Made by a program: the position numbers and the translations under genes. A DNA stretch of 64,000 nucleotides from contig NZ_LMUT01000016.1 of NCBI RefSeq assembly GCF_009765785.1, positions 70,212 through 134,211 on the forward strand, read 5' to 3'. Positions 1 through 64,000 of the stretch are shown piece by piece (the first letter of the stretch is position 1; the number at the start of each line of letters is the position of its first letter). This stretch comes from Granulicella sp. L46. GTDB taxonomy: Bacteria > Acidobacteriota > Terriglobia > Terriglobales > Acidobacteriaceae. Under the pieces are notes generated by a model. It was not told where the DNA came from. It searched no databases and saw only the letters and a list, made by a program, of their open reading frames with translations.

Positions 1-2
1 TG

Positions 3-419
3 GCTAGAGAGCGCATGGGTTCGGAGGCGCCATCCAGCTCGCATGCGATCTTCCTCATGGCGAGCGAAGGAGAACCGCGAGCTCTCTCGATCTTCGAGAC
101 AGTCGGTCACTCGCTGGCAATCGCCCTTACCGGGCTTGTGAACACGCTGAATCTGCCTCTTTATCTTCTGGGTGGCGGCGTTTGCGAGGCATGGGAGATG
201 TTTGCTCCGCGCATGTTTCGCGAGCTGCGTGTACGTAGCTACGTGTACCGGCTGACCGAACCGGGCGAGAGAGACCCTGCAGGTCTGGAACGGCATAAGA
301 CTTATATCTTGCGCGCACAGCTTGGCTCTGGAGCGGGTTTGTTGGGCGCTTGTCTCCTGCCGTACGAGCGTCAAGCTTCGACCTCCACCAGTCAGGAGAA
401 CCTGCTTGTCCATAAATAA
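3..419 (+). CDS. ROK-family sugar kinase, C-terminal part (5' end outside the window)
   Basis: The reading frame is open from base 3, so the protein begins before the window. The visible 138 residues look like the C-terminal part of a ROK-family glucokinase: an ALxGLVNTLNLPLYLLGGGVCEAWEMF segment (broken here as ALTGLVNTLNLPLYLLGGG then VCEAWEMF), followed by the usual short C-terminal helix region and a conserved GSGAGLLGACLLPYE ending. ROK kinases phosphorylate hexoses such as glucose in the cytoplasm; the catalytic and zinc-binding parts are not in view. The next gene is a sugar-porter MFS gene whose likely TTG start (406) overlaps the last codons, so transport and phosphorylation were probably translationally coupled. 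The exact substrate cannot be told. Confidence 0.75.
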   Translation, partial: ARERMGSEAPSSSHAIFLMASEGEPRALSIFETVGHSLAIALTGLVNTLNLPLYLLGGGVCEAWEMFAPRMFRELRVRSYVYRLTEPGERDPAGLERHKTYILRAQLGSGAGLLGACLLPYERQASTSTSQENLLVHK

Positions 420-1251
420 ATATGTGGTCCGCAGCACTCTAGTCGGTGCTCTGGGCGGTTTGCTCTTTGGCTTCAATACAGCGGTGATCTCCGGGACCAC
501 AGCAGGGTTAACACATGCCTTCGGGTTGTCAGTGCGGCAGCTTGGAATTACCGTCTCCATTGCCTTATGGGGAACAGTCGTTGGTGCGCTCGCAGCCGGT
601 GTTCTCGGCCAAAGGTATGGCTCTCGGGAGATGCTTCGTCTTACGGCAGTTCTCTATCTGATTTCTTCGATCGGGTGCGCAATTGCGCCAATCCTCCCAC
701 TGCTGCTCGTTGCGCGGTTCCTGGGTGGCTTGGGTATTGGCGGTTCCTCCGTGCTCGGACCTGTGTACATCGCCGAACTGGCTCCGGCACACCTGCGAGG
801 GCGCCTCGTCGGTACGTTTCAGGTCAACATTGTGATCGGTATTTTGCTGGCATACCTTTCGAATTACCTTATCAGCTTGCTCAGGCTTGGGGCGCACGAG
901 TGGCGTTGGGAGTTCGGCGTGGCCAGTGTGCCGGCTTTTATCTTTTTCTGCCTGCTGTTTACGATTCCCCGAAGCGCACGCTGGCTTACCACCCAAAGCC
1001 GGTCTGAACTTGGCAACTTCATTCGCCGTGTGTTCCGTGAACGTCTTGATGGTCTGCACGTGACCATCTTCGCGGAGGGTGAAGTCGGCAGCTGTAAGGT
1101 TATGGGCGGGATTTTGATGGGCGTCTGTAACGACTATGTCGACGACGACGAGGTCGGTGTTGAGCTGAAAAGTTGTGTTGGGGACCGCTTGAGGGGATTG
1201 TTCGATCGCGACAATCGAAGTAAATGCAGGGAGGGTGAGGAAGCAATATAG
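406..1251 (+). pseudogene. MFS sugar porter, truncated after six membrane helices
   Basis: Translation from TTG 406 (AGGAG at 394-398, spacer 7) gives the N-terminal half of a sugar-porter MFS protein: helix 1 with GGLLFGFNTAVISG, the loop RYGSREMLRL, PVYIAELAPAHLRGRLVGTF after helix 4, and the PRSARWL motif after helix 6. Homology stops at about base 1010. The rest of the frame, to 1251, is low-complexity residue that reads through the antisense of a different gene. Sugar porters need twelve helices, so this should be inactive. It follows a ROK kinase gene, the usual partner in sugar uptake. The break coincides with the truncated end of the VWFA-type gene on the opposite strand, which points to a rearrangement junction. 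Confidence 0.8.
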
Positions 1252-1281
1252 TAAAGCCCGCGCCATAAGCCGGTCCCTCAT
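1025..1281 (-). pseudogene. VWFA-related secreted protein, N-terminal fragment
   Basis: On the - strand an ATG at 1281 (or 1266) starts a signal-peptide-like stretch (MARALLYCFLTLPAFTSIVA) followed by FQLNTDLVVVDIVVTDAHQN, PAHNLTAADFTLREDG and QTIKTFTEH. This is the characteristic opening of the VWFA-related domain proteins that are abundant in Acidobacteria: a short Ig-like lead-in before a von Willebrand A domain. Recognisable sequence ends near base 1030. Downstream the frame runs antisense through the truncated MFS gene, so the von Willebrand domain itself is absent. The reading frame stays open to 565, but that part has no family resemblance. I read it as a gene fragment joined head-on to the MFS fragment. 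Confidence 0.7.
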
Positions 1282-1464
1282 GAACACCAACCACATATAA
1301 CACGAAGTGGGTGCGGACAGGTTTGATTCGCCAGAGTCGATGTTCGGCAAAGTCTGGTTATCGGCAGGTTCGGATTCCAGGGCGAAGTTGCCGAAACACC
1401 GTTTTGCGGGAATGAGCGGCTGCTGACGGTAAGCCGACGTACCGTCGCGCGCAAGGATCTGATT

Positions 1465-2322
1465 TTACGGTAGACGAAACCAATCCAAGCCTTCTGTCAC
1501 ATAAGAAGCGAACAAGAAGTCCCGTATGACGGCGATTTTCTCGCCTTGCCAGCCGATCAGCACGAAGTGCGTTGGCCTTTCCATCTCTTCGTTGCAATCG
1601 AAACCAAGCAGGGCCGGCCGGCCTTCGACTGCGCCCAGTACGAATTGCCACCGCGCCTCCTCTGCGTAACGCGTGAAATAGGCGCCGACTTTTTCGCGGC
1701 CCTCCATTTGGACTCGGTTTACGAGATCGAGCTTGACCCCTTCGGCCAGCATTTCTCGAATCGCATCGAAGTCGCCTCCTTGAAACAGAGCCACATATCG
1801 AGAAAGCAGATTGCGTTCCAGATCTGTCATGACCGGCAAACGAATGTCTTCTGGCTCGGCGGCTAGCCGGCGTAGGTTCGCGCGGCCTCGCTGCAGGGCG
1901 GACTTGGCTGCTGCCGTCGTGCATCCCGCGACCGACGCGATCTCTTCTGCGGAATACCCAAGGACGTCTTTCATGACGACCGCACAGCGCTGCAGTTCCG
2001 GGAGCCGCAGGAAGGTCCGAAAGCTGATCGAAACCACCTGCGTCTCCTGCAAAGGGGGGGACGCGAGATCGTCGGGCAACGGGAGGATGTCTTGGCGCGC
2101 CCGGGAGCGCAGAACGTCGAGGCTGGCGTTGTGCGCGATGCGGAACAACCAGCCTTCCACATTGTCCTGAGGCATGTCAGGTGACCATGCCCGAATTGCT
2201 TTGAGCAGCGTCTCCTGTAACACATCTTCGCCATCCACCGTTGAGCCAACCATGCGAGCGCAGTAGCGATGCAGACGTGGACGGAGTTCCTCCAAGCGTT
2301 GATGAAATCCTGCGTTATCCAT
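1465..2322 (-). CDS. ECF-type RNA polymerase sigma factor with C-terminal SnoaL-like domain
   Basis: A 285-residue protein. Residues 1-90 form sigma region 2 (RLHRYCARMVGSTVDGEDVL, LFRIAHNASLDVLRSR) and about 105-160 form region 4 with its helix-turn-helix (VMKDVLGYSAEEIASVAGCT, AKSALQRGRANLRR). Residues ~170-285 are an extra C-terminal domain of the SnoaL/NTF2 type found in ECF41/ECF56-like groups, where it modulates sigma activity instead of a classical anti-sigma factor. No anti-sigma gene is adjacent. The gene sits 13 bp downstream of an ABM-domain gene on the same strand, so the two probably form an operon and may be functionally paired. The regulon is unknown. Confidence 0.85.
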   Translation of the reverse strand: MDNAGFHQRLEELRPRLHRYCARMVGSTVDGEDVLQETLLKAIRAWSPDMPQDNVEGWLFRIAHNASLDVLRSRARQDILPLPDDLASPPLQETQVVSISFRTFLRLPELQRCAVVMKDVLGYSAEEIASVAGCTTAAAKSALQRGRANLRRLAAEPEDIRLPVMTDLERNLLSRYVALFQGGDFDAIREMLAEGVKLDLVNRVQMEGREKVGAYFTRYAEEARWQFVLGAVEGRPALLGFDCNEEMERPTHFVLIGWQGEKIAVIRDFLFASYVTEGLDWFRLP

Positions 2323-2335
2323 GGTTCCACCTTAC

Positions 2336-2641
2336 CTAGCTGGCTTCACTCAGTACAACGTGCCCCTGCATCGACTCGAGCGTGGCAAGCTCCCGAATTT
2401 TCGGGAAATACGCTACCAATCGCGCATCGGAACGCATCATCGCAATATCTTCCTGTGATCTCCATTCCGAATAGATGACAACACTGGCACCGTCACTTGC
2501 AGCAATCAGCCGAGTAGACACCCAGCCTTGCAACCGGCTGATCACATCCCGGGTACTCGCCTCGAGCATTTCGATCACCGTGGCCTGTTTCGACGGCTCC
2601 ATCTTCAGCAGATTTACCAAAACCACAAATTCGTTTTTCAT
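2336..2641 (-). CDS. Antibiotic biosynthesis monooxygenase (ABM) domain protein
   Basis: A 101-residue single-domain protein with the ABM ferredoxin-like fold pattern: an initial strand VVLVNLLKM, a long helix with TVIEMLEASTRDVISRL, the strand GWVSTRLIAASDGASVVIYSEW, and the closing MMRSDARLVAYFPKIREL helix. Such proteins are small dimeric oxygenases or stress-related enzymes acting on quinone-like or haem-like substrates; this one is not assignable to a reaction. Start chosen at ATG 2641, preceded by GGAG about ten bases upstream. It is followed 13 bp later by the ECF sigma factor, suggesting co-transcription. Its own promoter must lie in 2642-2865. Confidence 0.75.
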   Translation of the reverse strand: MKNEFVVLVNLLKMEPSKQATVIEMLEASTRDVISRLQGWVSTRLIAASDGASVVIYSEWRSQEDIAMMRSDARLVAYFPKIRELATLESMQGHVVLSEAS

Positions 2642-2865
2642 CTCAGTTCTCCACTTCCGTGAATTCGCCGTTTTCCTTCTTGGAAACGGCTTACTTCAGG
2701 AACGAAGTTACTATCGAAAACGAATCGGCCTGCTCTACTTTTCTAAAACTGACAGTGGTACTGAGAAGCGGACATCGTCTGCCCTGTCGTCCGTGCCGTT
2801 CCCCGAAAGTCGCGTTTTTGGCAACTATGCCTCGACGTTCCGAAAGCGCGGTTTTTCGCGAGCTG
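2642..2865. other. Intergenic segment between the ABM gene and the TSUP pseudogene
   Basis: About 220 bases. An open frame on the - strand continues from the decayed TSUP gene through this stretch but shows no family resemblance after ALADS-like residues near 2870. It presumably holds the promoter of the ABM-sigma operon. I see no clear -35/-10 pair. Confidence 0.4.
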
Positions 2866-3254
2866 TCGGCTAGGGTATTGGTTTGCTTGGCGGCGTCCGA
2901 TACGTTCTCGGATCTTTGACCGAAGGAAGCTGCCGCGGAGTAGAGCAATACGATGCCGGATACGATGGCGATCTAGTGGGTTGAGACTTTAGCTGTGAGA
3001 TACGCGCTGAGAAGAGCTCCGAGAGTCGTGGCTGTTTCGAGGAACATGCCGACTCTAATGTTGGATAGGCCTTCGGGAACATAGGCAACGGCCGCGCCTG
3101 AGGATGTCGCAATGACGGAGAGCAGCGAGGCACCGATGGCGTATCGGATGTCCACTTCGAATAGGAGCGCGAGCACGGGAACGATGGCGACACCACCGCC
3201 GAGACCAGTGAGAGACCCGAGGAGGCCGGCAACGACCGAGGTGGCGAAGAGCAA
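2866..3254 (-). pseudogene. TSUP/TauE-like permease remnant with in-frame stop and missing C-terminal half
   Basis: The - strand frame gives the N-terminal half of a TSUP-family (TauE/SafE) membrane permease: VVAGLLGSLTGLGGGVAIVP, the strongly conserved RYAIGASLLSVIATSSGAA, and NIRVGMFLETATTLGALL. After KVSTH there is a TAG codon at 2973-2975. The same frame then continues with IAIVSGIVLLYSAAASF, which is the next expected TSUP helix, so the stop is a nonsense mutation and not the gene end. Similarity fades near 2870 and the second half (about 120-150 residues) is absent. The apparent start is TTG 3254, but the frame is open further upstream and overlaps the end of the TolC gene. Not functional as it stands. 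Confidence 0.75.
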
Positions 3255-3286
3255 GCTCGCGAAGAGGATGAGGCTCTCGTGATCTT

Positions 3287-4726
3287 TCAGGGTGCCAGGT
3301 TGCCGCGCGCGAAGTCGAGGGAGCGGAGAGACAGAAGGTAATCGTAGCGCGCGTTGACTGCCGCGACGCTGGCCTGGGTCCCTTGCAGTTGCGCCTGGCT
3401 GAGTTCGACGATGGAGCTCAGGCCTAGTTTGTACCTGGTCTGTGCCAGAGCGAGCGCCTGGGCGGTTTGTTCCCGAAACTGATCAGCAACAGCGATGCGG
3501 CGAAAGGCTGTCTGCGCGTTGAGTAGGGCGATGCGGACATCCCGGGCGATGGAATTAGATAAGTCTTGTGCCTGCTTTTCGGCGGCTTTTTGCCGAAGGC
3601 GGGCCTCCTGCGTTTGGGCATCGATGCGGAAACCGGTGAAGAGCGGGAGAGTAAGGTTCACTCCTCCTGCGGCATACCAGTTGGGGACGAAGACTCCATC
3701 TGGAGCGACGGGCGTGTAGCCTCCCAGCGCCAAGGCGGAGATGGTCGGCAGATGCTGCAGGTGCTGCGCCGTAGCTAACTTCTGGTCGGCCGCGGCATCG
3801 AAGCGGAGGGCTTGGAGATCAGGGCGCTGGGCCTGTGCGGTGGAATTGATAGCCGCAGAGCTATCGGGCGCTGGCGGTGTTGGTGGCGCGGCCTCAGGGT
3901 CTTCGACAGCGCGATAGAGCGTGTCAGCGGGCATAGCAAGCACGGCGGCAAGGGTAGCACTGGCGGAGGCGACTGCGTCCTCGGTGTCGAGTTGGAGGAG
4001 TTGCGCCTGTGAGAGATCGGCTGAGGCGATGTTGAGGTCGAGATCGCTTTTGAGAGCGCTCTTGGTGAGGGCTGAGGTTAGGTTTTGGACATCGCCTCGG
4101 GCGGCGACGGTCGCCTTGGCTACATCGAGCAGAGCCTGAGCGTTGAGCAAACGATAGAAGGCCTCATCGGTCGCGAGCAGGACATCCTGTTCGGTGGCGA
4201 GTGCGGTCTGGTCCTGGGCTTTCTGTTGGAGTTTATTGGAGGCAACCAGGTCACGAGTGTGCCCAAAGTCTGTAATGAGCTGCGACAGCGAACCACCGGT
4301 GCCGGCGTGAGTGTAAAGACGCGAGTCTGTAAGAGCACCGGCGCCGATGCGGGTCGCATCCTCGGCTTTTTCCGCGGTGATGGCGCCGGAGATCTGAGGG
4401 AGCTCGGCCGATCGGGTTTCGCGCGTGACTTGTCCGGCTGCGAGGGCAAGGAGACGATTGGCGGTGATGCGTGGATTATTCCTGAGGGCCAGGCGCTCCG
4501 CCTCAGTGCGTGTGATGGCAGTGGCGGCCGTTGCGGGATTAATGAGGGGTAGCTGTCGGCTTGGAGGCTCGGCTTGAGATTGAGCTTGGACAGCCAGCGG
4601 ATCAGTAGTTGCGTGCCTCAAGGAAGTTGACGGAGGCAGCGGGGCGGCGGGGAGATCGTTCGTGCTGGCCTGCGCGAGCATGGGAAGCGGTGCTGCGAAG
4701 ATGAGAAAGAGGAGGCAAATTTTCAT
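3287..4726 (-). CDS. TolC-family outer-membrane efflux protein
   Basis: A 479-residue protein with an N-terminal signal peptide (MKICLLFLIFAAPLPMLAQA) and two tandem OEP repeats. Each repeat has the typical helical hairpins: EAERLALRNNPRITANRLLA in the first, and DARLRQ/ARYKLGLSSIVELSQAQLQ in the second. TolC trimers make the outer-membrane duct and periplasmic tunnel for RND pumps. The start ATG at 4726 overlaps the stop of the RND pump gene by 4 bases (ATGA), so it is the last gene of the adaptor-pump-duct operon. A proline-rich linker of about 50 residues precedes the first repeat. The substrate is unknown. Confidence 0.9.
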   Translation of the reverse strand: MKICLLFLIFAAPLPMLAQASTNDLPAAPLPPSTSLRHATTDPLAVQAQSQAEPPSRQLPLINPATAATAITRTEAERLALRNNPRITANRLLALAAGQVTRETRSAELPQISGAITAEKAEDATRIGAGALTDSRLYTHAGTGGSLSQLITDFGHTRDLVASNKLQQKAQDQTALATEQDVLLATDEAFYRLLNAQALLDVAKATVAARGDVQNLTSALTKSALKSDLDLNIASADLSQAQLLQLDTEDAVASASATLAAVLAMPADTLYRAVEDPEAAPPTPPAPDSSAAINSTAQAQRPDLQALRFDAAADQKLATAQHLQHLPTISALALGGYTPVAPDGVFVPNWYAAGGVNLTLPLFTGFRIDAQTQEARLRQKAAEKQAQDLSNSIARDVRIALLNAQTAFRRIAVADQFREQTAQALALAQTRYKLGLSSIVELSQAQLQGTQASVAAVNARYDYLLSLRSLDFARGNLAP

Positions 4727-7700
4727 GCGGTCGCCCCGAGCGTCTGCGATGAATCTCCTGAGGGAGCTATGCCGGTGTTTGATCTGCGAGCTTCTATGTG
4801 GCGATGAATGATTAGGTAGGCGCTCGGCACGAGGAAGACCGTAACGACGCCGGAGACGGTGAGGCCGCCGAGGATGGCGCGGGCAAGCGGGGCGTATTGT
4901 TCGCTGCCTGCCTCGATAGCGAGCGCCATGGGGATGAGGCCGAGGACGGTAGCGAGGGTCGTCATAAGGATCGGGCGCAGACGGACCTTACAGGCAGTGA
5001 TGATGGCGTCTTCGAGTTTGTATCCCTGCCCGCGGAGTTGGCCGGTGAACTCGACGATCAGAATGCTATCTGAGACGACGATGCCGGTCATCATGAGAAC
5101 TCCCATGAGGCTCATGATGTTGATGGTGGTGCCGGTGAGGAGAAGGAATAGGATGACGCCCGAGATACCGGGAGGGATGGCGAGCAGAATGATGAAGGGA
5201 TCAACAAACGAAGCGAACTGCGCCATCAGGATCAGGAAGACGAGCACGATCGACATGATGAGGCCGATCGCAAAGGAGCGGAAGGACCGGTTCATATTGT
5301 TGACGGTACCGCGCGCGGCGAGGATCGTTCCATGCGGCGGGTGCATCTCCGTGACGATCTTGTTAACGTCTTTGCTGACAGGGGCAAGGTTCTCCGCTTT
5401 GGGCATCACGTAGACGTCGAAAACGCGGCGGAGCTGGTAATGATCGACTTCGGTCGGCGTGTTGATGGATTGAATGGATGCGACGGTTTCGAGGGGAGTG
5501 GTGGTCTTGCCGTCGGCAGAGCGCAGGGGGATTTGCTTGAAGTCGTTGAGGGTTTGAACCTGTGTCTCTGGATACTGGACCGTGAGCATGTAGTTGTTGC
5601 CGGTCTTCTGGTCAATCCAGTAGCTGGGAGCCACCATTCCGTTGGAGGTCATCGCCGTGATGACACTGTCGACAATGGTTTTTGGGGTTAGACCTTCGAG
5701 GCTTGCCTGCTGACGGTCGATGTTGAGCGCGAGGCCCGGGTAGTCGATGTCCTGAGGGATGAGAACGTCGCTCACACCGGCGACTGCACGCATCTTTCTC
5801 GCAAGCTGTTGTGCAACGGCATAGCCACCGTCCATATCGTTGGTGCTGACCTGGATATCAAAGGGGGCGGGAAGGCCCTGGTTGACGATGGAATCTACGA
5901 GACCTCCGGACTGGAAGTAGGTCTGGACGGCGGGAAGGTCCGCTGCTAGTTTCGCTCGTACGCGCTGCATGCAGACAAAGCTGCTGAGGCTGTGGTCTTC
6001 CTTCAGGCTTACTTGGACGAAGGCGGTATGCATTCCGGAGTTTGGGGTGTAGATCGCTGAGAGGTCGGGCGTGACTCCGATGTTGGAGACGATCATGTTG
6101 AGATCTTTGGGCTCGATGACGTCGCGTACATCCTGCTCGACATGAGCGATGTACTGATCGGTGAGTTCAATACGTGTTCCGGTAGGAGTCTTGACGCTGA
6201 TCACGAATTGACCGGGATCTGTGCGGGGGAAATAGGCTCGGCCAAGAAATGGAGCGAGCGCAAAACTGAGTGCGACGAAGATGGAGAACACAACGATCAC
6301 CAGCGCGGGTCTGGCGAGGCAGTAGTGAATGGCTTTGTCGTAGTGTTCCTGCAGCCAACCGAAGCCCTGATTGAAACGGGAGACGGTGCGGGCAAATAGA
6401 CTGGTTTGGGCGTGACCACCACGCATCCTCTCGGGTACGGGATCGTTACTTTGCGCGGACTCGTGCTCCTCACTATGGCCGGTGCGTTTAATGAAGCGGG
6501 AGCAGAAGAGTGGAACGACGGTCATCGCGACGACGTATGAACAGAAGAGTGCGATGACAACGGCGAGCGCCAGCGCCGTAAAGAGATACTTGCTTACGCC
6601 AGTGAGCAGGACGACGGGGAAGAAAACGATGGCGGTGCTGAAGGTCGCTGCCAACACAGCGAGTTGAACTTCTTTGCCGCCTTCCTGCGAAGCCTTAACC
6701 GGGTCTTCGCCCATCTCGAAGTGGCGAAAGATGTTTTCGAGCACTACGACGGAGTTGTCGATGAGGCGGGAGAGAACGAGGGCCATGCCGCCGAGAACCA
6801 TAGTGTTGATGGAGTCGCCGAACGCCTTCAGGACGAGGAAAGTAGCTATGCAGGAGATTGGGATGGAGAGCAGAACGGCGACTGTGGCACGTATGTTGCC
6901 GAGGAAGAGCAGGATCATGATGCCGGTGAGGCAGAGGCCAATCGCGCCCTCACTGATGACATTCTTGATGGCAGTTTTTACGAAGACGGATTGATCAAAA
7001 ACAACCCTGGTCTCAAGCTGTTGGGGAATATCCAGGAGATGGGCAGTGGCTTTACGGACACCGTTGACGATGGTGATGGTGTTGGAATCGCCGCCCTGCT
7101 TGAGGACGGGAATGTAGACGGAGTGCTGTCCATCGACGCGGACGATGTTGGTCTGGAGCTGGCCGCCGTCGACTGCATGACCTACGTCGCCTACGAGGAT
7201 GGAGGCGTTGCCGACTGTTTTGAGCGGGATGCTGTTGACGTCGTCGGGCGTGGGCACCTGGCTGTTGGCGTAGATGTTGTAGTCCTTGGGGCCGATGCGG
7301 ACGTCGCCGGCGGGAAGGATCAGGTTCGAGTCGTTGACTGCGTGGACAACGTCCATGATGCCGAGCTGCGATGCCTGTAGCTTAAGCGGATCGACATAAA
7401 CCATGATCTGCCGGTAAGTTCCGCCATAGGGCTGGGGAACAGAGGCGCCGGGGACGTTGGCCACCTGATTTCGGACGCTGAACTGTGCGACGTCCTTGAG
7501 CTCGGTCTGATTCATGCCGGCGCCCTTGAGGGTGATGAGACAGACTGGAAGATTTGCTGCGTCGAAACTGAGCACGACGGGTGGGAGGGTTCCCGGCGGC
7601 AGACGGCGCAGGTTCGCCATCGCGAGGTTCGAGATGCTGCTCACCGCTGCTGTCGGGTCAGTGCCAGGCTGGAAGTAAATCTTGATCAGGCTGACGCCAG

Positions 7701-7950
7701 ACATCGAGCGCGATTCAATATGGTCGATGTTGCTTCCGAGGGTAAAGAAGCGCTCATCGCTGTCGGTGATGTTGGATTCGATTTGTTGGGGCGGCATCCC
7801 CGCATAGAACGTCGCGACGACGACGATCGGGATATTGATAGGTGGGAAGAGGTCGACGGGCATGGAAGTGATTGCTGCGACGCCAACGACGACGACGATC
7901 ATGCACGCCATCAGAATGAAGAAGGGATAACGAATCGCAAAGAAGGACAT
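4723..7950 (-). CDS. RND-family efflux pump (AcrB/HAE-like) with altered proton-relay residues
   Basis: A 1075-residue inner-membrane pump with the full RND layout: helix 1, first periplasmic porter loop, helices 2-7, second loop, helices 8-12. Helix 4 reads GMALVLSRLIDNSVVVLEN, with D398-N399 where AcrB has the D407-D408 pair. Helix 10 reads TGIVVSDSILIVEF, with S960-D961 where AcrB has K940-N941. So one relay Asp became Asn, Lys became Ser, and an Asp appears at the adjacent site. Drug/H+ exchange is the family's usual role; this relay suggests a divergent clade. It lies between the adaptor gene (2-bp gap) and tolC (4-bp overlap). A linker between helices 6 and 7 (PVPERMRGGHAQTS) is longer than usual. 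Confidence 0.92.
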   Translation of the reverse strand: MSFFAIRYPFFILMACMIVVVVGVAAITSMPVDLFPPINIPIVVVATFYAGMPPQQIESNITDSDERFFTLGSNIDHIESRSMSGVSLIKIYFQPGTDPTAAVSSISNLAMANLRRLPPGTLPPVVLSFDAANLPVCLITLKGAGMNQTELKDVAQFSVRNQVANVPGASVPQPYGGTYRQIMVYVDPLKLQASQLGIMDVVHAVNDSNLILPAGDVRIGPKDYNIYANSQVPTPDDVNSIPLKTVGNASILVGDVGHAVDGGQLQTNIVRVDGQHSVYIPVLKQGGDSNTITIVNGVRKATAHLLDIPQQLETRVVFDQSVFVKTAIKNVISEGAIGLCLTGIMILLFLGNIRATVAVLLSIPISCIATFLVLKAFGDSINTMVLGGMALVLSRLIDNSVVVLENIFRHFEMGEDPVKASQEGGKEVQLAVLAATFSTAIVFFPVVLLTGVSKYLFTALALAVVIALFCSYVVAMTVVPLFCSRFIKRTGHSEEHESAQSNDPVPERMRGGHAQTSLFARTVSRFNQGFGWLQEHYDKAIHYCLARPALVIVVFSIFVALSFALAPFLGRAYFPRTDPGQFVISVKTPTGTRIELTDQYIAHVEQDVRDVIEPKDLNMIVSNIGVTPDLSAIYTPNSGMHTAFVQVSLKEDHSLSSFVCMQRVRAKLAADLPAVQTYFQSGGLVDSIVNQGLPAPFDIQVSTNDMDGGYAVAQQLARKMRAVAGVSDVLIPQDIDYPGLALNIDRQQASLEGLTPKTIVDSVITAMTSNGMVAPSYWIDQKTGNNYMLTVQYPETQVQTLNDFKQIPLRSADGKTTTPLETVASIQSINTPTEVDHYQLRRVFDVYVMPKAENLAPVSKDVNKIVTEMHPPHGTILAARGTVNNMNRSFRSFAIGLIMSIVLVFLILMAQFASFVDPFIILLAIPPGISGVILFLLLTGTTINIMSLMGVLMMTGIVVSDSILIVEFTGQLRGQGYKLEDAIITACKVRLRPILMTTLATVLGLIPMALAIEAGSEQYAPLARAILGGLTVSGVVTVFLVPSAYLIIHRHIEARRSNTGIAPSGDSSQTLGATA

Positions 7951-7952
7951 GG

Positions 7953-9203
7953 TTACCGGCCGCCCTTCGGATTCGCTTGATAGTTCGCGAGGTCGTTCCT
8001 GGCAGGCTGTGGAGTGACCTGCTGGCCGGGTTGCAGTTCTGACTGGCCACCAATGATGACCTCGTCGCCGGCTTTGAGACCTGAGGTAATCTCCTGCGAG
8101 TTCGAACCGCTTATACCCAGCACAATAGGCTGCTTCCGCGCTCGATTGTTGCTGTCGACCAGCATTACGGAAGGTTGATCGCCTTGGATGATGGCGCTCG
8201 CAGGAATGATGAGTGCGTCATTTTTCTGCTCCAGATTGAAGGTCACATCCGCGTACATCCCGGGTGTGAGCGTCAGATCTGGGTTGTTCACGTCAACTTC
8301 GGTCAACATTGTCCTGGTCGCGCTCGATACATCCCGCGTATAACGCACGACTGTACCGGGAAACTGCTGACCGGTCGCCTGCACGTGGACGGTGACTTGG
8401 GAGCCGATGTGCACGAGTGGCACATCCCGCTCAGGAACCGGCATACGGAGACGCAATACATCGCTCTGGGCGAGCCGGACCACACCCTGGTTCAACCCCT
8501 CAGTGGTTCCTGCCGGGATGAGCGCACCGGTGTCCGCATAGCGCATGGTGACCACGCCGTTGTAAGGAGCAGTGATGGTAGCGTATTGCTCCATGCTGCT
8601 GACTCTCAGATTCTCGGCTCGCGAGACACCCAGCTGTCCTTGCGCGGCGGCAACGGCCGATTTGGCAGCTTCGACTTGTGCGGCGGCTGATCTATCTTTC
8701 GCCAGAGCGTCGTCAAGCTCCTGTGCCGCAACCAATCCAGGCTGTTGGTCCGACGCCTGCTTCAGGCGGCCGTAGTTGGCATGGACGGCAGCATAATTGG
8801 CCTGCCCCATCGACACTTCATTCTGGAGTCGCCCGATGTTTTGCTGCGTCTGGGTTATACCAGCCTCAGCTCCAGCAACCTCAGCTTGCAGCTCAGGAAC
8901 TTCCAACACGGCGAGCGTCTGTCCCTTGCGCACGCGGTCACCAATGTCCACGTAGATGTGGCGGATGTAGCCGGAAACCTTACCGTGAACGTCGATCTCC
9001 TGATACGCCTGAAATACTCCGGCGACGGTTAGCTGATTAGCGATGAAGCCGGCGTGGGCTGTTGCAACGGATACAGAGGGTAAAGCCGCCACAGGATCGA
9101 CGGGAGCCCCTTGCTCATAGTGATGAGCATGCCAAAAATAGATAAGCAACAGCGCTGCAGCCAAAGAACAAGTAACAGTCACAAGAGGACGCTTGATTCG
9201 CAT
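7953..9203 (-). CDS. RND efflux periplasmic adaptor (membrane fusion protein)
   Basis: A 416-residue adaptor. N-terminal signal/anchor helix (TVTCSLAAALLLIYFWHAHH), then the split lipoyl domain (EIDVHGKVSGYIRHIYVDIG plus ATITAPYNGVVTMRYADTGA) around a long alpha-hairpin rich in Gln/Ala, then beta-barrel and membrane-proximal domains (FPGTVVRYTRDVSSATRTML, LTPGMYADVTFNL). It bridges the RND pump and the TolC duct in the periplasm. It is the first of three tightly packed genes and sits 60 bp downstream of a small membrane-protein gene. No lipobox cysteine is visible, so the N-terminus is probably a membrane anchor. Confidence 0.9.
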   Translation of the reverse strand: MRIKRPLVTVTCSLAAALLLIYFWHAHHYEQGAPVDPVAALPSVSVATAHAGFIANQLTVAGVFQAYQEIDVHGKVSGYIRHIYVDIGDRVRKGQTLAVLEVPELQAEVAGAEAGITQTQQNIGRLQNEVSMGQANYAAVHANYGRLKQASDQQPGLVAAQELDDALAKDRSAAAQVEAAKSAVAAAQGQLGVSRAENLRVSSMEQYATITAPYNGVVTMRYADTGALIPAGTTEGLNQGVVRLAQSDVLRLRMPVPERDVPLVHIGSQVTVHVQATGQQFPGTVVRYTRDVSSATRTMLTEVDVNNPDLTLTPGMYADVTFNLEQKNDALIIPASAIIQGDQPSVMLVDSNNRARKQPIVLGISGSNSQEITSGLKAGDEVIIGGQSELQPGQQVTPQPARNDLANYQANPKGGR

Positions 9204-9263
9204 CGCAGACCTTCCTTCAAAGGGATTCCCAAATGATCCGCGGGAGGGTCTTATCTCCAGCGA

Positions 9264-9704
9264 CTAGTCGAGAAAACGTCCTTCGTGCGGGGGTGGTCGA
9301 AGATAGAGAATCGGGGCTCGACGAAGCGGCGACAGGTTGATGGCCGTTTCGCGGCGATGAGGCCTCGTCCGGTACGTCCCAGCCGCCTCGTCAAGAGAGA
9401 AGAGCGCTCTCACTATGACGGGAATCTGAACCACGTTGTAGCCATCTGCGGCGTGGGCTATTGCGCTCTTTGCGGCATCGCTGCCACGAGTACACACTTT
9501 AGCTGGGGACGAACAAGCCAAACCTTCTGACCTGTAAAGTGACAGCTTATATCCCGTGCCCCAGGCAAAAATCATGAAGGCGAGGACAACGCAAAAACCA
9601 CCGTACAGAGGAACATGCCCCTTCGATCGCAGAGTTCGAGATTGGTTTACGTATTCCAATTGAGCGATGTACGTTGGAATCCTTATGGACCCCCCCCGCA
9701 CCAT
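9264..9704 (-). CDS. Small single-helix membrane protein of unknown function leading the efflux operon
   Basis: Not recognised. About 146 residues from ATG 9704. The frame is open to ATG 9809, but that longer version would run through a perfect 20-bp palindrome at 9781-9800, so I prefer the shorter start. Residues ~33-55 form one membrane helix (YGGFCVVLAFMIFAWGTGYK). A small periplasmic-looking part with two Cys (SSPAKVC) follows, then a tail ending APILYLRPPP. Sixty bases separate it from the adaptor gene on the same strand, so it may be co-transcribed. I believe similar small proteins occur in other acidobacteria, but I cannot name a family. Reality of the gene is likely but not certain. 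Confidence 0.5.
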   Translation of the reverse strand: MVRGGSIRIPTYIAQLEYVNQSRTLRSKGHVPLYGGFCVVLAFMIFAWGTGYKLSLYRSEGLACSSPAKVCTRGSDAAKSAIAHAADGYNVVQIPVIVRALFSLDEAAGTYRTRPHRRETAINLSPLRRAPILYLRPPPHEGRFLD

Positions 9705-9780
9705 GTTTAGAGAAGCATTGGCCGAAATAGGTTGTTTTCCTAAGGTTGCGCATGGGATTCTGAAACAATTCAGGCACTTC

Positions 9781-9800
9781 CCGATAAGTCGACTTATCGG
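9781..9800. promoter_or_regulatory. Perfect 20-bp palindrome, probable operator of the efflux operon
   Basis: CCGATAAGTCGACTTATCGG reads identically on both strands with no central gap. It lies about 77 bases upstream of ATG 9704 on the - strand, in the expected promoter zone of the efflux operon. The form (two abutting 10-bp half sites) fits a dimeric repressor such as TetR, MarR or LacI families. No repressor gene is immediately adjacent; the nearest is the TetR gene at 12804-13547. Confidence 0.5.
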
Positions 9801-9809
9801 CAACTTCAA

Positions 9810-10183
9810 CCTGGACGGGAGGTTCAGCGTTGCCGGCTAGAAGGCCGGTTTGCCTTGAAAGGTTTAGTAGCCACAGTGAAGACCCGCGTAGTTTGGTCAA
9901 ATGTGGGTTGAACAGGCTCAATACTTTTTTACTTGTTCTCCGAATACCTTTTCTGGAATTGATTCACATTTCCCTACGAAGCTAAGCGGTCCACAGGGCA
10001 GCCGCCGACTTCGACGTGAGTTAAAAGGTCTTGGCGGCAAGTTTCGGTTGACAGCTTCTTGAAAGAAATCTCTAATTACGTGAGCAATAGTCATGTATGG
10101 CCTTTCTGCCCGGAGCGCACCATGAAAACTAATGTGACGGTAATTAGTGGTTTCTGTTTTCGACTTGCTGGACGGATGGCACC
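9810..10183. other. Intergenic region between the divergent efflux operon and MFS gene
   Basis: 374 bases, AT-richer than its surroundings, with no convincing gene. It should hold the promoter of the MFS gene. A short imperfect inverted repeat, AACTAAT (10127-10133) and ATTAGT (10142-10147), lies about 40 bases before the MFS start and could be an operator. This is weak evidence. Confidence 0.4.
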
Positions 10184-11356
10184 ATGCTAAGAAAGCTAGT
10201 GCCGAACAAGAGGGACAGGCTCATTCTCCTGCCCGCGATCGGTTCGCAGTTCATTGTGTCGACCAGCCTGTTTCTGATGCCCGTCTTGATCGATAGCCTG
10301 CAGGTGAAAGCGGGACTTTCGGGGAGGGCCGCTGGATTCCTGCTCAGCATGGAACTGGTTGTATCGGCATGTACGACCCTGTTTCTTTCGGCTAAGCTGC
10401 ACGTCCATTCAACACGACGATGGGCATTGTTTGGTGGGCTGCTGGCCATCTTGGGTACTGTCCTCACATTTGTATCTCCTCTTCTTCCAGCGCTGATTGG
10501 TGCCCGCTTGACCGCGGGAATCGGCGCGGGGATCGTAGGCGCGGAGGCGACGAGCGTTCTGTCCCGCGGAATCGAGCGTGAGAAGCTGATTGCTGCTGTG
10601 ACTATTTCGTCGATCGCCAACGCTGCCATCTGGCTGGCGATCTTGCCTTACCTCGTTGACAGGCTTGGATACCGGGGGCCGTACGCGTGCCTATTGCTGA
10701 TCAACCTCATCGGCACGGTTCTGTTGAGGCGCCTGCCCTCGCTATCCAAACAGAAGGGAATCAGCGAGAATCCAGCGCGATCGCCATTCAACCTGGCCGC
10801 CATGCTCGTCGTCGCAGCGATTTTTCTGACGCAGCTTGGCCAAGGCGCATTTTGGAGTTTGGAGGAGACGTTTGGCCGGCGAGCGGGATTCAGTAGCTAC
10901 ACAATCGGAATTTTGCTTGGCGCCGCTACGCTTCTCTTGCTGCTCGGCGCGGTAGGATCCGCGTGGGCCAGCGAGCGATTCGGACGCTTTTCGGGGATGT
11001 TGATTCTCATCGTCGTGAATGCGCTGTCTATTTTGTTCATCAGCACGATTACAGTTCACTGGGTCTTTGTCGCCGCAAACATTTTGCAGTCGATCACGAA
11101 TCTCTCTTCCGTGATTTACCAACTCGGTCTCTCCGCGTCTATCGACCGGACAGGGCGAGTGATTGCAGCGAGCACTGGTTTGGTGACGCTTGGCAATGGG
11201 CTTGGCCCCAGCCTGTCTGCCAGCGTGAGTGGAGCTTTCGGTCCGTCAAGCGTGGGCGTCGTCGTCCTCGCATTCAACGTGATCGCGCTGATGTTGTATT
11301 GTGCGGTCAAATTGCGTGATACAGAGCGACAGCCCTTGTCTGCATCTGTAACGTGA
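10184..11356 (+). CDS. MFS transporter (drug/metabolite exporter type)
   Basis: A 390-residue protein of about twelve hydrophobic segments. The N-terminal half carries RLTAGIGAGIVGAEATSVLSRG in place of the helix 5 motif, and the middle loop (LRRLPSLSKQKGISENPARS) separates two six-helix halves. Family members export drugs or metabolites by proton antiport; there is no sugar-porter signature. Start ATG 10184. The aldehyde dehydrogenase gene begins about 30-90 bp downstream on the same strand, so the two are probably co-transcribed. Together with the TetR gene behind them they look like a detoxification unit, but the substrate is not evident. Confidence 0.85.
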   Translation: MLRKLVPNKRDRLILLPAIGSQFIVSTSLFLMPVLIDSLQVKAGLSGRAAGFLLSMELVVSACTTLFLSAKLHVHSTRRWALFGGLLAILGTVLTFVSPLLPALIGARLTAGIGAGIVGAEATSVLSRGIEREKLIAAVTISSIANAAIWLAILPYLVDRLGYRGPYACLLLINLIGTVLLRRLPSLSKQKGISENPARSPFNLAAMLVVAAIFLTQLGQGAFWSLEETFGRRAGFSSYTIGILLGAATLLLLLGAVGSAWASERFGRFSGMLILIVVNALSILFISTITVHWVFVAANILQSITNLSSVIYQLGLSASIDRTGRVIAASTGLVTLGNGLGPSLSASVSGAFGPSSVGVVVLAFNVIALMLYCAVKLRDTERQPLSASVT

Positions 11357-11386
11357 CCGGTTCTTCGCGTTTAGAGCTAGCTTGAG

Positions 11387-12850
11387 TTGCTGGTGTCAGC
11401 GTCGTCCCCAGATGAAACAGCAAAGGATGAAGAGGTGCAGCCTGTGAACACTTGTGCGATTGAAACGGCAGGCGCGGTCTTTCCAGCTGAGCGTATCGAA
11501 CTGCTGCGGCAGCGTGTTGACGAGGGAATCTCGCGCTCGCTCTCTTGGCGTCTAGACCAACTCGAAGGACTACTGCGCTTTCTCGCGGACAACGAGGACG
11601 CAATCCTGGCAGCGTTGAAAGCGGATCTAGGGCGCTGTACGACCGAAGCACGGATGGCGGATATTTCCATGGTTCGGTCAGAGGTGCGGCTTATCCGGCG
11701 AAATCTAAAGAAGTGGCTACGGCCTCACCGCGTATCGACGCCCATTGCCGCCCAACCAGGGCGAAGCTGGATACAGCAGGAACCTTTTGGGTTGGCGCTG
11801 ATTCTCGGGACCTGGAACTATCCGTTTCAGCAGGTTCTGATCCCGCTCGCAGGAGCGTTGGCGGCTGGAAATTCGGCAGTCGTGAAACTCTCGGAAGTCG
11901 CGCCGCACTCTGCTGCGCTGATGGCCGAACAGCTGGAGAAATACATCGATCGGACGGCGCTTGTCGTGGTGACCGGTGGGCCGGAAGCCGCAACACGGCT
12001 TCTCGAAAACCGGTTCGACAAGATTTTTTATACCGGCTCGAGTCATGTGGGACGGATCGTGATGAAGGCCGCGGCTGCCTATCTGACACCCGTTACGCTC
12101 GAACTCGGGGGGAAGAATCCCGTTATCGTGGCTGCGGATGCACCGCTAGCGGTGGCAGCCAGACGGGTCGCGTGGGGGCGGTTTATGAACGCAGGACAGA
12201 TCTGCGTCGCGCCAGACTATGTACTCATAGACGAATCCAGGCGACTCCCTTTCATCGAGGCATTGCGAGATGCGATTGCACGTTTTTATGGACTTGATCC
12301 CAAGAACAGCGAATCCTACGGTCGGATCGTTGACCAGCACCATTTTGAGAGGTTATTGGGTTTGATGCAGAATGGCCGCATTGCAATTGGAGGAGAAACG
12401 GAGGCCGCGGAACGCTACATCGCGCCTACCGTACTTACTGATGTACCCGACGGTGCCGCTGCTCTGGAAGAGGAAATCTTCGGCCCGATACTGCCCGTTG
12501 TCGGCTATCGGACGCTCGATGAGGGCCTGGCGATTATCAGGACACGACCCAAGCCATTAGCCCTTTACCTTTTCACCGAGGATCGCTCTTTGCAGGAGCG
12601 TGTCATCCGCGATATCGGTTGCGGAAGTGTGGTGGTGAACGACGTGGTCGTCAATCAGATTGTGCCTGGCCTGCCGTTTGGCGGCGTGGGCAACAGCGGC
12701 ATGGGTTCTTTCCATGGACGATTTACCTTCGAGGCCTTTTCCCACTCGAAGGCCGTCGTGAAAAGGGCCCTATGGGCCGATCTCGATGTGCGCTATCCAC
12801 CCTTTAGCGACTGGAAGGATCGGATTTTGCAGTGGCTGATTTCCGTTTAG
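11387..12850 (+). CDS. Class 3 aldehyde dehydrogenase (fatty/aromatic aldehyde type)
   Basis: Up to 487 residues. The NAD(P)-binding fold shows LILGTWNYPFQ, AAGNSAVVKLSEVAPHSAAL and FYTGSSHVGRIVM. The catalytic Glu is in VTLELGGKNPVIV and the catalytic Cys in NAGQICVAPDYVL. The C-terminal LPFGGVGNSGMGSFHGRFTFEAFSH is typical of ALDH3/coniferyl-aldehyde dehydrogenases. It oxidises medium/long-chain or aromatic aldehydes to acids in the cytoplasm. The start is uncertain: TTG 11387 gives the longest form, while GTG 11444, behind AGGATGAAGAGG, is a likely alternative that loses 19 residues. The 3' end overlaps the convergent TetR gene by 47 bases. Confidence 0.92.
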   Translation: MLVSASSPDETAKDEEVQPVNTCAIETAGAVFPAERIELLRQRVDEGISRSLSWRLDQLEGLLRFLADNEDAILAALKADLGRCTTEARMADISMVRSEVRLIRRNLKKWLRPHRVSTPIAAQPGRSWIQQEPFGLALILGTWNYPFQQVLIPLAGALAAGNSAVVKLSEVAPHSAALMAEQLEKYIDRTALVVVTGGPEAATRLLENRFDKIFYTGSSHVGRIVMKAAAAYLTPVTLELGGKNPVIVAADAPLAVAARRVAWGRFMNAGQICVAPDYVLIDESRRLPFIEALRDAIARFYGLDPKNSESYGRIVDQHHFERLLGLMQNGRIAIGGETEAAERYIAPTVLTDVPDGAAALEEEIFGPILPVVGYRTLDEGLAIIRTRPKPLALYLFTEDRSLQERVIRDIGCGSVVVNDVVVNQIVPGLPFGGVGNSGMGSFHGRFTFEAFSHSKAVVKRALWADLDVRYPPFSDWKDRILQWLISV

Positions 12851-13547
12851 CTTGAGCCGTGGGCATCGCAGTTTTGCGATGCTTTTTCCCCTGGGGGAAG
12901 GAGTGCTCGGGTCTTTCCAGGGTTGCCGGATCAATCAGCAAGGACAGCGCCGTCTTGAGAGAAGACAGGATGCGGGAACGGTGAGGCTCGGGCAGCGCGA
13001 GGGCGAGACGCGTGGTCGCACTGGCCGCCTCGATCGCGATCAAAGCGCGATCAAAGACGGCAGCCGGATCGCCATGGGGATATTTCTGCTGGAGAGCGTC
13101 GGCAATGAGCCTGGCATTGGCAAGCGTGTCGTCGACGTTGAGTGCACGCAATTCCATAGACGCCGTGACGCAACTCCATATCTCGATGAAAGCCGGATTG
13201 GAGGCCTGAAGTTCAGCCATCTTATTGATGATGATCTCGTTCAGATGTCGGGGTTCAATTTTCCCTTCCTCAACCCAATTGCGAATTCCATTTGCAAGGG
13301 TTTCAGAGATAGCAGAGGTGTAGCGAGTCCACATCTCGCGCACGATGGCAAGTTTCATCGGGAAGTACTGATACACCGTTGCGATGGGCATCTTCGCTTC
13401 GCGAGCAATTTCGCGCATCGACGTACTTTCGTATCCACGTGCAGCGAACAGGTGCAAAGCTGCTTCCAACACTGCTTCAAAACGGGCCTGACTACGCTCC
13501 TGTCGGGGGATTCGTTTTATGAGTGTCCTGTCCTCCACCTCAAACAT
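12804..13547 (-). CDS. TetR/AcrR-family transcriptional regulator
   Basis: A 247-residue protein. Residues ~12-65 form the TetR DNA-binding domain: QERSQARFEAVLEAALHLFA, RGYESTSMREIAREAKMPIA, TVYQYFPMKLAIVREM. The rest is a helical ligand-binding domain of no recognised subfamily, ending in a Lys/Ala/Ser-rich tail of about 30 residues (GKKHRKTAMPTAQAKRKSATAK). The gene is convergent with the aldehyde dehydrogenase, which it overlaps by 47 bases, and divergent from the FGGY kinase operon, with roughly 300 bp between starts. So it could control either the MFS-ALDH pair or the sugar operon. The inverted repeat at 13743-13770 is a candidate site. Confidence 0.85.
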   Translation of the reverse strand: MFEVEDRTLIKRIPRQERSQARFEAVLEAALHLFAARGYESTSMREIAREAKMPIATVYQYFPMKLAIVREMWTRYTSAISETLANGIRNWVEEGKIEPRHLNEIIINKMAELQASNPAFIEIWSCVTASMELRALNVDDTLANARLIADALQQKYPHGDPAAVFDRALIAIEAASATTRLALALPEPHRSRILSSLKTALSLLIDPATLERPEHSFPQGKKHRKTAMPTAQAKRKSATAKSDPSSR

Positions 13548-13725
13548 CTTCCCTCCACGATGGGTCGAACCCGTCTATTGCTCCGTTTAGACCATACACT
13601 ATTTGGGTTCTCAAGCAGGCAGTCGTGGCCAATAGTCGAACAGGGATTCTCTGCATCATTTAGTGCATTTGAGCCACCACGATGGAGCTATTCTTCGCGA
13701 TCCGCCTGACGTTGAATATCTCTAT

Positions 13726-13755
13726 TTGACATAACATGACTGTTGCTCATATTAT
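13726..13755 (+). promoter_or_regulatory. Sigma-70-type promoter of the sugar operon
   Basis: TTGACA at 13726-13731 and TATTAT at 13750-13755 with an 18-bp spacer, about 100 bases before the kinase start. Both hexamers are near consensus. The -10 lies inside the inverted repeat at 13743-13770, a layout that suits repression. Confidence 0.55.
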
Positions 13756-13770
13756 GAGACAACTGAGCAA
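13743..13770. promoter_or_regulatory. Inverted repeat overlapping the -10 box, candidate operator
   Basis: TTGCTCA at 13743-13749 and its exact reverse complement TGAGCAA at 13764-13770 are separated by 14 bases. Inside is a second, tighter palindrome, CTCAT-ATT-ATGAG. The site covers the -10 hexamer and start-point region, so a bound protein would block transcription. The divergently transcribed TetR gene is the obvious candidate regulator, but this is inference. Confidence 0.45.
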
Positions 13771-13854
13771 TGCCGTGTAATGGTTGTCTGCGTTCGCTTG
13801 GGATGATTGGTGAAGTGCAACTGGACGGAGATAGCCGCAAGTACTGGAGGGGCT

Positions 13855-15456
13855 GTGGTCGCAAAATCTCACAACCAATTCGTGCTTGCAGTCGACCTAG
13901 GAACTTCCGGCTGTAAATGCGCGCTGGCGCGGCTGGACGGTACCGTAGATCAGTGGGCGTTTCGCTCATTCCCTCTGCACATAGTCGACGAGATTGGCGC
14001 GGAGCAGGACCCTGAAGATTGGTGGAGCGCTTTTATTGGGGCAGCGCGCGAACTGATTGCGACACTCCCCGAGAGCCAGGGTGAGATCGTTGCGATCTGC
14101 TGTTCCAGCCAGGGCGAATGTACGGTCGCAGTGAACAAGGAAGGCCAGCCGCTGCAGCGTGCGATGTCGTGGGTGGACATGCGGGGAGGCGAAGCGATTC
14201 GTCGGCGGGCCGGGGCCGGCAGGTTCTCCGTGGCCGGCTACGATCCCATTAAATTGATGCGTTGGATCGGGCGCACTGGCGGAGCCCCAAGCCTTTCAGG
14301 AAAAGATACTGCGGGCCACATGGCGTATATCCAGGAGGCGTGGCCCGCGATTTACGACCAGACCTATAAGTTCCTCAACGCGCTCGACTATATGAACCTG
14401 CGGCTCACGGGTCGTTTCGCAGCGACAGTGGATTCGATCCTGACCTCATGGGTAACGGATAATCGTGACGCCAGTAACATTCGTTACGACGCGAAGCTGG
14501 TCGGGCAATCCGGCATCGCGATGGACAAGTTGCCCGAAATTGTGCTGTGTACCGATATACTCGGCCCACTTTGCGTCTCCGCTGCGGAAGCGTTAGGGCT
14601 GCCTCAGGAGACGCGCGTCGTTGCTGGAGCGGTGGACAACTCCGCCGCAGCGATCGGATCGGGGGCAGTTCGGGACGGAGAGGCGCACCTTTATATAGGC
14701 ACCTCTTCGTGGATTGGAGCGCACGTCCCTTTCAAGAAGTCAGACTTGTCCTCACGAATCGCCTCCATACCTTGCGCGATACGCGGGCGCTACCTGGCAA
14801 TCGCTCTGCAGTCCGCGGCGGGCTCGAATCTCTCGTTTCTGTGTGACAAGATTCTCTTCGATGAGGACGAACTCGGCACCGAGCGCCCAACCGACGTCTA
14901 CGCCAAACTGGACCGCATGGCAGCGTCTGTGCCGCCGGGCGCTCGAGGCCTGCTATACGCTCCGTGGCTTTGCGGAGAGCGTAGTCCGGTCGACAACCCT
15001 AGCTTGCGCGCAGGTCTTCTGAATCTATCGTTACAGCATTCCCGAAGAGATATTGTTCGCGCCATCATGGAAGGCGTTGCCTTCAATACGCGCTGGATGA
15101 CGACGCCAGTCAACCATTTTCTTGGAAAGCCAATGGAACAAATCACGATGGTTGGCGGAGGAGCCAGCTCCGATGTCTGGTGCCAGATCTTTGCCGATGT
15201 TCTGGGCGTTCGAATCCTTCAGCCCGAGGCTCCGATCCAGGCCAATGCGATCGGCGCAGCGTTCATCGCCGGCGTGGGGATCGGCGCGATCTCTTACGAC
15301 GACGTTCCGAGCCTGACGCGCATTCGTCAGGCATACGAGCCGGACATGGAGAGAAAGGCGATGTACAACGTGGCCTTTGAGAATTACAAATTTGCATACA
15401 AACGGCTCCGTCCTCTGTATCGCCGCTTCAATCCGGGCAAGAGGACAAGTCTATGA
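13855..15456 (+). CDS. FGGY-family carbohydrate kinase (xylulokinase-like)
   Basis: About 533 residues. The N-terminal ATPase motif VLAVDLGTSGCKCALARLDG, the second domain starting near LYIGTSSWIG, the catalytic Asp in VAGAVDNSAAAIGSG (D261 from this start) and the adenosine motif TMVGGGASSDVWCQIFADVL are all present. FGGY kinases phosphorylate pentoses, hexoses, polyols or sugar acids; the signature does not settle the substrate. I chose GTG 13855 because GGAGG lies four to five bases upstream and the ATPase motif then begins at residue 10. TTG 13807 is a longer alternative. It overlaps the following aldolase gene by 4 bases (ATGA), and kinase plus aldolase suggests phosphorylate-then-cleave catabolism. 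Confidence 0.85.
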   Translation: MVAKSHNQFVLAVDLGTSGCKCALARLDGTVDQWAFRSFPLHIVDEIGAEQDPEDWWSAFIGAARELIATLPESQGEIVAICCSSQGECTVAVNKEGQPLQRAMSWVDMRGGEAIRRRAGAGRFSVAGYDPIKLMRWIGRTGGAPSLSGKDTAGHMAYIQEAWPAIYDQTYKFLNALDYMNLRLTGRFAATVDSILTSWVTDNRDASNIRYDAKLVGQSGIAMDKLPEIVLCTDILGPLCVSAAEALGLPQETRVVAGAVDNSAAAIGSGAVRDGEAHLYIGTSSWIGAHVPFKKSDLSSRIASIPCAIRGRYLAIALQSAAGSNLSFLCDKILFDEDELGTERPTDVYAKLDRMAASVPPGARGLLYAPWLCGERSPVDNPSLRAGLLNLSLQHSRRDIVRAIMEGVAFNTRWMTTPVNHFLGKPMEQITMVGGGASSDVWCQIFADVLGVRILQPEAPIQANAIGAAFIAGVGIGAISYDDVPSLTRIRQAYEPDMERKAMYNVAFENYKFAYKRLRPLYRRFNPGKRTSL

Positions 15457-16112
15457 GCTTCGATCAGGCGCGCCGTGCGGTCATTTCTACATGCCTGGAA
15501 CTAGCCGACAAGGGATACCTGGCTGGAACCGGGGGAAATGTTGCATTCCGCATCGACGACGATCACTTCGCGATCACACCTTCGGCAACAGATTATTACG
15601 CGATGCATCCTGAGGACATTTGTGTTCTTCGCATGGGCGATCTTGTTTCCGTAGCAGGGGACCGTAAACCTTCCGTTGAGCTTCGACTACACGCCAACGT
15701 ATTTAAGACGCGGCGAGACTGCAACGCCAGCATTCACACGCACCAGCCCATTGCGAGTTCTTACACCTTACTCGGGCGTGCGCTCGAGGTGCGTGATCCG
15801 GCCCTTCGGGCGATTCTTGGGCCAAGGGCTGAGATCGTAAGCTACGCCCCCTCGGGCACGAGCTGGCTCGCCGCGAAGCTGGGCAAGGCAGTAAAGCCGG
15901 ATATCCATGCGTACCTGATGCGCAATCACGGTGTGGTGTGTTGTGGTCCGACGCTGGGGAAGACGGTGGCCCGACTCGAAGCGCTGGAGGCAGCCTGCAC
16001 CGCTTTCTTCCGCACGGAAATCAAATGTCTAGAGTTCAATTTTCTCCGACCCTCCTCGGGAGAGGCTCTCACACTGCTGCACGACTTTGAGGAGATGGAG
16101 TTTGCTCAATGA
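15453..16112 (+). CDS. Class II aldolase/adducin-family sugar-phosphate aldolase
   Basis: A 219-residue zinc aldolase. Metal and catalytic residues are intact: E76 in PSVELRLH, H95 and H97 in SIHTHQP, and H159 in RNHGVV. This matches the E73/H92/H94/H155 arrangement of L-fuculose-1-phosphate aldolase. The phosphate-binding start TGGNVAFRID and PSATDYYAM are also typical. It would cleave the phosphorylated product of the preceding kinase to dihydroxyacetone phosphate or a related fragment plus an aldehyde. It overlaps the kinase and the aminotransferase genes by 4 bases each, so the three are translationally coupled. The substrate (fuculose, rhamnulose, ribulose or other) is not decided by sequence. 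Confidence 0.85.
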   Translation: MSFDQARRAVISTCLELADKGYLAGTGGNVAFRIDDDHFAITPSATDYYAMHPEDICVLRMGDLVSVAGDRKPSVELRLHANVFKTRRDCNASIHTHQPIASSYTLLGRALEVRDPALRAILGPRAEIVSYAPSGTSWLAAKLGKAVKPDIHAYLMRNHGVVCCGPTLGKTVARLEALEAACTAFFRTEIKCLEFNFLRPSSGEALTLLHDFEEMEFAQ

Positions 16113-17590
16113 ATAGCACTGCCGTCAGTTTGCCAACCAATGACATCGATCTGGCTCCGGAGTACGGTATCTCGGAATGGCCCGATACGGTATCTCTGTA
16201 CGAGCGCTTAGCGGCCTTGGTTCGTCAGCCGATCCGTCCGATCCGGCGTGAAAACATGACGACGGTCCTGGAATACTTTCAGGAAAAGTGCGTCGCTTCT
16301 TTGCGCGTCTCTGAAGAAGCCTCACGAGTGATCCCCGGCGGCGTTCAACACAATCTTGCATTCAATTACCCATTTCCGTTGGCGTTTACAGAAGCCAAGG
16401 GTGCCTATCTCACGGACATCGACGGCAACCGGTATATTGACTTCCTCAAGGCCGGTGGCCCGATACTGCTTGGCTCCAATGATCCGACGGTGCGAAAGCA
16501 TGTTGTCGAGTTGCTTGATTCCTGCGGCCCGGTTACTGGTCTCCTGCATGAATACGAGGTGAAACTGGCCGAGGTGGTGTGCGAGGCTATGCCGTCGATC
16601 GAGATGTTCCGCATGCTGGGGTCAGGAACAGAGGCGGTGATGGCGGCGCTTCGGCTCGCACGCGCATACACGGGTCGAAAGTGGATCATCAAGATCGGCG
16701 CGGGATATCACGGCTGGAGCGACCAGATGGTGTACGGGATGCGGCTGCCGGGGACGGGACGCAGAGAGGCGATCGGCATTCCGCGGTCTTCTACAGCGTA
16801 CATCCAGGAGCGCTACCCCAATGATCTGGGCGCTCTGCGACGGACCTTGATGTTGAACAGGCTGCGCGGGGGGACTGCAGCGATCATCGTGGAGCCGTTG
16901 GGCCCCGAGAGTGGAACCCGACCTGTGGAGCGGGATTTCAATCGGCAGCTCCAGATTCTCTGCAAGGAGTTTGGAGCGCTCCTCATCTTCGACGAGGTAG
17001 TCACCGGATTCCGCGTTGGGATGGGCGGTGCGCAAGGATATTTCGGAGTAAAGCCAGACATCACGGTGCTGGGAAAATGCCTCACAGGGGGCTACCCGAT
17101 GGCTGGCGGCATCGGCGGACGCAGCGATGTGATGATGTTGTTGGCAGGCGGTATCGGGACGACCTCGAAACGTGCCTTTGTCGGTGGAACCCTGTCGGCC
17201 AATCCTCTGTCCTGTGCTGCTGGTTACTTCGGCATTCAGGAGATGAGGCGCACGGGGGCTGCTGTGAAGGCGGGGCGCGCGGGCGATCGTTTGCGGAAGG
17301 GGCTGGACGGAATTATCGAGCGACTTGGCTTGCCGTTTGTCGCTTACAATATGGGCTCTATCGTCCATCTTCAGACTTCCGGTGTCATGCTCATGAGCAT
17401 GCGCAATCCGCTCAAAGTGATGAAAGAAGCTGGACCCCGCAAACACATGATGGAAGAGATGGGAGCTGCGTTCAGCGCGCATGGGCTGGTGACGCTGGCG
17501 GGCAGCCGCATCTACACGGGACTCGCCGATACGGATGAGGTGATCGATGACGCACTGAATCGCTTTGAAGATGTCTTGAAACTTGTTTGA
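16109..17590 (+). CDS. Class III PLP aminotransferase (glutamate-1-semialdehyde aminomutase-like)
   Basis: A 493-residue PLP enzyme. The fold-type I landmarks are present: GSGTEAVMAALRLARAYTGR, GAGYHGWSDQMVYG, the PLP-ring aspartate in LLIFDEVVTGFR and the Schiff-base lysine K323 in ITVLGKCLTGGYPMAGG. The region GTTSKRAFVGGTLSANPLSCAAG is close to glutamate-1-semialdehyde aminomutases. An N-terminal extension of roughly 60 residues is unusual for HemL. Sitting inside a sugar-kinase/aldolase operon, it is unlikely to be the tetrapyrrole enzyme and may transaminate a sugar-derived ketone or aldehyde. The amino donor and product are unknown. Confidence 0.85.
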   Translation: MNSTAVSLPTNDIDLAPEYGISEWPDTVSLYERLAALVRQPIRPIRRENMTTVLEYFQEKCVASLRVSEEASRVIPGGVQHNLAFNYPFPLAFTEAKGAYLTDIDGNRYIDFLKAGGPILLGSNDPTVRKHVVELLDSCGPVTGLLHEYEVKLAEVVCEAMPSIEMFRMLGSGTEAVMAALRLARAYTGRKWIIKIGAGYHGWSDQMVYGMRLPGTGRREAIGIPRSSTAYIQERYPNDLGALRRTLMLNRLRGGTAAIIVEPLGPESGTRPVERDFNRQLQILCKEFGALLIFDEVVTGFRVGMGGAQGYFGVKPDITVLGKCLTGGYPMAGGIGGRSDVMMLLAGGIGTTSKRAFVGGTLSANPLSCAAGYFGIQEMRRTGAAVKAGRAGDRLRKGLDGIIERLGLPFVAYNMGSIVHLQTSGVMLMSMRNPLKVMKEAGPRKHMMEEMGAAFSAHGLVTLAGSRIYTGLADTDEVIDDALNRFEDVLKLV

Positions 17591-17602
17591 GGAGAGGTTT
17601 TA

Positions 17603-18268
17603 GTGCAGCTGACGCAGATGAAAAATGACTTAGTGGAAGGCTGCGACCGTCTTGCGAGCAAGGGTTTTCTGCACACCTCGTACGACAGTTTCTCCTTGAG
17701 AGTCCCCGGCAAAACGGCGATGGTCCTGGTGTCGGGGCAGAAAGACTGGCGCAATCTTAGCGTCGTCGATGTTCGTGTGGTTCCGTTTTCGGTGAAGGAT
17801 GATTCAAGCGGCCTCCACGCATTTATCTATGAGCAGCGGGGCGACGTCGGTTGCGTCGCCATTTCGAGTCCGCGAGGAGTTGAGTTGCTTGCCAGCCTGG
17901 GCGTCCCGCTGCCGCCGATTTTCGACGAACAGGTACGGCATATTGGCACATCCGAGGGATCGCTCGCGAACGCGGAAGCCGTACGTTGTGGCAACCTCTG
18001 GAAAGCGTTCGAGAAGGGGGCGAACGCTGCGCTGCTCGGCGAGCAGCTCGTATGCCTCGGCATGACCCGCGAGCGGGCCCTCTTCAACACTGAACTCTAC
18101 GAGAAATGCGCGAGGGCTTATGTGCTTGCGAAGGCGTGTGACAAACGGATCAATCACATTCCGTTTTGGGTTCGAATGATTGCGTATCGCCGTTTGTTGA
18201 AGGACGAAGCTGTCGCCTGCACCAGCTATCGCGAAGGCCGGATTCCGGAAGCCATCCAGGCCTATTGA
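17603..18268 (+). CDS. Class II aldolase-like protein lacking all zinc ligands (probable pseudoenzyme)
   Basis: A 221-residue protein starting at GTG 17603 behind GAGGAGAGG. It aligns with the aldolase two genes upstream (GCDRLASKGFLHTSYDSFSLRV against ELADKGYLAGTGGNVAFRI; FIYEQRGDVGCVAI against VFKTRRDCNASIHT). Every metal position is changed: the Glu of the VEL motif is absent (DSSGL), the HTH motif reads ISS, and the NHG motif reads LGE. The fold is probably kept, since length and hydrophobic pattern match, but zinc-dependent aldol chemistry is not possible. It may be a regulatory or structural partner of the active paralogue, or have new chemistry. Last gene of the operon. Confidence 0.7.
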   Translation: MQLTQMKNDLVEGCDRLASKGFLHTSYDSFSLRVPGKTAMVLVSGQKDWRNLSVVDVRVVPFSVKDDSSGLHAFIYEQRGDVGCVAISSPRGVELLASLGVPLPPIFDEQVRHIGTSEGSLANAEAVRCGNLWKAFEKGANAALLGEQLVCLGMTRERALFNTELYEKCARAYVLAKACDKRINHIPFWVRMIAYRRLLKDEAVACTSYREGRIPEAIQAY

Positions 18269-18340
18269 ATGTCACCCCCATACGGCGCAGAAAGACGGAC
18301 GAACGCGTGATTGGACAGTTCAGAGAAAAGGTAAGCGATA

Positions 18341-18352
18341 TTCGTATACGAA
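18341..18352. promoter_or_regulatory. Perfect 12-bp palindrome upstream of the TonB receptor
   Basis: TTCGTATACGAA is a gap-free palindrome in the 360-base gap between the sugar operon and the TonB receptor, about 290 bases before the receptor start. It could be a regulator site for the polysaccharide locus. The distance makes this weak. Confidence 0.3.
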
Positions 18353-18482
18353 CGGGGTTGGCGTCCCGGAATCTGTCGGGAGCGGGCCGCCTTCGGTCCT
18401 CCAAGGACTGGTGCGTAGTGTGCCCCGGCAACGTTCTGGCTCAATCCAGCAGCTGAAGTCAGAGCGTTCGGGGAGCAGGGCG

Positions 18483-18501
18483 GGCGAGCCGATGGCTCGC
18501 C
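18483..18501 (+). terminator. Stem-loop after the sugar operon
   Basis: GGCGAGCC, loop GAT, GGCTCGCC: an uninterrupted 8-bp GC-rich stem, 215 bases after the aldolase-like gene. A T-run does not follow directly, so it is either a weak terminator or an mRNA end-stabilising hairpin. Confidence 0.35.
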
Positions 18502-18628
18502 TGGCGATCCAAAAATAGTTGAAGTTCTTTGGAATTTAACATTGCAAGACGAGCATTGCTCAGATATTGTGGTTTGGGGTCAGGGCATACGCCCAGAAAC
18601 GCATATCGTTGTCAGTTTGAGGTGAGCC

Positions 18629-21600
18629 ATTCGGTACCTAGTTCGGTTTTCTTTCCTATTCTCGTTAATGGTGTCTTTGAGCACTATGCCTCTACATGCG
18701 CAATCCACGCAGTCGACAATCCTTGGTACGGTCAAGGATCCAGCAGGTGCGGTCATTCCGTCCGCGCGAGTCGTTATCACCGATATCGACAAAGGAAGCT
18801 CGTCAACTTTCCTCACCGATAAGAGCGGCGACTTCCAGGCGCAAGACCTACCCCCCGGTCGATACGAAGTCCAGGTTACGAAGGCTGGCTTCCAGAGTAA
18901 GTTGGTCTCGGATGTGGGACTCGGCGCCCGTCAACATTTGCGTATCGACATCGATCTCGTTGTTGGCACAGCCAAACAGGAAATCACAGTAGCTGCCGGC
19001 AATGAGGGAGCGATCGAGACGGAGACCGCATCCATTGCTTCTACGCTGGACTCACAAAGCGTAATGAATCTGCCAGCGAACTTCCGCGCAAGCGGCAGTA
19101 CCAGTCCGCTGAATTTGGTTCAGGCACTTCCGGGCGTGCAGCCCGACACGGCTGCAGGCACCAACAGCCCCACCGCAAATGGCACGCCCTCGGTTAATTT
19201 CTCCGTGCAGGGAGGCCAGCCGTTCCAGACCGAAACCTCTGTCGACGGTATTTCCACGCAAAACGTGTCGAATAATACGCCTTTGTCTGACGCGTTCCCT
19301 TCGGCTGAATCCATCGCAGAGATTCGTGTTGAGGGTGTGAACAATAACGCCGAATTCGGACAAGCTGGCGAGATCACCACGGTGACCAAGAGCGGAGCAA
19401 ACCAGCTCCACGGGTCGCTTTTCTGGTACGCCCAGAATCGCGCTTTCGACGCGGTTGCCTTTGGAACACCAATCGATCCGGTAACAGGGCAGGCCGAAAA
19501 GCCCGAAAAGATCGGCAATGACTTTGGCGCGAGCGTAGGCGGCCCGGTAGTGATTCCTCATCTCTACAACGGACGCGACAAGACCTTCTTCTTCGGCACC
19601 TATGAAGGCTTCCGTTTCCCCAAGCAGACCACGATCAGAGACCTCGTGCCCACGCAGTTGATGCAGCAAGGAGATTTCAGCCAGGAAATACCTGTAGATA
19701 GTGGCGCACTTTTCGACCCGTTCACGGGCGGCCTTTATAACGGCAATGTAGTGAGTCCCATCAGCGCTCAGATCATACCGTTTCAGCAATTCTTCCCTCT
19801 GCCGAACGTTGGTATCTATCAAACGGTAGCAGAGGCAGAGGCTGGTGCCGGTTATAACTATGCTGCCAACCGGGATAGCACCTATAACTCAAATCAGTTT
19901 GATGCACGCGTTGACGAGCGGTTCAACCAAAAGCTGCAGGGTTTCGCGAGATTCACTTTCAAAGATCTGACACTCCTCGATCCCCAGGATCTAAATGTGC
20001 CGTCACTGATGGACTTCGATAATTACAGGATTCTGGCTAGCTCCCTGATCTACACGTTCACGCCAAACCTGCTCAACGAGTTCCGCTTTGGCTTTACCAA
20101 CGAGACGAACGGCATCCGCAATGAGCTGAATGGAGCCCCATACACGGCGGCCGCAGGATTTCAGCCGGTAGGCCCAACCTATCCCGTGAGCGGCATTACT
20201 GTTATCTATTTCCCGGGCGGCCTTACAACGCTTGAGGCCGGCAACATCAATCAGACATCGCAGAGCCATCTCTTCCAATACACGGACAACCTGACCTGGA
20301 GCAAGGGAAAGCACACCATGAAGTATGGCGGTGACATCCGGACACTCCAGTCCATCACGACCCTGGGCGACTATGGAATTAATAATGTGACAGCGTTTGT
20401 CTTCACTGGAAACGTTACGGGGGCGCTCTTGCCCGATCCCTCTCCCGCGCAGTATGCCGACGTTCTAGCCGGAACTCCGGTAGAGACGCAGTACTTCACC
20501 CTTATTCCTAAGAACGACGGCAAGTCCATCTACTACGGCCTCTATGCCCAGGACGAATGGCAGGCGCTCTCCAATCTAACAATTTCCTACGGTCTGCGTT
20601 ACGAATACCATCCCGCATATCACGATGTGAATGGTGCAATCGGGAACTTCGATCCAAGCACTCCAAACACAGGCAGCGTAATTTATCCGGCAGGCCACCA
20701 GAACTTGCTCGACTCGTCATTTCTCGCGAACTTCGACGCTTGCGGATATGGTCCCCCAAGTTCTGGCTATGCAAATTGCACCCCCGTACTTTCCAGCAGC
20801 CAGGCGCATCTCCCGAGCAGCCTGCGTAAGTCGCAACTCGATCGCTTCTTGCCGCGCTTCGGCCTCGCATGGCGCCCGTTCAACGATGACAAGACAGCTG
20901 TCCGTGCAGGTTTCGGCGTCTACAACACCACACTGCTTGGCAGCATCTTCTTCTCTCTGACCGATACCCTGCAGGCCGCTAGTCTCGTCTATCAAAACTC
21001 CTTCACCGAGAATGGCCTTGCCTATGCCTGGCCGCAGACAAGCCCGGGATCGACGTCAGCGAACTACGGCACCGCCAGCTTTAACACAGCCAACAAGATC
21101 GATTGGAAGGATCCATACTCTATGCAATGGAACCTGTCGGTTGATCACCAGTTTCCCGGAGATATTGGCACGCGTATCTCTTACATTGCGATGAAGACCG
21201 ATCAGCTCGTCTGGGGTCCGAACCTCAATGACATGTCGTACTCGACTACGACACCGGCTCAGCAGCGTCCTCTCACGGATCGCCCATTTCCGAATTGGGG
21301 GGTCGTCAACACGCACACTCCAGGCGCGCAGGCGACCTACGAATCGCTTCAGATGGAGGCGAACCATCACTTCGAATACGGGTTCAGTTTCGAATCCTCG
21401 TACACGTGGGCAAAGAATCTCGCTGATAACCAGGGACCTCAGTCGACAAGCTTCGCGGCAGAAAACGGCGGCAACAATGGTCAGAACTCTACGTACCTGA
21501 ATGACCGCAGCCTTGACTTCGGAAATGTATACGGAACCCGTCGCCAACGCTGGGTCAATACCGGTGTCTACAAACTTCCCTTTGGTCGCGGCGCTAAATA

Positions 21601-22177
21601 CGGTACAAATATCGGCCACCTTGAGGATGCATTTATAGGCGGATGGCAACTGAGTAGCATCTTCCTCTGGCAGACTGGTCCTTATCTCACGGCGTACATC
21701 CCCGGCACCGATGCCGACCCTTCCGGCACTGGATCAGGTGTTCTGGCGGGCCGCGCTCAGCATCCCGATATCGTAGGCAACATCGTTCCAGCCCATCGCA
21801 GCAGGAATCAGTGGGTCAATCCGAACGCTTTCGCGTGTCCAAGTAATACTGGCTACACTTCCTCCTCGTATGCCGGCAACTATTGCGGTGTAGGTGTTAC
21901 TTCCAACCCTATCGGCCGCTTCGGCAACGAAACCGTTGGCGATATCGAAGGACCGGGAACGGTAAACTGGTCCGCTGGTGTAAGCAAACAGATTGCGATT
22001 ACACAGAGTGTCCATCTGCGTGCGGAGTGTTCCTTCACCAACGTGCTGAATCACACGAACCTGAACGACCCAGCATTGGATATCACCAATCCAAACTTCG
22101 GGAAGATTACCTCAGCACGTGGTTCAGACTTTGGGGGTAGCCGCACCGGCCAAGTTTCAATGCGCCTCGAATTTTGA
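18629..22177 (+). CDS. TonB-dependent receptor, Oar-like, with carboxypeptidase-regulatory-like N-terminal domain
   Basis: About 1182 residues. Order: signal peptide, a carboxypeptidase-regulatory-like beta domain (ILGTVKDPAGAVIPSARVVI, residues ~30-110), plug domain (SVDGISTQNVSNNTPLSDAF, EIRVEGVNNNAEFGQAG), then a 22-strand-type barrel ending VSMRLEF with the expected terminal Phe. This architecture is abundant in Acidobacteria and imports oligosaccharides or other nutrients. An ATG at 18668 would cut off the signal peptide. The frame is open upstream to ATT 18629, giving a full signal peptide (IRYLVRFSFLFSLMVSLST), and GAGGTGA at 18619-18625 is well placed for it. Four glycosidase genes follow, so it is probably their importer. 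Confidence 0.88.
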   Translation: MRYLVRFSFLFSLMVSLSTMPLHAQSTQSTILGTVKDPAGAVIPSARVVITDIDKGSSSTFLTDKSGDFQAQDLPPGRYEVQVTKAGFQSKLVSDVGLGARQHLRIDIDLVVGTAKQEITVAAGNEGAIETETASIASTLDSQSVMNLPANFRASGSTSPLNLVQALPGVQPDTAAGTNSPTANGTPSVNFSVQGGQPFQTETSVDGISTQNVSNNTPLSDAFPSAESIAEIRVEGVNNNAEFGQAGEITTVTKSGANQLHGSLFWYAQNRAFDAVAFGTPIDPVTGQAEKPEKIGNDFGASVGGPVVIPHLYNGRDKTFFFGTYEGFRFPKQTTIRDLVPTQLMQQGDFSQEIPVDSGALFDPFTGGLYNGNVVSPISAQIIPFQQFFPLPNVGIYQTVAEAEAGAGYNYAANRDSTYNSNQFDARVDERFNQKLQGFARFTFKDLTLLDPQDLNVPSLMDFDNYRILASSLIYTFTPNLLNEFRFGFTNETNGIRNELNGAPYTAAAGFQPVGPTYPVSGITVIYFPGGLTTLEAGNINQTSQSHLFQYTDNLTWSKGKHTMKYGGDIRTLQSITTLGDYGINNVTAFVFTGNVTGALLPDPSPAQYADVLAGTPVETQYFTLIPKNDGKSIYYGLYAQDEWQALSNLTISYGLRYEYHPAYHDVNGAIGNFDPSTPNTGSVIYPAGHQNLLDSSFLANFDACGYGPPSSGYANCTPVLSSSQAHLPSSLRKSQLDRFLPRFGLAWRPFNDDKTAVRAGFGVYNTTLLGSIFFSLTDTLQAASLVYQNSFTENGLAYAWPQTSPGSTSANYGTASFNTANKIDWKDPYSMQWNLSVDHQFPGDIGTRISYIAMKTDQLVWGPNLNDMSYSTTTPAQQRPLTDRPFPNWGVVNTHTPGAQATYESLQMEANHHFEYGFSFESSYTWAKNLADNQGPQSTSFAAENGGNNGQNSTYLNDRSLDFGNVYGTRRQRWVNTGVYKLPFGRGAKYGTNIGHLEDAFIGGWQLSSIFLWQTGPYLTAYIPGTDADPSGTGSGVLAGRAQHPDIVGNIVPAHRSRNQWVNPNAFACPSNTGYTSSSYAGNYCGVGVTSNPIGRFGNETVGDIEGPGTVNWSAGVSKQIAITQSVHLRAECSFTNVLNHTNLNDPALDITNPNFGKITSARGSDFGGSRTGQVSMRLEF

Positions 22178-22189
22178 GGTGGCGTTGGG

Positions 22190-22220
22190 CGCTCAGCCGT
22201 AGCACGAACGCGGCTGAGCG
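22190..22220 (+). terminator. Strong stem-loop after the TonB receptor
   Basis: CGCTCAGCCG and CGGCTGAGCG form a perfect 10-bp stem around an 11-base loop, starting 13 bases after the receptor stop. No long T-run follows. It is a likely terminator or attenuating hairpin that would lower expression of the downstream glycosidases relative to the receptor. Confidence 0.55.
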
Positions 22221-22327
22221 ATTGACATCAAATAATTCGCTCTCATAAGGCAACGGGGGGTGATGAGACATCGTAATGTAGGCGCTTTCCGTCCGCACCA
22301 TCCATAAGAACCTTCACAGGAAACTCT

Positions 22328-23980
22328 ATGCAGAAATCCCAACTCACGAACCATGCATCACCGCTCTTTTGGAAAGCGTCGCGCGTTATCTGCGGCGTCC
22401 TGTCTTTCGTCGCAATGCCGATGGCGATCGCTGCAGCGGCCCAATCAAAACCGATACCCGCTCTTGAAAAAACGGCCGGCGCTACCCGGCTCGTGGTCGA
22501 TGGCAGCCCCTATCTGATCCTTGGCGGGCAGGTCCACAACTCGGATACGGCGAATATGGAAGACCTCAATAAAGCCTTGGACGTGCTCGTCGGGTTGCAT
22601 GGCAACACGGCAGAGGTTCCCATCTATTGGGAGGCCATTGAGCCGACCCCGGGTCAGTTTGATTTTCACTCGGTCGATGCCGCGATTCAAGCGGCCAGGA
22701 AGCGCGATTTGCGTCTCGTGTTCCTGTGGTTTGGCACCTGGAAAAACGGAGAGAGCCACTACGTTCCTGAGTGGGTCAAACAGGACAAGCAGAAGTATTC
22801 CCGCGTCCTGGGGCCGCGGGGCGAAGAGACAGAGATTGTCTCTCCCCTCTGCAAGGCGGCCGTGGAAGCTGACTCCCATGCTTTTTCTTCGCTGATGAAA
22901 CATGTGAAGAGCATCGACGAAGCGGATCGCACCGTCCTCATGGTTCAAGTGGAAAACGAACCGGGATTAATGGGAACGGACCGGGATTATTCAGCAGCCG
23001 CCAATCGCGCGTTCGACCAGCCTGTGCCGAAAGAGCTGCTCAGTTATCTGGAGGCGCACAGTCAACAGTTGTCGTCACCAATGGCCAAGGCGTGGCAGAA
23101 CTCGCCGAAATCAGGCAGTTGGAAACAGGTTTTCGGTGAGCTGGCGCCAGAGTCCTTCAGCGCGTGGCTCATTTCCAACTATGTAAATAGCGTTGCGACT
23201 GCCGGTAAGCAAGAGTACCCTTTGCCGATGTACGTCAACGTCTGGCTCATTGAAGGTGTGGAGCGCGCTGGGAGATGGCCGAGCGGCGGCGCCACGGTTA
23301 ACGTATTCGACGTATGGAAAGCAGCAGCGCCCGCCATCGACATTCTGGCACCCGATATCTATTACCCGAAGTTTTATGATGTTGCCGCGCAATATAGCAA
23401 ACCGAACAATCCGCTCCTCGTACCCGAGGTGAACTTCAATCCATACTTCGTCGGCTTTGCTTACACGACCTTCGGTTCCTTCAACGGAATAGGTTTCAGC
23501 CCGTTCGGTTTCGACGATATCGAGAAGGGCGGCGCATCAGCATTTATCGGAAGCGTCTTTGAAGACACGTACCGCGTACTGAGGCCAACGCTCCCGCTCA
23601 TCGCGCATTACCAGAACACAGGAAAGCTTCATCCGATTCTGCAAGGCCTGGCAAACGGCGAAGACTGGAAGCAATCGATCCGCGTCGGGAAAAACCTGGC
23701 AGCAAATATAGACTTCACCGCCACCTTCGATCCAGTTAAGGGCAGAGCCTGTGGCATGATCATCGAGTTGGCACCCGACGATTTCGTCGTCATGGGTACT
23801 GGATTCGACGTAACCTTCCGCGAGACGGAAGGTCCGCTGCGTGACGCGCAACTGATCTCCATCGAAGAGGGTACCTTCGACAAGGAACAGTGGATTCCAG
23901 CGCGCAGATTGAATGGCGACGAGCGTCACGTGTCTCTGTCTGATAAGTCAACCATCTTGCGAGTGCGCGTCGCACGATAG
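22328..23980 (+). CDS. GH35-like (DUF5597-type) beta-galactosidase, first copy
   Basis: A 550-residue secreted glycosidase. It has a signal peptide (to AIAAAAQS) and then a TIM barrel of the clan A type: [44 protein letters not shown]. The acid/base Glu is E211 in MVQVENEPG and the likely nucleophile E367 in LLVPEVNFN. The C-terminal ~150 residues are a beta domain ([13 protein letters not shown]). Related enzymes hydrolyse terminal beta-galactosides. It is followed at once by a paralogue, then by a GH31 gene. I infer a role in stripping galactose from a plant polysaccharide such as xyloglucan, imported by the receptor upstream. Confidence 0.8.
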
Positions 23981-23993
23981 CGAGCTCGGGCAT

Positions 23994-25733
23994 ATGCTAA
24001 GTCTTTCCACTGTCGCAACCGCGAACCATATGCGTACTGAAATTCGACGCTCCGTGAGTCGAGCAACGAAGGCTCTTCTGAACATCGCCGCATTGACCGT
24101 CGTGGTCGGCGCATCCAACTCTCCTCTGCCCGGCCAGCAGCCGAACGACAGCCGCACGATGCCGCACATCGAGCATCAGAACGGCCGCTTTGCCATGTTT
24201 GTAGAAGGCAAACCCTATCTGATCCTTGGGGCGCAGATAAATAATTCAAGCGCGTGGCCAAGCACGCTCCCGCAGGTCTGGCCTGCGCTGGCAGAAATGA
24301 ATGTCAATACGGTAGAGGCCCCGGTCTATTGGGAGCAGATGGAGCCCGAGCCGGGACGCTTCGACTTTACAAACGTCGACGCTCTCGTGGCCGGTGCACG
24401 CGAACATCATCTACATCTCGTATTGTTGTGGTTTGGCACATGGAAGAACGGCCAGGCGCACTACGTTCCGGAATGGATCAAAACTGACCCTCAGAAGTAT
24501 CCCAGACAGATCAGTTCGCGTGGCAAGATACTCGATGTTCTCTCGCCCCACTCTCAGGCCAATCTTGATGCAGACAAGCATGCATTTGCGGCACTGATGC
24601 GACATCTGCGCGAGACCGACAGCAACGAACACACCGTCATCATGATCCAGGTTGAAAATGAATCGGGCTCTATTGGTACTGTGCGCGACTACTCGCCCGA
24701 AGCCAACAGACAGTTTGCTCTTGGCGTTCCAAAGACCCTCAAAGCGGACGGTGGATCCTGGGCCGACGTCTACGGCGCCGATGCGGACGAGCGCTTCGCA
24801 GCGTATTCAACCGCACGCTATATCAACGCAGTAGCTCTCGCCGGAAAAGCAGAGTATCCCCTACCCATGTATTGCAATGTTTGGGTCACGTATCCGGTCC
24901 ATGCTCTTGAAAATCGCAACCAGCCAAGTCCCGGGCAGGAGCTTCCCAGCGGCGGTCCGCAGCAACAGAATATTGAGATCTGGAAGGCAGCGGCGCCCGC
25001 CATCGATGTGCTCGGTCCTGACTTCTACTCAGACGACAGCGACCTCTTCCACAGAGTAGTCTCTACCTATCGTCGCGACGACAACCCTCTTTTCATTCCG
25101 GAGGCTTTGCTCAGCCGTGATTTCGGACACAATCTCTTTTACGCGCTGGGCCATGGCGCCATCGGGTTTTCACCGTTCGGTATTGACAACGTTGAAGGCA
25201 CCTTTAGTGATCGAAAGCTTCCGACCTACCTCTCCGAAAGCTTCACGCTGCTGAAGCCGCTTGCCCCGGAGATCGCGCGGCTTAACTTTGAGGGGAAACT
25301 CCAAACGGCAGTCGAAGCCAAGGGCACCGCGCGCCAGCAATTGCACTTCGGCAATCTCGACGCAATCGTGTCGTACGGCTTCCCTCAAAAGGATGGCGAA
25401 ACACCCCCAGGCACCAGCGACGCGAGTGGAAGAGTCTTAATCGCCCAGCTGGGTCCCTATGAATTCCTCGTCACAGGCTTCGACGCCAGCGTCAGTTTCG
25501 TCATGTCTGATCCCCCCGAGTTGAATGCGTCTAATCTGCAGCTTGAGATCCTGTCGGCCGAGGAGGGCGAATTTGTGGATGGACGTTGGCAGTCGGCTCG
25601 CAACCTGAATGGGGATCAAACCGATCGCGGCCTGAATTTCAAAGACGATAACAAGAAAGTCGTACGCATTCGCATGCACACCTTGCCTCTCTACGATCCT
25701 CAGGTCCGCGGCAATAGCCATCTGGTCCCCTGA
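23994..25733 (+). CDS. GH35-like (DUF5597-type) beta-galactosidase, second copy
   Basis: About 579 residues, clearly homologous along its length to the preceding gene: [40 protein letters not shown], the acid/base region [10 protein letters not shown] and the nucleophile region LFIPEALLS. The start is unclear: ATG 23994 or ATG 24030. The latter puts the charged [17 protein letters not shown] directly before the hydrophobic signal core. Here the residue after the catalytic NE is Ser, where copy 1 has Pro. A large deletion after [10 protein letters not shown] relative to copy 1 shortens the barrel loop, so specificity probably differs. It is a tandem duplication that has since diverged. Confidence 0.8.
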
Positions 25734-25811
25734 CGGACGGTTCGCCGACGCCTAAGACCCTCTCTCCCGGCTTGAGACACGATGCTTAACTCAAGGACAC
25801 CCGAATAAATC

Positions 25812-28601
25812 ATGCTGCCCACGCGTATCCGACTTTTATGCTGCAACGTGTTTCTCCTGGCCGCTGTCGTTCACGCGCAAACGCCAAACCACACCGAAGT
25901 CTATAACCCCGTCGCGGATCTAAAGGCGATCGTCACAGTAGGCCATGCGCGCTTCACAGTCCTCACGCCACAGATGATTCGCTTGGAGTGGGCCGCCGAC
26001 GGAAAATTCGAAGATCACGCCAGCCTCGTTTTTCTGGATAGGCATCTGCCCGTGCCGCAATTCTCCACGACGAAACTTGGCGATGGAGTCGAGATACGCA
26101 CCGAAGCCTTGGACCTGAAATACACTCCTGTTGGTCCAGGCAAGTTCGACGCGCAAAATCTCTCAGTTTCACTTACCCTCCCGAGCGGCTCCGTTACCTG
26201 GCATCCCGGTGACCGCGAGGACGGCAACCTCATGGGCACAACGCGCACACTCGACGGCGCGCTCGGCGGAAAGACTCGCGAGCCGATTGGGCCAGGTCTT
26301 ATCTCGCGCGACGGCTGGGTAGTAGTCGACGATTCCACGCGACCGCTGTTTGACTCAACCGACTTTTCTTTTCAGAAAGGCGAAAACAGTGCCTGGCCGT
26401 GGGTCATGGAGCGTCCCGCCGGAGATCGTCAGGATTGGTATTTCTTCGGATACGGACACAACTACAAGACCGCACTGGCGGATTTCGTTCGAGTCGCAGG
26501 CCGCATTCCCTTGCCACCGCGCTTTGCGTTTGGCGCCTGGTGGTCGCGCTACTGGGCTTACAGCGATCAAGAGCTCAATGAACTCGTCAAGGGTTTTCGC
26601 GAAAACGACGTCCCGTTCGACGTGTTAGTTATCGATATGGACTGGCACAACACCTTCAGCGATAAGCGCTCAACGCATGCGGTGGATCAAGCAGGCCAAA
26701 CCCTCGGGTGGACTGGCTATACCTGGAATCCGCTCCTCTTTCCCGACCCGGTAGCGTTTCTCAACGGCCTTCACGACAACGGTCTCAAGGTCACGCTCAA
26801 CCTTCATCCTGCCAGTGGGGTGCAGCCGTTCGAGGATGCGTATCCCGCGATGGCAAAGGCCATGGGCCAGAACCCCGCCGACAAAAAGTACGTCCCCTTC
26901 GACATCACCAACCAAACCTTCGCTCGTAATTACTTCGACATCCTGCACCACCCGATGGAAAAGCAGGGCGTGGATTTCTGGTGGCTCGACTGGCAGCAGG
27001 ATGAAACCACAGCCATCAAGGGTGTGAACCCGACCTGGTGGTTGAACTACACTCACTTCACCGATCAGGCGCGCGAGGGCAAGAGGCCGCTCCTGTTTCA
27101 TCGCTGGGGCGGTCTTGGCAACCACCGCTACGAAATAGGATTCTCGGGCGACACGGTTTCAGTCTGGGAATCGCTCGCCTTCCAGCCGGGCTTTACCGCC
27201 CAGGCCGCGAACGTCGGTTACGCCTTTTGGAGCCACGACATCGGCGGCCACATGCCAGGTGTCGTGGAACCCGAACTGTATCTACGCTGGCTACAATTTG
27301 GTGCGCTCTCACCCATCCTTCGTACCCATACCACCAAGAATGCCGACTCCGAGCGTCGGGTGTGGGCCTATCCGGAACCCTACTCAGGTCTCATGCGCGA
27401 GGCTATTCAGCGCCGTTATGCGATGATTCCCTATATCTATACGGAAGCGCGGCGGACCTACGACACAGGTGTCGCGTTTCTCCATCCTCTCTATTTCGAC
27501 TGGCCGGAATCGCCAGAAGCTTACCAACACAGCAACGAATATGTGTTTGGCGAGTCCATGCTGGTCGCGCCAATTACGGCGTCGGCCGAGCCAGTCACGC
27601 AACAGTCTGAGCAATCAGTGTGGCTGCCCGAAGGAGAATGGGTTGAGGCGGACACCGGGCGCATGCTGCATGGAGATCAGATCGTAACGGAAGCCTTCAC
27701 CTTGTCGGAGATACCGATATATGAGCGCGCCGGAGCCATCGTTCCTATGCAGCCTCCGATGGAATACACCGGTCAAAAGCCTGTTGACCCACTGATCGTA
27801 TCTGTCGCGCCTAGAGGGTCGGACGGGAGCAGCAGCTACACGCTCTATGAAGACGGTAGCGACGGCCGCGCTTATGAAGTGGGCGAGTTCGCGCGTACTC
27901 GCATCGATGCGACCCAACAAGCTTCGACCTCGCGCATTACGATCGCCGCGGCGCGCGGAACCTACCCAGGCAAGCCGGGAGAACGTGCCTATGAAGTTCA
28001 CCTTCCTGGTGATTGGCCGCCCCTTCGCGTGAGCGTGAACGGCAAGCCACTCCCGCGGAACCTTGATGTGTCCAGGAAGGACGCATCAACGGGATGGACC
28101 TATGAAGGGAACACGCTCACCACAATCGTGCACACGCCACGGCTCCCGGCGGGTACTTCTGTCGAGATTGTTGTAGAGCGCGACCCGACGCTAGTGAAGC
28201 GCTGGCATGAGCTTTCGGGCTTCGCTGGCGCGATGACTCGCCTCCGCGACACGTACGACACGCTGAACCTGACCTGGCCGGCAGGAATGTCTCCTGACAG
28301 TCTGATCGACATCATGCAGGCCGGCACTCGCCTACAGTATCACCCTGAGCGCGCTGGCGAGGAACTACGTCATCTACGCGAGACTCTGCCCACAGCGCTG
28401 GCGGACGTAAAGGCAATGGCTGATTCGTTAGCCGCAAACGTTCAGGATCAAAAAGAGAATGGGCGAAACTCAGCCGCGCCTAACCATCCGGAGACCGATA
28501 AGCGCCAACATGACCTTGATGACGCTCGCTCTCGAGCTATGGCTCAGATGCAGAGTGCCGCGAACATACTCAACTCGCCGCCGAGCGCGGCACCGCAGTA
28601 G
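25812..28601 (+). CDS. GH31 alpha-glycosidase (alpha-xylosidase/alpha-glucosidase type)
   Basis: A 929-residue secreted enzyme with a signal peptide ending near VVHAQ. It has an N-terminal beta-sandwich, then the GH31 barrel with PFDVLVIDMDWH, the nucleophile D393 in FWWLDWQQD and the acid/base D447 in GFSGDTVS. Two C-terminal beta domains follow (PIYERAGAIVPMQPPMEY). GH31 covers alpha-xylosidases and alpha-glucosidases; with two beta-galactosidase-like neighbours, alpha-xylosidase on xyloglucan is a reasonable guess. An extra helical, charged tail of ~110 residues after the last beta domain (from KRWHELSGF) has no GH31 counterpart that I know of. Confidence 0.88.
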   Translation: MLPTRIRLLCCNVFLLAAVVHAQTPNHTEVYNPVADLKAIVTVGHARFTVLTPQMIRLEWAADGKFEDHASLVFLDRHLPVPQFSTTKLGDGVEIRTEALDLKYTPVGPGKFDAQNLSVSLTLPSGSVTWHPGDREDGNLMGTTRTLDGALGGKTREPIGPGLISRDGWVVVDDSTRPLFDSTDFSFQKGENSAWPWVMERPAGDRQDWYFFGYGHNYKTALADFVRVAGRIPLPPRFAFGAWWSRYWAYSDQELNELVKGFRENDVPFDVLVIDMDWHNTFSDKRSTHAVDQAGQTLGWTGYTWNPLLFPDPVAFLNGLHDNGLKVTLNLHPASGVQPFEDAYPAMAKAMGQNPADKKYVPFDITNQTFARNYFDILHHPMEKQGVDFWWLDWQQDETTAIKGVNPTWWLNYTHFTDQAREGKRPLLFHRWGGLGNHRYEIGFSGDTVSVWESLAFQPGFTAQAANVGYAFWSHDIGGHMPGVVEPELYLRWLQFGALSPILRTHTTKNADSERRVWAYPEPYSGLMREAIQRRYAMIPYIYTEARRTYDTGVAFLHPLYFDWPESPEAYQHSNEYVFGESMLVAPITASAEPVTQQSEQSVWLPEGEWVEADTGRMLHGDQIVTEAFTLSEIPIYERAGAIVPMQPPMEYTGQKPVDPLIVSVAPRGSDGSSSYTLYEDGSDGRAYEVGEFARTRIDATQQASTSRITIAAARGTYPGKPGERAYEVHLPGDWPPLRVSVNGKPLPRNLDVSRKDASTGWTYEGNTLTTIVHTPRLPAGTSVEIVVERDPTLVKRWHELSGFAGAMTRLRDTYDTLNLTWPAGMSPDSLIDIMQAGTRLQYHPERAGEELRHLRETLPTALADVKAMADSLAANVQDQKENGRNSAAPNHPETDKRQHDLDDARSRAMAQMQSAANILNSPPSAAPQ

Positions 28602-28673
28602 CGGTTAGCTACGAACAGAATGGAACCGCATTGCCTTCCGAGAAAGTCGAACGATGTTAATCCAGGTCACTTA

Positions 28674-30677
28674 ATGAAAAAACTGATCCTAGCGCTCATC
28701 CTCGTGTGGATGACAGATCTTTCAGAAGCGCAAACCCCGTTGCCAGCAGGAAGCCCACAAGGCCACGCGCAGGCGGACAGCATTTTTCAGTCCATCGAAA
28801 ATGGAGACATCCAATCTGTCGGCGACCACTATGTAGTTACAAGAAAAGACACCCACCTACCGATCAGCATGATCTTCAAGTCGTGTCAGGGTGTTGGCGT
28901 CAATCGCGACTTGAATCAATTATGGGTATTGCCGATTCACGCAGCCGGCAGCCAGATTGAAGTCAACACCAACCTCTGGGTGCTGCCTGAAGACCCATCG
29001 TCCCGGGAAAATTCCTGGTACATCAAACTTCAAAGTGGTGATTCGGTTGCCGCCTCGCTTGACGATGTTTTGAAAGTCCGTATAAGCGGCAACAAGTTTG
29101 AATTGTATAAATCAGAAGCCCGCCCACACAGCGACACCTTTAACAATCGTTACTCCTTCCATATCAAGGACGGCGAGGTGCTTGAAAACGCCCTAGCCGG
29201 TTTTTACTGGGGAACGATTTTGCCGTCGGTCGTCGAAAAGACGAAGGCGAAGAACTATCCCTATAGCGATGGTTATGTGATCAGCACCTTGAACCCCAAG
29301 TCCTATGGGGGCACGTATCCGGACGTCGATCACGAATTTCAGATCAAAGGCCGGCTAGCGATGGGATCTGCGCTCGATCTGGAGATTGTCAGGCGCATGA
29401 TTGCGCTTCAGTTCAAAGTGATGAACGACGATCCAGAGAAGCTGTTTCGCATTCCATGCGCGGTTCAGCCTTCTGGATTGCGTGAATATCATGTCCGCAG
29501 AAATAGCCTGGACAATCATGAAAATGCTGAAATGTTTCTGTTGACGGGCAACATCGAGATACTGGACGAGTCTTGGCGCTATTACGGAGCCACGAAAGAC
29601 GCTGCGTGGCTAGGGAGTAATATTGGCAACCTGGAAAATGCTGCGTCGTTGACCATCGCAAACACGGATCAGTATGGCCGTGTATGGTCCGACGTCTATT
29701 ACGAAGATCAAGTGATTAAAGATGGGCGGGAAACCGAGGCGGGGGCGTTTGCAGCTTATTCCTTTGGCTTGCTGGCCAACATGGAAGACATCCTGGGCCG
29801 GAAAGACAAGGCCATCTACTACTCAGGCTATTCGAAAAGAATTGCCACCGCGCTGGTGCAGCCTCTTCCGTTGGGATTTTGGGATGAGAAGAGTCAGTGC
29901 TTTATCGATTGGGTCGATCGGAACGGACAAGCTCACGATCACATTCATCTCTTGTCCAATGAACTTCCTGTGCTGTTCGGATATGCCTCGGATGCGCAGG
30001 CCAATGCGGTCCGCCGACTGATCGATGAAAAGTTTGTCGCGTTTGAGAAATTTCCAAGTTTCGTGGCGGCCGATATTGCCGATTATACGAAATCGGAGAT
30101 TGGGAACGGGGGACCGTACGATCTGAGTGCTGCCGGGAGGTATTGGTACTGGGACGCGGCGTTCTGGGAATCGCGAGATCGGAACGATGTGCTTCTGAAA
30201 CAACTCAAGGCCGTTGCGAATGAAGCGGCGCAGAGCGGTTACTTCATGGGTGAACGATATGATATGGACTCTGTCTATTACGTCGATGGAAAAGATTGGC
30301 ACGGAGCTGAGATGTATTACGAGTATCCATGTGTTTACACCTCGGTACTCATCTCAAACTATTTAGGGTTCACACCTTTCGTCGACGGCGATCTATCGAT
30401 TCACCCGTATCTCCAAGGCTATGGCAACGTGCAGTTCGGTATCCCGCAATACAACGTGAACTATAGCTACGCTGAAACAGGATTTCTGCTGAAGAACCGC
30501 TCCGAGAAGGTGCGGCGCTTTATGGTCGATCTGTCGGCGCTTTATGTCGGCACGACTGAGTTTAAACTGCTGAAGAACTCGGGCCAAACGATTGTGGGAG
30601 CAAAATCTAGGATTGAGTTGTCTCCGCAGGAGGAAGCACGGTGGTCTCCCATCCCATCGAGGGATCAGCTCCAATAA
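28674..30677 (+). CDS. Secreted alpha/alpha-barrel glycosidase-like protein, family not recognised
   Basis: About 667 residues from ATG 28674 (MKKLILALILVWM begins a signal peptide ending near SEAQ). The N-terminal ~200 residues look like a beta-sandwich. From ~250 onward the helix-rich pattern with repeated aromatic/acidic motifs (ETEAGAFAAYSFGLLANM, GRYWYWDAAFWESRDRND, WHGAEMYYEYPCVYTSVLI) resembles six-hairpin (alpha/alpha)6 glycosidases such as GH78/GH95-like proteins. Candidate catalytic acids are in WYWDAAFWE and GAEMYYEYP. I cannot assign a CAZy family. It is the last gene of the polysaccharide locus. Confidence 0.65.
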   Translation: MKKLILALILVWMTDLSEAQTPLPAGSPQGHAQADSIFQSIENGDIQSVGDHYVVTRKDTHLPISMIFKSCQGVGVNRDLNQLWVLPIHAAGSQIEVNTNLWVLPEDPSSRENSWYIKLQSGDSVAASLDDVLKVRISGNKFELYKSEARPHSDTFNNRYSFHIKDGEVLENALAGFYWGTILPSVVEKTKAKNYPYSDGYVISTLNPKSYGGTYPDVDHEFQIKGRLAMGSALDLEIVRRMIALQFKVMNDDPEKLFRIPCAVQPSGLREYHVRRNSLDNHENAEMFLLTGNIEILDESWRYYGATKDAAWLGSNIGNLENAASLTIANTDQYGRVWSDVYYEDQVIKDGRETEAGAFAAYSFGLLANMEDILGRKDKAIYYSGYSKRIATALVQPLPLGFWDEKSQCFIDWVDRNGQAHDHIHLLSNELPVLFGYASDAQANAVRRLIDEKFVAFEKFPSFVAADIADYTKSEIGNGGPYDLSAAGRYWYWDAAFWESRDRNDVLLKQLKAVANEAAQSGYFMGERYDMDSVYYVDGKDWHGAEMYYEYPCVYTSVLISNYLGFTPFVDGDLSIHPYLQGYGNVQFGIPQYNVNYSYAETGFLLKNRSEKVRRFMVDLSALYVGTTEFKLLKNSGQTIVGAKSRIELSPQEEARWSPIPSRDQLQ

Positions 30678-30978
30678 GGAAAGCGATCGTTGTTGCAGCT
30701 TGGGCTGAATAAATGTTGAAGCGGCTGGAGCGGTCGCGGTTCCATAGCGTTTCCGTTCACCTTCATACCGCGTTCAGAAAGCTAATTATGATTAAAGGGA
30801 AGTGGCTTCTAAAAGATTTCTTCGGATCCATGTTGATAAAGATAGACTTAGATCGGGCCTGTTAGTACGACAGCTGGAAAGAACCGATGTTTTCAGCAAG
30901 TGGGGTTTTCCTAATAAAATGCCGTTTTGCGGCAAATGGGCAGCCGAGGGATACACCTGCGGAATGTGCTTGTCTCAT
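30678..30978. other. Non-coding stretch after the polysaccharide locus
   Basis: I see no supportable gene here. It includes a short hairpin, TGCCG-TTTTG-CGGCA, near 30920, of uncertain meaning. Confidence 0.3.
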
Positions 30979-31254
30979 CTATTCAGACTGCATTGTAGAA
31001 ACACGCAGCGTCCGCTCGCTGACCAGCCAATAGAGGCAACCGAAAACTGCACCGGCAAGCAAGAAAACGAGGCCCTGCCGTTCTACCGCGATCCTAAAGC
31101 CTTCAAAGAACGTCTGGTCTTCAATGAATAGGGGCTTCGGAGCCAGGGAGGACATTGCACAGCCAACGAGGAAGATAAGGGCAGCACCCATCGTCGAGAA
31201 GTACAGCGCCCTAAGCGAGGCGACAAATTGGGCAATAACGTCACTAGACACCAA
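30979..31254 (-). CDS. Small membrane protein, unknown
   Basis: Not recognised. Up to 91 residues with two clear membrane helices (YFSTMGAALIFLVGCAMSS and GLVFLLAGAVFGCLYWLV), separated by a short acidic loop with an FIEDQTFFEGF segment. The apparent start is TTG 31254 without a good ribosome site. It begins 10 bases after the stop of another small membrane ORF on the same strand. Two helices in an otherwise gene-poor region argue for a real gene, but this stays uncertain. Confidence 0.4.
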   Translation of the reverse strand: MVSSDVIAQFVASLRALYFSTMGAALIFLVGCAMSSLAPKPLFIEDQTFFEGFRIAVERQGLVFLLAGAVFGCLYWLVSERTLRVSTMQSE

Positions 31255-31264
31255 AGAGGCGCGA

Positions 31265-31555
31265 TCAAATGCATGGCCAACCCGAAGCCCTCAAAATTGC
31301 GAAGAATATTACGAATCCGATTTCAAAGAAGATGGATGGTCGACCGCTAGGCGCGACGCTCAAATGCGTGACACAGGCATCCCAGATCACGTAAATGAGA
31401 GTGGCAGCAGCGGCATCAGTCAAGTATCCAACGATGCGTCTCGTAAACAAGTGATTGAAGGCTCCGATCTTATGCAATCCTACCTCGCTATCGTCTTCAT
31501 CAAGCGAGAGGCCGAGCTTCCTAGAAAGTCGGGTTTCGGCAACTTCGCCGCTCAA
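31265..31555 (-). CDS. Small membrane-associated protein, unknown
   Basis: Not recognised. 96 residues: an acidic start (LSLDEDDSEVG), a hydrophobic helix (DAAAATLIYVIWDACVTHL), a short Ser/Pro linker and a second helix (IFFEIGFVIFFAILRA). Immediately upstream of another two-helix ORF on the same strand, so the pair may be an operon, or the remains of one longer membrane gene split by a frameshift near 31260. Confidence 0.4.
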   Translation of the reverse strand: MSGEVAETRLSRKLGLSLDEDDSEVGLHKIGAFNHLFTRRIVGYLTDAAAATLIYVIWDACVTHLSVAPSGRPSIFFEIGFVIFFAILRASGWPCI

Positions 31556-32425
31556 TGCACTTAGGAGGTTGGGCCGTCGTTGAGGTAGCGGTCGGAGATG
31601 GGGGTGCAGCGGATGGTTCGCGACCTTCCTTCAAAGTCGGATTTTCGGCAATTACGATATGTCCAGCCATCTTACATGCTCGAAGAATTGCTGTTGTGCT
31701 TCACGACTGGCGCTGCACGCTAGCAAACTGGTCGGTGGCTTTGGTTTTCTGGGTTTGGCCAAACGCACTCCTAACTGAGACGATGAACTATTGAAGGTGT
31801 TCCCGAATACGCTTCTCTATGACGACAGGGAGTATGTTGTACTGACGGAAACGTTCGATCAAGTGGGAGTGCGCTGAGAGTTTGAAATGGGAGCATCATG
31901 TCCTGCTCTTAGGAGGGCATTTAGACTTGATTTCTACTTCAGAGTGGTCCAAGTGTTATCGAGTGCGCGCCGGAGTGTTGTAGTCGCAGGATCCAAACTC
32001 AAACCTCAATTCAACGCGCCATCGTCCGGCGCTACAACACTCAACTCGTTCACCTTGTACTCACAAAGCCCGGAGAACGTGAACGCCTCATTGAAAAAAC
32101 AAGGTAAGCGGGAGATCCAGTTAGAGAATTCTGACCAGAGGCTGATGGACGAAGATTTTTCTGGAGATGGTGAACGCGGGCCTCATTCCCGCGACCATCA
32201 CGTGTCTAGGGAGCAATGATGAGGCCGCTTCGCGGAGTCAAGCGCCCGCAGAGTCGTCTTTTCGAGAACTTCGGCTAGTTGTTTCCGGTAACCGTTTTCA
32301 TGTTTCAGGCGTCCCCTGGAGGCGACATTCTTTCTTAATCCTGCCTCGGACAGTGAATTTCGTGCCGTGCTAAAGTTGGCAACTAATTGCACTCGGCATG
32401 ATTGAACCGTTGTCCCGGAAGAACT
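31556..32425. other. 870-base region without a supportable gene
   Basis: Open frames exist but show no signal peptide, membrane pattern or family motif. The composition is less GC-biased at third positions than the neighbouring genes. It probably contains the promoter of the histidine kinase, and otherwise looks like decayed sequence. Confidence 0.4.
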
Positions 32426-34882
32426 ATGCTCAACGCATCCTCTCCTCGTAAGTTCGGACGTCGGTTCTATTCGTGGGTGGCCGTGGGAGCTTTTCTGGCG
32501 GTCCAGGCGGTCCTTTCGCTCACGCTTAGACAAGGTCCGGCCCTAGTCGCATACTGCGACATCAGCTATCTCGTCTTGCTGCTCCTGGCGAGCGGAGTTG
32601 CCATCCGCAATGCGGTGCAGAGCAGGCAGTCGACCCGATTATTCTGGTCCTTCCTTGCAGCGGCCTTCGGAGTGTGGGCTGTGGTTCCTGGCGGTTGGTT
32701 CAACCGTGTGGTGCTGCACGGCAGGATTTCGTCGTTCCTTTTCGCCAATCCACCACTATTTCTGCACATCGTCTTAATGATCGCAGCAATGGCTACCCGT
32801 CCTCACTTGAAGTTACCTAGCCGGAGACCGTATCGGTCGACGCTGAACTTTCTGATCATGCTGTTTGTGTGGGTTTTCGCATATACGTTCTACCTGTTCC
32901 CGTATCAATACGGAAACGAGCCAACGGTAATGATGTTACGTTTCGAGGCCATCTATTTTGTTGAAAATGCCGTTCTTCTTGCCATTCTCGGAAGGTTGAT
33001 TTTCTGGTCGCAATTTCCCTGGAAGCGAATCTACCTACACATGTTGGGTGCCTCGGCCCTCTATACCTGTGCTTCCCTGGTCACTAATGTTCTTTCGGCG
33101 TTGAAAGATCCTTCCGGCGACCTGACCGGAGCGAATTATCCGTCTGTAAGCGGTTTCGTCGGGATGATGTTCACTGCCTCCATCTTTTGGTTTTTCTGGA
33201 TCGGACTTGAAGGAAGCAAGCTAAAATCGGAACTAAATCACGCAGTGGTCTTGGACACGGCAAACCCCACATACAGTTCTGTTCTGGCAATGCTCGCGGT
33301 ACTGAGTGTTCCGGCTGTTGGCGTGTGGGAGCTGTTCCGAACGGGTGAGCCGATTGGAACCCACGAGATTCGTCTCCTCATGGTCATGGTGGCAGGATTC
33401 ATTCTCGCTGTCGGCGCCGCTGCCGAGAATCATCTTGCCAACCGCGAGTTCACTTCTGATGTTGCCGCAGCCCACGACAGGCTTCTTCTGGCGATGAGAT
33501 CGGGTAAATCCATGGGATGGGACTGGGACCTTGCCAACGGACAGAGTACTTGGTTTGGCGACCTGGAGCCGACGTTTGGGATTCGCGGGGATCCTTACCT
33601 CGCCCGCGAGGGCGAATTCATGGAGCGCCTCCACCCGGACGACCGCGAGCGCGTATCGAAGATTATCGTAGAGGCGATAGAAGTCCGAAGTGAGTATAAA
33701 GCGGAATATCGCGTGGTGCGTACAGATGGCGCTATACGATGGCTTTCTGATAGCGGGAAATTCTATTTTCCGGCCAATGGCGATCGGCCGCGCGCACTCG
33801 GGATCGGCGTGGACATCACTGAGCGAAAACAAGCGGAATTTGCATTGCGAGAGAGCGAGGAGCGCTTCCGCTTAATGTCGAACACGACTCCGGTGCTGAT
33901 CTGGATGGCCGACACCGACAAGCTCTACACCTATTTCAATAAGACCTGGCTCGATTTCACGGGACGGCCACTGTCGGCCGAACTGGGAAACGGGTGGGCG
34001 GACGGGATCCACGTGGACGACCTTCTGCAGTGTCTGGAAACCTATACGGAGGCGTTTGATCGGCGCGAGCCGTTCAGGATGGAGTATCGGCTCAGGGCAA
34101 GCGACGGGGAATATCATTGGCTTCTCGACATAGGAGTGCCCAGATTCAACTCCGACAACTCGTTCGCCGGATACATTGGGTCCTGCATCGATGTGACGGA
34201 GCGCAGACTCGCAGAAGAGGCGCTCTCCAGCATAAGCGGCAGGTTGATTGAGGCGCAGGAGCAGGAGCGCACCCGCATTGCCCGAGAGCTTCACGATGAC
34301 TTCAGCCAACGAATGGCCTTACTCGCCATCGAACTCGACCTGCTCAAGAAGGACCTTCCTACCTTGAACGGCGATGCCCTCCACCGCGTGGACAGACTGC
34401 GGGAACAGGCCCGGGAGATGGGTTCCGATATTCAGGCTTTGTCTCACGAGCTGCATTCCGCGGCGTTGGATCACCTGGGCATTGTCGTGGCCATGAGAGG
34501 CTTCTGCCATGAGTTCGGAGAAAAGCAGAAATTCAAAATTGAGTTTCATTGCGGAGACTTGCCGAACCCCGTATCACCCGACGTTGCCCTCTGCCTGTAC
34601 CGCGTTTTGCAGGAAGCACTGCACAATGCAGCGAAACATAGTCGAGCTTCGCAGGTCAACGTAGACCTCCTGGAAATGCCCGGGGAGATTCGACTCACCG
34701 TTAGCGATGACGGGGTCGGTTTCGATGTCGAATCGGTCAACAAGGGACGGGGGCTCGGTCTCATCAGCATTCGCGAGCGAGCCAAGCTCATGAACGGAAC
34801 GTTCTCGATTGTTTCGAAGTTGAATTGTGGTACGGAGATCGACATTCACATTCCAGTGAGGGCTACGCCGCAGGTGGATTGA
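32426..34882 (+). CDS. Membrane PAS-domain sensor histidine kinase (NarL/UhpB type)
   Basis: About 818 residues from ATG 32426 (GGAAG upstream). The N-terminal ~330 residues hold seven to eight membrane helices. Two PAS/PAC units follow (to DITERKQAEFAL and DVTERRLAEEAL), then a HisKA_3 dimerisation helix with the phospho-accepting His in RIARELHDDFSQRMALL, and a HATPase_c domain (LQEALHNAAKHS, VSDDGVGFD, GRGLGLISIRERA). It autophosphorylates and passes phosphate to a LuxR/NarL-type regulator. No such response regulator is adjacent, so it is an orphan here. The sensed signal is unknown; the helical N-terminus suggests a membrane-linked cue. Confidence 0.88.
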   Translation: MLNASSPRKFGRRFYSWVAVGAFLAVQAVLSLTLRQGPALVAYCDISYLVLLLLASGVAIRNAVQSRQSTRLFWSFLAAAFGVWAVVPGGWFNRVVLHGRISSFLFANPPLFLHIVLMIAAMATRPHLKLPSRRPYRSTLNFLIMLFVWVFAYTFYLFPYQYGNEPTVMMLRFEAIYFVENAVLLAILGRLIFWSQFPWKRIYLHMLGASALYTCASLVTNVLSALKDPSGDLTGANYPSVSGFVGMMFTASIFWFFWIGLEGSKLKSELNHAVVLDTANPTYSSVLAMLAVLSVPAVGVWELFRTGEPIGTHEIRLLMVMVAGFILAVGAAAENHLANREFTSDVAAAHDRLLLAMRSGKSMGWDWDLANGQSTWFGDLEPTFGIRGDPYLAREGEFMERLHPDDRERVSKIIVEAIEVRSEYKAEYRVVRTDGAIRWLSDSGKFYFPANGDRPRALGIGVDITERKQAEFALRESEERFRLMSNTTPVLIWMADTDKLYTYFNKTWLDFTGRPLSAELGNGWADGIHVDDLLQCLETYTEAFDRREPFRMEYRLRASDGEYHWLLDIGVPRFNSDNSFAGYIGSCIDVTERRLAEEALSSISGRLIEAQEQERTRIARELHDDFSQRMALLAIELDLLKKDLPTLNGDALHRVDRLREQAREMGSDIQALSHELHSAALDHLGIVVAMRGFCHEFGEKQKFKIEFHCGDLPNPVSPDVALCLYRVLQEALHNAAKHSRASQVNVDLLEMPGEIRLTVSDDGVGFDVESVNKGRGLGLISIRERAKLMNGTFSIVSKLNCGTEIDIHIPVRATPQVD

Positions 34883-34964
34883 ATCATCGACGGTAGACTC
34901 TATAGTTTCAATTAAGTTACCGATTAGGGTATCCCTTTTACGGCGGTAGTACGCGCGAACTGCG

Positions 34965-35095
34965 CAAATTGTCCGGAGTGATCTCCCAAGGTGAATTAAT
35001 TGCCACGCTAGGAGGACTGGCCGGGGAACGTCAAATCTCTGAATAACTTATCGCGGAAGTCCCGCAAGCCGCCAAGCGCTTGAACTTCCCTAAAG
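34965..35095 (+). pseudogene. Possible coding remnant interrupted by a stop
   Basis: A short frame reads LSGVISQGELIATLGGLAGE..., then a TAA, then continues in the same frame as LIAEVPQAAKRLNFP. The continuous helical look on both sides of the stop suggests a decayed short gene. No family is recognised. Confidence 0.2.
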
Positions 35096-35121
35096 ACGCG
35101 AACCTAAGACGACAGCAAAGG

Positions 35122-35463
35122 TTATGCCGTTGCGCAGGCGTCGACTGCCTCTTGTTCCGTGGCAAAAACGCCGAAGAGGCTGAGAATTCCAACCATCTTG
35201 AAGGTTTTCGTGGCAAAAGAAGAGGGGTTGACGAGCTTGGTATCGCCCCCTATTTGTCGAGTGCGCCGAAGCGCATTGACGATTGCGCCGATGCCAGAGG
35301 AATCGATAAAAGGCATCTGCTCCAAATCAAGAATGAGATAGATGCAGCCACTAGAGATGGCGGATTCGAGGGCTGCGTCAAATTCCGGGACGTTGGAAGA
35401 CTTGAGCTGGCCTTTGATGCGAAGGGAGCAGGTGTTTCCGCTTTGCTTTATGTCGAGATCCAC
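35122..35463 (-). CDS. STAS-domain protein (anti-sigma factor antagonist type)
   Basis: 113 residues, one STAS domain. It has the strand-helix pattern CSLRIKGQLKSSNVPEFDAAL, the LILDLEQMPFIDSSGIGAIV core with the serine pair S55-S56 at the usual phosphorylation position, and the closing GGDTKLVNPSSFATKTFKMV. Such proteins switch partner kinases or anti-sigma factors by phosphorylation of that Ser. No RsbW-type kinase is nearby. It is divergent from the GAF-HlyD gene, with 143 bases between them, so the two share a regulatory region. Its link to the export operon is positional only. Confidence 0.8.
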   Translation of the reverse strand: MDLDIKQSGNTCSLRIKGQLKSSNVPEFDAALESAISSGCIYLILDLEQMPFIDSSGIGAIVNALRRTRQIGGDTKLVNPSSFATKTFKMVGILSLFGVFATEQEAVDACATA

Positions 35464-35606
35464 GAAGTCTCCTGCAAGCTGGAAAGAATGATTTCACAAC
35501 GGGGAGAGCGCTTGCTACACTCCGTCTACAGAGATTGACGCTTCAGGCTTGTTTCCGTCAAGCACCGGGTCCCGATGTTGCGTAGACGTTTGTTTGAAAT
35601 TCTCCC

Positions 35607-38012
35607 ATGTCAATGCCCAGCCGTCCCGCCCTGGAACTGACGAATGAGCTTCTCACCGCTACGGATTCCTCTGTCCGGGCGCGGTTGATTGCTCTTGCTG
35701 TCGTCGAATCCATCAAGGATAGCGCCTGCCTGGTGCATAGGTTGCTTGAGGGGGACGAGGGACCGATGCTTTTGCCAGTGGGAATGGCGGGGCCGGTGTC
35801 CATGGGGGAACAGATGCTGCCGGCGGACAGCGATCTGGTGCTTCCATTATTGGCCGGGCGCGAGGAATCTTTGGTGTACTCGGGAGCCCAGGTGCCACGG
35901 GAGGAGTATGCCCATGTGAACGTGTCGCGTTCGATCGCTTCGCTGGTGTATGTTCCATTTTCCCAGGCGGGAACTGTAGTGGGGCTAATTGAAGTGTTGA
36001 CGTTTGCGGAACCAATCACTGCGGCGGAGCTGGAACGACTGGCCGACCTGGTGACGCTGGCAGGGCCGGCAATTCTTGCGGCGGAGGAGTTTGAGCGACA
36101 GCGGCAGGATCTGTTGGATTCGGTGCACCGAATGACCCAGCTATATGACCTGGAAAAGTCGTTGAATGCGACGCTGGAACTGGATGCGGTGATCGCGATG
36201 GCGCCGGCGAAGACGTCGGCGATGCTGGAGTGCCAGGCGATGCATCTCTGGCTTTTCGACGGCGATGAACTGCGCTTGATGGCGGCACATGGTGAAGATG
36301 CCACGGTAGAAATAGGGGCGATCCAGACCCCGGATGAAGGCTACGTAGCCACGATGGCGCACGAAGGCGAACCGCTGTTGATTGATGATGCCGAAGACCC
36401 ACGATTGTTGCAACGGAATACTGCGCTGGAGTCGCTTTCCGAGGAGCAGCGGACCGAGCGCGTCACGAACGCGCTGGTCGTGCCGTTGATGCAGGATGAA
36501 TCAGAGGTTGGCGTCCTGGAAGCGGTAAACCGGGGTGGTGGGAAAGTATTTGATGAGGACGATCAATTTTTTCTCTCCGCGATGGCGGAGACGGTGAGCA
36601 ATGCCCTGAAGAACGCCAGCCTGATGCATGCCGAGCGAAAGCTGGAGATATTGGAGGCTCTGGTCCACGTCAGCTCGGAGATTACGTCGACACTGAGGTT
36701 GGACCGCCTGCTACAGATCATAGTGAATAGCCCACAGAGTGTGCTCCCGTATGAGCTGTCCGCGATCGCTTTGGACAACAGAGGTAACTTGCAGCTGAAG
36801 GCTGTTTCTGGGATGGCGAGCATCCCAATGGGCGACGTTCAGGTCGACAGGCTAAAGGATCTTGTGCGCTGGCTGAGTTCGGAGTCGTCAGTGCTGCATG
36901 CCCGCCAAACCGAGCAGGAAAATGCGGAGGAGATCGCGGAGGCGGTGGCACGATACTTCGAAGGCACGGGATATCGCGCTCTGTACGCTTTACCGTTGGT
37001 AGACGACCAGGGACGCGTAGGAATGCTCCTGTATGCGGCGAGCGACCCAGATTTTCTGGACGCCGCGCAGATGGAGATGGTCAAGATTCTGGCGGCCCAG
37101 GCGACTGTAGCTATTCGAAATGCGCTGCTGTATCGCGAGGTGCCGCTGATTGGATTGCTGGAGCCACTGATGCAGAAGAAGCGTGAGATTCTGCGGACCA
37201 GCGGAAGTCGGAGGTTGTTTTACGGCGGGTTGACGGCAGCGGTGCTGCTGTTCCTGCTGTTCTGCCCGCTGCCGATGAGGATATCGGGAGAGGCGACGGT
37301 GGAGCCACAGCACCTAGTGACGATTGCAGCGCCCACCGACGGCAATGTGGAGGCGGTCGCCGTGCGGGAGGGCCAGCGTGTAACGGCGGGACAACAACTG
37401 GGGACGATGAATGACTGGCAGTGGAAGGCGGATCTGGCCGCAACACAGGCAAAGTACGAGGCGGCTGAGTTGGGAATGGAGGCGAGTCTGGCTGGCGGTT
37501 CGGCGCAGGCGGGCGAGGATCGGGCCCAGGTGGAGTATTTGCGGACAGCGGTTGCGAGGGCTCAAAGTCGAGTCGATAGTGCGGAACTGCGCTCGCCAAT
37601 TGATGGCCTGGTGGCGACGCCGGCGTTGCAAAGCGCGGCGGGGGAGCATTTAAATGCAGGGGATCCGTTTGCGAAGGTGCTGGATCTGTCGTCGGTGGTG
37701 ATGGATATTTCGATCGCGCAAAGTGACGTTGCGCTGGTGCGGCCGGGGGACAGAGCCGTTATCAAGCTGGACAGCTATCCGCAGCAGACATGGCGCGGAG
37801 TGGTGAACATTGTTAGTCCTCTTGCGCAGACGGTGAATGATGAGCGCACGTTCGCGGCACGAGTCCCACTGGAGAACAGGAACGCAACCCTGCGTGCTGG
37901 GATGAGTGGACATGGAAAAATTTTCATTGGCTACCGTTCCGCAGGCTATGTTCTGCTGCGCAAGCCGGCGCTTTGGATATGGCAGACATTGTGGAACTGG
38001 ATAGGTTGGTGA
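35607..38012 (+). CDS. GAF-domain/HlyD fusion membrane protein
   Basis: 801 residues with an unusual order. Three GAF-like modules fill about residues 1-520 (the second, LYDLEKSLNATLELDAVIA to AMAETVSNALKNA, is the clearest). One membrane helix follows at ~538-556 (LFYGGLTAAVLLFLLFCPLP). Then comes a HlyD-type adaptor: barrel-sandwich halves EATVEPQHLVTIAAPTDGNV and LRSPIDGLVATPA around a short coiled region, and the beta-barrel SVVMDISIAQSDVALVRPGD. So a cytoplasmic sensory part is joined to a periplasmic efflux-adaptor part. It is the first gene of a three-gene operon with a HlyD lipoprotein (4-base gap) and an M50-HlyD protein. GAF domains bind small molecules or cyclic nucleotides; the ligand is unknown. 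Confidence 0.8.
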   Translation: MSMPSRPALELTNELLTATDSSVRARLIALAVVESIKDSACLVHRLLEGDEGPMLLPVGMAGPVSMGEQMLPADSDLVLPLLAGREESLVYSGAQVPREEYAHVNVSRSIASLVYVPFSQAGTVVGLIEVLTFAEPITAAELERLADLVTLAGPAILAAEEFERQRQDLLDSVHRMTQLYDLEKSLNATLELDAVIAMAPAKTSAMLECQAMHLWLFDGDELRLMAAHGEDATVEIGAIQTPDEGYVATMAHEGEPLLIDDAEDPRLLQRNTALESLSEEQRTERVTNALVVPLMQDESEVGVLEAVNRGGGKVFDEDDQFFLSAMAETVSNALKNASLMHAERKLEILEALVHVSSEITSTLRLDRLLQIIVNSPQSVLPYELSAIALDNRGNLQLKAVSGMASIPMGDVQVDRLKDLVRWLSSESSVLHARQTEQENAEEIAEAVARYFEGTGYRALYALPLVDDQGRVGMLLYAASDPDFLDAAQMEMVKILAAQATVAIRNALLYREVPLIGLLEPLMQKKREILRTSGSRRLFYGGLTAAVLLFLLFCPLPMRISGEATVEPQHLVTIAAPTDGNVEAVAVREGQRVTAGQQLGTMNDWQWKADLAATQAKYEAAELGMEASLAGGSAQAGEDRAQVEYLRTAVARAQSRVDSAELRSPIDGLVATPALQSAAGEHLNAGDPFAKVLDLSSVVMDISIAQSDVALVRPGDRAVIKLDSYPQQTWRGVVNIVSPLAQTVNDERTFAARVPLENRNATLRAGMSGHGKIFIGYRSAGYVLLRKPALWIWQTLWNWIGW

Positions 38013-38016
38013 TGCA

Positions 38017-38973
38017 ATGAATAATTCTTCGTTGTTGCGATGGCCGGTGAGCATTGGGGCGGCGGCCATAGTGTCCCTGCTGACAGTTGCGACTGTTTGC
38101 GGCTGTGACTCGCGGCCGACAGCCCAGCCAGCAGTGGAGGCGGCCACGACGCCGGCGTCGGGGCGAGTGCCAATGCCTGGCGATTCAACTGCACCTAGAT
38201 CGTTCAGCACGTCCGGTCCACTGGTTGCGGAGCAGCAGGCAGATGTCGCTGCTCAACGCGATGGGCGCGTAATAGAGGTTGTGGTAGACATTGGCGATCA
38301 TGTGCGGAAGGGCCAACTCATGGCATTGCTGGACGATCGTGCGCTACTTGCGGCGTGCGACGAGGAGAAGGCAAAGGTAGCGTCGCTGCAGGCTCAGGTG
38401 AAGGAGTGGCAGTCGCAGCAGCAGGTGGATGAGGCTGATCTGCGGCGCGCGGATGCCCTGCGAGCGGACCGCATTCTCAGCGATGAGGACTGGGAGCATG
38501 TGAAGTACAAGCTGGCGGAAACCGTATCGGAAGTAGACCGCTACAAGGCGGATGAGGCGGGCGCTGAGGCCAGGTTGCAGGCGGCAAATCTTCAACTGGC
38601 ACAGTCACGAATCATTGCGCCCTTCACTGGAGTAGTCGGGCGGCGATCCTTGCGAATGGCACAGGAGGTGAAGACAGGGGACGTGCTGTTCTGGGTTACC
38701 GCGGCCGCGCCGCTGCATGTCATGTTTACGGTGCCGGAGTCGGCGATGCGAGCGTTCGAGCGCGGAGCGAGCTTGGTGCTTACGACGGAGGATTATCCGA
38801 GGCTAAAACAGAAGGGTCGAGTGTATCGGGTAAGTCCAGTGGTAGATCCGGCGAGTGGAAGCGTGCAGGTCATTGGTGAGGTAATCGACCCGTCGCCACT
38901 GCTAAAGCCGGGAATGACGATGCAGGTGCGGGCAGCGGTTAGCGCGAAAGACACGGTGGCGCAAGAGCGATGA
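38017..38973 (+). CDS. HlyD/RND-type periplasmic adaptor, probable lipoprotein
   Basis: 318 residues. An N-terminal hydrophobic segment ends TVATVCGCDS, giving a plausible lipobox with Cys at +1. The lipoyl halves (VAEQQADVAAQRDGRVIEVV and SRIIAPFTGVVGRRSL), an alpha-hairpin and a beta-barrel (PLHVMFTVPESAMRAF) follow. It ends with the membrane-proximal strands (VDPASGSVQVIGEVIDP). No RND pump or ABC transporter is in the operon; the partner is presumably the M50-HlyD protein, whose gene overlaps this one by 4 bases (ATGA). It starts at ATG 38017, 4 bases after the upstream stop. Confidence 0.85.
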   Translation: MNNSSLLRWPVSIGAAAIVSLLTVATVCGCDSRPTAQPAVEAATTPASGRVPMPGDSTAPRSFSTSGPLVAEQQADVAAQRDGRVIEVVVDIGDHVRKGQLMALLDDRALLAACDEEKAKVASLQAQVKEWQSQQQVDEADLRRADALRADRILSDEDWEHVKYKLAETVSEVDRYKADEAGAEARLQAANLQLAQSRIIAPFTGVVGRRSLRMAQEVKTGDVLFWVTAAAPLHVMFTVPESAMRAFERGASLVLTTEDYPRLKQKGRVYRVSPVVDPASGSVQVIGEVIDPSPLLKPGMTMQVRAAVSAKDTVAQER

Positions 38974-41132
38974 ATCTCAGTGAGGCGCTGGACGCAGCAT
39001 TACCGGAGATCCCTAAGGTGCGGCTCTCTCGTGCGCGTCCTCCTCGTCTTGATCCAGAGCTGGTGACACGTGAAGACGTGCTCGACGGAGAACCCATCGT
39101 TGGGATCCTGCAGCGTAGCAAGGGTAGCTTTTTTCGTTTTCAGCCGCCGCAGTGGCAGCTGGCACAGTTGTTTGATGGGATCCGCAGCTACGACGAAATA
39201 GCGCAGAAGTTTAACGAGGAACAGGGTGGCGCTATGACGGCGCGCGAAGCGGAGGAGTTTGCGACCATCCTGGACGAGGCCGGTTTCTGGTTCAAGACAC
39301 CTCAGGAAAAGAATATTGCGTACAGCGCCCGGCTCAAGGCGGAAAGAGGACGAAAAGCGAATCGAACCTCGAAGATCAACTTGGCGCACATCAGCTTTAC
39401 AGCCTGGGACCCGGATAAGTATCTAACGTGGCTGGACGGGATCGTGGGGAAATTCATCTATAGCCGCTGGTGTGTCCTTGTGGTGGTGTTGCTGTTCTGC
39501 TTTGAGGGTGCGGTCTTCGTGGCTAAGTGGAAGGATTTTGGTCCGGATATTCCGCTGTACTACAACTTCACGCACAAGACATTTGCGGACTTTGCTGAGT
39601 TCTGGGTATTGTTGTTCGGCCTTGGATTCATTCACGAGTCCGCTCATGGTTTGACTTGCAAGCATTATGGCGGCGAAGTCCACAATATGGGGCTAATGTT
39701 TCTGTACCTGACGCCTGCGTTTTTTGTGGACGTAACCGAGACGTGGGTGTCGGCGACCAAGATTCAGCGGCTGGCAACGATCATTGCGGGAATCTGGGTG
39801 GAGATGGTGGTGTGTGGGGTGGCGATGATCGTGTGGACGAGTACGCAACCTAGCGCGTTTGTGCACGATCTCGCATACAAGGTGATTTTGATTACCGGCT
39901 TGGCGGTCATCGTAATGAATCTGAATCCGTTGTTGAAGCTTGACGGATATTACTTTCTTACCGAGCTGATTGAGATCCCTGATCTGAAGGAACGGTCGAC
40001 TAGTTTTGTTTCCGCGTGGTTTCAGAGCAGTATTCTGCGGCTTCCGGCTGAAGTGCCATCGGTGCCGCGGCGGCGTGCTCCGCTGTTTGTTGTCTATGCG
40101 TTGGTCTCCGGGGCATACAGCTACATGATGCTCTTCTTTGTGATCCGGTTTTCCTACAATGTAAGCTCCAAATTTGTGGAGGAGTTTGCTTTGATTCCCG
40201 CGGGCGCTATGGCAATTGCGATTTTTCGAGGCCGGTTGAAATCGCTGGCTGGCGTGGCGAAGGAATTTGGGAAAACCCACATGAACGGACGATTTTGGTG
40301 CCGACCACGGACGCTGGGAGCTGCGTTGGCATTGCTCGTAGTCCTGTTTGTACCAGTAATGCGGGATCGTGTGAATGCATACTTTGTCGTTGAAGCCGCG
40401 AATCCCGTGACGTTGCATGCGCCTGTCAACGGAAAAGTGGAAGCGGTGTACGTGCACGAGGGGGAGACGGTGCGGAGCGGGCAGCTACTGCTGCATATGT
40501 CGAGTCCGGACGTCGCGACGATGGCTTCGAACTCGCAGGCGGCGATAGGTTCGGCGCGCTACCACGCGGTCGAGGCGCAGCTCGGGGGACGGTCGATTGG
40601 CGCGTCAGCTGCGGAAGAGGCTGGCGCGCGACGGTCTGGGGATCTGGCGGAGGAAGCGCAAGCTCTGCTATCGGTGAGAGCGCCTGTGGACGGACGCGTG
40701 GTTACTCCACAGCCGGTTGGATTGATGTATCAACAAGTTGGTTCCGGCGAGCCGTTGCTTACGATTGCCGGTGGAGATTCGGGGCTAGCGATTGAGCGGA
40801 TGCGGCTCTACATTCCTGCAGGCGAGATAAATCGGATTCGCCCCGGCGATGAAGTGTCGATAGCGCTACCAGGGGCTTTCTCATTTTTGCGCTTGCGCCT
40901 GACGTCAATCGAGGGAGAAGCTTCTACGCTGCCGAAGGGCCTTGTAGCGCATCAAGACTATAAAGGGATCGTGCTGCCGACGTTCTATTGTGCTCAACTT
41001 GAATTGCCGCCAGGAAGTCCACGTTTGGCACTGGGTACCGTCGGTCCAGCGAAAGTGTTTGGTGCGCGACGAAGTCTCGCCGGACGCGCTGAACAGATAG
41101 TGATGGACGTAGCCCGCACGCATGTTTGGTAG
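38970..41132 (+). CDS. PqqD-M50 (site-2 protease-like)-HlyD membrane protein
   Basis: 720 residues in three parts. Residues ~10-115 look like a PqqD-type peptide-binding module (GILQRSKGSFFRFQPPQWQL, IRSYDEIAQKFNEEQGG). Residues ~150-480 hold about seven to eight membrane helices with the M50 zinc motif HESAH (H222, E223, H226) and the second-site NLNPLLKLDGYYF (D325). Residues ~490-720 form a HlyD-like barrel-sandwich and beta-barrel (LHAPVNGKVEAVYVHEGETV, VRAPVDGRVVTPQPV). M50 proteins cleave peptides within the membrane. This combination, close to a small peptide gene, points to maturation and export of that peptide. All catalytic residues are present. Confidence 0.85.
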   Translation: MNLSEALDAALPEIPKVRLSRARPPRLDPELVTREDVLDGEPIVGILQRSKGSFFRFQPPQWQLAQLFDGIRSYDEIAQKFNEEQGGAMTAREAEEFATILDEAGFWFKTPQEKNIAYSARLKAERGRKANRTSKINLAHISFTAWDPDKYLTWLDGIVGKFIYSRWCVLVVVLLFCFEGAVFVAKWKDFGPDIPLYYNFTHKTFADFAEFWVLLFGLGFIHESAHGLTCKHYGGEVHNMGLMFLYLTPAFFVDVTETWVSATKIQRLATIIAGIWVEMVVCGVAMIVWTSTQPSAFVHDLAYKVILITGLAVIVMNLNPLLKLDGYYFLTELIEIPDLKERSTSFVSAWFQSSILRLPAEVPSVPRRRAPLFVVYALVSGAYSYMMLFFVIRFSYNVSSKFVEEFALIPAGAMAIAIFRGRLKSLAGVAKEFGKTHMNGRFWCRPRTLGAALALLVVLFVPVMRDRVNAYFVVEAANPVTLHAPVNGKVEAVYVHEGETVRSGQLLLHMSSPDVATMASNSQAAIGSARYHAVEAQLGGRSIGASAAEEAGARRSGDLAEEAQALLSVRAPVDGRVVTPQPVGLMYQQVGSGEPLLTIAGGDSGLAIERMRLYIPAGEINRIRPGDEVSIALPGAFSFLRLRLTSIEGEASTLPKGLVAHQDYKGIVLPTFYCAQLELPPGSPRLALGTVGPAKVFGARRSLAGRAEQIVMDVARTHVW

Positions 41133-41142
41133 TACAAAAGGA

Positions 41143-41166
41143 ATCGGTGACCTTTTGGTCACCGAT
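41143..41166 (-). terminator. Terminator hairpin at the convergent peptide and export operons
   Basis: ATCGGTGACC, loop TTTT, GGTCACCGAT: a perfect 10-bp stem. On the - strand it is followed by TCCTTTTGT, so it fits best as the end of the peptide transcript; it lies 10 bases after the export operon on the + strand and may serve both. Confidence 0.65.
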
Positions 41167-41185
41167 CGTGGATTACGCCTCTACA

Positions 41186-41204
41186 CGCCGTGACTTCCAC
41201 GGCG
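41186..41204. terminator. Second stem-loop just after the peptide gene
   Basis: CGCCGTG, loop ACTTC, CACGGCG: a 7-bp perfect stem that starts 7 bases after the peptide stop codon (- strand). It may protect the 3' end of the peptide mRNA or terminate together with the hairpin at 41143. Confidence 0.45.
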
Positions 41205-41211
41205 CGAGCAA

Positions 41212-41433
41212 TTAAAAGGCGGTGCTTTTCGCCAGGGTGACCTTTGCGAGCTTCCCGGACGACTTCGCGAGATTCGCAGTCGACTTTGCGAGGTTCACGT
41301 TCCTTGCCACTCGCAGCGCGGTGACCATCTTCCCAGCGGGGGCAGCGGGCGATGCGGTTGCGGACTTGGAAGCTTTGATGGCGCTGGGCTTGGCGGTGGA
41401 AGACTTGATGATCGACTTCTTGGAAACTGCCAT
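41212..41433 (-). CDS. Small cationic repeat peptide under a sigma-54 promoter (putative export substrate)
   Basis: 73 residues from ATG 41433, with GAGG eight bases upstream. No Asp, Glu, Cys, Tyr or Trp; 12 Lys and 2 Arg, so strongly basic. The first ~34 residues are Lys/Ser/Ala/Pro-rich (MAVSKKSIIKSSTAK). The C-terminal 26 are an imperfect repeat built on LAK: NLAKSTA, NLAKSSG, KLAKVT, LAKSTAF. No known family or signal peptide is recognised. A perfect-looking sigma-54 promoter lies about 50 bases upstream, and a sigma-54 activator gene begins behind it. It converges on the GAF-HlyD/HlyD/M50 operon. I infer that it is the substrate of that operon. Alternative: a histone H1-like DNA-binding protein. 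Confidence 0.7.
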   Translation of the reverse strand: MAVSKKSIIKSSTAKPSAIKASKSATASPAAPAGKMVTALRVARNVNLAKSTANLAKSSGKLAKVTLAKSTAF

Positions 41434-41481
41434 GATCGTAACCTCGAATAGGAATTTGAACTGCTGTACGGCTAAATGAAG

Positions 41482-41497
41482 TGCAACCGATGTGCCA
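41482..41497 (-). promoter_or_regulatory. Sigma-54 (-24/-12) promoter of the peptide gene
   Basis: Read on the - strand: TGGCACATCGGTTGCA. The consensus is TGGCACG-N4-TTGCW, and only the seventh position differs. GG and GC are 10 bases apart as required. The start point would be near 41470, leaving a 5' leader of about 35-40 bases with the ribosome site. The sigma-54 activator gene at 41648-43084 ends about 150 bases upstream of the promoter. A CCTCTT (41571-41576)/AAGAGG (41593-41598) inverted repeat lies 75-100 bases upstream and could be the activator site. Confidence 0.8.
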
Positions 41498-41647
41498 AAC
41501 GGATAGCGGATTCCGAAAATTTCTATATAGCCCTCAAAAGAAAGGAGATGTAGGAAATGATCCGGATATTCCTCTTCAGGTCCATTATCCGAAAGAGGTG
41601 AAAAATAAACCATCCATAGGTGAAAAAGTGACTATTCTCAAAAGTCG

Positions 41648-43084
41648 TTACGCCAAGCCGTATTTGCGACACAGATACTTGATACGTTGACCGTCAAGAT
41701 TCAACAGCCGGGCCGCGGCCGCCTTATTGCCCTGAGTGCGACGAAGGGCGGCGTTGAGGAGAGCGACTTCCATCTGCTGAATCTCATGGTCGAAGTCGGA
41801 ACCTGACTCAGGAAGCAGAGCCGCCTCGCTGGCGGCGAGGTTGGTTGCGAGCAGCCGAGATGGCAAATGGGTGGCTTGAATCTCTTCTCCGCGTACCGTG
41901 ATTACCAGGCGCTGAATGAGATTCTCTAACTCGCGAACATTACCAGGCCAGATGTGTTGTTCAAAAGCAGATAGGGCGGTATCGTCGATGTGTTTGATGG
42001 GAACGCCATTGGAGATGCAGTGGGTCTGGAGAAAATGTTCGCACAGGATCGGAATATCGCCGAGACGCTCGCGCAGCGGGGGGAGTTGTATCGGGACGAC
42101 GTGAATGCGGTAGTAAAGATCTTCGCGAAAACGTCCGGTACGGGCCATCTCCTCGAGATCTTCATTAGTAGCGCAGATCAAACGAAAATCGATCTTGCGC
42201 AGCGTGCGGCCGCCGAGTCGTTGGACCATGTGGTCCTCGAGTACGCGGAGGAGTTTGGTTTGAAGGGACAGGGTCAGGGTCGCGATCTCATCGAGGAAGA
42301 GCGTGCCGCCGTCGGCCAATTCAATCTGGCCCGGGCGGGCCTCTGTGGCTCCGGTGAAAGCGCCGCGCTCGCTGCCGAAGAGCTCAGACTCGATGAGATC
42401 CTGGGGAAGGGCAGCGCAATTCAGGCGGATGTATGGCTTGTTCGCGCGGGGGCTAAGAGCCACGATGGCGCGAGCAACTAACTCTTTTCCCGTGCCGCTT
42501 TCGCCGCGAACTAATACGTTGACGTTGCTGCCGGCGACTTGTTGGATGGCATCGTAGACGGTACGCATCGATTCGCTTCCACCGATGAAATCCTGGAATC
42601 GGCTGTTCTCAAAGGCCTGCTGCCGCATATGCTGCCGGGCGGATTCCTCGCTTCGTGTGCGAAGGAGGTCAACCAGAGCCAGTCGAAGCTCCGAGATGTC
42701 GACTGGACTTCGAAAGTGCGCGTCGGCGCCTGCTTCGAGCGCCTGTTTCTCGACCGAACGAGTGCGAGAGCGGCTGAGTGAGATGAGTACGAACTCGCTG
42801 TTAAGCCTACGCAATTCGTTGAGGACAGAGAGGCCGCCGTAGGTGCGCTCGTCGTCGCTATCGCCAGTATCGATATCGAGTAGAACGGCCTGAACCTGGG
42901 ATTCACGCGTCCATCGGGCAAGGTCCTCGTAGGTCTCTCGAAGTACGATCTGAAACCAGGGCATGAGTTCCGGACCCAGGTCTTCGACGAACTGATTATC
43001 TACGGTAACAACGCAGACGACGGGGAGGCGGGAATGCTGTGACAGAGGAGATGCCTTGTCAACTGCACGTCGTCGCGAGGCCAT
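41648..43084 (-). CDS. Sigma-54-dependent transcriptional activator (response-regulator type)
   Basis: 478 residues from ATG 43084; the frame is open upstream but that part is not receiver-like. Residues ~15-140 form a receiver-like domain with a candidate phospho-acceptor Asp70 in AVLLDIDTG. The AAA+ domain has Walker A GESGTGKE (194-201), the sigma-54 contact loop GAFTGA (241-246, intact), Walker B GTLFLDEI and the R-finger region LYYRIHVVPIQLPPLRER. It ends with a Fis-type helix-turn-helix (RTQGNKAAAARLLNLDGQRI). It remodels RNA polymerase bound at -24/-12 promoters. The nearest such promoter is that of the peptide gene directly downstream. No cognate histidine kinase is adjacent. Confidence 0.9.
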   Translation of the reverse strand: MASRRRAVDKASPLSQHSRLPVVCVVTVDNQFVEDLGPELMPWFQIVLRETYEDLARWTRESQVQAVLLDIDTGDSDDERTYGGLSVLNELRRLNSEFVLISLSRSRTRSVEKQALEAGADAHFRSPVDISELRLALVDLLRTRSEESARQHMRQQAFENSRFQDFIGGSESMRTVYDAIQQVAGSNVNVLVRGESGTGKELVARAIVALSPRANKPYIRLNCAALPQDLIESELFGSERGAFTGATEARPGQIELADGGTLFLDEIATLTLSLQTKLLRVLEDHMVQRLGGRTLRKIDFRLICATNEDLEEMARTGRFREDLYYRIHVVPIQLPPLRERLGDIPILCEHFLQTHCISNGVPIKHIDDTALSAFEQHIWPGNVRELENLIQRLVITVRGEEIQATHLPSRLLATNLAASEAALLPESGSDFDHEIQQMEVALLNAALRRTQGNKAAAARLLNLDGQRIKYLCRKYGLA

Positions 43085-43519
43085 GCGCCATAGTAAACGA
43101 AAGATGGAAAATCTCGAACGATAAGGGGCTGCAAGAATGGCGGGGAGCCGAAGGGCGAGATAATCAACTCCCAGGAACCTTTCGGTACGTCTCGCATGCC
43201 TCGTATGCGCTGCAGTTGCGTCTAGGCCGATGGTTCTTCGTGTAAAATCGCCCCAAAAATCCAGTTTGCAGAGAATCCCGGCCAAGTTGGTGAACCGCTT
43301 TGACTCGGCTGTTTAGAGGATCGACCGCGCATAGAGATCCGCATCACAACCAGCTGGAAGCTGCTTACGGAGTGATGCGAATGCTACTAGAGGGGAGAAG
43401 ACGGCTCATACCGCTGCGAGAAACCCGAAACGGCAAGCTGATGATGGAACTCGCCAGCGGCTTTTTCGTGACTGTCACTTCGGTCTATTGCCACAAACCC
43501 CTGACTTCCTTAGGTTTGA
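43085..43519. other. Intergenic region between the sigma-54 activator and tRNA-Asp
   Basis: 435 bases containing no supportable gene. It should hold the activator's promoter (- strand). I did not find a clear -35/-10 or -24/-12 motif in it. Confidence 0.4.
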
Positions 43520-43596
<77 letters not shown>

Positions 43597-44079
43597 CCAG
43601 ATGTTCTATCTTACATTATTTGCGAGCAGGAATGAAACCCTGCGCTCGAACTCAAACACTTCGTAATGCTCGGATCGCGAGGGATGAACTTCCTACCCTC
43701 AATTCGGCGGCCGATCCTGACCTCTCCGTACAGCAATCCAGGCAGTTTACCAAATCTTCGGGTTTGTTCATGTGATTAGACGCATAGTGGATGCTTGGCT
43801 GGACGTGAAATAGTATGACGAATTCAACACGCCGGTATTCAATTGTGCCCGTAGCAGTACATGTTCGAACGTGAGACCCCTATGTACGACGTTGCTGGAT
43901 TTGTTCGTAATCCAGTTTCCGGCTTTGTGCCCAATGCAGAACCATAGGTGTATAAATTGAATTAGATACTTGTCTTACGCCATTGAAAGCCTCCGCAGGT
44001 TATGTACTCAGCGGTTTCATGGATTTACAGCACAAAAGACGTTAGCTCGCGAAAGTGCTAGCCGTCTTTCTGGAGACAA
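43597..44079. promoter_or_regulatory. Upstream region of the cytochrome oxidase operon
   Basis: 483 bases without a gene. A possible extended -10 (TGTATAAA, 43949-43956) lies about 125 bases before the first oxidase gene, with TTGTGC at 43925-43930 as a loosely spaced -35 (20 bases). Just before the ribosome site (GGAG, 44072-44075), AAAGACG (44035-44041) and CGTCTTT (44063-44069) can pair into a leader hairpin. Confidence 0.35.
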
Positions 44080-45093
44080 ATGTTTGCGAGTCAAGGCTGG
44101 TCCGGTTTCGCGGCAATAATACTGTCGGCCTTTATTGCTGATCCAACCAATATCTTTGCCCCTGCGGGAACACCCGCACGCTCCATCTTCAGTCTGTCCA
44201 TGCTGGTTCTCAGCATCACGGCGGCAATTTTTCTGATTGTGGCGGGAATTCTCGCATACGTGCTCGTGAGATATCGAGCGCGCGCGTCGGACGGACAAGG
44301 CGAGCAGGAGCCGCCTCAGATCTACGGAAGCAATCAAATTGAGCTTTCCTGGACAGTAATTCCAATCCTTATCGTAGTGATGTTGTTTCTCGCCACCACG
44401 CGGGTCATCTACACAACTGAGCACGCGCAACGACCAGCAAACGCCTTGGATGTCACCGTCGTGGGCCACCAGTTCTGGTGGGAATATCGCTATCCTCAAC
44501 TGGGAGTTGTGACGGCTAACGAATTACACGTGCCGGTCAGCGACCATGCTCACCCGCTGCCAAGTTACTTGACCATGTCATCAGCAGATACAGATCACAG
44601 CTTCTGGGTGCCGAGACTTGCCGGCAAGATGGACCTCATCCCAAACAAAGTGAACACAATGTGGATCGATCCCGAGACGAAAGGTTTGTACCTTGGACAG
44701 TGTGCGCAATACTGTGGCGTGCAACACGCAAAGATGTTGATTCGCGTCTACGCCGACACTCCACAAGAGTTCACTGTCTGGGTGGAACACCAGCGGCAGC
44801 CCGCGGTAGATGATCCCACTGTCGCCGTGGGCCGGGATGTCTTCATGCACAACGCATGCATCAGCTGCCACACGATACGGGGCACCGTGGCTACAGGCAG
44901 ATTTGGCCCCGATCTCACTCACGTGGGAGGTCGCGAGACGATAGCTTCGGGCTCAGTTCCAAACACTCCTGCGAATCTCCGAGAATTCATCGACGATCCT
45001 GCGAATTTTAAACCAGGCGCGCTCATGCCTCCTATGCATTTGGACAGTCACGATCTAGATGCTGTCACGGCTTACCTAACCACGCTCAAGTAG
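44080..45093 (+). CDS. ctaC: caa3-type cytochrome c oxidase subunit II with fused cytochrome c
   Basis: 337 residues. Two membrane helices (SLSMLVLSITAAIFLIVAGI and ELSWTVIPILIVVMLFLATT), then the CuA domain with GHQFWWEYRYP, Cys208 and Cys212 in GQCAQYCGVQH, and His216. A C-terminal cytochrome c domain follows, with C260-C263-H264 (CISCH) and a Met ligand probably in LMPPMHLD. The fused haem c makes this a caa3 oxidase: electrons enter at haem c and pass through CuA to subunit I. It is the first gene of an eight-gene respiratory operon (to 52095). No leader Cys is evident for lipid attachment. Confidence 0.93.
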   Translation: MFASQGWSGFAAIILSAFIADPTNIFAPAGTPARSIFSLSMLVLSITAAIFLIVAGILAYVLVRYRARASDGQGEQEPPQIYGSNQIELSWTVIPILIVVMLFLATTRVIYTTEHAQRPANALDVTVVGHQFWWEYRYPQLGVVTANELHVPVSDHAHPLPSYLTMSSADTDHSFWVPRLAGKMDLIPNKVNTMWIDPETKGLYLGQCAQYCGVQHAKMLIRVYADTPQEFTVWVEHQRQPAVDDPTVAVGRDVFMHNACISCHTIRGTVATGRFGPDLTHVGGRETIASGSVPNTPANLREFIDDPANFKPGALMPPMHLDSHDLDAVTAYLTTLK

Positions 45094-45113
45094 TGGGTTG
45101 AGGAAGGATCACA

Positions 45114-46841
45114 ATGGCAACCCAGATTCCGGTAAATGAAGTGCATGACCAGATAGCGCAGGTTCCACGACGGCTATGGCTTGAGGTGCTGCACGGCTGT
45201 GTGACAACAGTTGATCACAAGAAGATCGGCCTGATGTACATCGGCTATGCTCTGATCTTCCTGGTGATTGCAGGGTTCGAAGCGCTACTGATGCGAATTC
45301 AATTGGCGATACCGAATAACCACTTTGTGTCGCCAGAAGTCTTCAATGGCCTCTTCACCATGCACGGAACGACCATGGTGTTCTTCGTCGGTATGCCTAT
45401 TCTGTTTGGCTTTGGAAATTACTTGATCCCGCTGATGATTGGGGCCCGGGATATGGCGTTCCCTCGGTTGAACGCGTTTAGTTTCTGGATATCTGCCTTC
45501 GCCGGGTTTCTGCTCTATTTCAGCTATATCGGCGGAAGTGGGCTTTATGGAGCTGGCAGTGCACCCGATGTCGGCTGGTTCGCCTATGCCCCTCTAACGG
45601 CCCGCGTTTTCTCCCCGGGCCATAGCACAGACTATTGGACACTGGCCCTATTACTCACGGGGATTGGATCTATCGGCACGGCACTGAATATCGTTGCGAC
45701 TATCATCTGCATGCGGTGCCCTGGTATGAAGATGAGCCGGCTGCCTCTTCTGCCATGGATCTACCTCGTGATGTCGGGTCTGACATTTGTTGCGATCGGT
45801 CCACTAACTGCTGCGCAGATCATGTTGATGCTCGACCGCTACGTCGGCTCTCACTTCTTTGATACGCAGGCTGGTGGTTCCGCGGTTTTATGGATGCACT
45901 TCTTCTGGATATTTGGACATCCGGAAGTTTATATCCTGGTGCTGCCTGCGTTTGCCTTCGCAAATGAGATTATTCCGGTGTTTTCGCGGAAGGCTATCTT
46001 CGGATATCCAGCGATGGTAGCTGCTTCCGTTGGAATTGGTTTTATCAGTCTTAGTGTCTGGGCTCACCATATGTTCACTGTCGGGCTCGGTCCGGGCGGA
46101 AACACCTTCTTCACGCTCGCCACGATGATCATCTCGGTGCCCACCGGTATCAAGATCTTCAATTGGTTAGCTACTTTGTGGGGCGGCAAAATACAATTTA
46201 CCGCCTCCATGATGTTCGCCATTGGCTTTCTATTCCAATTTCTGATCGCTGGATTGACCGGCATCATGTTATCGGTAGCCCCCTTCGACTGGCAGCTTGG
46301 GAACTCATATTTTGTTGTAGCCCATTTCCACTACGTGCTGGTGGGCGCAATTCTCTTTATGATCTTCTCCGCTTTCTATTATTGGTTCCCAAAGATGACC
46401 GGGCGAATGCTGAGTGAGCGGCTAGGGAAGTGGCACTTCTGGCTCTTCGTGATTGGATTCCATTTGACGTTCGATCTCATGCATGTGCCAGGCCTGCTCG
46501 GTATGCCACGCCGGATCTATACCTATGAGGCCGATCGCGGTTGGATGATCTGGAACCTGCTTGTTTCCAGTGGGGCCATCATTCAAACAGTGGCAACGCT
46601 TCTCTTCGTCTACAACATGGTGTGGTCTTACTTCAAAGGGCCGATTGCTGGACCCGACCCTTGGGATGCGTGGACGTTGGAGTGGTCGACGCCATCACCA
46701 CCTCCGTCCTATAACTTCGCGGAGATACCTACTGTCGCTAGCCGTCGGCCATTATGGGATCTGAAACACCCTGAAGACCCGGACTTTGATTACGAGATAG
46801 AACAGGGTTCTCCACAACAAACGAAGAAGGAGGGCGCATGA
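45114..46841 (+). CDS. ctaD: Cytochrome c oxidase subunit I
   Basis: 575 residues, about twelve or more membrane helices. The active-site landmarks are visible: haem a ligand region GLFTMHGTTMVFF, the CuB/cross-linked tyrosine segment FWIFGHPEVYILVLP, the CuB histidines in SVWAHHMFTVG, and the haem ligands in FVVAHFHYVLVG. The D-channel Asn region and YIGGSGLYGAG are typical of caa3/A-type enzymes. It reduces O2 to water and pumps protons. It starts 20 bases after subunit II and overlaps subunit III by 4 bases. Confidence 0.96.
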   Translation: MATQIPVNEVHDQIAQVPRRLWLEVLHGCVTTVDHKKIGLMYIGYALIFLVIAGFEALLMRIQLAIPNNHFVSPEVFNGLFTMHGTTMVFFVGMPILFGFGNYLIPLMIGARDMAFPRLNAFSFWISAFAGFLLYFSYIGGSGLYGAGSAPDVGWFAYAPLTARVFSPGHSTDYWTLALLLTGIGSIGTALNIVATIICMRCPGMKMSRLPLLPWIYLVMSGLTFVAIGPLTAAQIMLMLDRYVGSHFFDTQAGGSAVLWMHFFWIFGHPEVYILVLPAFAFANEIIPVFSRKAIFGYPAMVAASVGIGFISLSVWAHHMFTVGLGPGGNTFFTLATMIISVPTGIKIFNWLATLWGGKIQFTASMMFAIGFLFQFLIAGLTGIMLSVAPFDWQLGNSYFVVAHFHYVLVGAILFMIFSAFYYWFPKMTGRMLSERLGKWHFWLFVIGFHLTFDLMHVPGLLGMPRRIYTYEADRGWMIWNLLVSSGAIIQTVATLLFVYNMVWSYFKGPIAGPDPWDAWTLEWSTPSPPPSYNFAEIPTVASRRPLWDLKHPEDPDFDYEIEQGSPQQTKKEGA

Positions 46842-47434
46842 GCGAAGCTGCGTTGCAGTCGGGCAGCCCAAATCAGGTATGGACGCTTCCGTCCCGCGGA
46901 ATCGTAGGGATGACGTGCCTGATCATTGCCGAGGTTGCCATCTTTGTGATCTTTGTCGTGGCATACATCTTTTATATCGGGAAGAGTTTGACTGGCCCGG
47001 CACCGAAAGACGTGCTGGAGCTGCCAATCTTCACAACGATCTGCCTTCTCTCCAGCAGTCTAACGGTTCATGCTGCTGTATCGGCTCTGCAGAAAAGCAA
47101 GCAAGGCCTATGTTCGCTCTGGCTGGCAGCGACGGTATTGCTTGGAGGGATCTTCATCGCAGGTACTGCTTACGAGTGGTACGACCTGATCTACAAACAT
47201 GGCCTGACGATCAGGACAAATTTATTTGGAACCACCTTCTATTCATTGGTTGGATTGCACGCGACCCATGTAGTCGTCGGCCTGATCCTCCTCTCCCTGG
47301 CTTTGTTCTTCTCCGTGCGCGGAGAGATGAAAGAAGAACACAGCGAGAAGCTTGAAGTTCTGTCGCTGTATTGGCATTTCGTCGATGGCGTCTGGGTCAT
47401 CGTATTTTTAGTTGTTTATGTGCTGGGCAGATAA
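46838..47434 (+). CDS. ctaE: Cytochrome c oxidase subunit III
   Basis: 198 residues, five membrane helices. It has the subunit III/cytochrome o ubiquinol oxidase III pattern: MTCLIIAEVAIFVIFVVAYI at the start, GTAYEWYDLIYKHG, LFGTTFYSLVGLHATHVVVG, and VLSLYWHFVDGVWVIVFLVVY at the end. It stabilises subunit I and its proton path. Short form (five helices) as expected for caa3 enzymes. Confidence 0.93.
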   Translation: MSEAALQSGSPNQVWTLPSRGIVGMTCLIIAEVAIFVIFVVAYIFYIGKSLTGPAPKDVLELPIFTTICLLSSSLTVHAAVSALQKSKQGLCSLWLAATVLLGGIFIAGTAYEWYDLIYKHGLTIRTNLFGTTFYSLVGLHATHVVVGLILLSLALFFSVRGEMKEEHSEKLEVLSLYWHFVDGVWVIVFLVVYVLGR

Positions 47435-47450
47435 CCAGCGAGGAGGCGCA

Positions 47451-48320
47451 TTGCCAGTCGATCATCCGCACCAGGAACACGGCATTCAGCTCCCATCGCC
47501 AACCGCGTGGCCAGTGGTGCTGGCTCTAGGTATTGCTCTCGTCATGTCGGGCATGGTAACGAGCGGTATTGTGAGTGTACTCGGAGGAGCGCTTGCACTC
47601 GCAGCAATGGTGGGCTGGTTTCGGCAGGTTCTTCCGCATGAAGCCCACGAGGCTGTCGAGGTGAGCACAGAAGAGACACTCATCTCGAGTGCCCGAACGG
47701 TCGCGGCGAGATTGCCTGCAGACGCGACCTCCCGAAAGATCATCCCGGAAGAAACCTTCCGAATCACCACCGGCATCAAGGGTGGGATTGCAGGTGGGAT
47801 CGCGATGGCTGTGCCAGCGGCTATCTTCAGCATTATCAGATACCACAGCATCTGGTATGCCATGAACTTACTTGCTGCTGGAGGCTTTGTCAGCTGGGCT
47901 GGTGCAAGCGATGCCTTTCTGAGCGAATTCCACCTACGGGGATTGCTTGCCGCCTTCGTGATTCACGGTCTTACCTCGCTGCTTGTTGGTCTGCTCTATG
48001 GCGCAATGCTGCCCATGTTCCCAAAGTACCCGATCGTTACTGCGGGCATCATGGTTCCCTTATTGTTCACGGGTATTTTGCACTCAGCCATTGGGGTAGT
48101 CAGTCCAATTCTTAACCAGCGCATTGAATGGTTCTGGTTTGTGGTGTCTCAAATAGCCTTTGGTCTTGTCTGCGGGTTTGTCGTGAATCTACAGGCGAAG
48201 GTGCGCACTTCGCAATTCCGAGCACTCCCATTCTCCGTTCGTGCAGGGCTTCACAGTGATCTCAACGAACGGGACTATGAAGAGCCGATCGAATCCAAGG
48301 ACGAGGACATTACGCGATGA
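47451..48320 (+). CDS. Multi-pass membrane protein of unknown function in the oxidase operon
   Basis: 289 residues from TTG 47451, chosen because GAGGAGG precedes it and the previous gene ends at 47434. It has about seven membrane helices: two near the N-terminus (WPVVLALGIALVMSGMV, GIVSVLGGALALAAMVG), a loop of ~60 residues, then five more (GIKGGIAGGIAMAVPAAIF, LLAAFVIHGLTSLLVGLLYG, WFWFVVSQIAFGLVCGFVV). The N-terminal part may correspond to a subunit IV-like piece. Position between subunit III and a cytochrome c gene (4-base overlap with the latter) implies a role in the oxidase or its assembly. I do not recognise a named family. Confidence 0.7.
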   Translation: MPVDHPHQEHGIQLPSPTAWPVVLALGIALVMSGMVTSGIVSVLGGALALAAMVGWFRQVLPHEAHEAVEVSTEETLISSARTVAARLPADATSRKIIPEETFRITTGIKGGIAGGIAMAVPAAIFSIIRYHSIWYAMNLLAAGGFVSWAGASDAFLSEFHLRGLLAAFVIHGLTSLLVGLLYGAMLPMFPKYPIVTAGIMVPLLFTGILHSAIGVVSPILNQRIEWFWFVVSQIAFGLVCGFVVNLQAKVRTSQFRALPFSVRAGLHSDLNERDYEEPIESKDEDITR

Positions 48321-49045
48321 ATCTGCGCTCGTTGGCTTCTTCGTTCATGATCGCTGTCGTGGTGCTCTTCGATGCGGGCTGCAAGGTTGTCCCCGCAAGA
48401 CCCGAGCCTGCGGCTCAACGTCCCGATCAGATCTCGAATTTTACGGCTCTATATCAACAGAACTGTACGGCTTGCCATGGTGAGCAGGGCAAGAACGGTG
48501 CTGCCATCTCCTTGGCGAATCCGGTTTATCTGGCTCTCGCTGGTACGGACATCATCCAGAAAGCGACAGCTAATGGCGTTCCTGGAACCCTGATGCCGGC
48601 GTTCGCTAAGAGCCAGGGCGGCATGCTGACGGATCAACAGATCGCGATCCTGGCGCAAGGAGTTGAGTCGGCATGGGGCAAGCCGGCGACTCTTCAAGGA
48701 CAGTCTGCTCCTCCTTATGCTGGTAGTTCGGGAGATCCAACTAAGGGGCAGCAAGCCTTCACTACCTTCTGTGCGAGTTGCCACGGCAACGACAGCACCG
48801 GGCTCAAGCGAAAAGAGAATTCGACTGGCTCCCTCGTTGATCCTGCCTATCTTGCGCTTGCTAGCGACCAGGGCCTGCGCAGCTTGATCATTGCTGGGCA
48901 GCCCGATTATGGGATGCCCGATTGGCGGTCCGACATGACCGGTGCGAGCTCACGGCCCATGACTGACAAAGAGATTACCGATATTGTGGCGTGGCTCGCT
49001 TCCCATCGAGTCGCAGCTCCAGGCCGGCCTTATGCGCATCCATAG
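48317..49045 (+). CDS. Dihaem cytochrome c
   Basis: 242 residues. An N-terminal hydrophobic segment with a Cys in LFDAGCKVV suggests a lipoprotein anchored in the membrane. Two class I cytochrome c domains follow: C53-C56-H57 (CTACHG) and C152-C155-H156 (CASCHG). It probably carries electrons between the Rieske/cytochrome b complex encoded downstream and the caa3 oxidase. It overlaps the preceding gene by 4 bases, and a 27-base gap separates it from the Rieske gene. Confidence 0.9.
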   Translation: MNLRSLASSFMIAVVVLFDAGCKVVPARPEPAAQRPDQISNFTALYQQNCTACHGEQGKNGAAISLANPVYLALAGTDIIQKATANGVPGTLMPAFAKSQGGMLTDQQIAILAQGVESAWGKPATLQGQSAPPYAGSSGDPTKGQQAFTTFCASCHGNDSTGLKRKENSTGSLVDPAYLALASDQGLRSLIIAGQPDYGMPDWRSDMTGASSRPMTDKEITDIVAWLASHRVAAPGRPYAHP

Positions 49046-49072
49046 ATCACTCACCAGTGTGCGGAGACAAGT

Positions 49073-49708
49073 ATGAGCGAATTTCTAAAATATCCGGGAG
49101 AGTCCAGTAACGACGCCTTGTCGCCGGAGGGCAAGGCGCAGGCACACACGCGTCGAGTGTTTCTGTTCAAGCTTGCCGTTGGGTTGAATGCCGTTGTAGG
49201 CGCGGTGCTTGCGGTCCCTCTGATCGGATATCTGCTCGGACCAGCCTCCAGGAAGAAATCCAGTGTCGGTTCCTGGATCAGCATCGGGGAGGTGAATGAT
49301 TTTCCCGTGGGCCAGACGCGGTTGGCTGAATTCCGTAGCCCGGTTGCGACGTTCGACGATGGGGAAACGGCGAAGGTCCCTTGCTGGGTTCGGCGTGTAT
49401 CGGAGCAGACATTCCAGGTGTTTGCCATCAACTGTGCGCATCTGGGTTGTCCGGTGCGATGGTTCTCGGAGTCGAAGTTATTCCTCTGCCCGTGCCACGG
49501 TGGAGCGTATTACGAGGACGGTAGCAGAGCGTCTGGTCCTCCGGAGCGCGGCTTGTTTGAATACAAGTACAAGATCGCAGGGAACTCATTGGTGATCCAT
49601 GCGGGCGACATGCCAACGCTCGCGACCCAGGCATCGTGCAAGGATAAGCCACTAATCCAGATCGAGCCTGTAGCAGCCGAGACGAGGTCAACAACATGGG
49701 AAGGCTGA
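49073..49708 (+). CDS. Rieske iron-sulfur protein of a bc-type complex
   Basis: 211 residues. One N-terminal membrane helix (LFKLAVGLNAVVGAVLAVPL), then a Rieske domain with ligands C121/H123 (CAHLGC) and C139/H142 (CPCHGG); the disulfide pair would be C126 and C141. It moves electrons from quinol to cytochrome c as part of the complex with the following cytochrome b. The gene overlaps that of cytochrome b by 13 bases. Confidence 0.93.
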   Translation: MSEFLKYPGESSNDALSPEGKAQAHTRRVFLFKLAVGLNAVVGAVLAVPLIGYLLGPASRKKSSVGSWISIGEVNDFPVGQTRLAEFRSPVATFDDGETAKVPCWVRRVSEQTFQVFAINCAHLGCPVRWFSESKLFLCPCHGGAYYEDGSRASGPPERGLFEYKYKIAGNSLVIHAGDMPTLATQASCKDKPLIQIEPVAAETRSTTWEG

Positions 49709-51237
49709 AGGAGCAAGGCATCGCAGCCTATCAGTGGCTCGAACATCGGCTCGGTCTCATCAAGCCGATTAGTGAAGCAGCCGCGCATCCGACTCCGTCG
49801 AACAACGCGAGCTGGTGGTATGTGTTCGGCAGTGCGGCGACAGTGTTGCTGATCCTGCAGGTGATGACAGGGATTCTGCTGGCGCTGATTTATAGCCCTT
49901 CCGCGAATGAGGCTTGGACGAGCTTAAACTTCCTGAACCACAACATCGCTTTGGGATGGTATGTGCGCGCGTTGCACGGTTGGGGATCAGACTTCATGAT
50001 CGCCATCGTGCTGATCCACATGGTGCAGGTATTTCTGTTTGGCGCGTATAAGTTTCCTCGAGAGCTTACGTGGATTGTCGGCGTTGTACTGCTACTGCTT
50101 ACGTTGGGCATGGCGTTCACCGGGCAGGTGATGCGGTTTGACCAGGATGCGTATTGGGGCTTGGGGATTGGGGCTTCGATCGTTAGTCGCGTCCCGTTTG
50201 TTGGCGCGCAGCTGGTGCATCTTGTTCTTGGTGGGCCAATTATTGGCGGCGCTACGCTGTCTCGTTTCTTTACGTTGCATGTGTTTGTGATTCCCGGCCT
50301 GCTGCTTGCTGGGGTTGGGGTGCATGTATGGATGGTGCTTCGGCATGGGGTGAGCGACTGGCCGATGCCGGGGCGGTTGGTGCGTAAGTCGACGTATGAG
50401 CGCGAGTATCACGAACTGGTCGAGAAGACAGGCATGCCGTTTGTCCCCGACGCTGCATGGAAGGATGCGGTGTTTGCGGCTGCTATTCTGTTCGCGGTGA
50501 TGGCTTGCGCGTTCTTCTTCGGGCCGTTTGGTCCAAGTGGACAGCCGGATCCAACGATTATCCAGACAGCGCCGAAGCCTGACTTCTTCTTCCTTTGGAT
50601 CTATGCGGTGCTTGCGTTCCTTCCTCCGGCGCTGGAGACGCCGGTGCTGCTGATCGTCCCGGTGGTGGGGATTGCGGGAATGCTGATGCTGCCGCTGATT
50701 GCCAGTGAGGGGGAAAGACACTGGGCTCGACGGCCTGTTGCTGTGCTGTCCGTCTCTGTGATCGCAGTGTCGCTCGGGATCTTTACGCGGCTGGGAACGT
50801 ATACGCCGTGGAGTCCGGTGATGGATGCGTGGTCGAGCGACGCTGTGCCGGTGAAATATATGCATGACCGAACACCGCTGGAGCGGCAGGGAGCGATGGT
50901 GCTGCAGGACAAGCAATGCCGCAACTGCCACGAGTTGGATAGAGTGGGCGGGCAGCGTGGTCCTGCATTGGACTCGGTGGCTACGCGGCTGACCGAGGAT
51001 CAGATCGTGCGGCAGGTGTTGCAGGGTGGTGGCAACATGCCGGCTTATGGCAATGCGCTCAATCCATCCGAGACCAAGGCGCTGGTGAGCTTCCTGATGA
51101 CGTTGCGCGGTAACGATCTGCAACCGGCAATCGATGCGTCGCGAGAGTTGACGCGGAATAAGCAGATGGAACAAGAGAAATCTCAGGGTGCAGCGTGGGG
51201 GCCGAAGGGTACTCCAAGCCCAGGGCAGAAGCAGTAG
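49696..51237 (+). CDS. Cytochrome b with C-terminal fused cytochrome c domain
   Basis: 513 residues. The N-terminal ~220 residues carry the b-type haem helices with paired His (ALHGWGSDFMIAIVLIHMVQ, TLHVFVIPGLLLAGVGVHVW). A subunit-IV-like part follows, containing the PDAAWKD segment and GPFGPSGQPDPTI. After three further helices a cytochrome c domain begins, with C408-C411-H412 (CRNCHELDRVGGQRGP) and a likely Met ligand in GGNMPAYG. So quinol oxidation, haem b and haem c are on one chain, taking the place of a separate cytochrome c1. The product feeds the dihaem cytochrome or caa3 oxidase. Confidence 0.92.
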   Translation: MGRLKEQGIAAYQWLEHRLGLIKPISEAAAHPTPSNNASWWYVFGSAATVLLILQVMTGILLALIYSPSANEAWTSLNFLNHNIALGWYVRALHGWGSDFMIAIVLIHMVQVFLFGAYKFPRELTWIVGVVLLLLTLGMAFTGQVMRFDQDAYWGLGIGASIVSRVPFVGAQLVHLVLGGPIIGGATLSRFFTLHVFVIPGLLLAGVGVHVWMVLRHGVSDWPMPGRLVRKSTYEREYHELVEKTGMPFVPDAAWKDAVFAAAILFAVMACAFFFGPFGPSGQPDPTIIQTAPKPDFFFLWIYAVLAFLPPALETPVLLIVPVVGIAGMLMLPLIASEGERHWARRPVAVLSVSVIAVSLGIFTRLGTYTPWSPVMDAWSSDAVPVKYMHDRTPLERQGAMVLQDKQCRNCHELDRVGGQRGPALDSVATRLTEDQIVRQVLQGGGNMPAYGNALNPSETKALVSFLMTLRGNDLQPAIDASRELTRNKQMEQEKSQGAAWGPKGTPSPGQKQ

Positions 51238-51240
51238 CGT

Positions 51241-52095
51241 ATGTCCGATGCGGTGCGGGACATCTTCGCGGATTGGAAGCTGCCGATTGGGCTGACAGTC
51301 TCGATTATGCTTGCCGCGCTGGTGTATGTGCGCGGATGGATAGCGTTGCGGAGGACGCGGCGTGTGCAGTTTAGTGACGAGCGGTTGGCGTCCTTTCTGG
51401 GTGGGCTCGCGCTGTTATGGATGGTGGTTGCGTCGCCGTTGGATGGCTTTGCGGATGCGTTGCTGACGGCGCACATGATCGAGCATTTATTGTTGATGTC
51501 GGCGATTCCGATGCTGCTGTTGTATGGGCTTCCCGTCGTGCCGCTGCTGCGTGGATTACCCAGGCCGGTGTTGCGTTCGGTGGTTGGCCCGCTGGTGCGG
51601 CTTACGGCGTTGCGGCGTGTTGCCGAGTGGTTGGTTACGCCTGCTGTTGCGTGGCTGGGGATGAATGTGGCGTATCTAGCCTGGCATGTTCCGTCGGCTT
51701 ATAACTATGCGCTGGAGAATGAGACCGTGCATGGCGTCGAGCACTTATGCTTCCTGTTCACGTCGCTGCTGTTCTGGTGGTACATCCTGCGTCCATGGCC
51801 GGCGAAGCAGCGTCCCGATGATTGGGGGATGCTGGTCTACCTGGCGTTGGGCGATGTGGTGATGACGATGCTGTCGGCGTTTTTGGCGTTCTGCGAGCGG
51901 CCGGTTTATAGCTACTATGTGCAGCATCCGAATCCGTTCGGGATTTCGGTGCTGGATGACCAGGTGCTGGGCGCGGTGGTGATGTGGGTGCTTGGGTCGT
52001 TTGCGTACCTGGTGCCGGCGATGGTGATCACGTTTCGGCTGGCGGGCGTTGGGCAGGGTCGGCGGGCCCCGGAGCTGCGGCGGGCTGGACGGTAG
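51241..52095 (+). CDS. ctaG: Cytochrome c oxidase assembly protein, CtaG (caa3) type
   Basis: 284 residues, about seven membrane helices with conserved His: AHMIEHLLLMSAIPMLLLYG, WHVPSAYNYALENETVHGVEH. This is the caa3_CtaG family, which helps deliver copper or assemble the CuB/CuA centre. It starts 3 bases after the cytochrome b stop and ends the operon; its tail is Arg/Gly-rich (GVGQGRRAPELRRAGR). Unrelated to Cox11, which is also called CtaG in proteobacteria. Confidence 0.9.
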   Translation: MSDAVRDIFADWKLPIGLTVSIMLAALVYVRGWIALRRTRRVQFSDERLASFLGGLALLWMVVASPLDGFADALLTAHMIEHLLLMSAIPMLLLYGLPVVPLLRGLPRPVLRSVVGPLVRLTALRRVAEWLVTPAVAWLGMNVAYLAWHVPSAYNYALENETVHGVEHLCFLFTSLLFWWYILRPWPAKQRPDDWGMLVYLALGDVVMTMLSAFLAFCERPVYSYYVQHPNPFGISVLDDQVLGAVVMWVLGSFAYLVPAMVITFRLAGVGQGRRAPELRRAGR

Positions 52096-52128
52096 GGCAC
52101 CCCCCTCCCCCCTTGGGTCGTACTTTTC

Positions 52129-52290
52129 CCGCAAAGTAGTGCTAGCGTATGGGTTACGTCGCAAAGTATCCCCCTGCGACCTTGGAACCTGGTCGCAAAG
52201 TAGTCTAACCATGCGGGTTGCGGCCAAAGTATATCTTCGAAAGGGGTTACGACGGCGAAGTGGAGTTGGCCGCGCTTTGTATGTGGGATC
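52129..52290. repeat. Degenerate array of ~30-bp direct repeats (CGCAAAGTA...GGGTTRCG)
   Basis: Units begin near 52130, 52160, 52194, 52223 and about 52252. A full unit has CGCAAAGTA, about 13 variable bases, then GGGTTACG or GGGTTGCG. Units 1, 3 and 4 keep both boxes; unit 2 has GGAACCTGG at the second box and unit 5 is weak. Spacing is 30, 34 and 29 bases. It lies in the gap after the respiratory operon. I recall similar AAAGT-rich arrays in intergenic DNA of related acidobacteria, but cannot confirm it here. Confidence 0.65.
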
Positions 52291-52361
52291 GGTGGCTTAC
52301 GGAAGTTCTAGTTAAAGTTTAGTCCTTTGCGTGGGGTAACTATGCCAACTTTTGGAAAGAT

Positions 52362-52395
52362 AAATCGCCAGTGTTGATAGGGGGTTTGGCGATTT
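52362..52395. terminator. Inverted repeat between convergent genes, probable bidirectional terminator
   Basis: AAATCGCCA (52362-52370) and TGGCGATTT (52387-52395), a perfect 9-bp stem with a 16-base loop and A/T-rich outer ends. It sits between the end of the respiratory operon (+) and the small gene ending at 52469 (-). Confidence 0.5.
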
Positions 52396-52468
52396 TGCAG
52401 GAGTTTGGGGGCTTGACAGGATATTGGGTGCGTCGGGGTTCGAACCGTTCTGGCGATGCAACGGTCGG

Positions 52469-52723
52469 TTAGGGGCGCCAGTAGTTATTCGCTGCGGCGA
52501 TTGTCTGGAACTCGATGGCCACGACCTGACTTGCTTTCATCAAGCTGTCGGGGTTGGTGGCGTAGATGGGTCGCCCCGCCTTCAACACATCGAGATCTGG
52601 CTGAATGTTGTGAATCATGTGCCGCGCGAGAGTGATTGCGAGGGCACGTCCCTCCTCCGGCGTTGCTGTGATGAGTGTGCCGCCGGGAATCAAAACCAAT
52701 GCTTCATCAGGGACGCGATTCAT
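52469..52723 (-). CDS. Small hypothetical protein
   Basis: Not recognised. 84 residues from ATG 52723, chosen because AAGGAGAA lies seven bases upstream; the frame is open beyond it but without a ribosome site. The start VPDEALVLIPGGTLITATPEEGRAL and the helix ALAITLARHMIHNIQPDLDVL suggest a small globular alpha/beta protein; there is no membrane segment or signal peptide. It lies 89 bases downstream of the quinone oxidoreductase gene on the same strand and may share its transcript. Confidence 0.55.
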   Translation of the reverse strand: MNRVPDEALVLIPGGTLITATPEEGRALAITLARHMIHNIQPDLDVLKAGRPIYATNPDSLMKASQVVAIEFQTIAAANNYWRP

Positions 52724-52812
52724 AGAAGTTCTCCTTGGACTGCGTTGCATCGAAAGGTTTGGAGCCCTGTATCGATGCAGGTAGGGTCGCGAGTAGGTCG
52801 TTTGGTTCGACC

Positions 52813-53745
52813 TCATTGCTTGAGGTCGGCCACTCGTAACACGATTTTGCCGCGGCGATGCGGTGCGCCGCCCAACATTTCATGGGAAAGCCGTACAGCT
52901 TCCAAAGGAAGGTCGGTGCCGACATTCGCTCTGAGCCGGCCCGAATCAAAAAGCTCGGTCAATCTGCGCAGCCGCTGCGAGGTCACCTCTACGAGGAAGA
53001 AGATGCCTCGGATGTTTGGAGCGGGGGTTGGAGTTATGTCGGAGACGATGGAAACGAGGATCCCGCCCGGCTTAATTGTTGGGAGGGAAGCGTCGCGGGA
53101 GCTACCGCCCACCATATCGAACACGATATCTACGAGGGGCACGACGTCTGCAAGGCTCGCGGTTTTGTAATCGACGACAAGCGCAGCGCCGAGGCCGCGG
53201 ACATAGTCGGCGTCTTCGGAGGACGCTGTTGCGAAGACGGTGAGACCGGCCTGCGCCGCCAGCTGAACGGCATATGAACCAACGCTGCCTGCGGCACCGA
53301 GGATGAGTACGCTTTGTCCCGGCTGCGCCTTGGAATACTCAAACAACATCTGCCATGCGGTGACCGCAACTACAGGCGCGGAAGCTGCGGCTAGCCAGTC
53401 GAGTGACTTGGGTTTGAGGCTCAGTGTGTTCTCTGAAGCGACGGCATATTCAGCGTAGCCGCCAGTGAAGTTCGCGTTTGACACTCCGTAGACCACGTCG
53501 CCCACGGCGAATTGGCTGACGGCCGGGCCAATCTGTTCCACGATGCCGGAGATGTCGGATCCCAACGTGACCGGTAAGGCGACAGTTACGACGCTCTTGC
53601 CCTCGCGGATCCAGGCATCCCATGGGCCAACGCCTGCGGCGGCAACGCGCACCAGGACCTCGTTACCGGTTGCGGTTGGCTGCGGCAATTCGTCGAGTGA
53701 AATTACCTCGGGTGGCCCGAATTGATGGATACGCGCAGCCTTCAT
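52813..53745 (-). CDS. NADPH:quinone oxidoreductase-like zinc-independent medium-chain dehydrogenase
   Basis: 310 residues from ATG 53745 (MKAARIHQFGPPEVISLDEL is the usual opening of this family). GroES-like domain first, then a Rossmann fold with SVLILGAAGSVGSYAVQLAA. The catalytic zinc ligands of alcohol dehydrogenases are missing, as in quinone oxidoreductases. It reduces quinones or enones with NADPH in the cytoplasm. The frame is open further upstream to 53805, but that part does not fit the family. No close functional partner is apparent. Confidence 0.88.
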   Translation of the reverse strand: MKAARIHQFGPPEVISLDELPQPTATGNEVLVRVAAAGVGPWDAWIREGKSVVTVALPVTLGSDISGIVEQIGPAVSQFAVGDVVYGVSNANFTGGYAEYAVASENTLSLKPKSLDWLAAASAPVVAVTAWQMLFEYSKAQPGQSVLILGAAGSVGSYAVQLAAQAGLTVFATASSEDADYVRGLGAALVVDYKTASLADVVPLVDIVFDMVGGSSRDASLPTIKPGGILVSIVSDITPTPAPNIRGIFFLVEVTSQRLRRLTELFDSGRLRANVGTDLPLEAVRLSHEMLGGAPHRRGKIVLRVADLKQ

Positions 53746-53949
53746 CGCCAGGTCCGGGCTCTCTGGCTGCCGGCATAGTTTCTCCCGGTTCGCCGCCGTT
53801 GGCACAGTGTACGGTAACCGTCATACGAATGGCTCAGCGGCTCGGTGTCAAGCGGATTCGGCCCCGATGGTCGAAAACCCTTTCACTCTGGAGATACAGC
53901 TTGAACCTATATCGGCGTGTGGGCATGAAGGGGATTGGCGATTGGAGAG

Positions 53950-54513
53950 TTAGTGGGTGGACAAGTTGTCGAGGGCGAGGTTCAGGTCGAGGACATTGAC
54001 GCGGGGTTCGCCGAGGAGGCCGAACTGGCGCTGGGTGGTGTGGTCGTCGATGAGGTGGGTGAGGGTGGATTCGGAGAGGTGGCGCGCGTGAGCGACACGC
54101 GGGACCTGGTAGTAGGCCGCGGCAGGGGAGATGTCGGGGTCGAGGCCGGAACCGGAGGCTGTGACGAGGTCTACGGGGACGGGGGCTGAACCATTCTGAT
54201 CGGTGGTAACGCTGGCCTGGACACGGTCGATGAGGACTTTGCTGGTGGAGCCGTAGTTGGAGCCGCTGGAGGAGGAGGCGTCGTAGCCGGTGCCGGCGGC
54301 GGAGGGGCGGCTGTTGAAGTACGTGTCGCCGGTGAAGGTTTGGCCGATGAGGTGCGAGCCGATGACTTCGCCGTTATGCGTGATGAGCTCTCCGCTGGCT
54401 TGTTTGGGGAAGAGCACGTGATCGATGCCCGTGATGAGGAGCGGGTAGCCGATGCCGAGGATGACGGCCGTGATGAGGGTGTAGAGGGTGGCGGTGATGA
54501 GGGTCTTTTTCAT
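53950..54513 (-). CDS. kdpC: Potassium-transporting ATPase subunit C
   Basis: 187 residues. One N-terminal membrane helix (YTLITAVILGIGYPLLITGI), then the KdpC domain with LIGQTFTGDTYFNSRPSAAG, ASSSSGSNYGSTSK, PVDLVTASGSGLDPDISPAA and the closing VLDLNLAL. KdpC assists ATP binding and complex assembly. Last gene of the kdp operon, 9 bases after kdpB. Confidence 0.96.
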   Translation of the reverse strand: MKKTLITATLYTLITAVILGIGYPLLITGIDHVLFPKQASGELITHNGEVIGSHLIGQTFTGDTYFNSRPSAAGTGYDASSSSGSNYGSTSKVLIDRVQASVTTDQNGSAPVPVDLVTASGSGLDPDISPAAAYYQVPRVAHARHLSESTLTHLIDDHTTQRQFGLLGEPRVNVLDLNLALDNLSTH

Positions 54514-54522
54514 GAGTGCACC

Positions 54523-56574
54523 TTAGGCGAGATGGAGCGCGGTGATGAGCATGTCGATTAGCTTGATGCCGATGAAGGGGGCTACGATTCCACCGATGCC
54601 GTAGACGACTAGGTTGCGCTGGAGCAGGGCGGCGGCGGACATGGGGCGGTAGCGGACTCCGCGTAGGGCTAGCGGGATCAGCGCGACGATGATGAGCGCG
54701 TTGAAGATGACTGCCGAAAGGATGGCCGACTCCGGGTTGTGGAGGTGCATGATGTTGAGTGCGTTGAGGACTGGGAAGGCTCCGGCGAACATGGCGGGGA
54801 TGATGGCGAAGTACTTCGCGATGTCGTTGGAGATGGAGAAAGTGGTGAGGGCTCCGCGGGTCATGAGGAGTTGCTTGCCGATGGCTACGATCTCGATGAG
54901 CTTGGTGGGGTTGGAGTCGAGGTCGACCATGTTGCCGGCTTCTTTGGCGGCTTGCGTACCGCTGTTCATGGCAACGCCTACGTCGGCCTGGGCTAGGGCG
55001 GGGGCGTCGTTGGTGCCGTCGCCGGTCATGGCGACGAGCTTGCCTTCGGCTTGCTCGCGCTTGATGAGGTCCATCTTGTCCTTTGGCTTGGCTTCGGCGA
55101 GGAAGTCGTCGACGCCGGCTTCGCGGGCGATGGCTGCGGCGGTGAGAGGGTTGTCGCCGGTGATCATGATGGTGCGAATGCCCATGGCGCGGAGCTGGTC
55201 GAAGCGCTCCTTCATGCCGCCTTTGACTACATCTTTGAGATGGATGACGCCCAGGGCGCGGCCGTTTTCGGCGACGACCAAGGGCGTGCCACCGGAGCGG
55301 GAGATGGCGTCGACGGATTCGCGGACGAGGTCGGGGAGTTTGGAGCCGTGCTCGATGAGATAGTTGGAGATGGCGTCGACGGAGCCCTTGCGGATACTGC
55401 GGCCGTCGACTTCGATGCCGGACATGCGGGTGGTGGCGGAGAAGGGAATGAACTCGGCGTTGAGGTTGGCGAACTCGCGGCCGCGGAGATTGTACTGCTG
55501 CTTGGCGAGGACGACGATGGAGCGGCCTTCGGGGGTCTCGTCGGCGAGGGAGGAGAGTTGGGCGGCGTCGGCTAACTGCTCGCTGGTGACGCCGGGAGCG
55601 GTGACGAACTCGGAGGCCTCGCGGTTGCCGATGGTGATGGTGCCGGTCTTGTCGAGGAGGAGAGTGTTGACGTCGCCGGCGGCTTCTACTGCACGACCTG
55701 ACGTGGCGAGGACGTTGTGCTGGACTAAGCGGTCCATGCCTGCAATGCCGATGGCTGAGAGCAGGCCGCCGATTGTTGTGGGGATGAGGCAGACGAGGAG
55801 CGAGATGAGAACGAAGACGGTTTGCGGGGCGCCGGAGTAGATGGCGTAGGGCTGCAGGGTGACGACGGCGAGCAGGAAGATGATGGTGAGGCCGGCGAGA
55901 AGGATGTTGAGGGCGATCTCGTTGGGAGTCTTCTGGCGTTCGGCACCTTCGACGAGAGCGATCATGCGGTCGAGGAAGGTCTCGCCGGGGTTGGAGGTGA
56001 TGCGGACGGTGATCTCGTCGGAGAGGACGCGGGTGCCACCGGTGACGGCGGAACGATCGCCGCCGGCTTCGCGTATTACGGGGGCGGACTCGCCGGTGAT
56101 GGCGGATTCGTCGACTGAGGCTACGCCTACGATGACTTCGCCGTCGCCGGGGATCATCTGGCCGGCTACGACTTTGACGACGTCGTCGGCGCGGAGCTGG
56201 GAACTGGGGATCTCTTCGATGGTTCCAGACTTTGAGACTTTGTAGGCGGTGGTCTCGGACTTGGCTAGACGGAGGGCGTCGGCCTGGGCTTTACCCCGGC
56301 CTTCGGCCATGGCCTCGGCGAAGTTGGCGAAGAGGACCGTAAACCACAGCCAAAGGGTGATCTGGAGATCGAAGCTGAAGTGGCCGTGGCCAGTGAAGCG
56401 GTCGTAGATGAGGAGGACGGTAGTGAGAACGCTGCCGACTTCGACCACAAACATGACGGGGTTCTTCATCATGGTCTTGGGGGCGAGCTTGACGAGAGCG
56501 TCTACGGCGGCGCGACGAACGATTGCTGAATCGAACAGCGAGCGGCGGCCTTTGGCTTGACTTGCGGTGGACAT
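54523..56574 (-). CDS. kdpB: Potassium-transporting P-type ATPase subunit B
   Basis: 683 residues, the catalytic P-type ATPase of the KdpFABC pump. It contains the actuator loop TGES ([14 protein letters not shown]), the phosphorylated Asp in [10 protein letters not shown], the nucleotide-binding residues [13 protein letters not shown] and the hinge motif [20 protein letters not shown]. It has seven membrane helices as expected. ATP hydrolysis here drives K+ moved through KdpA. A Ser (near AITGES) matches the regulatory site region known in E. coli KdpB. It starts 15 bases after kdpA. Confidence 0.97.
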
Positions 56575-56589
56575 GGTTTCTCCGAATGC

Positions 56590-58365
56590 CTAGAAGGTGT
56601 GGCCAGCGTGGAGGAGCAGGTGCTCCAGGATGGGGCCGAGGGACAGCGCGGGGAAGAACGTGAGCGCGCCGACGATGACGATGACCGAGGTTAGCAGGAC
56701 CGTGAAGAGTGGTGTGGTCACGGGGAAAGTGCCTGCGGTTTCGGGGACGATTTTCTTACCGGCTAGATTGCCGGCGATGGCGAGCATCGGGATGGCCATC
56801 ATGAAGCGGCCGAAGAACATCGCAAAGCCGAGGGAATAGTTGTACCAGTGGGTGTTGGCGCTGAGGCCTGCGAAGGCGGAGCCGTTATTGCCCGTCGCCG
56901 ACGCGTAGGCATACAAGACCTCGGAGAGGCCGTGGGGGCCGTGGTTGGTGAGCGCGCTGAGGCCGAGGTTGGGCATCAGGACGGCAATGGCGGCAAATCC
57001 CAAGATGATGAGCGGGAAGATGAGGAGATAGAGCATCGACATCTGGACGTCGTAGGCTTCGATTTTCTTGCCGAGGTACTCGGGGGTTCGACCAACCATG
57101 AGGCCGGCGATGAAGACTGAGATGACGACGAAGACGAGCATGCCGTAAAGGCCGGCTCCGACGCCACCGAAGACGATCTCGCCGAGCATGATGTTGGTGA
57201 GGGGAACGAGGCCGCCGAGGGGGGTAAAGGAGTCGTGCATGGCGTTGACGGCGCCGCAGCTTGCGTCGGTGGTGACGGTGGCGAAGAGGGCGGAGTTGGC
57301 GATGCCGAAGCGAACCTCTTTGCCTTCCATGTTGCCGCCGGACTGGGTGAGGGAGGCGTGTTGATCGACGTTGTGCATCAGCGGGTTGGGTTGAGCTTCG
57401 GCCCGGTAGCAGACGAAGACTCCGCAGAACCAGAGGATGGTCATGGCGGCGAGGACAGCCCAGCCGTGTTTGGGCGAGCCGACCATGGTGCCGAGCGTCA
57501 CGGTGAGGCCGGCGGGGATGAGGAAGATGGCGAGCATCTGCAGGAAGTTCGAGAGGGGCGTGGGGTTCTCGAAGGGATGCGCGCTGTTGGTGTTGAAGAA
57601 GCCGCCACCGTTGGTGCCGAGCATCTTGATGGCTTCCTGCGAAGCGACCGGGCCTTGCGCGATGGTCTGCGTGGTAACGGTGGTGGTTGTTGTCTTGCCG
57701 TCGGCGCCGGTGGTGGTGATGGTCTGCGGCTGAACGAGCTTGGCGGTGGTGTAGGGATGGAAGTTTTGGATGACTCCCTGCGAGGTGAGGGTGACGGCGA
57801 AGACGATGCAGATGGGGAGAAGAACCCAGAGGGTGGCGCGTGTGAGGTCGACCCAGAAGTTGCCGAGGGTCTTCATCTCGCGGCGAGCGATGCCACGGAT
57901 GAAGGCGATGGCGAGGGCGATGCCGACGGCAGCGGACCAGAAGTTATGCGTAGCAAGGCCGAGCATCTGAGTGAGATAGCTCATCGTGGTCTCGGGCGTG
58001 TAGGACTGCCAGTTGGTGTTGGTGGTGAAGGAGACAGCGGTGTTGAAGGCGAGGTCGGGCGCGACCGCGGCGAGATGCTGCGGATTGAGCGGGAGGACCT
58101 GCTGGATGCGCTCGATGACGTAGGTGAGGACGAGCGTGGCGGCGCTGAAGACCAGCATAGCCATGGCGTACTGGGTCCAGCGCATTTCCTGGTCCGGGTC
58201 GACGCCGGTGAGGCGATAGAGGAGGCGCTCGCAGGGTACGAGGATGGGGTCGAGCCAGGTGCGGCGACGATCGAAGACGCGCGTCATGTAGCTGCCCATG
58301 GGTTTGGCGAGGAGCAGGATGAGTGCGATGAAGAGGGCAATTTGGAGCCAGCCGTTGAGCGACAT
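56590..58365 (-). CDS. kdpA: Potassium-transporting ATPase subunit A (K+ channel-like)
   Basis: 591 residues, about ten membrane helices, four repeats of the channel-type selectivity loop: FNTAVSFTTNTNWQSYTPE, MLGTNGGGFFNTNSAHPFEN, TDASCGAVNAMHDSFTPLGG and the last with SATGNNGSAFAGLSANT. KdpA binds and selects K+. ATG overlaps the kdpF stop by one base (TAATG), so translation is coupled. Slightly longer than the E. coli protein (557) because of an insertion with a Thr-rich stretch near residues 215-240. Confidence 0.97.
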   Translation of the reverse strand: MSLNGWLQIALFIALILLLAKPMGSYMTRVFDRRRTWLDPILVPCERLLYRLTGVDPDQEMRWTQYAMAMLVFSAATLVLTYVIERIQQVLPLNPQHLAAVAPDLAFNTAVSFTTNTNWQSYTPETTMSYLTQMLGLATHNFWSAAVGIALAIAFIRGIARREMKTLGNFWVDLTRATLWVLLPICIVFAVTLTSQGVIQNFHPYTTAKLVQPQTITTTGADGKTTTTTVTTQTIAQGPVASQEAIKMLGTNGGGFFNTNSAHPFENPTPLSNFLQMLAIFLIPAGLTVTLGTMVGSPKHGWAVLAAMTILWFCGVFVCYRAEAQPNPLMHNVDQHASLTQSGGNMEGKEVRFGIANSALFATVTTDASCGAVNAMHDSFTPLGGLVPLTNIMLGEIVFGGVGAGLYGMLVFVVISVFIAGLMVGRTPEYLGKKIEAYDVQMSMLYLLIFPLIILGFAAIAVLMPNLGLSALTNHGPHGLSEVLYAYASATGNNGSAFAGLSANTHWYNYSLGFAMFFGRFMMAIPMLAIAGNLAGKKIVPETAGTFPVTTPLFTVLLTSVIVIVGALTFFPALSLGPILEHLLLHAGHTF

Positions 58366-58451
58366 TAGAACTTCTCCGGACGTAGCAGAGCGTAGACGAG
58401 ATAGATGAGGAGCAGGGTGCTGATTATGAGAAGGATCACGTTTTCGATCAT
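58365..58451 (-). CDS. kdpF: Potassium-transporting ATPase subunit F
   Basis: 28 residues, a single membrane helix: MIENVILLIISTLLLIYLVY followed by ALLRPEKF. The ALLRPEKF ending is the KdpF signature. It stabilises the KdpABC complex. Start ATG at 58451 overlaps the stop of a 32-residue ORF upstream (ATGA), and the stop overlaps the kdpA start (TAATG). Confidence 0.93.
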   Translation of the reverse strand: MIENVILLIISTLLLIYLVYALLRPEKF

Positions 58452-58546
58452 CGACGGCTTCCTTTCAGGTGGTCGCATGCGGAGACGTAGAGCAGGGACA
58501 GGGGGAAGAGAACAGCGATGGTGATGAGTGCGAGGATGTCTGGCAT
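58448..58546 (-). CDS. 32-residue single-helix membrane protein preceding kdpF
   Basis: Not named. ATG 58546 to TGA 58448, overlapping the kdpF start by 4 bases. It starts MPDILALITIAVLFPLSLLY, one membrane helix, followed by VSACDHLKGSRR with a Cys and basic end. GGAGC lies about 8 bases upstream (read on the - strand). Tight coupling to kdpF implies a real gene, probably a further small subunit or regulator of the Kdp pump. I believe similar short ORFs stand before kdpF in other genomes, but did not check this. Confidence 0.7.
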   Translation of the reverse strand: MPDILALITIAVLFPLSLLYVSACDHLKGSRR

Positions 58547-58832
58547 AGGTGCTCCGAGCTAGATGGGAGTGGGTAAGTTGCCGGGGACGACGAAGCCGCG
58601 GCGTTTTCCAGCCGGCGCGGGGACGGTGACGTGTGCGGGAAGCCCGTCGCTACGATGGATGGTCGGTCGATGGAAAGTTAGATCTGCGGAAGTTCGCGAA
58701 GGGTCGGCTTGGGAGGCCGCGAACGGAGACGTGCGAAGGAGTGCAGAAGCAGGAACGCAAGCGCAGAACATCGGAAGATTTCACCTCCATTAGTAGAAGG
58801 CTGAAGGCCATGAGAAGTCCGTAGGGAATTCG

Positions 58833-59519
58833 TTAAGAAGTCGTAAGGGTGGAGCGGAGGCGATAGCCGACCCAGGGCTCGCTCTCGATGTAGCGGGAGC
58901 TGTCGGTGGGGTCGAGTTTTTTGCGGAGTTGGGCGATGAGGACGCGGAGGTACTCGGGCTGATCTTCGCCGGCGGAGCCCCAGATGTGGCGGAGAAGGAA
59001 CTTGTGGGTGAGGACGCGGTTGGGGTTGTTGACGAAGAGCAGAAGGAGGTCGAACTCCTTGGGGGTGAGGTGGATTTCGTCGCCACGCACGCGGACGGTG
59101 CGCGAAGGGGTGTCGATGTAGAGGTCGCCGACCGTGAGCTCGGCGGATGCGGGTTCTTCGCGAGCGATCTTGCGGAGGTTGGCGCGGACGCGGGCGAGGA
59201 GCTCGGGCATGCTGAAGGGCTTGGTTACGTAGTCGTCGGCGCCTTCGTCGAGTGCGGCGACTTTCATGGTCTCCTGCTCGCGGACGGAGAGGACGATGAT
59301 GGGGGTTTCGGAGAGGCGGCGGATGGCGCGCGTGAGCTCGATGCCATCCATTTCGGGCATGGCGAGGTCGGTGATGACGAGGTCGGGAGCAGCGGTGCGA
59401 AAGAGCTCGAAGGCTTCGAGGCCGTTGTTGGCGACGGTGACTTCGTAGCCGCTGCTTTGCAGCGAGGTGCGGAGGACGCGGGTGATTTGCCGTTCGTCGT
59501 CGACGATGAGGATGCGCAT
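58833..59519 (-). CDS. kdpE: KdpE response regulator (OmpR/PhoB type)
   Basis: 228 residues. Receiver domain with acidic pocket (VDDE at 6-9), phospho-acceptor D51 in VITDLAMPEMDG and the Lys of DDYVTKPF; then an OmpR-type winged helix (ELTVGDLYIDTPSRTVRVRG, LTPKEFDLLLLFVNNPNRVL, YLRVLIAQLRKKLD). It activates the kdp operon under K+ limitation. It lies 27 bases after kdpD-N and about 290 bases before the small ORF and kdpF, where the kdp promoter should be. Confidence 0.95.
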   Translation of the reverse strand: MRILIVDDERQITRVLRTSLQSSGYEVTVANNGLEAFELFRTAAPDLVITDLAMPEMDGIELTRAIRRLSETPIIVLSVREQETMKVAALDEGADDYVTKPFSMPELLARVRANLRKIAREEPASAELTVGDLYIDTPSRTVRVRGDEIHLTPKEFDLLLLFVNNPNRVLTHKFLLRHIWGSAGEDQPEYLRVLIAQLRKKLDPTDSSRYIESEPWVGYRLRSTLTTS

Positions 59520-59546
59520 TAGCTATTGTCCCGAAAGGCATTCATG

Positions 59547-60686
59547 TTAGCGATCCTCCTGCGTGACGATGTGGAGGTCGACGTGCGGGGCTTCGGACAT
59601 GAAGCGCTGGATGGCGAAGAAGTAGAGGTATTTTTTCAGGCCGTGGAGGGCAGAACGACCGAAGAGCGCCTGCGTGATGCGCTGCTCGGTGATGTAGGCG
59701 GCGGTGACCGAAGCGATGCGCTTGCCGGAGAGGTGGACAACGTGGGCTCCCAGGTTTTCGGCGAACTTGAGGCTAGCTTCGAGGGCGCGCTTGCACTCGG
59801 GGGATTCGTCCTTGTGATTCTGGACGTGGAGGACGTAGAGCTCGCCATTGAGGCCTTCGGCCAGGCGAGCTCCGCGGGCGATGAGGTCGCGGGCCTGCGG
59901 CCGGTTGCTGATGCAGACGGCTACTTTTTCGGTGACGGACCAGTGTGGCCCGAGCTGCTTGCGCTTGACGTAGTCGTCGAGGGTGCGATCGACGGCGCGG
60001 GTGACGCGGTGGAGAGCCATTTCGCGGAGAGCGATTAGGTTGCCGCGGCGGAAGAAGTTGGCGAGGGCGCGGTCGGCGCGGTCGACGGGGTAGATATCGC
60101 CGCGGCGCATGCGGGTGACGAGGGCTTCGGGGGTGAGATCGGAGATGACGATCTCGTCGGCACGATCGAGGACCCAGTCAGGAACGGTCTCGCGGACGGG
60201 GATGCCGGTGAGGCTCTGGATGCGCGGGGTGAGGCTTTCTACGTGCTGGACGTTGATGGTGCTCAGTACGTCGATGTTGGCTTCGAGGAGAAGGAAGACG
60301 TCCTCGTAGCGCTTGGTGTTGCGGCTGCCAACGATGTTGCTGTGGGCGAGCTCGTCGATGAGGACGACCTGGGGCTTGCGCTCGAGGATGGCGTCGACGT
60401 CCATCTCGTGAAAGAGGGTGCCCTTGTAATTGATCTCGCGGGTAGCAACGTGTTCGAGCTTGTTGGCGAGTTCGGCGGTGCCTTTGCGGCCGTGGGTTTC
60501 AACGATACCTATGACGACGTCTTCACCACGCTGGCGGCGGCGGATGCCTTCCGAGAGCATGCTGAAGGTCTTGCCGACGCCGGGAGCGTAGCCGAGGAAG
60601 ATCTTGAAGCGGCCGCGCGTCTTCTCGGGATCGGCGGTGATCAGCCAGTCTTCGGGACTCTTCCTGGGTGTGGAATCGGTCGGCAA
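59547..60686 (-). CDS. kdpD: KdpD N-terminal sensor half (KdpD domain plus universal-stress domain), stand-alone
   Basis: 379 residues from TTG 60686. KdpD domain with Walker A-like GYAPGVGKT (32-40), VIGIVETHGRKGTAEL and Walker B VVLIDELAHSN; then a universal-stress-like domain from ~250 (VAVCISNRPQARDLIARGAR, LNGELYVLHVQ). It stops just where full-length KdpD would enter its four membrane helices. The histidine-kinase half is encoded separately and divergently at 61845-63299. It modulates the kinase in response to K+ and nucleotides. The first seven codons lie inside the 129-bp repeat. Confidence 0.92.
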   Translation of the reverse strand: MPTDSTPRKSPEDWLITADPEKTRGRFKIFLGYAPGVGKTFSMLSEGIRRRQRGEDVVIGIVETHGRKGTAELANKLEHVATREINYKGTLFHEMDVDAILERKPQVVLIDELAHSNIVGSRNTKRYEDVFLLLEANIDVLSTINVQHVESLTPRIQSLTGIPVRETVPDWVLDRADEIVISDLTPEALVTRMRRGDIYPVDRADRALANFFRRGNLIALREMALHRVTRAVDRTLDDYVKRKQLGPHWSVTEKVAVCISNRPQARDLIARGARLAEGLNGELYVLHVQNHKDESPECKRALEASLKFAENLGAHVVHLSGKRIASVTAAYITEQRITQALFGRSALHGLKKYLYFFAIQRFMSEAPHVDLHIVTQEDR

Positions 60687-60794
60687 GTCGTACTAACTCC
60701 TTGTGAACTGACAGAGGGTGGTCGAAGTATTTCGGTAGTTGTCCGCGAAGGTGGTGCTGACCGGAATTGTAGCCGTATATTACCTATCGCTGCA
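60666..60794 (+). repeat. 129-bp imperfect direct repeat, copy A (decayed kdpD-C start)
   Basis: Matches 61808-61936 without gaps (offset 1142), roughly three-quarters identical by eye. It spans the first codons of kdpD-N and the start of kdpD-C. In this copy the kdpD-C frame reads V-N-stop and then ...QRVVEVFR-stop, so it is dead. It flanks the PEP-CTERM gene on one side. Confidence 0.85.
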
Positions 60795-60833
60795 CGGCGC
60801 CGGTGTCGGAAGCGAGAGCGCTGCGCAAAAGCA

Positions 60834-60865
60834 ACGGGCAGAGCGGAGGAGTCCGCTCTGCCCGT
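60834..60865 (-). terminator. Terminator of the PEP-CTERM gene
   Basis: ACGGGCAGAGCGGA, loop GGAG, TCCGCTCTGCCCGT: a perfect 14-bp stem 32 bases after the PEP-CTERM stop on the - strand, followed there by TGCTTTTGCG. A strong rho-independent-type hairpin with a short T tract. Confidence 0.8.
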
Positions 60866-60896
60866 CAGGGTGGTTCAGCCAATGCGAAAGATGAAC

Positions 60897-61586
60897 TTAC
60901 GAACGACGAAGAGCCTTGCGGCGAATCATCTCGCCGAGGCCGGCCAGTCCCGTAAACAGCAGACCAAAGGAGCCGGGTTCAGGAGTAACGGAGGATGCCG
61001 CGGCGTAAGAGATGGGTCCGATACCGAGGTTGTTGCCATCGGCATCGCTCAGCACGATCGACGTGATGTCGAAGCCGGCTGTGGCCTGCACGCCTTCGAA
61101 GCTCAGGTTCGAATTGAATCCGCCGTCGGGATCGCTTCCGTTCGCAGTGTAGGTTCCGAGCCAGGTGGCACCATCATAGGCTGAGAAGGTCATGGTGTAG
61201 GGGCCGTTGGCAAATTCCTCCGCGTTGAATCCGACCTGGCTGACCGCGGTGCTGAAGTCGATGGTGGCCGTGCCTCCGGATCCCTCGAATCCAGTTCCGT
61301 AGAGAATCTCGGTACCGTTCGCGAATGCAGTGTTGAAGTAGTTGGAGCCCGCCTGGTCTACTTCAAAACCGTTCGTGTTGGAGAAGGTCAACGTATTTCC
61401 GCCAGCAGCGAAATTCACGGGATTGCCTAGATTGGTGCCGAGCGGACCCGAGAAGGTGAGCGTTGTGTCCGACCCGGAAAGGCCGGCGGGCGAGGTGATT
61501 TGCGTTGACTGCGCATGGGCTGAGAAAGACCCTGCGAGCAGTGCCAGGACGGGGAGGGAGGTCCAACTGAAGAACCGTATTTTCAT
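60897..61586 (-). CDS. PEP-CTERM-sorted secreted protein
   Basis: 229 residues. A signal peptide ends at AHAQS, followed by a low-complexity beta-rich domain of Gly/Ser/Thr/Asn (TLTFSGPLGTNLGNPVNFAAG, GTEILYGTGFEGSGGTATI). It ends with the sorting signal: TPEPGSFGLLFTGLAGLGEM and then a basic RRKALRRS. This is the PEP motif, helix and Arg-rich end recognised by exosortases, so the protein is probably processed and placed at the cell surface or in the exopolysaccharide matrix. Exosortase itself is not in the window. The gene is flanked by the 129-bp repeats, so it seems to be a late insertion into the kdpD region. Confidence 0.88.
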   Translation of the reverse strand: MKIRFFSWTSLPVLALLAGSFSAHAQSTQITSPAGLSGSDTTLTFSGPLGTNLGNPVNFAAGGNTLTFSNTNGFEVDQAGSNYFNTAFANGTEILYGTGFEGSGGTATIDFSTAVSQVGFNAEEFANGPYTMTFSAYDGATWLGTYTANGSDPDGGFNSNLSFEGVQATAGFDITSIVLSDADGNNLGIGPISYAAASSVTPEPGSFGLLFTGLAGLGEMIRRKALRRS

Positions 61587-61807
61587 AGCTGCTCCTTGTG
61601 GATGGGCGATCGGGGCGAATTGCCTCGTTAGAATTGCAGCACGTCGATATCCAATATAAGCGCATGTGTTTTCAGTTAGATAGATCTAGGAAGCTATAGA
61701 AATGGATAAGACTTTGCATATAAGGCGTGAAGGAATTTTCCCTTCGCGGGGATTGGGCGGCTCAACTGGTTGGGCTTGGGGTCGAATTGTGGACGGCTTG
61801 ATCGCGT

Positions 61808-61936
61808 GGGTGTGGAATCGGCCGGCAAGACGTAGTATCTCTTTGTGAACTCACAGAGGGTGGTCGAAGTATTCCGGTGGTCGGCGGCGGCGGCGGTACT
61901 GATCGGGATCGTAGCGGTGTATCACCTGTGGCTGCA
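61808..61936 (+). repeat. 129-bp imperfect direct repeat, copy B (functional kdpD-C start)
   Basis: The intact partner of copy A at 60666-60794. It includes the GTG start (61845) and first ~30 codons of kdpD-C, plus a short piece resembling the reverse of the first kdpD-N codons (TGTGGAATCGG). Confidence 0.85.
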
Positions 61937-63299
61937 TGTTAACCCTACGACGGTTGCGTTAACGCTGCTGTTGCTGGTGTTGTTTCTGGCGGCACGCTGG
62001 GGATTGCGGTACGCGGTGGCGACGTCGATTGTAGCGACGCTTGCATACAACTATTATTTTCTGCCGCCGATTGGGACACTGACGATCAGCGATCCGCAGA
62101 ACTGGCTGGGGATCTTCGCGTTTCTGACGGTGGCGGTGGTGGGCAGCCGGTTATCGGAGCGCGCCCGCGAAGAGGCGGAGGACGCGCGGCGGCGGCAGAG
62201 AGAGCTGGAGGTGTTGTATGGGCTGAGTCGGCAACTGCTGCAGGCTGAGAATGTGGCGAGCCTGCTGAATGCGATCAGTCCAGCAATCATGCTGGTGACG
62301 CGGGCGGACACCATCGTGCTGTATCTGCTGGACGGCGACCGGCGGTACATGGCGGGAGAGTCCTCTGAGATCCAGATGGACGACATTGGGTTGCGACAAC
62401 TGGCGCAGACGCTGCCGAGTGCGGAGATGGTGGGGCTGCAGGCGAGGATTCCGCTGCGCGTTGGGGTGAGGCCGCGCGGGCTGCTGCTGATCGATGGGTT
62501 GAGCCGGGGGGTGCGGCTGTCGACGGAGACGCTGGAGGCGATTGGGGGGTTGATTTCGGTGTCGATTGACCGGGCGCAGGCGCTGGAGGATGTGACTCGG
62601 GGCGAGGCGGCCAAGGAGAGTGAGCGGCTGCGGTCGCTGATGATTGACTCGATTACGCATGAGCTGCGAACGCCGCTGACGGCGATTAAGGCAGCCGCGT
62701 CGACGCTGCTGCTGCCGAAGACGCTGGACCATGAGGAGCAGCGCGAGTTGCTGACAGTAATCGATGAAGAGAGCGATCGGCTGAACCAGCTGGTGACCGA
62801 GGCGGTAGAGATGGCGCAGCTCGATACTCGTGAAGTCCACATGACGTTTGCGCCGACGGGCGTGGGAGCGATGGTGGAGCATGCTCTGGCGAACTGCTCG
62901 AGCCTGCTGGATAACCGCGAGGTGAAGGTGAATCTGCCGCCGCTACCGCTGGTGATGGCCGACGCGGACTTCATTACGAAGGTGCTGACAAACCTGGTTG
63001 AGAATGCGGCGAAGTACTCGCCGGCGGGAAGTCCTATCAGTATTTCGGCGGAGCGCAAGGAGGGAATGGTAAGCGTGAGCGTCGCGGACCGTGGGATCGG
63101 GATTGACTTGTCGGAGCAGAGTTTGATCTTTGAGCGATTTTATCGGGCGAGCGTTCCGAGCCAGCAGACCTGGGGCACGGGGATGGGATTGGCTATCAGC
63201 CGCGCGATCATCGATGCACACCACGGGACGCTCTCAGTGACGAGCCAGCTTGGGGAGGGGTCGGTGTTCAGCTTCACGCTGCCGGTGGTGGAGGGGTAG
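61845..63299 (+). CDS. kdpD: KdpD C-terminal half: membrane histidine kinase, stand-alone
   Basis: 484 residues from GTG 61845. DUF4118-type four-helix membrane part (AAAAVLIGIVAVYHLWLHV to LGIFAFLTVAVVGSRL), a GAF-like domain (VLYGLSRQLLQAENVASLLN), HisKA with the phospho-accepting His in DSITHELRTPLTAIKAAAST, and HATPase_c (LTNLVENAAKYSP, VADRGIGIDLS, WGTGMGLAISRA). This is the kinase part of KdpD, which phosphorylates KdpE. It is transcribed away from the other kdp genes and is separated from the N-terminal half by the PEP-CTERM gene. Confidence 0.93.
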   Translation: MNSQRVVEVFRWSAAAAVLIGIVAVYHLWLHVNPTTVALTLLLLVLFLAARWGLRYAVATSIVATLAYNYYFLPPIGTLTISDPQNWLGIFAFLTVAVVGSRLSERAREEAEDARRRQRELEVLYGLSRQLLQAENVASLLNAISPAIMLVTRADTIVLYLLDGDRRYMAGESSEIQMDDIGLRQLAQTLPSAEMVGLQARIPLRVGVRPRGLLLIDGLSRGVRLSTETLEAIGGLISVSIDRAQALEDVTRGEAAKESERLRSLMIDSITHELRTPLTAIKAAASTLLLPKTLDHEEQRELLTVIDEESDRLNQLVTEAVEMAQLDTREVHMTFAPTGVGAMVEHALANCSSLLDNREVKVNLPPLPLVMADADFITKVLTNLVENAAKYSPAGSPISISAERKEGMVSVSVADRGIGIDLSEQSLIFERFYRASVPSQQTWGTGMGLAISRAIIDAHHGTLSVTSQLGEGSVFSFTLPVVEG

Positions 63300-63369
63300 G
63301 CGGTGATGCGTTACGAATTGGTCGGGAAGCGCATGGGGTGGAAAGCGGCTTCGGGCATAGACTAGAGGG

Positions 63370-64000
63370 GTGAGTGCTACCGCATCGTTGTCCAATGAAA
63401 TTCGAACGAAGGTTCAGAGCCGCGAACGCGTGACGGCTGATGAGGCCTTGTGGTTGTGGAAGAACGCAACCGATGAAGAGATGCGCGAGCTGGCGCAGAT
63501 CGTGCGGGCGCGGTATGTCAAACCGAATGCCTGCACGTACATGCTGATGCGCATCATCAACTACACGAATGTGTGTGTGGCGCAGTGCGATTACTGCGCG
63601 TTTTATACGCTGCCGGGTGGCGAGGGCGGGTACGTTCTTACCCAGGAACAGGTCTTCGCGAAAATCGACGAGCTGATTGCGCTGGGCGGGGATCTGGTGG
63701 GGTTCAACGGCGGATTTAATCCGGCGCTGGCATTGGAGTATTACTGCGATTTGTTCGCTGCGGTGCGCGCGCGGTATGGCGACAAGATGGAGTTTTATGC
63801 GCTGACCATTGCGGAGTTTATGTACCTGGCGGATCACGCGAAGCTGGACTATGCGACGACGGCGCAGCGGTTCAAGGATGCGGGCGTGCGCTGGATTACG
63901 GGCGGTGGCTCGGAGATTCTTACCGAGGATTTCCGGCGGCGGCACAGCAAGTTCAAGTACACGGTGGCGCAGTATTTTGAAGCGCAGAGGGCGATTGTGG
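63370..64000 (+). CDS. mqnC: Dehypoxanthine futalosine cyclase, 5' part (3' end outside the window)
   Basis: GTG 63370 behind AGAGG; 210 codons are visible and the frame is still open at the edge. Radical-SAM enzyme: C69-C73-C76 in NVCVAQCDYCAFY binds the 4Fe-4S cluster; GFNGGFNPALALEYYCDLF and GVRWITGGGSEILTEDF are typical of the MqnC/MqnE branch. It cyclises dehypoxanthine futalosine in menaquinone synthesis by the futalosine route, as used by acidobacteria. The gene follows kdpD-C by 70 bases and is functionally unrelated. Confidence 0.85.
   Translation, partial: MSATASLSNEIRTKVQSRERVTADEALWLWKNATDEEMRELAQIVRARYVKPNACTYMLMRIINYTNVCVAQCDYCAFYTLPGGEGGYVLTQEQVFAKIDELIALGGDLVGFNGGFNPALALEYYCDLFAAVRARYGDKMEFYALTIAEFMYLADHAKLDYATTAQRFKDAGVRWITGGGSEILTEDFRRRHSKFKYTVAQYFEAQRAIV

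Follow-up and report, generated by a model that had tools for sequence, protein, structure and literature searches.

The locus considered here raises the question of what a small lysine-rich peptide, devoid of acidic residues, does between a set of membrane fusion proteins and a sigma-54-dependent regulator. It lies in the window, the whole stretch of 64,000 nucleotides from Granulicella sp. L46 that was analysed. An earlier note on this DNA had suggested that the peptide could be an exported antimicrobial, signal or surface-building product, and had named a histone H1-like nucleoid protein as the principal alternative. The features on which the argument depends are the following, in window coordinates.

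35122 to 35463, minus strand: STAS-domain protein of 113 residues, a neighbour that adjoins the cassette in many loci, not all
35607 to 38012, plus strand: GAF-domain HlyD membrane fusion protein of 801 residues
38017 to 38973, plus strand: HlyD-family membrane fusion protein of 318 residues, with a lipoprotein-like N-terminus (VCGC, by eye)
38970 to 41132, plus strand: fusion protein of 720 residues joining RRE, M50 metalloprotease and HlyD parts
39033 to 39296, plus strand: RRE/PqqD-like, putative leader-binding domain, about residues 22–109 of that fusion
41212 to 41433, minus strand: gene of the leader/tandem-repeat peptide, 73 residues, stop codon at 41212–41214; it scores E 1.1e-5 with the leader profile, to which its own leader contributes a row
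41215 to 41295, minus strand: C-terminal repeat block, residues 47–73, NLAKSTA NLAKSSG KLAKVT LAKSTAF
41362 to 41433, minus strand: N-terminal leader, residues 1–24, MAVSKKSIIKSSTAKPSAIKASKS, assigned to the KKSLI leader family by alignment of 25 leaders; its border with the core is approximate
41442 to 41445, minus strand: GAGG, a likely ribosome-binding site read from the sequence
41482 to 41497, minus strand: sigma-54 (-24/-12) promoter TGGCACATCGGTTGCA, assigned by consensus match and family statistics
41648 to 43285, minus strand: sigma-54 enhancer-binding activator (REC-like, AAA+ and Fis-type HTH parts), conserved in position, start codon uncertain

The export neighbours seen in the earlier note are indeed present, and amount to three HlyD-domain proteins. 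The GAF-HlyD, HlyD and M50-HlyD genes form an apparent plus-strand operon that converges with the peptide gene, while the activator gene lies upstream of the peptide on the peptide's own strand. Past the activator, the window continues into cytochrome oxidase and bc-complex genes.

The open reading frame reported at 41212–41433 is found there on the minus strand and encodes MAVSKKSIIKSSTAKPSAIKASKSATASPAAPAGKMVTALRVARNVNLAKSTANLAKSSGKLAKVTLAKSTAF, a chain of 73 residues with 12 Lys, 2 Arg and zero Asp or Glu, the composition originally described. Its four LAK units are likewise real, and none of 200,000 composition-preserving shuffles reaches four LAK; a 3-mer of any kind occurs four times in 1,411 of 50,000 shuffles of the peptide, which makes repetition per se only moderately unlikely. 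Amphipathicity of the LAK block, a property raised in the earlier note, is only weak, with a helix moment of 0.304 that 4.7% of shuffles match. An in-frame ATG further upstream would extend the reading frame to 133 residues; the 73-residue start is preferred because this alternative ATG sits above the promoter. The peptide has no Pfam or NCBIfam match.

A chance reading frame or drifting low-complexity DNA would account for the low complexity of the chain and for the outcome of a peptide-only homology search, which at E 0.01 returns the window peptide itself and no match in 149 other family genomes. Such an origin is opposed by the recurrent position, the leader, the promoter and the in-frame selection described below, on which grounds it is rejected for the family and appears barely credible. 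Judged from sequence, the window reading frame is a gene, the strongest evidence being the family members present in relatives.

These members come to light when the M50 protein serves as the query and the gap between the M50 gene and the activator gene is then read. The M50-HlyD protein is encoded in 32 of the 150 sampled family genomes and in 6 of 28 genus genomes, the source genome included, giving the cassette a patchy distribution; used as a 24-row profile, it is found in 37 of 297 phylum genomes at E 1e-60. A single-sequence scan of genome contigs returns zero relatives. The alignment-based contig scan yields 525 candidate loci, and the best 80 of these, which were retained, comprise, judged by record title, 68 from Acidobacteriota and 12 from Planctomycetota or Gemmatimonadota, including Granulicella aggregans, Granulicella sp. 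S190 and several Edaphobacter lichenicola strains. In Acidobacteriota the cassette often runs from STAS through GAF-HlyD, HlyD and the RRE-M50-HlyD fusion to the peptide and the sigma-54 activator, and the M50-to-activator gap holds a small reading frame on the activator's strand. Next to the M50 genes of the Planctomycetota and Gemmatimonadota relatives (L132, L134–L144), a clear repeat peptide is absent.

Across 150 family genomes, apparently the sample used for the M50 search, the leader profile is found in 31, the M50 protein in 32 and both in 29, with 23 of the 31 leader genomes having supplied rows of the profile, so that those matches hold by construction. The M50 protein occurs without a leader in G112 and G116, where contigs end, and in G137, where genes are broken; the leader occurs without the M50 protein in G051 and, weakly, in G035 (E 0.0035). 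New leaders also come from six further genomes, and in five of these they are followed by new repeats (RGNT, LKPGA, LKGGAG, GPAGSV and LATKGG). At L186, L190 and L192, which carry the LKPGA, LKGGAG and GPAGSV units, the repeat reading frame reaches the contig end; the arrays thus probably break assemblies, and such peptides may be under-annotated as a result. Pfam and NCBIfam hold no model that recognises the leader among the peptides scanned, a search of the open-licence PMC literature found no description of the cassette or the leader, and the peptide family is apparently undescribed.

Alignment of the 25 leaders gives the consensus MxxQKKSLIxSRxAxKKAIxA. A reading frame with a leader motif is present in 67 of 72 M50-to-activator gaps, a set of distinct gaps in which the complete M50 end and the activator share one contig: 53 leaders are of the KKSLI type, 8 of a short KKGKKLGxVKPL-like type and 6 of a third type (xIKLTxxQxxxIxxATG). 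Among the five gaps with no motif, four more (L113, L118, L119 and L160) hold short Lys-rich reading frames recognised by eye, a weaker basis than the motif count, and in the L063 gap no leader is seen. Over 108 locus pairs with M50 identity of at least 55%, leader identity averages 0.70 compared with 0.52 for the rest of the peptide, and the leader is the more similar part in 93 pairs. In the extreme case, the leaders of L058 and L059 are 0.88 identical while their cores are built of LAESK and NSPLS repeats, respectively. The comparison of orthologues suggested by the earlier note thus reveals a leader/core pattern, with a conserved N-terminus and variation in both repeat sequence and copy number. 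The core is usually a lineage-specific tandem repeat, with units such as LAKSTN, LAPNK, LSGAKG, LSGGRGN, KLAAKAPA, VGHSPKV, RVQS, MAADAGS, NSPLS, GTTR, LQGGGG and more. A hydrophobic stretch of signal-peptide type is absent from the family peptides, whose cores are rich in small residues and almost free of Cys, Trp and Tyr; four of 66 cores are net acidic, as low as -21, three of these from one lineage.

This composition bears on the proposal of a cytosolic H1-like nucleoid or ribosome-associated basic peptide, which would suit chains rich in Lys, Ala, Ser and Pro and finds an echo in one sibling that weakly matches H1-like models (30 bits, cut-off 80) and HC2 (15 bits, cut-off 40). Another sibling, used as a shortened query, matches collagen-like adhesins just as weakly, and the proposal leaves both the acidic cores and the linkage to HlyD and M50 genes unexplained. 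With the sibling matches far under their cut-offs, compositional in nature, and with none for the window peptide, the H1-like alternative named in the earlier note is not supported; we reject that identity and regard a cytosolic role of this kind as very improbable. HetL, collagen-like and wall-binding identities are set aside too, the sibling matches all falling under cut-off. A single match exceeds its cut-off, that of the G. aggregans peptide to PF06131, an uncharacterised Schizosaccharomyces pombe repeat, at 23.5 bits (cut-off 21, E 3.6e-5), and is taken as low-complexity chance.

Some gaps show two further arrangements. In the L118, L119 and L122 gaps, a SET-domain protein of 151 residues on the minus strand adjoins Lys-rich peptides of 26–27 residues (Pfam SET E 6.7e-19 in L118 and 2.7e-19 in L122, L119 being assigned by near-identity), and might act on the peptide as a lysine methyltransferase. 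L118, L119, L122, L123 and L125 each hold several paralogous KKGKK-type peptides of 23–46 residues per gap, some with sigma-54 boxes of their own.

The sigma-54 promoter proposed for the window peptide withstands closer analysis. The box TTTGGCACATCGGTTGCACT agrees with the consensus at 11 of 11 positions, its TGGCAC starting at 41497 on the minus strand, 64 nt upstream of the peptide ATG. The source genome encodes sigma-54 itself (PF04552, E 2.5e-56), and the strict pattern TTGGCACN5TTGCW occurs at 4 sites in its 5.48 Mb compared with 1 for a reversed control pattern. Across the family, a box scoring at least 9/11 lies within 160 nt in 58 of 66 peptides versus 1.9% of 2,640 shuffles, and one scoring at least 10/11 in 37 of 66 versus 0.2%. 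Moreover, a box stands on the peptide strand in 66 of the 72 M50-to-activator gaps, the remaining six scoring 8. Sigma-54 promoters and HlyD/M50 neighbours, claimed for this one locus, recur across the family. The other three strict sites of the source genome are G000:C2:514070, C5:408367 and C5:1258062; the first lies upstream of a reading frame that resembles, by eye only, an outer-membrane protein with a carboxypeptidase-regulatory domain.

The repeats themselves are maintained at the protein level. Between adjacent units of 53 arrays, chosen by amino-acid periodicity and phylogenetically non-independent, some being close relatives, 0.557 of silent sites differ compared with 0.088 of amino-acid-changing sites. 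These arrays are the 66 peptides minus 13 that have no usable period or contain X, the window's own among the 13. The pooled pN/pS is 0.157, with all 53 arrays below 1 and 52 below 0.5; the L068 array, for example, carries 25 silent differences and 1 changing difference. Unit-to-unit identity reaches 0.646 in frame versus 0.395 and 0.362 out of frame, the in-frame value being highest in 50 of 53 arrays, and copy number rises to about 20. This combination of silent divergence and amino-acid conservation indicates that the arrays are old and kept by protein-level selection. A repeat that is fixed within a lineage and rewritten between lineages suggests either a signal particular to each lineage or a biological material.

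The window copy is an atypical form, a short and degenerate member of this repeat family. Its LAKST unit recurs in the peptide of Granulicella aggregans (L068), which extends over 105 residues and contains LAK nine times, in seven cases as LAKSTN, while the genus relatives L211 and L212 encode peptides of 71 and 73 residues that have in common the stretch KMVSAMRMAK and TLAKATT-like units. Clear repeats are absent from the close relatives L065, L067 and L069, the first of which encodes two peptides, 53 and 46 residues long, that are free of repeats. The few imperfect units of the window copy, together with the relatives that have no clear repeats, imply that repeats are not essential in the window's clade. 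At L065 / L210, where the M50 protein is 69% identical to the window's, both repeat-free peptides stand in tandem behind one strong sigma-54 box, and an activator match is absent from the stretch available after the M50 end.

The RRE-M50-HlyD protein was modelled both in part and as a whole. Modelled alone, its N-terminal 119 residues reach a pLDDT of 81.1 and a pTM of 0.69. With this RRE-only model, the first seven Foldseek rows are all RRE domains, yet with E values of only 0.014–0.067, and VIA-align ranks at the top lasso B1 RREs whose solved structures include a leader peptide (Z 9.8, 9.1 and 8.9), its PqqD row at 7.7 being tied with an unrelated methyltransferase at 7.4. Pfam PqqD recognises 10 of 35 M50-protein members, the window member not among them. 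The N-terminus is, on these models, predicted to adopt an RRE/PqqD-like, leader-binding fold. In the protease part, all 24 members compared retain HExxH and the NP..DGY motif without change, and at the sequence level the M50 motifs are intact. The whole-protein model (pLDDT 78.1, pTM 0.49) finds its best matches among MacA/MexA-type adaptors.

Around the cassette, 51 loci were compared for shared neighbours, with flanks of unequal length that are often ended by contig ends; beyond the cassette genes, nothing recurs in more than 10 of them, so that a pump, a channel or a tailoring enzyme is not evident. The minor shared clusters comprise two of 10 and 5 loci without a Pfam match, perhaps antisense reading frames, a HATPase_c_2 protein in 5 of 51 loci and a Ser/Thr kinase with TPRs in 4 of 51. 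Specifically, no ABC, RND or TolC gene is recurrent in the cassette across the 51 loci, which leaves the energised step of any transport unexplained, and no core-modifying enzyme is recurrent there either, a SET-domain gene being found in 3 loci only; such an enzyme might be encoded elsewhere.

Several described systems share parts of this arrangement. The short precursor with a conserved leader and a variable core, and the predicted RRE/PqqD-like domain, are RiPP-like features, but RiPPs are defined by tailoring enzymes, which the cassette loci lack. The RRE-M50 ribosomal peptide systems, daptides (PMC10036551) and epipeptides (PMC10885120), appear to work in a like manner. Daptide clusters encode the RRE-peptidase DapP (PMC10036551; NCBIfam NF041824), in which an RRE is likewise joined to an M50 metalloprotease and the precursor encoded alongside bears a leader. 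The NCBIfam daptide model covers residues 28–420 of the 720-residue window protein at E 1.7e-47, but under the equivalog cut-off (162.4 bits versus 300). Unlike DapP, the window protein carries an additional fused HlyD domain, and its candidate precursor is a tandem repeat. The decarboxylase, aminotransferase and methyltransferase genes that serve the C-terminal amine of daptides are absent among the recurrent neighbours of the 51 loci and the scanned window neighbours. The EpeP/YydH/LiaK M50 proteases of epipeptides are thought both to cleave and to export a ribosomal peptide (PMC10885120); the window M50 protein matches NF058609 only weakly (E 2.6e-8, 33.8 bits, cut-off 225), the radical SAM epimerase is absent from the same two sets of neighbours, and the window cassette differs in having three HlyD-domain proteins. 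By the features tested, the system is neither daptide nor epipeptide.

TvgA / TigB (PMC9062424) similarly combines a short precursor of tandem small-residue repeats with peptidase and transporter genes alongside, and one acidic sibling, as a shortened query, weakly matches NF047709 (17.6 bits, cut-off 70). Window-type loci differ in having no recurrent radical SAM or dioxygenase partner and in repeats that are lineage-specific rather than one motif. Type I secretion and tripartite efflux have the HlyD adaptor in common with the cassette, where three such proteins occur. The cassette adaptors differ, however, in their fusions, one with an RRE-M50 protease and another with GAF domains, and the ABC transporter and TolC of type I secretion are absent among the recurrent neighbours of the 51 loci and the scanned window neighbours.

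The reading that best accommodates these observations, to which we assign a probability of roughly 0.6, is that the peptide is a precursor handled by a leader-guided export system, in which the M50 protease removes the leader and the repeat core acts outside the cell. A signal would cause the neighbouring activator to fire the sigma-54 promoter, after which the conserved N-terminal leader would dock onto the RRE part of the fusion protein, whose M50 site would cut it off within the inner membrane. The repeat core may then be carried outward by the three HlyD adaptors, together with an outer-membrane channel encoded elsewhere, and the intact repetitive chain could serve outside the cell or on its surface as a component of low complexity. 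Of the presumed leader binding, cleavage, export and extracellular role, the last is the weakest step. Weighing against this reading are the missing pump gene, the modest scores of the RRE model, the peptides' want of a signal-peptide-like segment, the scattered occurrence of the cassette and the repeat-poor members of the window's clade. A conserved front end joined to a lineage-specific repeat, a regulator and a likely export and cutting machine is probably the mark of a secreted repetitive peptide. Export, as the earlier note suggested, is the best-supported interpretation; its three candidate functions, antimicrobial, signal and surface-building, are not separated by the evidence.

The main rival is a multi-core precursor, whose array would be cut into many identical, species-specific signals or antimicrobials of 4–9 residues, as in pheromone precursors or multi-core RiPPs. 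Units that are constant within arrays and changed between lineages, their high copy number and the sigma-54 control all suit this arrangement, and the TvgA tandem-repeat precursor has been proposed to yield several small products (PMC9062424). It would nevertheless call for partners that are not broadly recurrent in the cassette, namely a second protease, a tailoring enzyme and an immunity gene. Moreover, a cleavage residue common to all units is missing, with NSPLS, VASGN and LQGGGG devoid of basic residues, repeats are scarce or absent in several members, and near-total amino-acid conservation across copies seems to exceed what dosage would need. We therefore consider a multi-core product unlikely, while giving it more weight than the other rivals. 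An intact, material-like chain appears preferable in view of the strict unit conservation, the small-residue composition and the lack of a common cleavage residue.

M50 proteases often act in signalling, and the peptide could alternatively be an intracellular or envelope-sensing regulator, whose binding and cutting by the RRE-M50 protein would relay a signal to the activator while the HlyD and GAF proteins sense or hold the complex instead of exporting it. The cassette does contain a STAS protein and the activator, one of its HlyD proteins carries GAF domains, and the HATPase_c_2 protein seen at a few loci would fit as well. This regulatory role is nonetheless improbable: it gives the variable repeats no function, the three membrane-fusion adaptors indicate transport, and the distant relatives sit within TolC-containing clusters.

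Those distant relatives are found on plasmids, in 18 records with M50 relatives that are about 25–31% identical over the aligned part among the 15 matches listed. Eight regions were viewed, six annotated, all from Alphaproteobacteria, and two without annotation. In the six annotated regions, one of which, L217, is truncated by the start of its record, TolC is encoded in L216, L219 and L220, a giant gene in L215, L216 and L219, and a SecA paralogue in three, L214 by annotation and L215 and L219 also by Pfam. Clusters L215 and L219 likewise pair GAF-HlyD with PqqD-M50-type proteins, but giant proteins adjoin them in place of short repeat peptides and the SecA paralogue is present. These alphaproteobacterial clusters resemble a giant-protein export system that has so far gone unrecognised, and their TolC, SecA and giant genes lend support to an export role of the core machine.

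Extending the export reading, the cassette might represent a new class of peptide secretion, a leader-guided RRE-M50-HlyD route without an ABC transporter, switched by sigma-54, which exports unmodified lineage-specific repeats and forms the small-substrate branch of the giant-protein machinery of Alphaproteobacteria. This extension is tentative, and we would sooner expect it to fail than to hold. If it is true, repeats are kept identical by selection within a lineage and replaced between lineages, and a sizeable minority of the family, the 32 of 150 sampled genomes, spends a regulator of its own and a machine with three adaptors on one tiny peptide. It also makes testable the question of whether an RRE-M50-HlyD protein can carry a peptide through the envelope unaided by a classical pump. 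Among the alphaproteobacterial clusters, L214, L215, L216, L219 and L220 join HlyD or GAF-HlyD and M50 with TolC and/or the SecA paralogue, sometimes accompanied by DUF3467 and giant genes of up to 38 kb.
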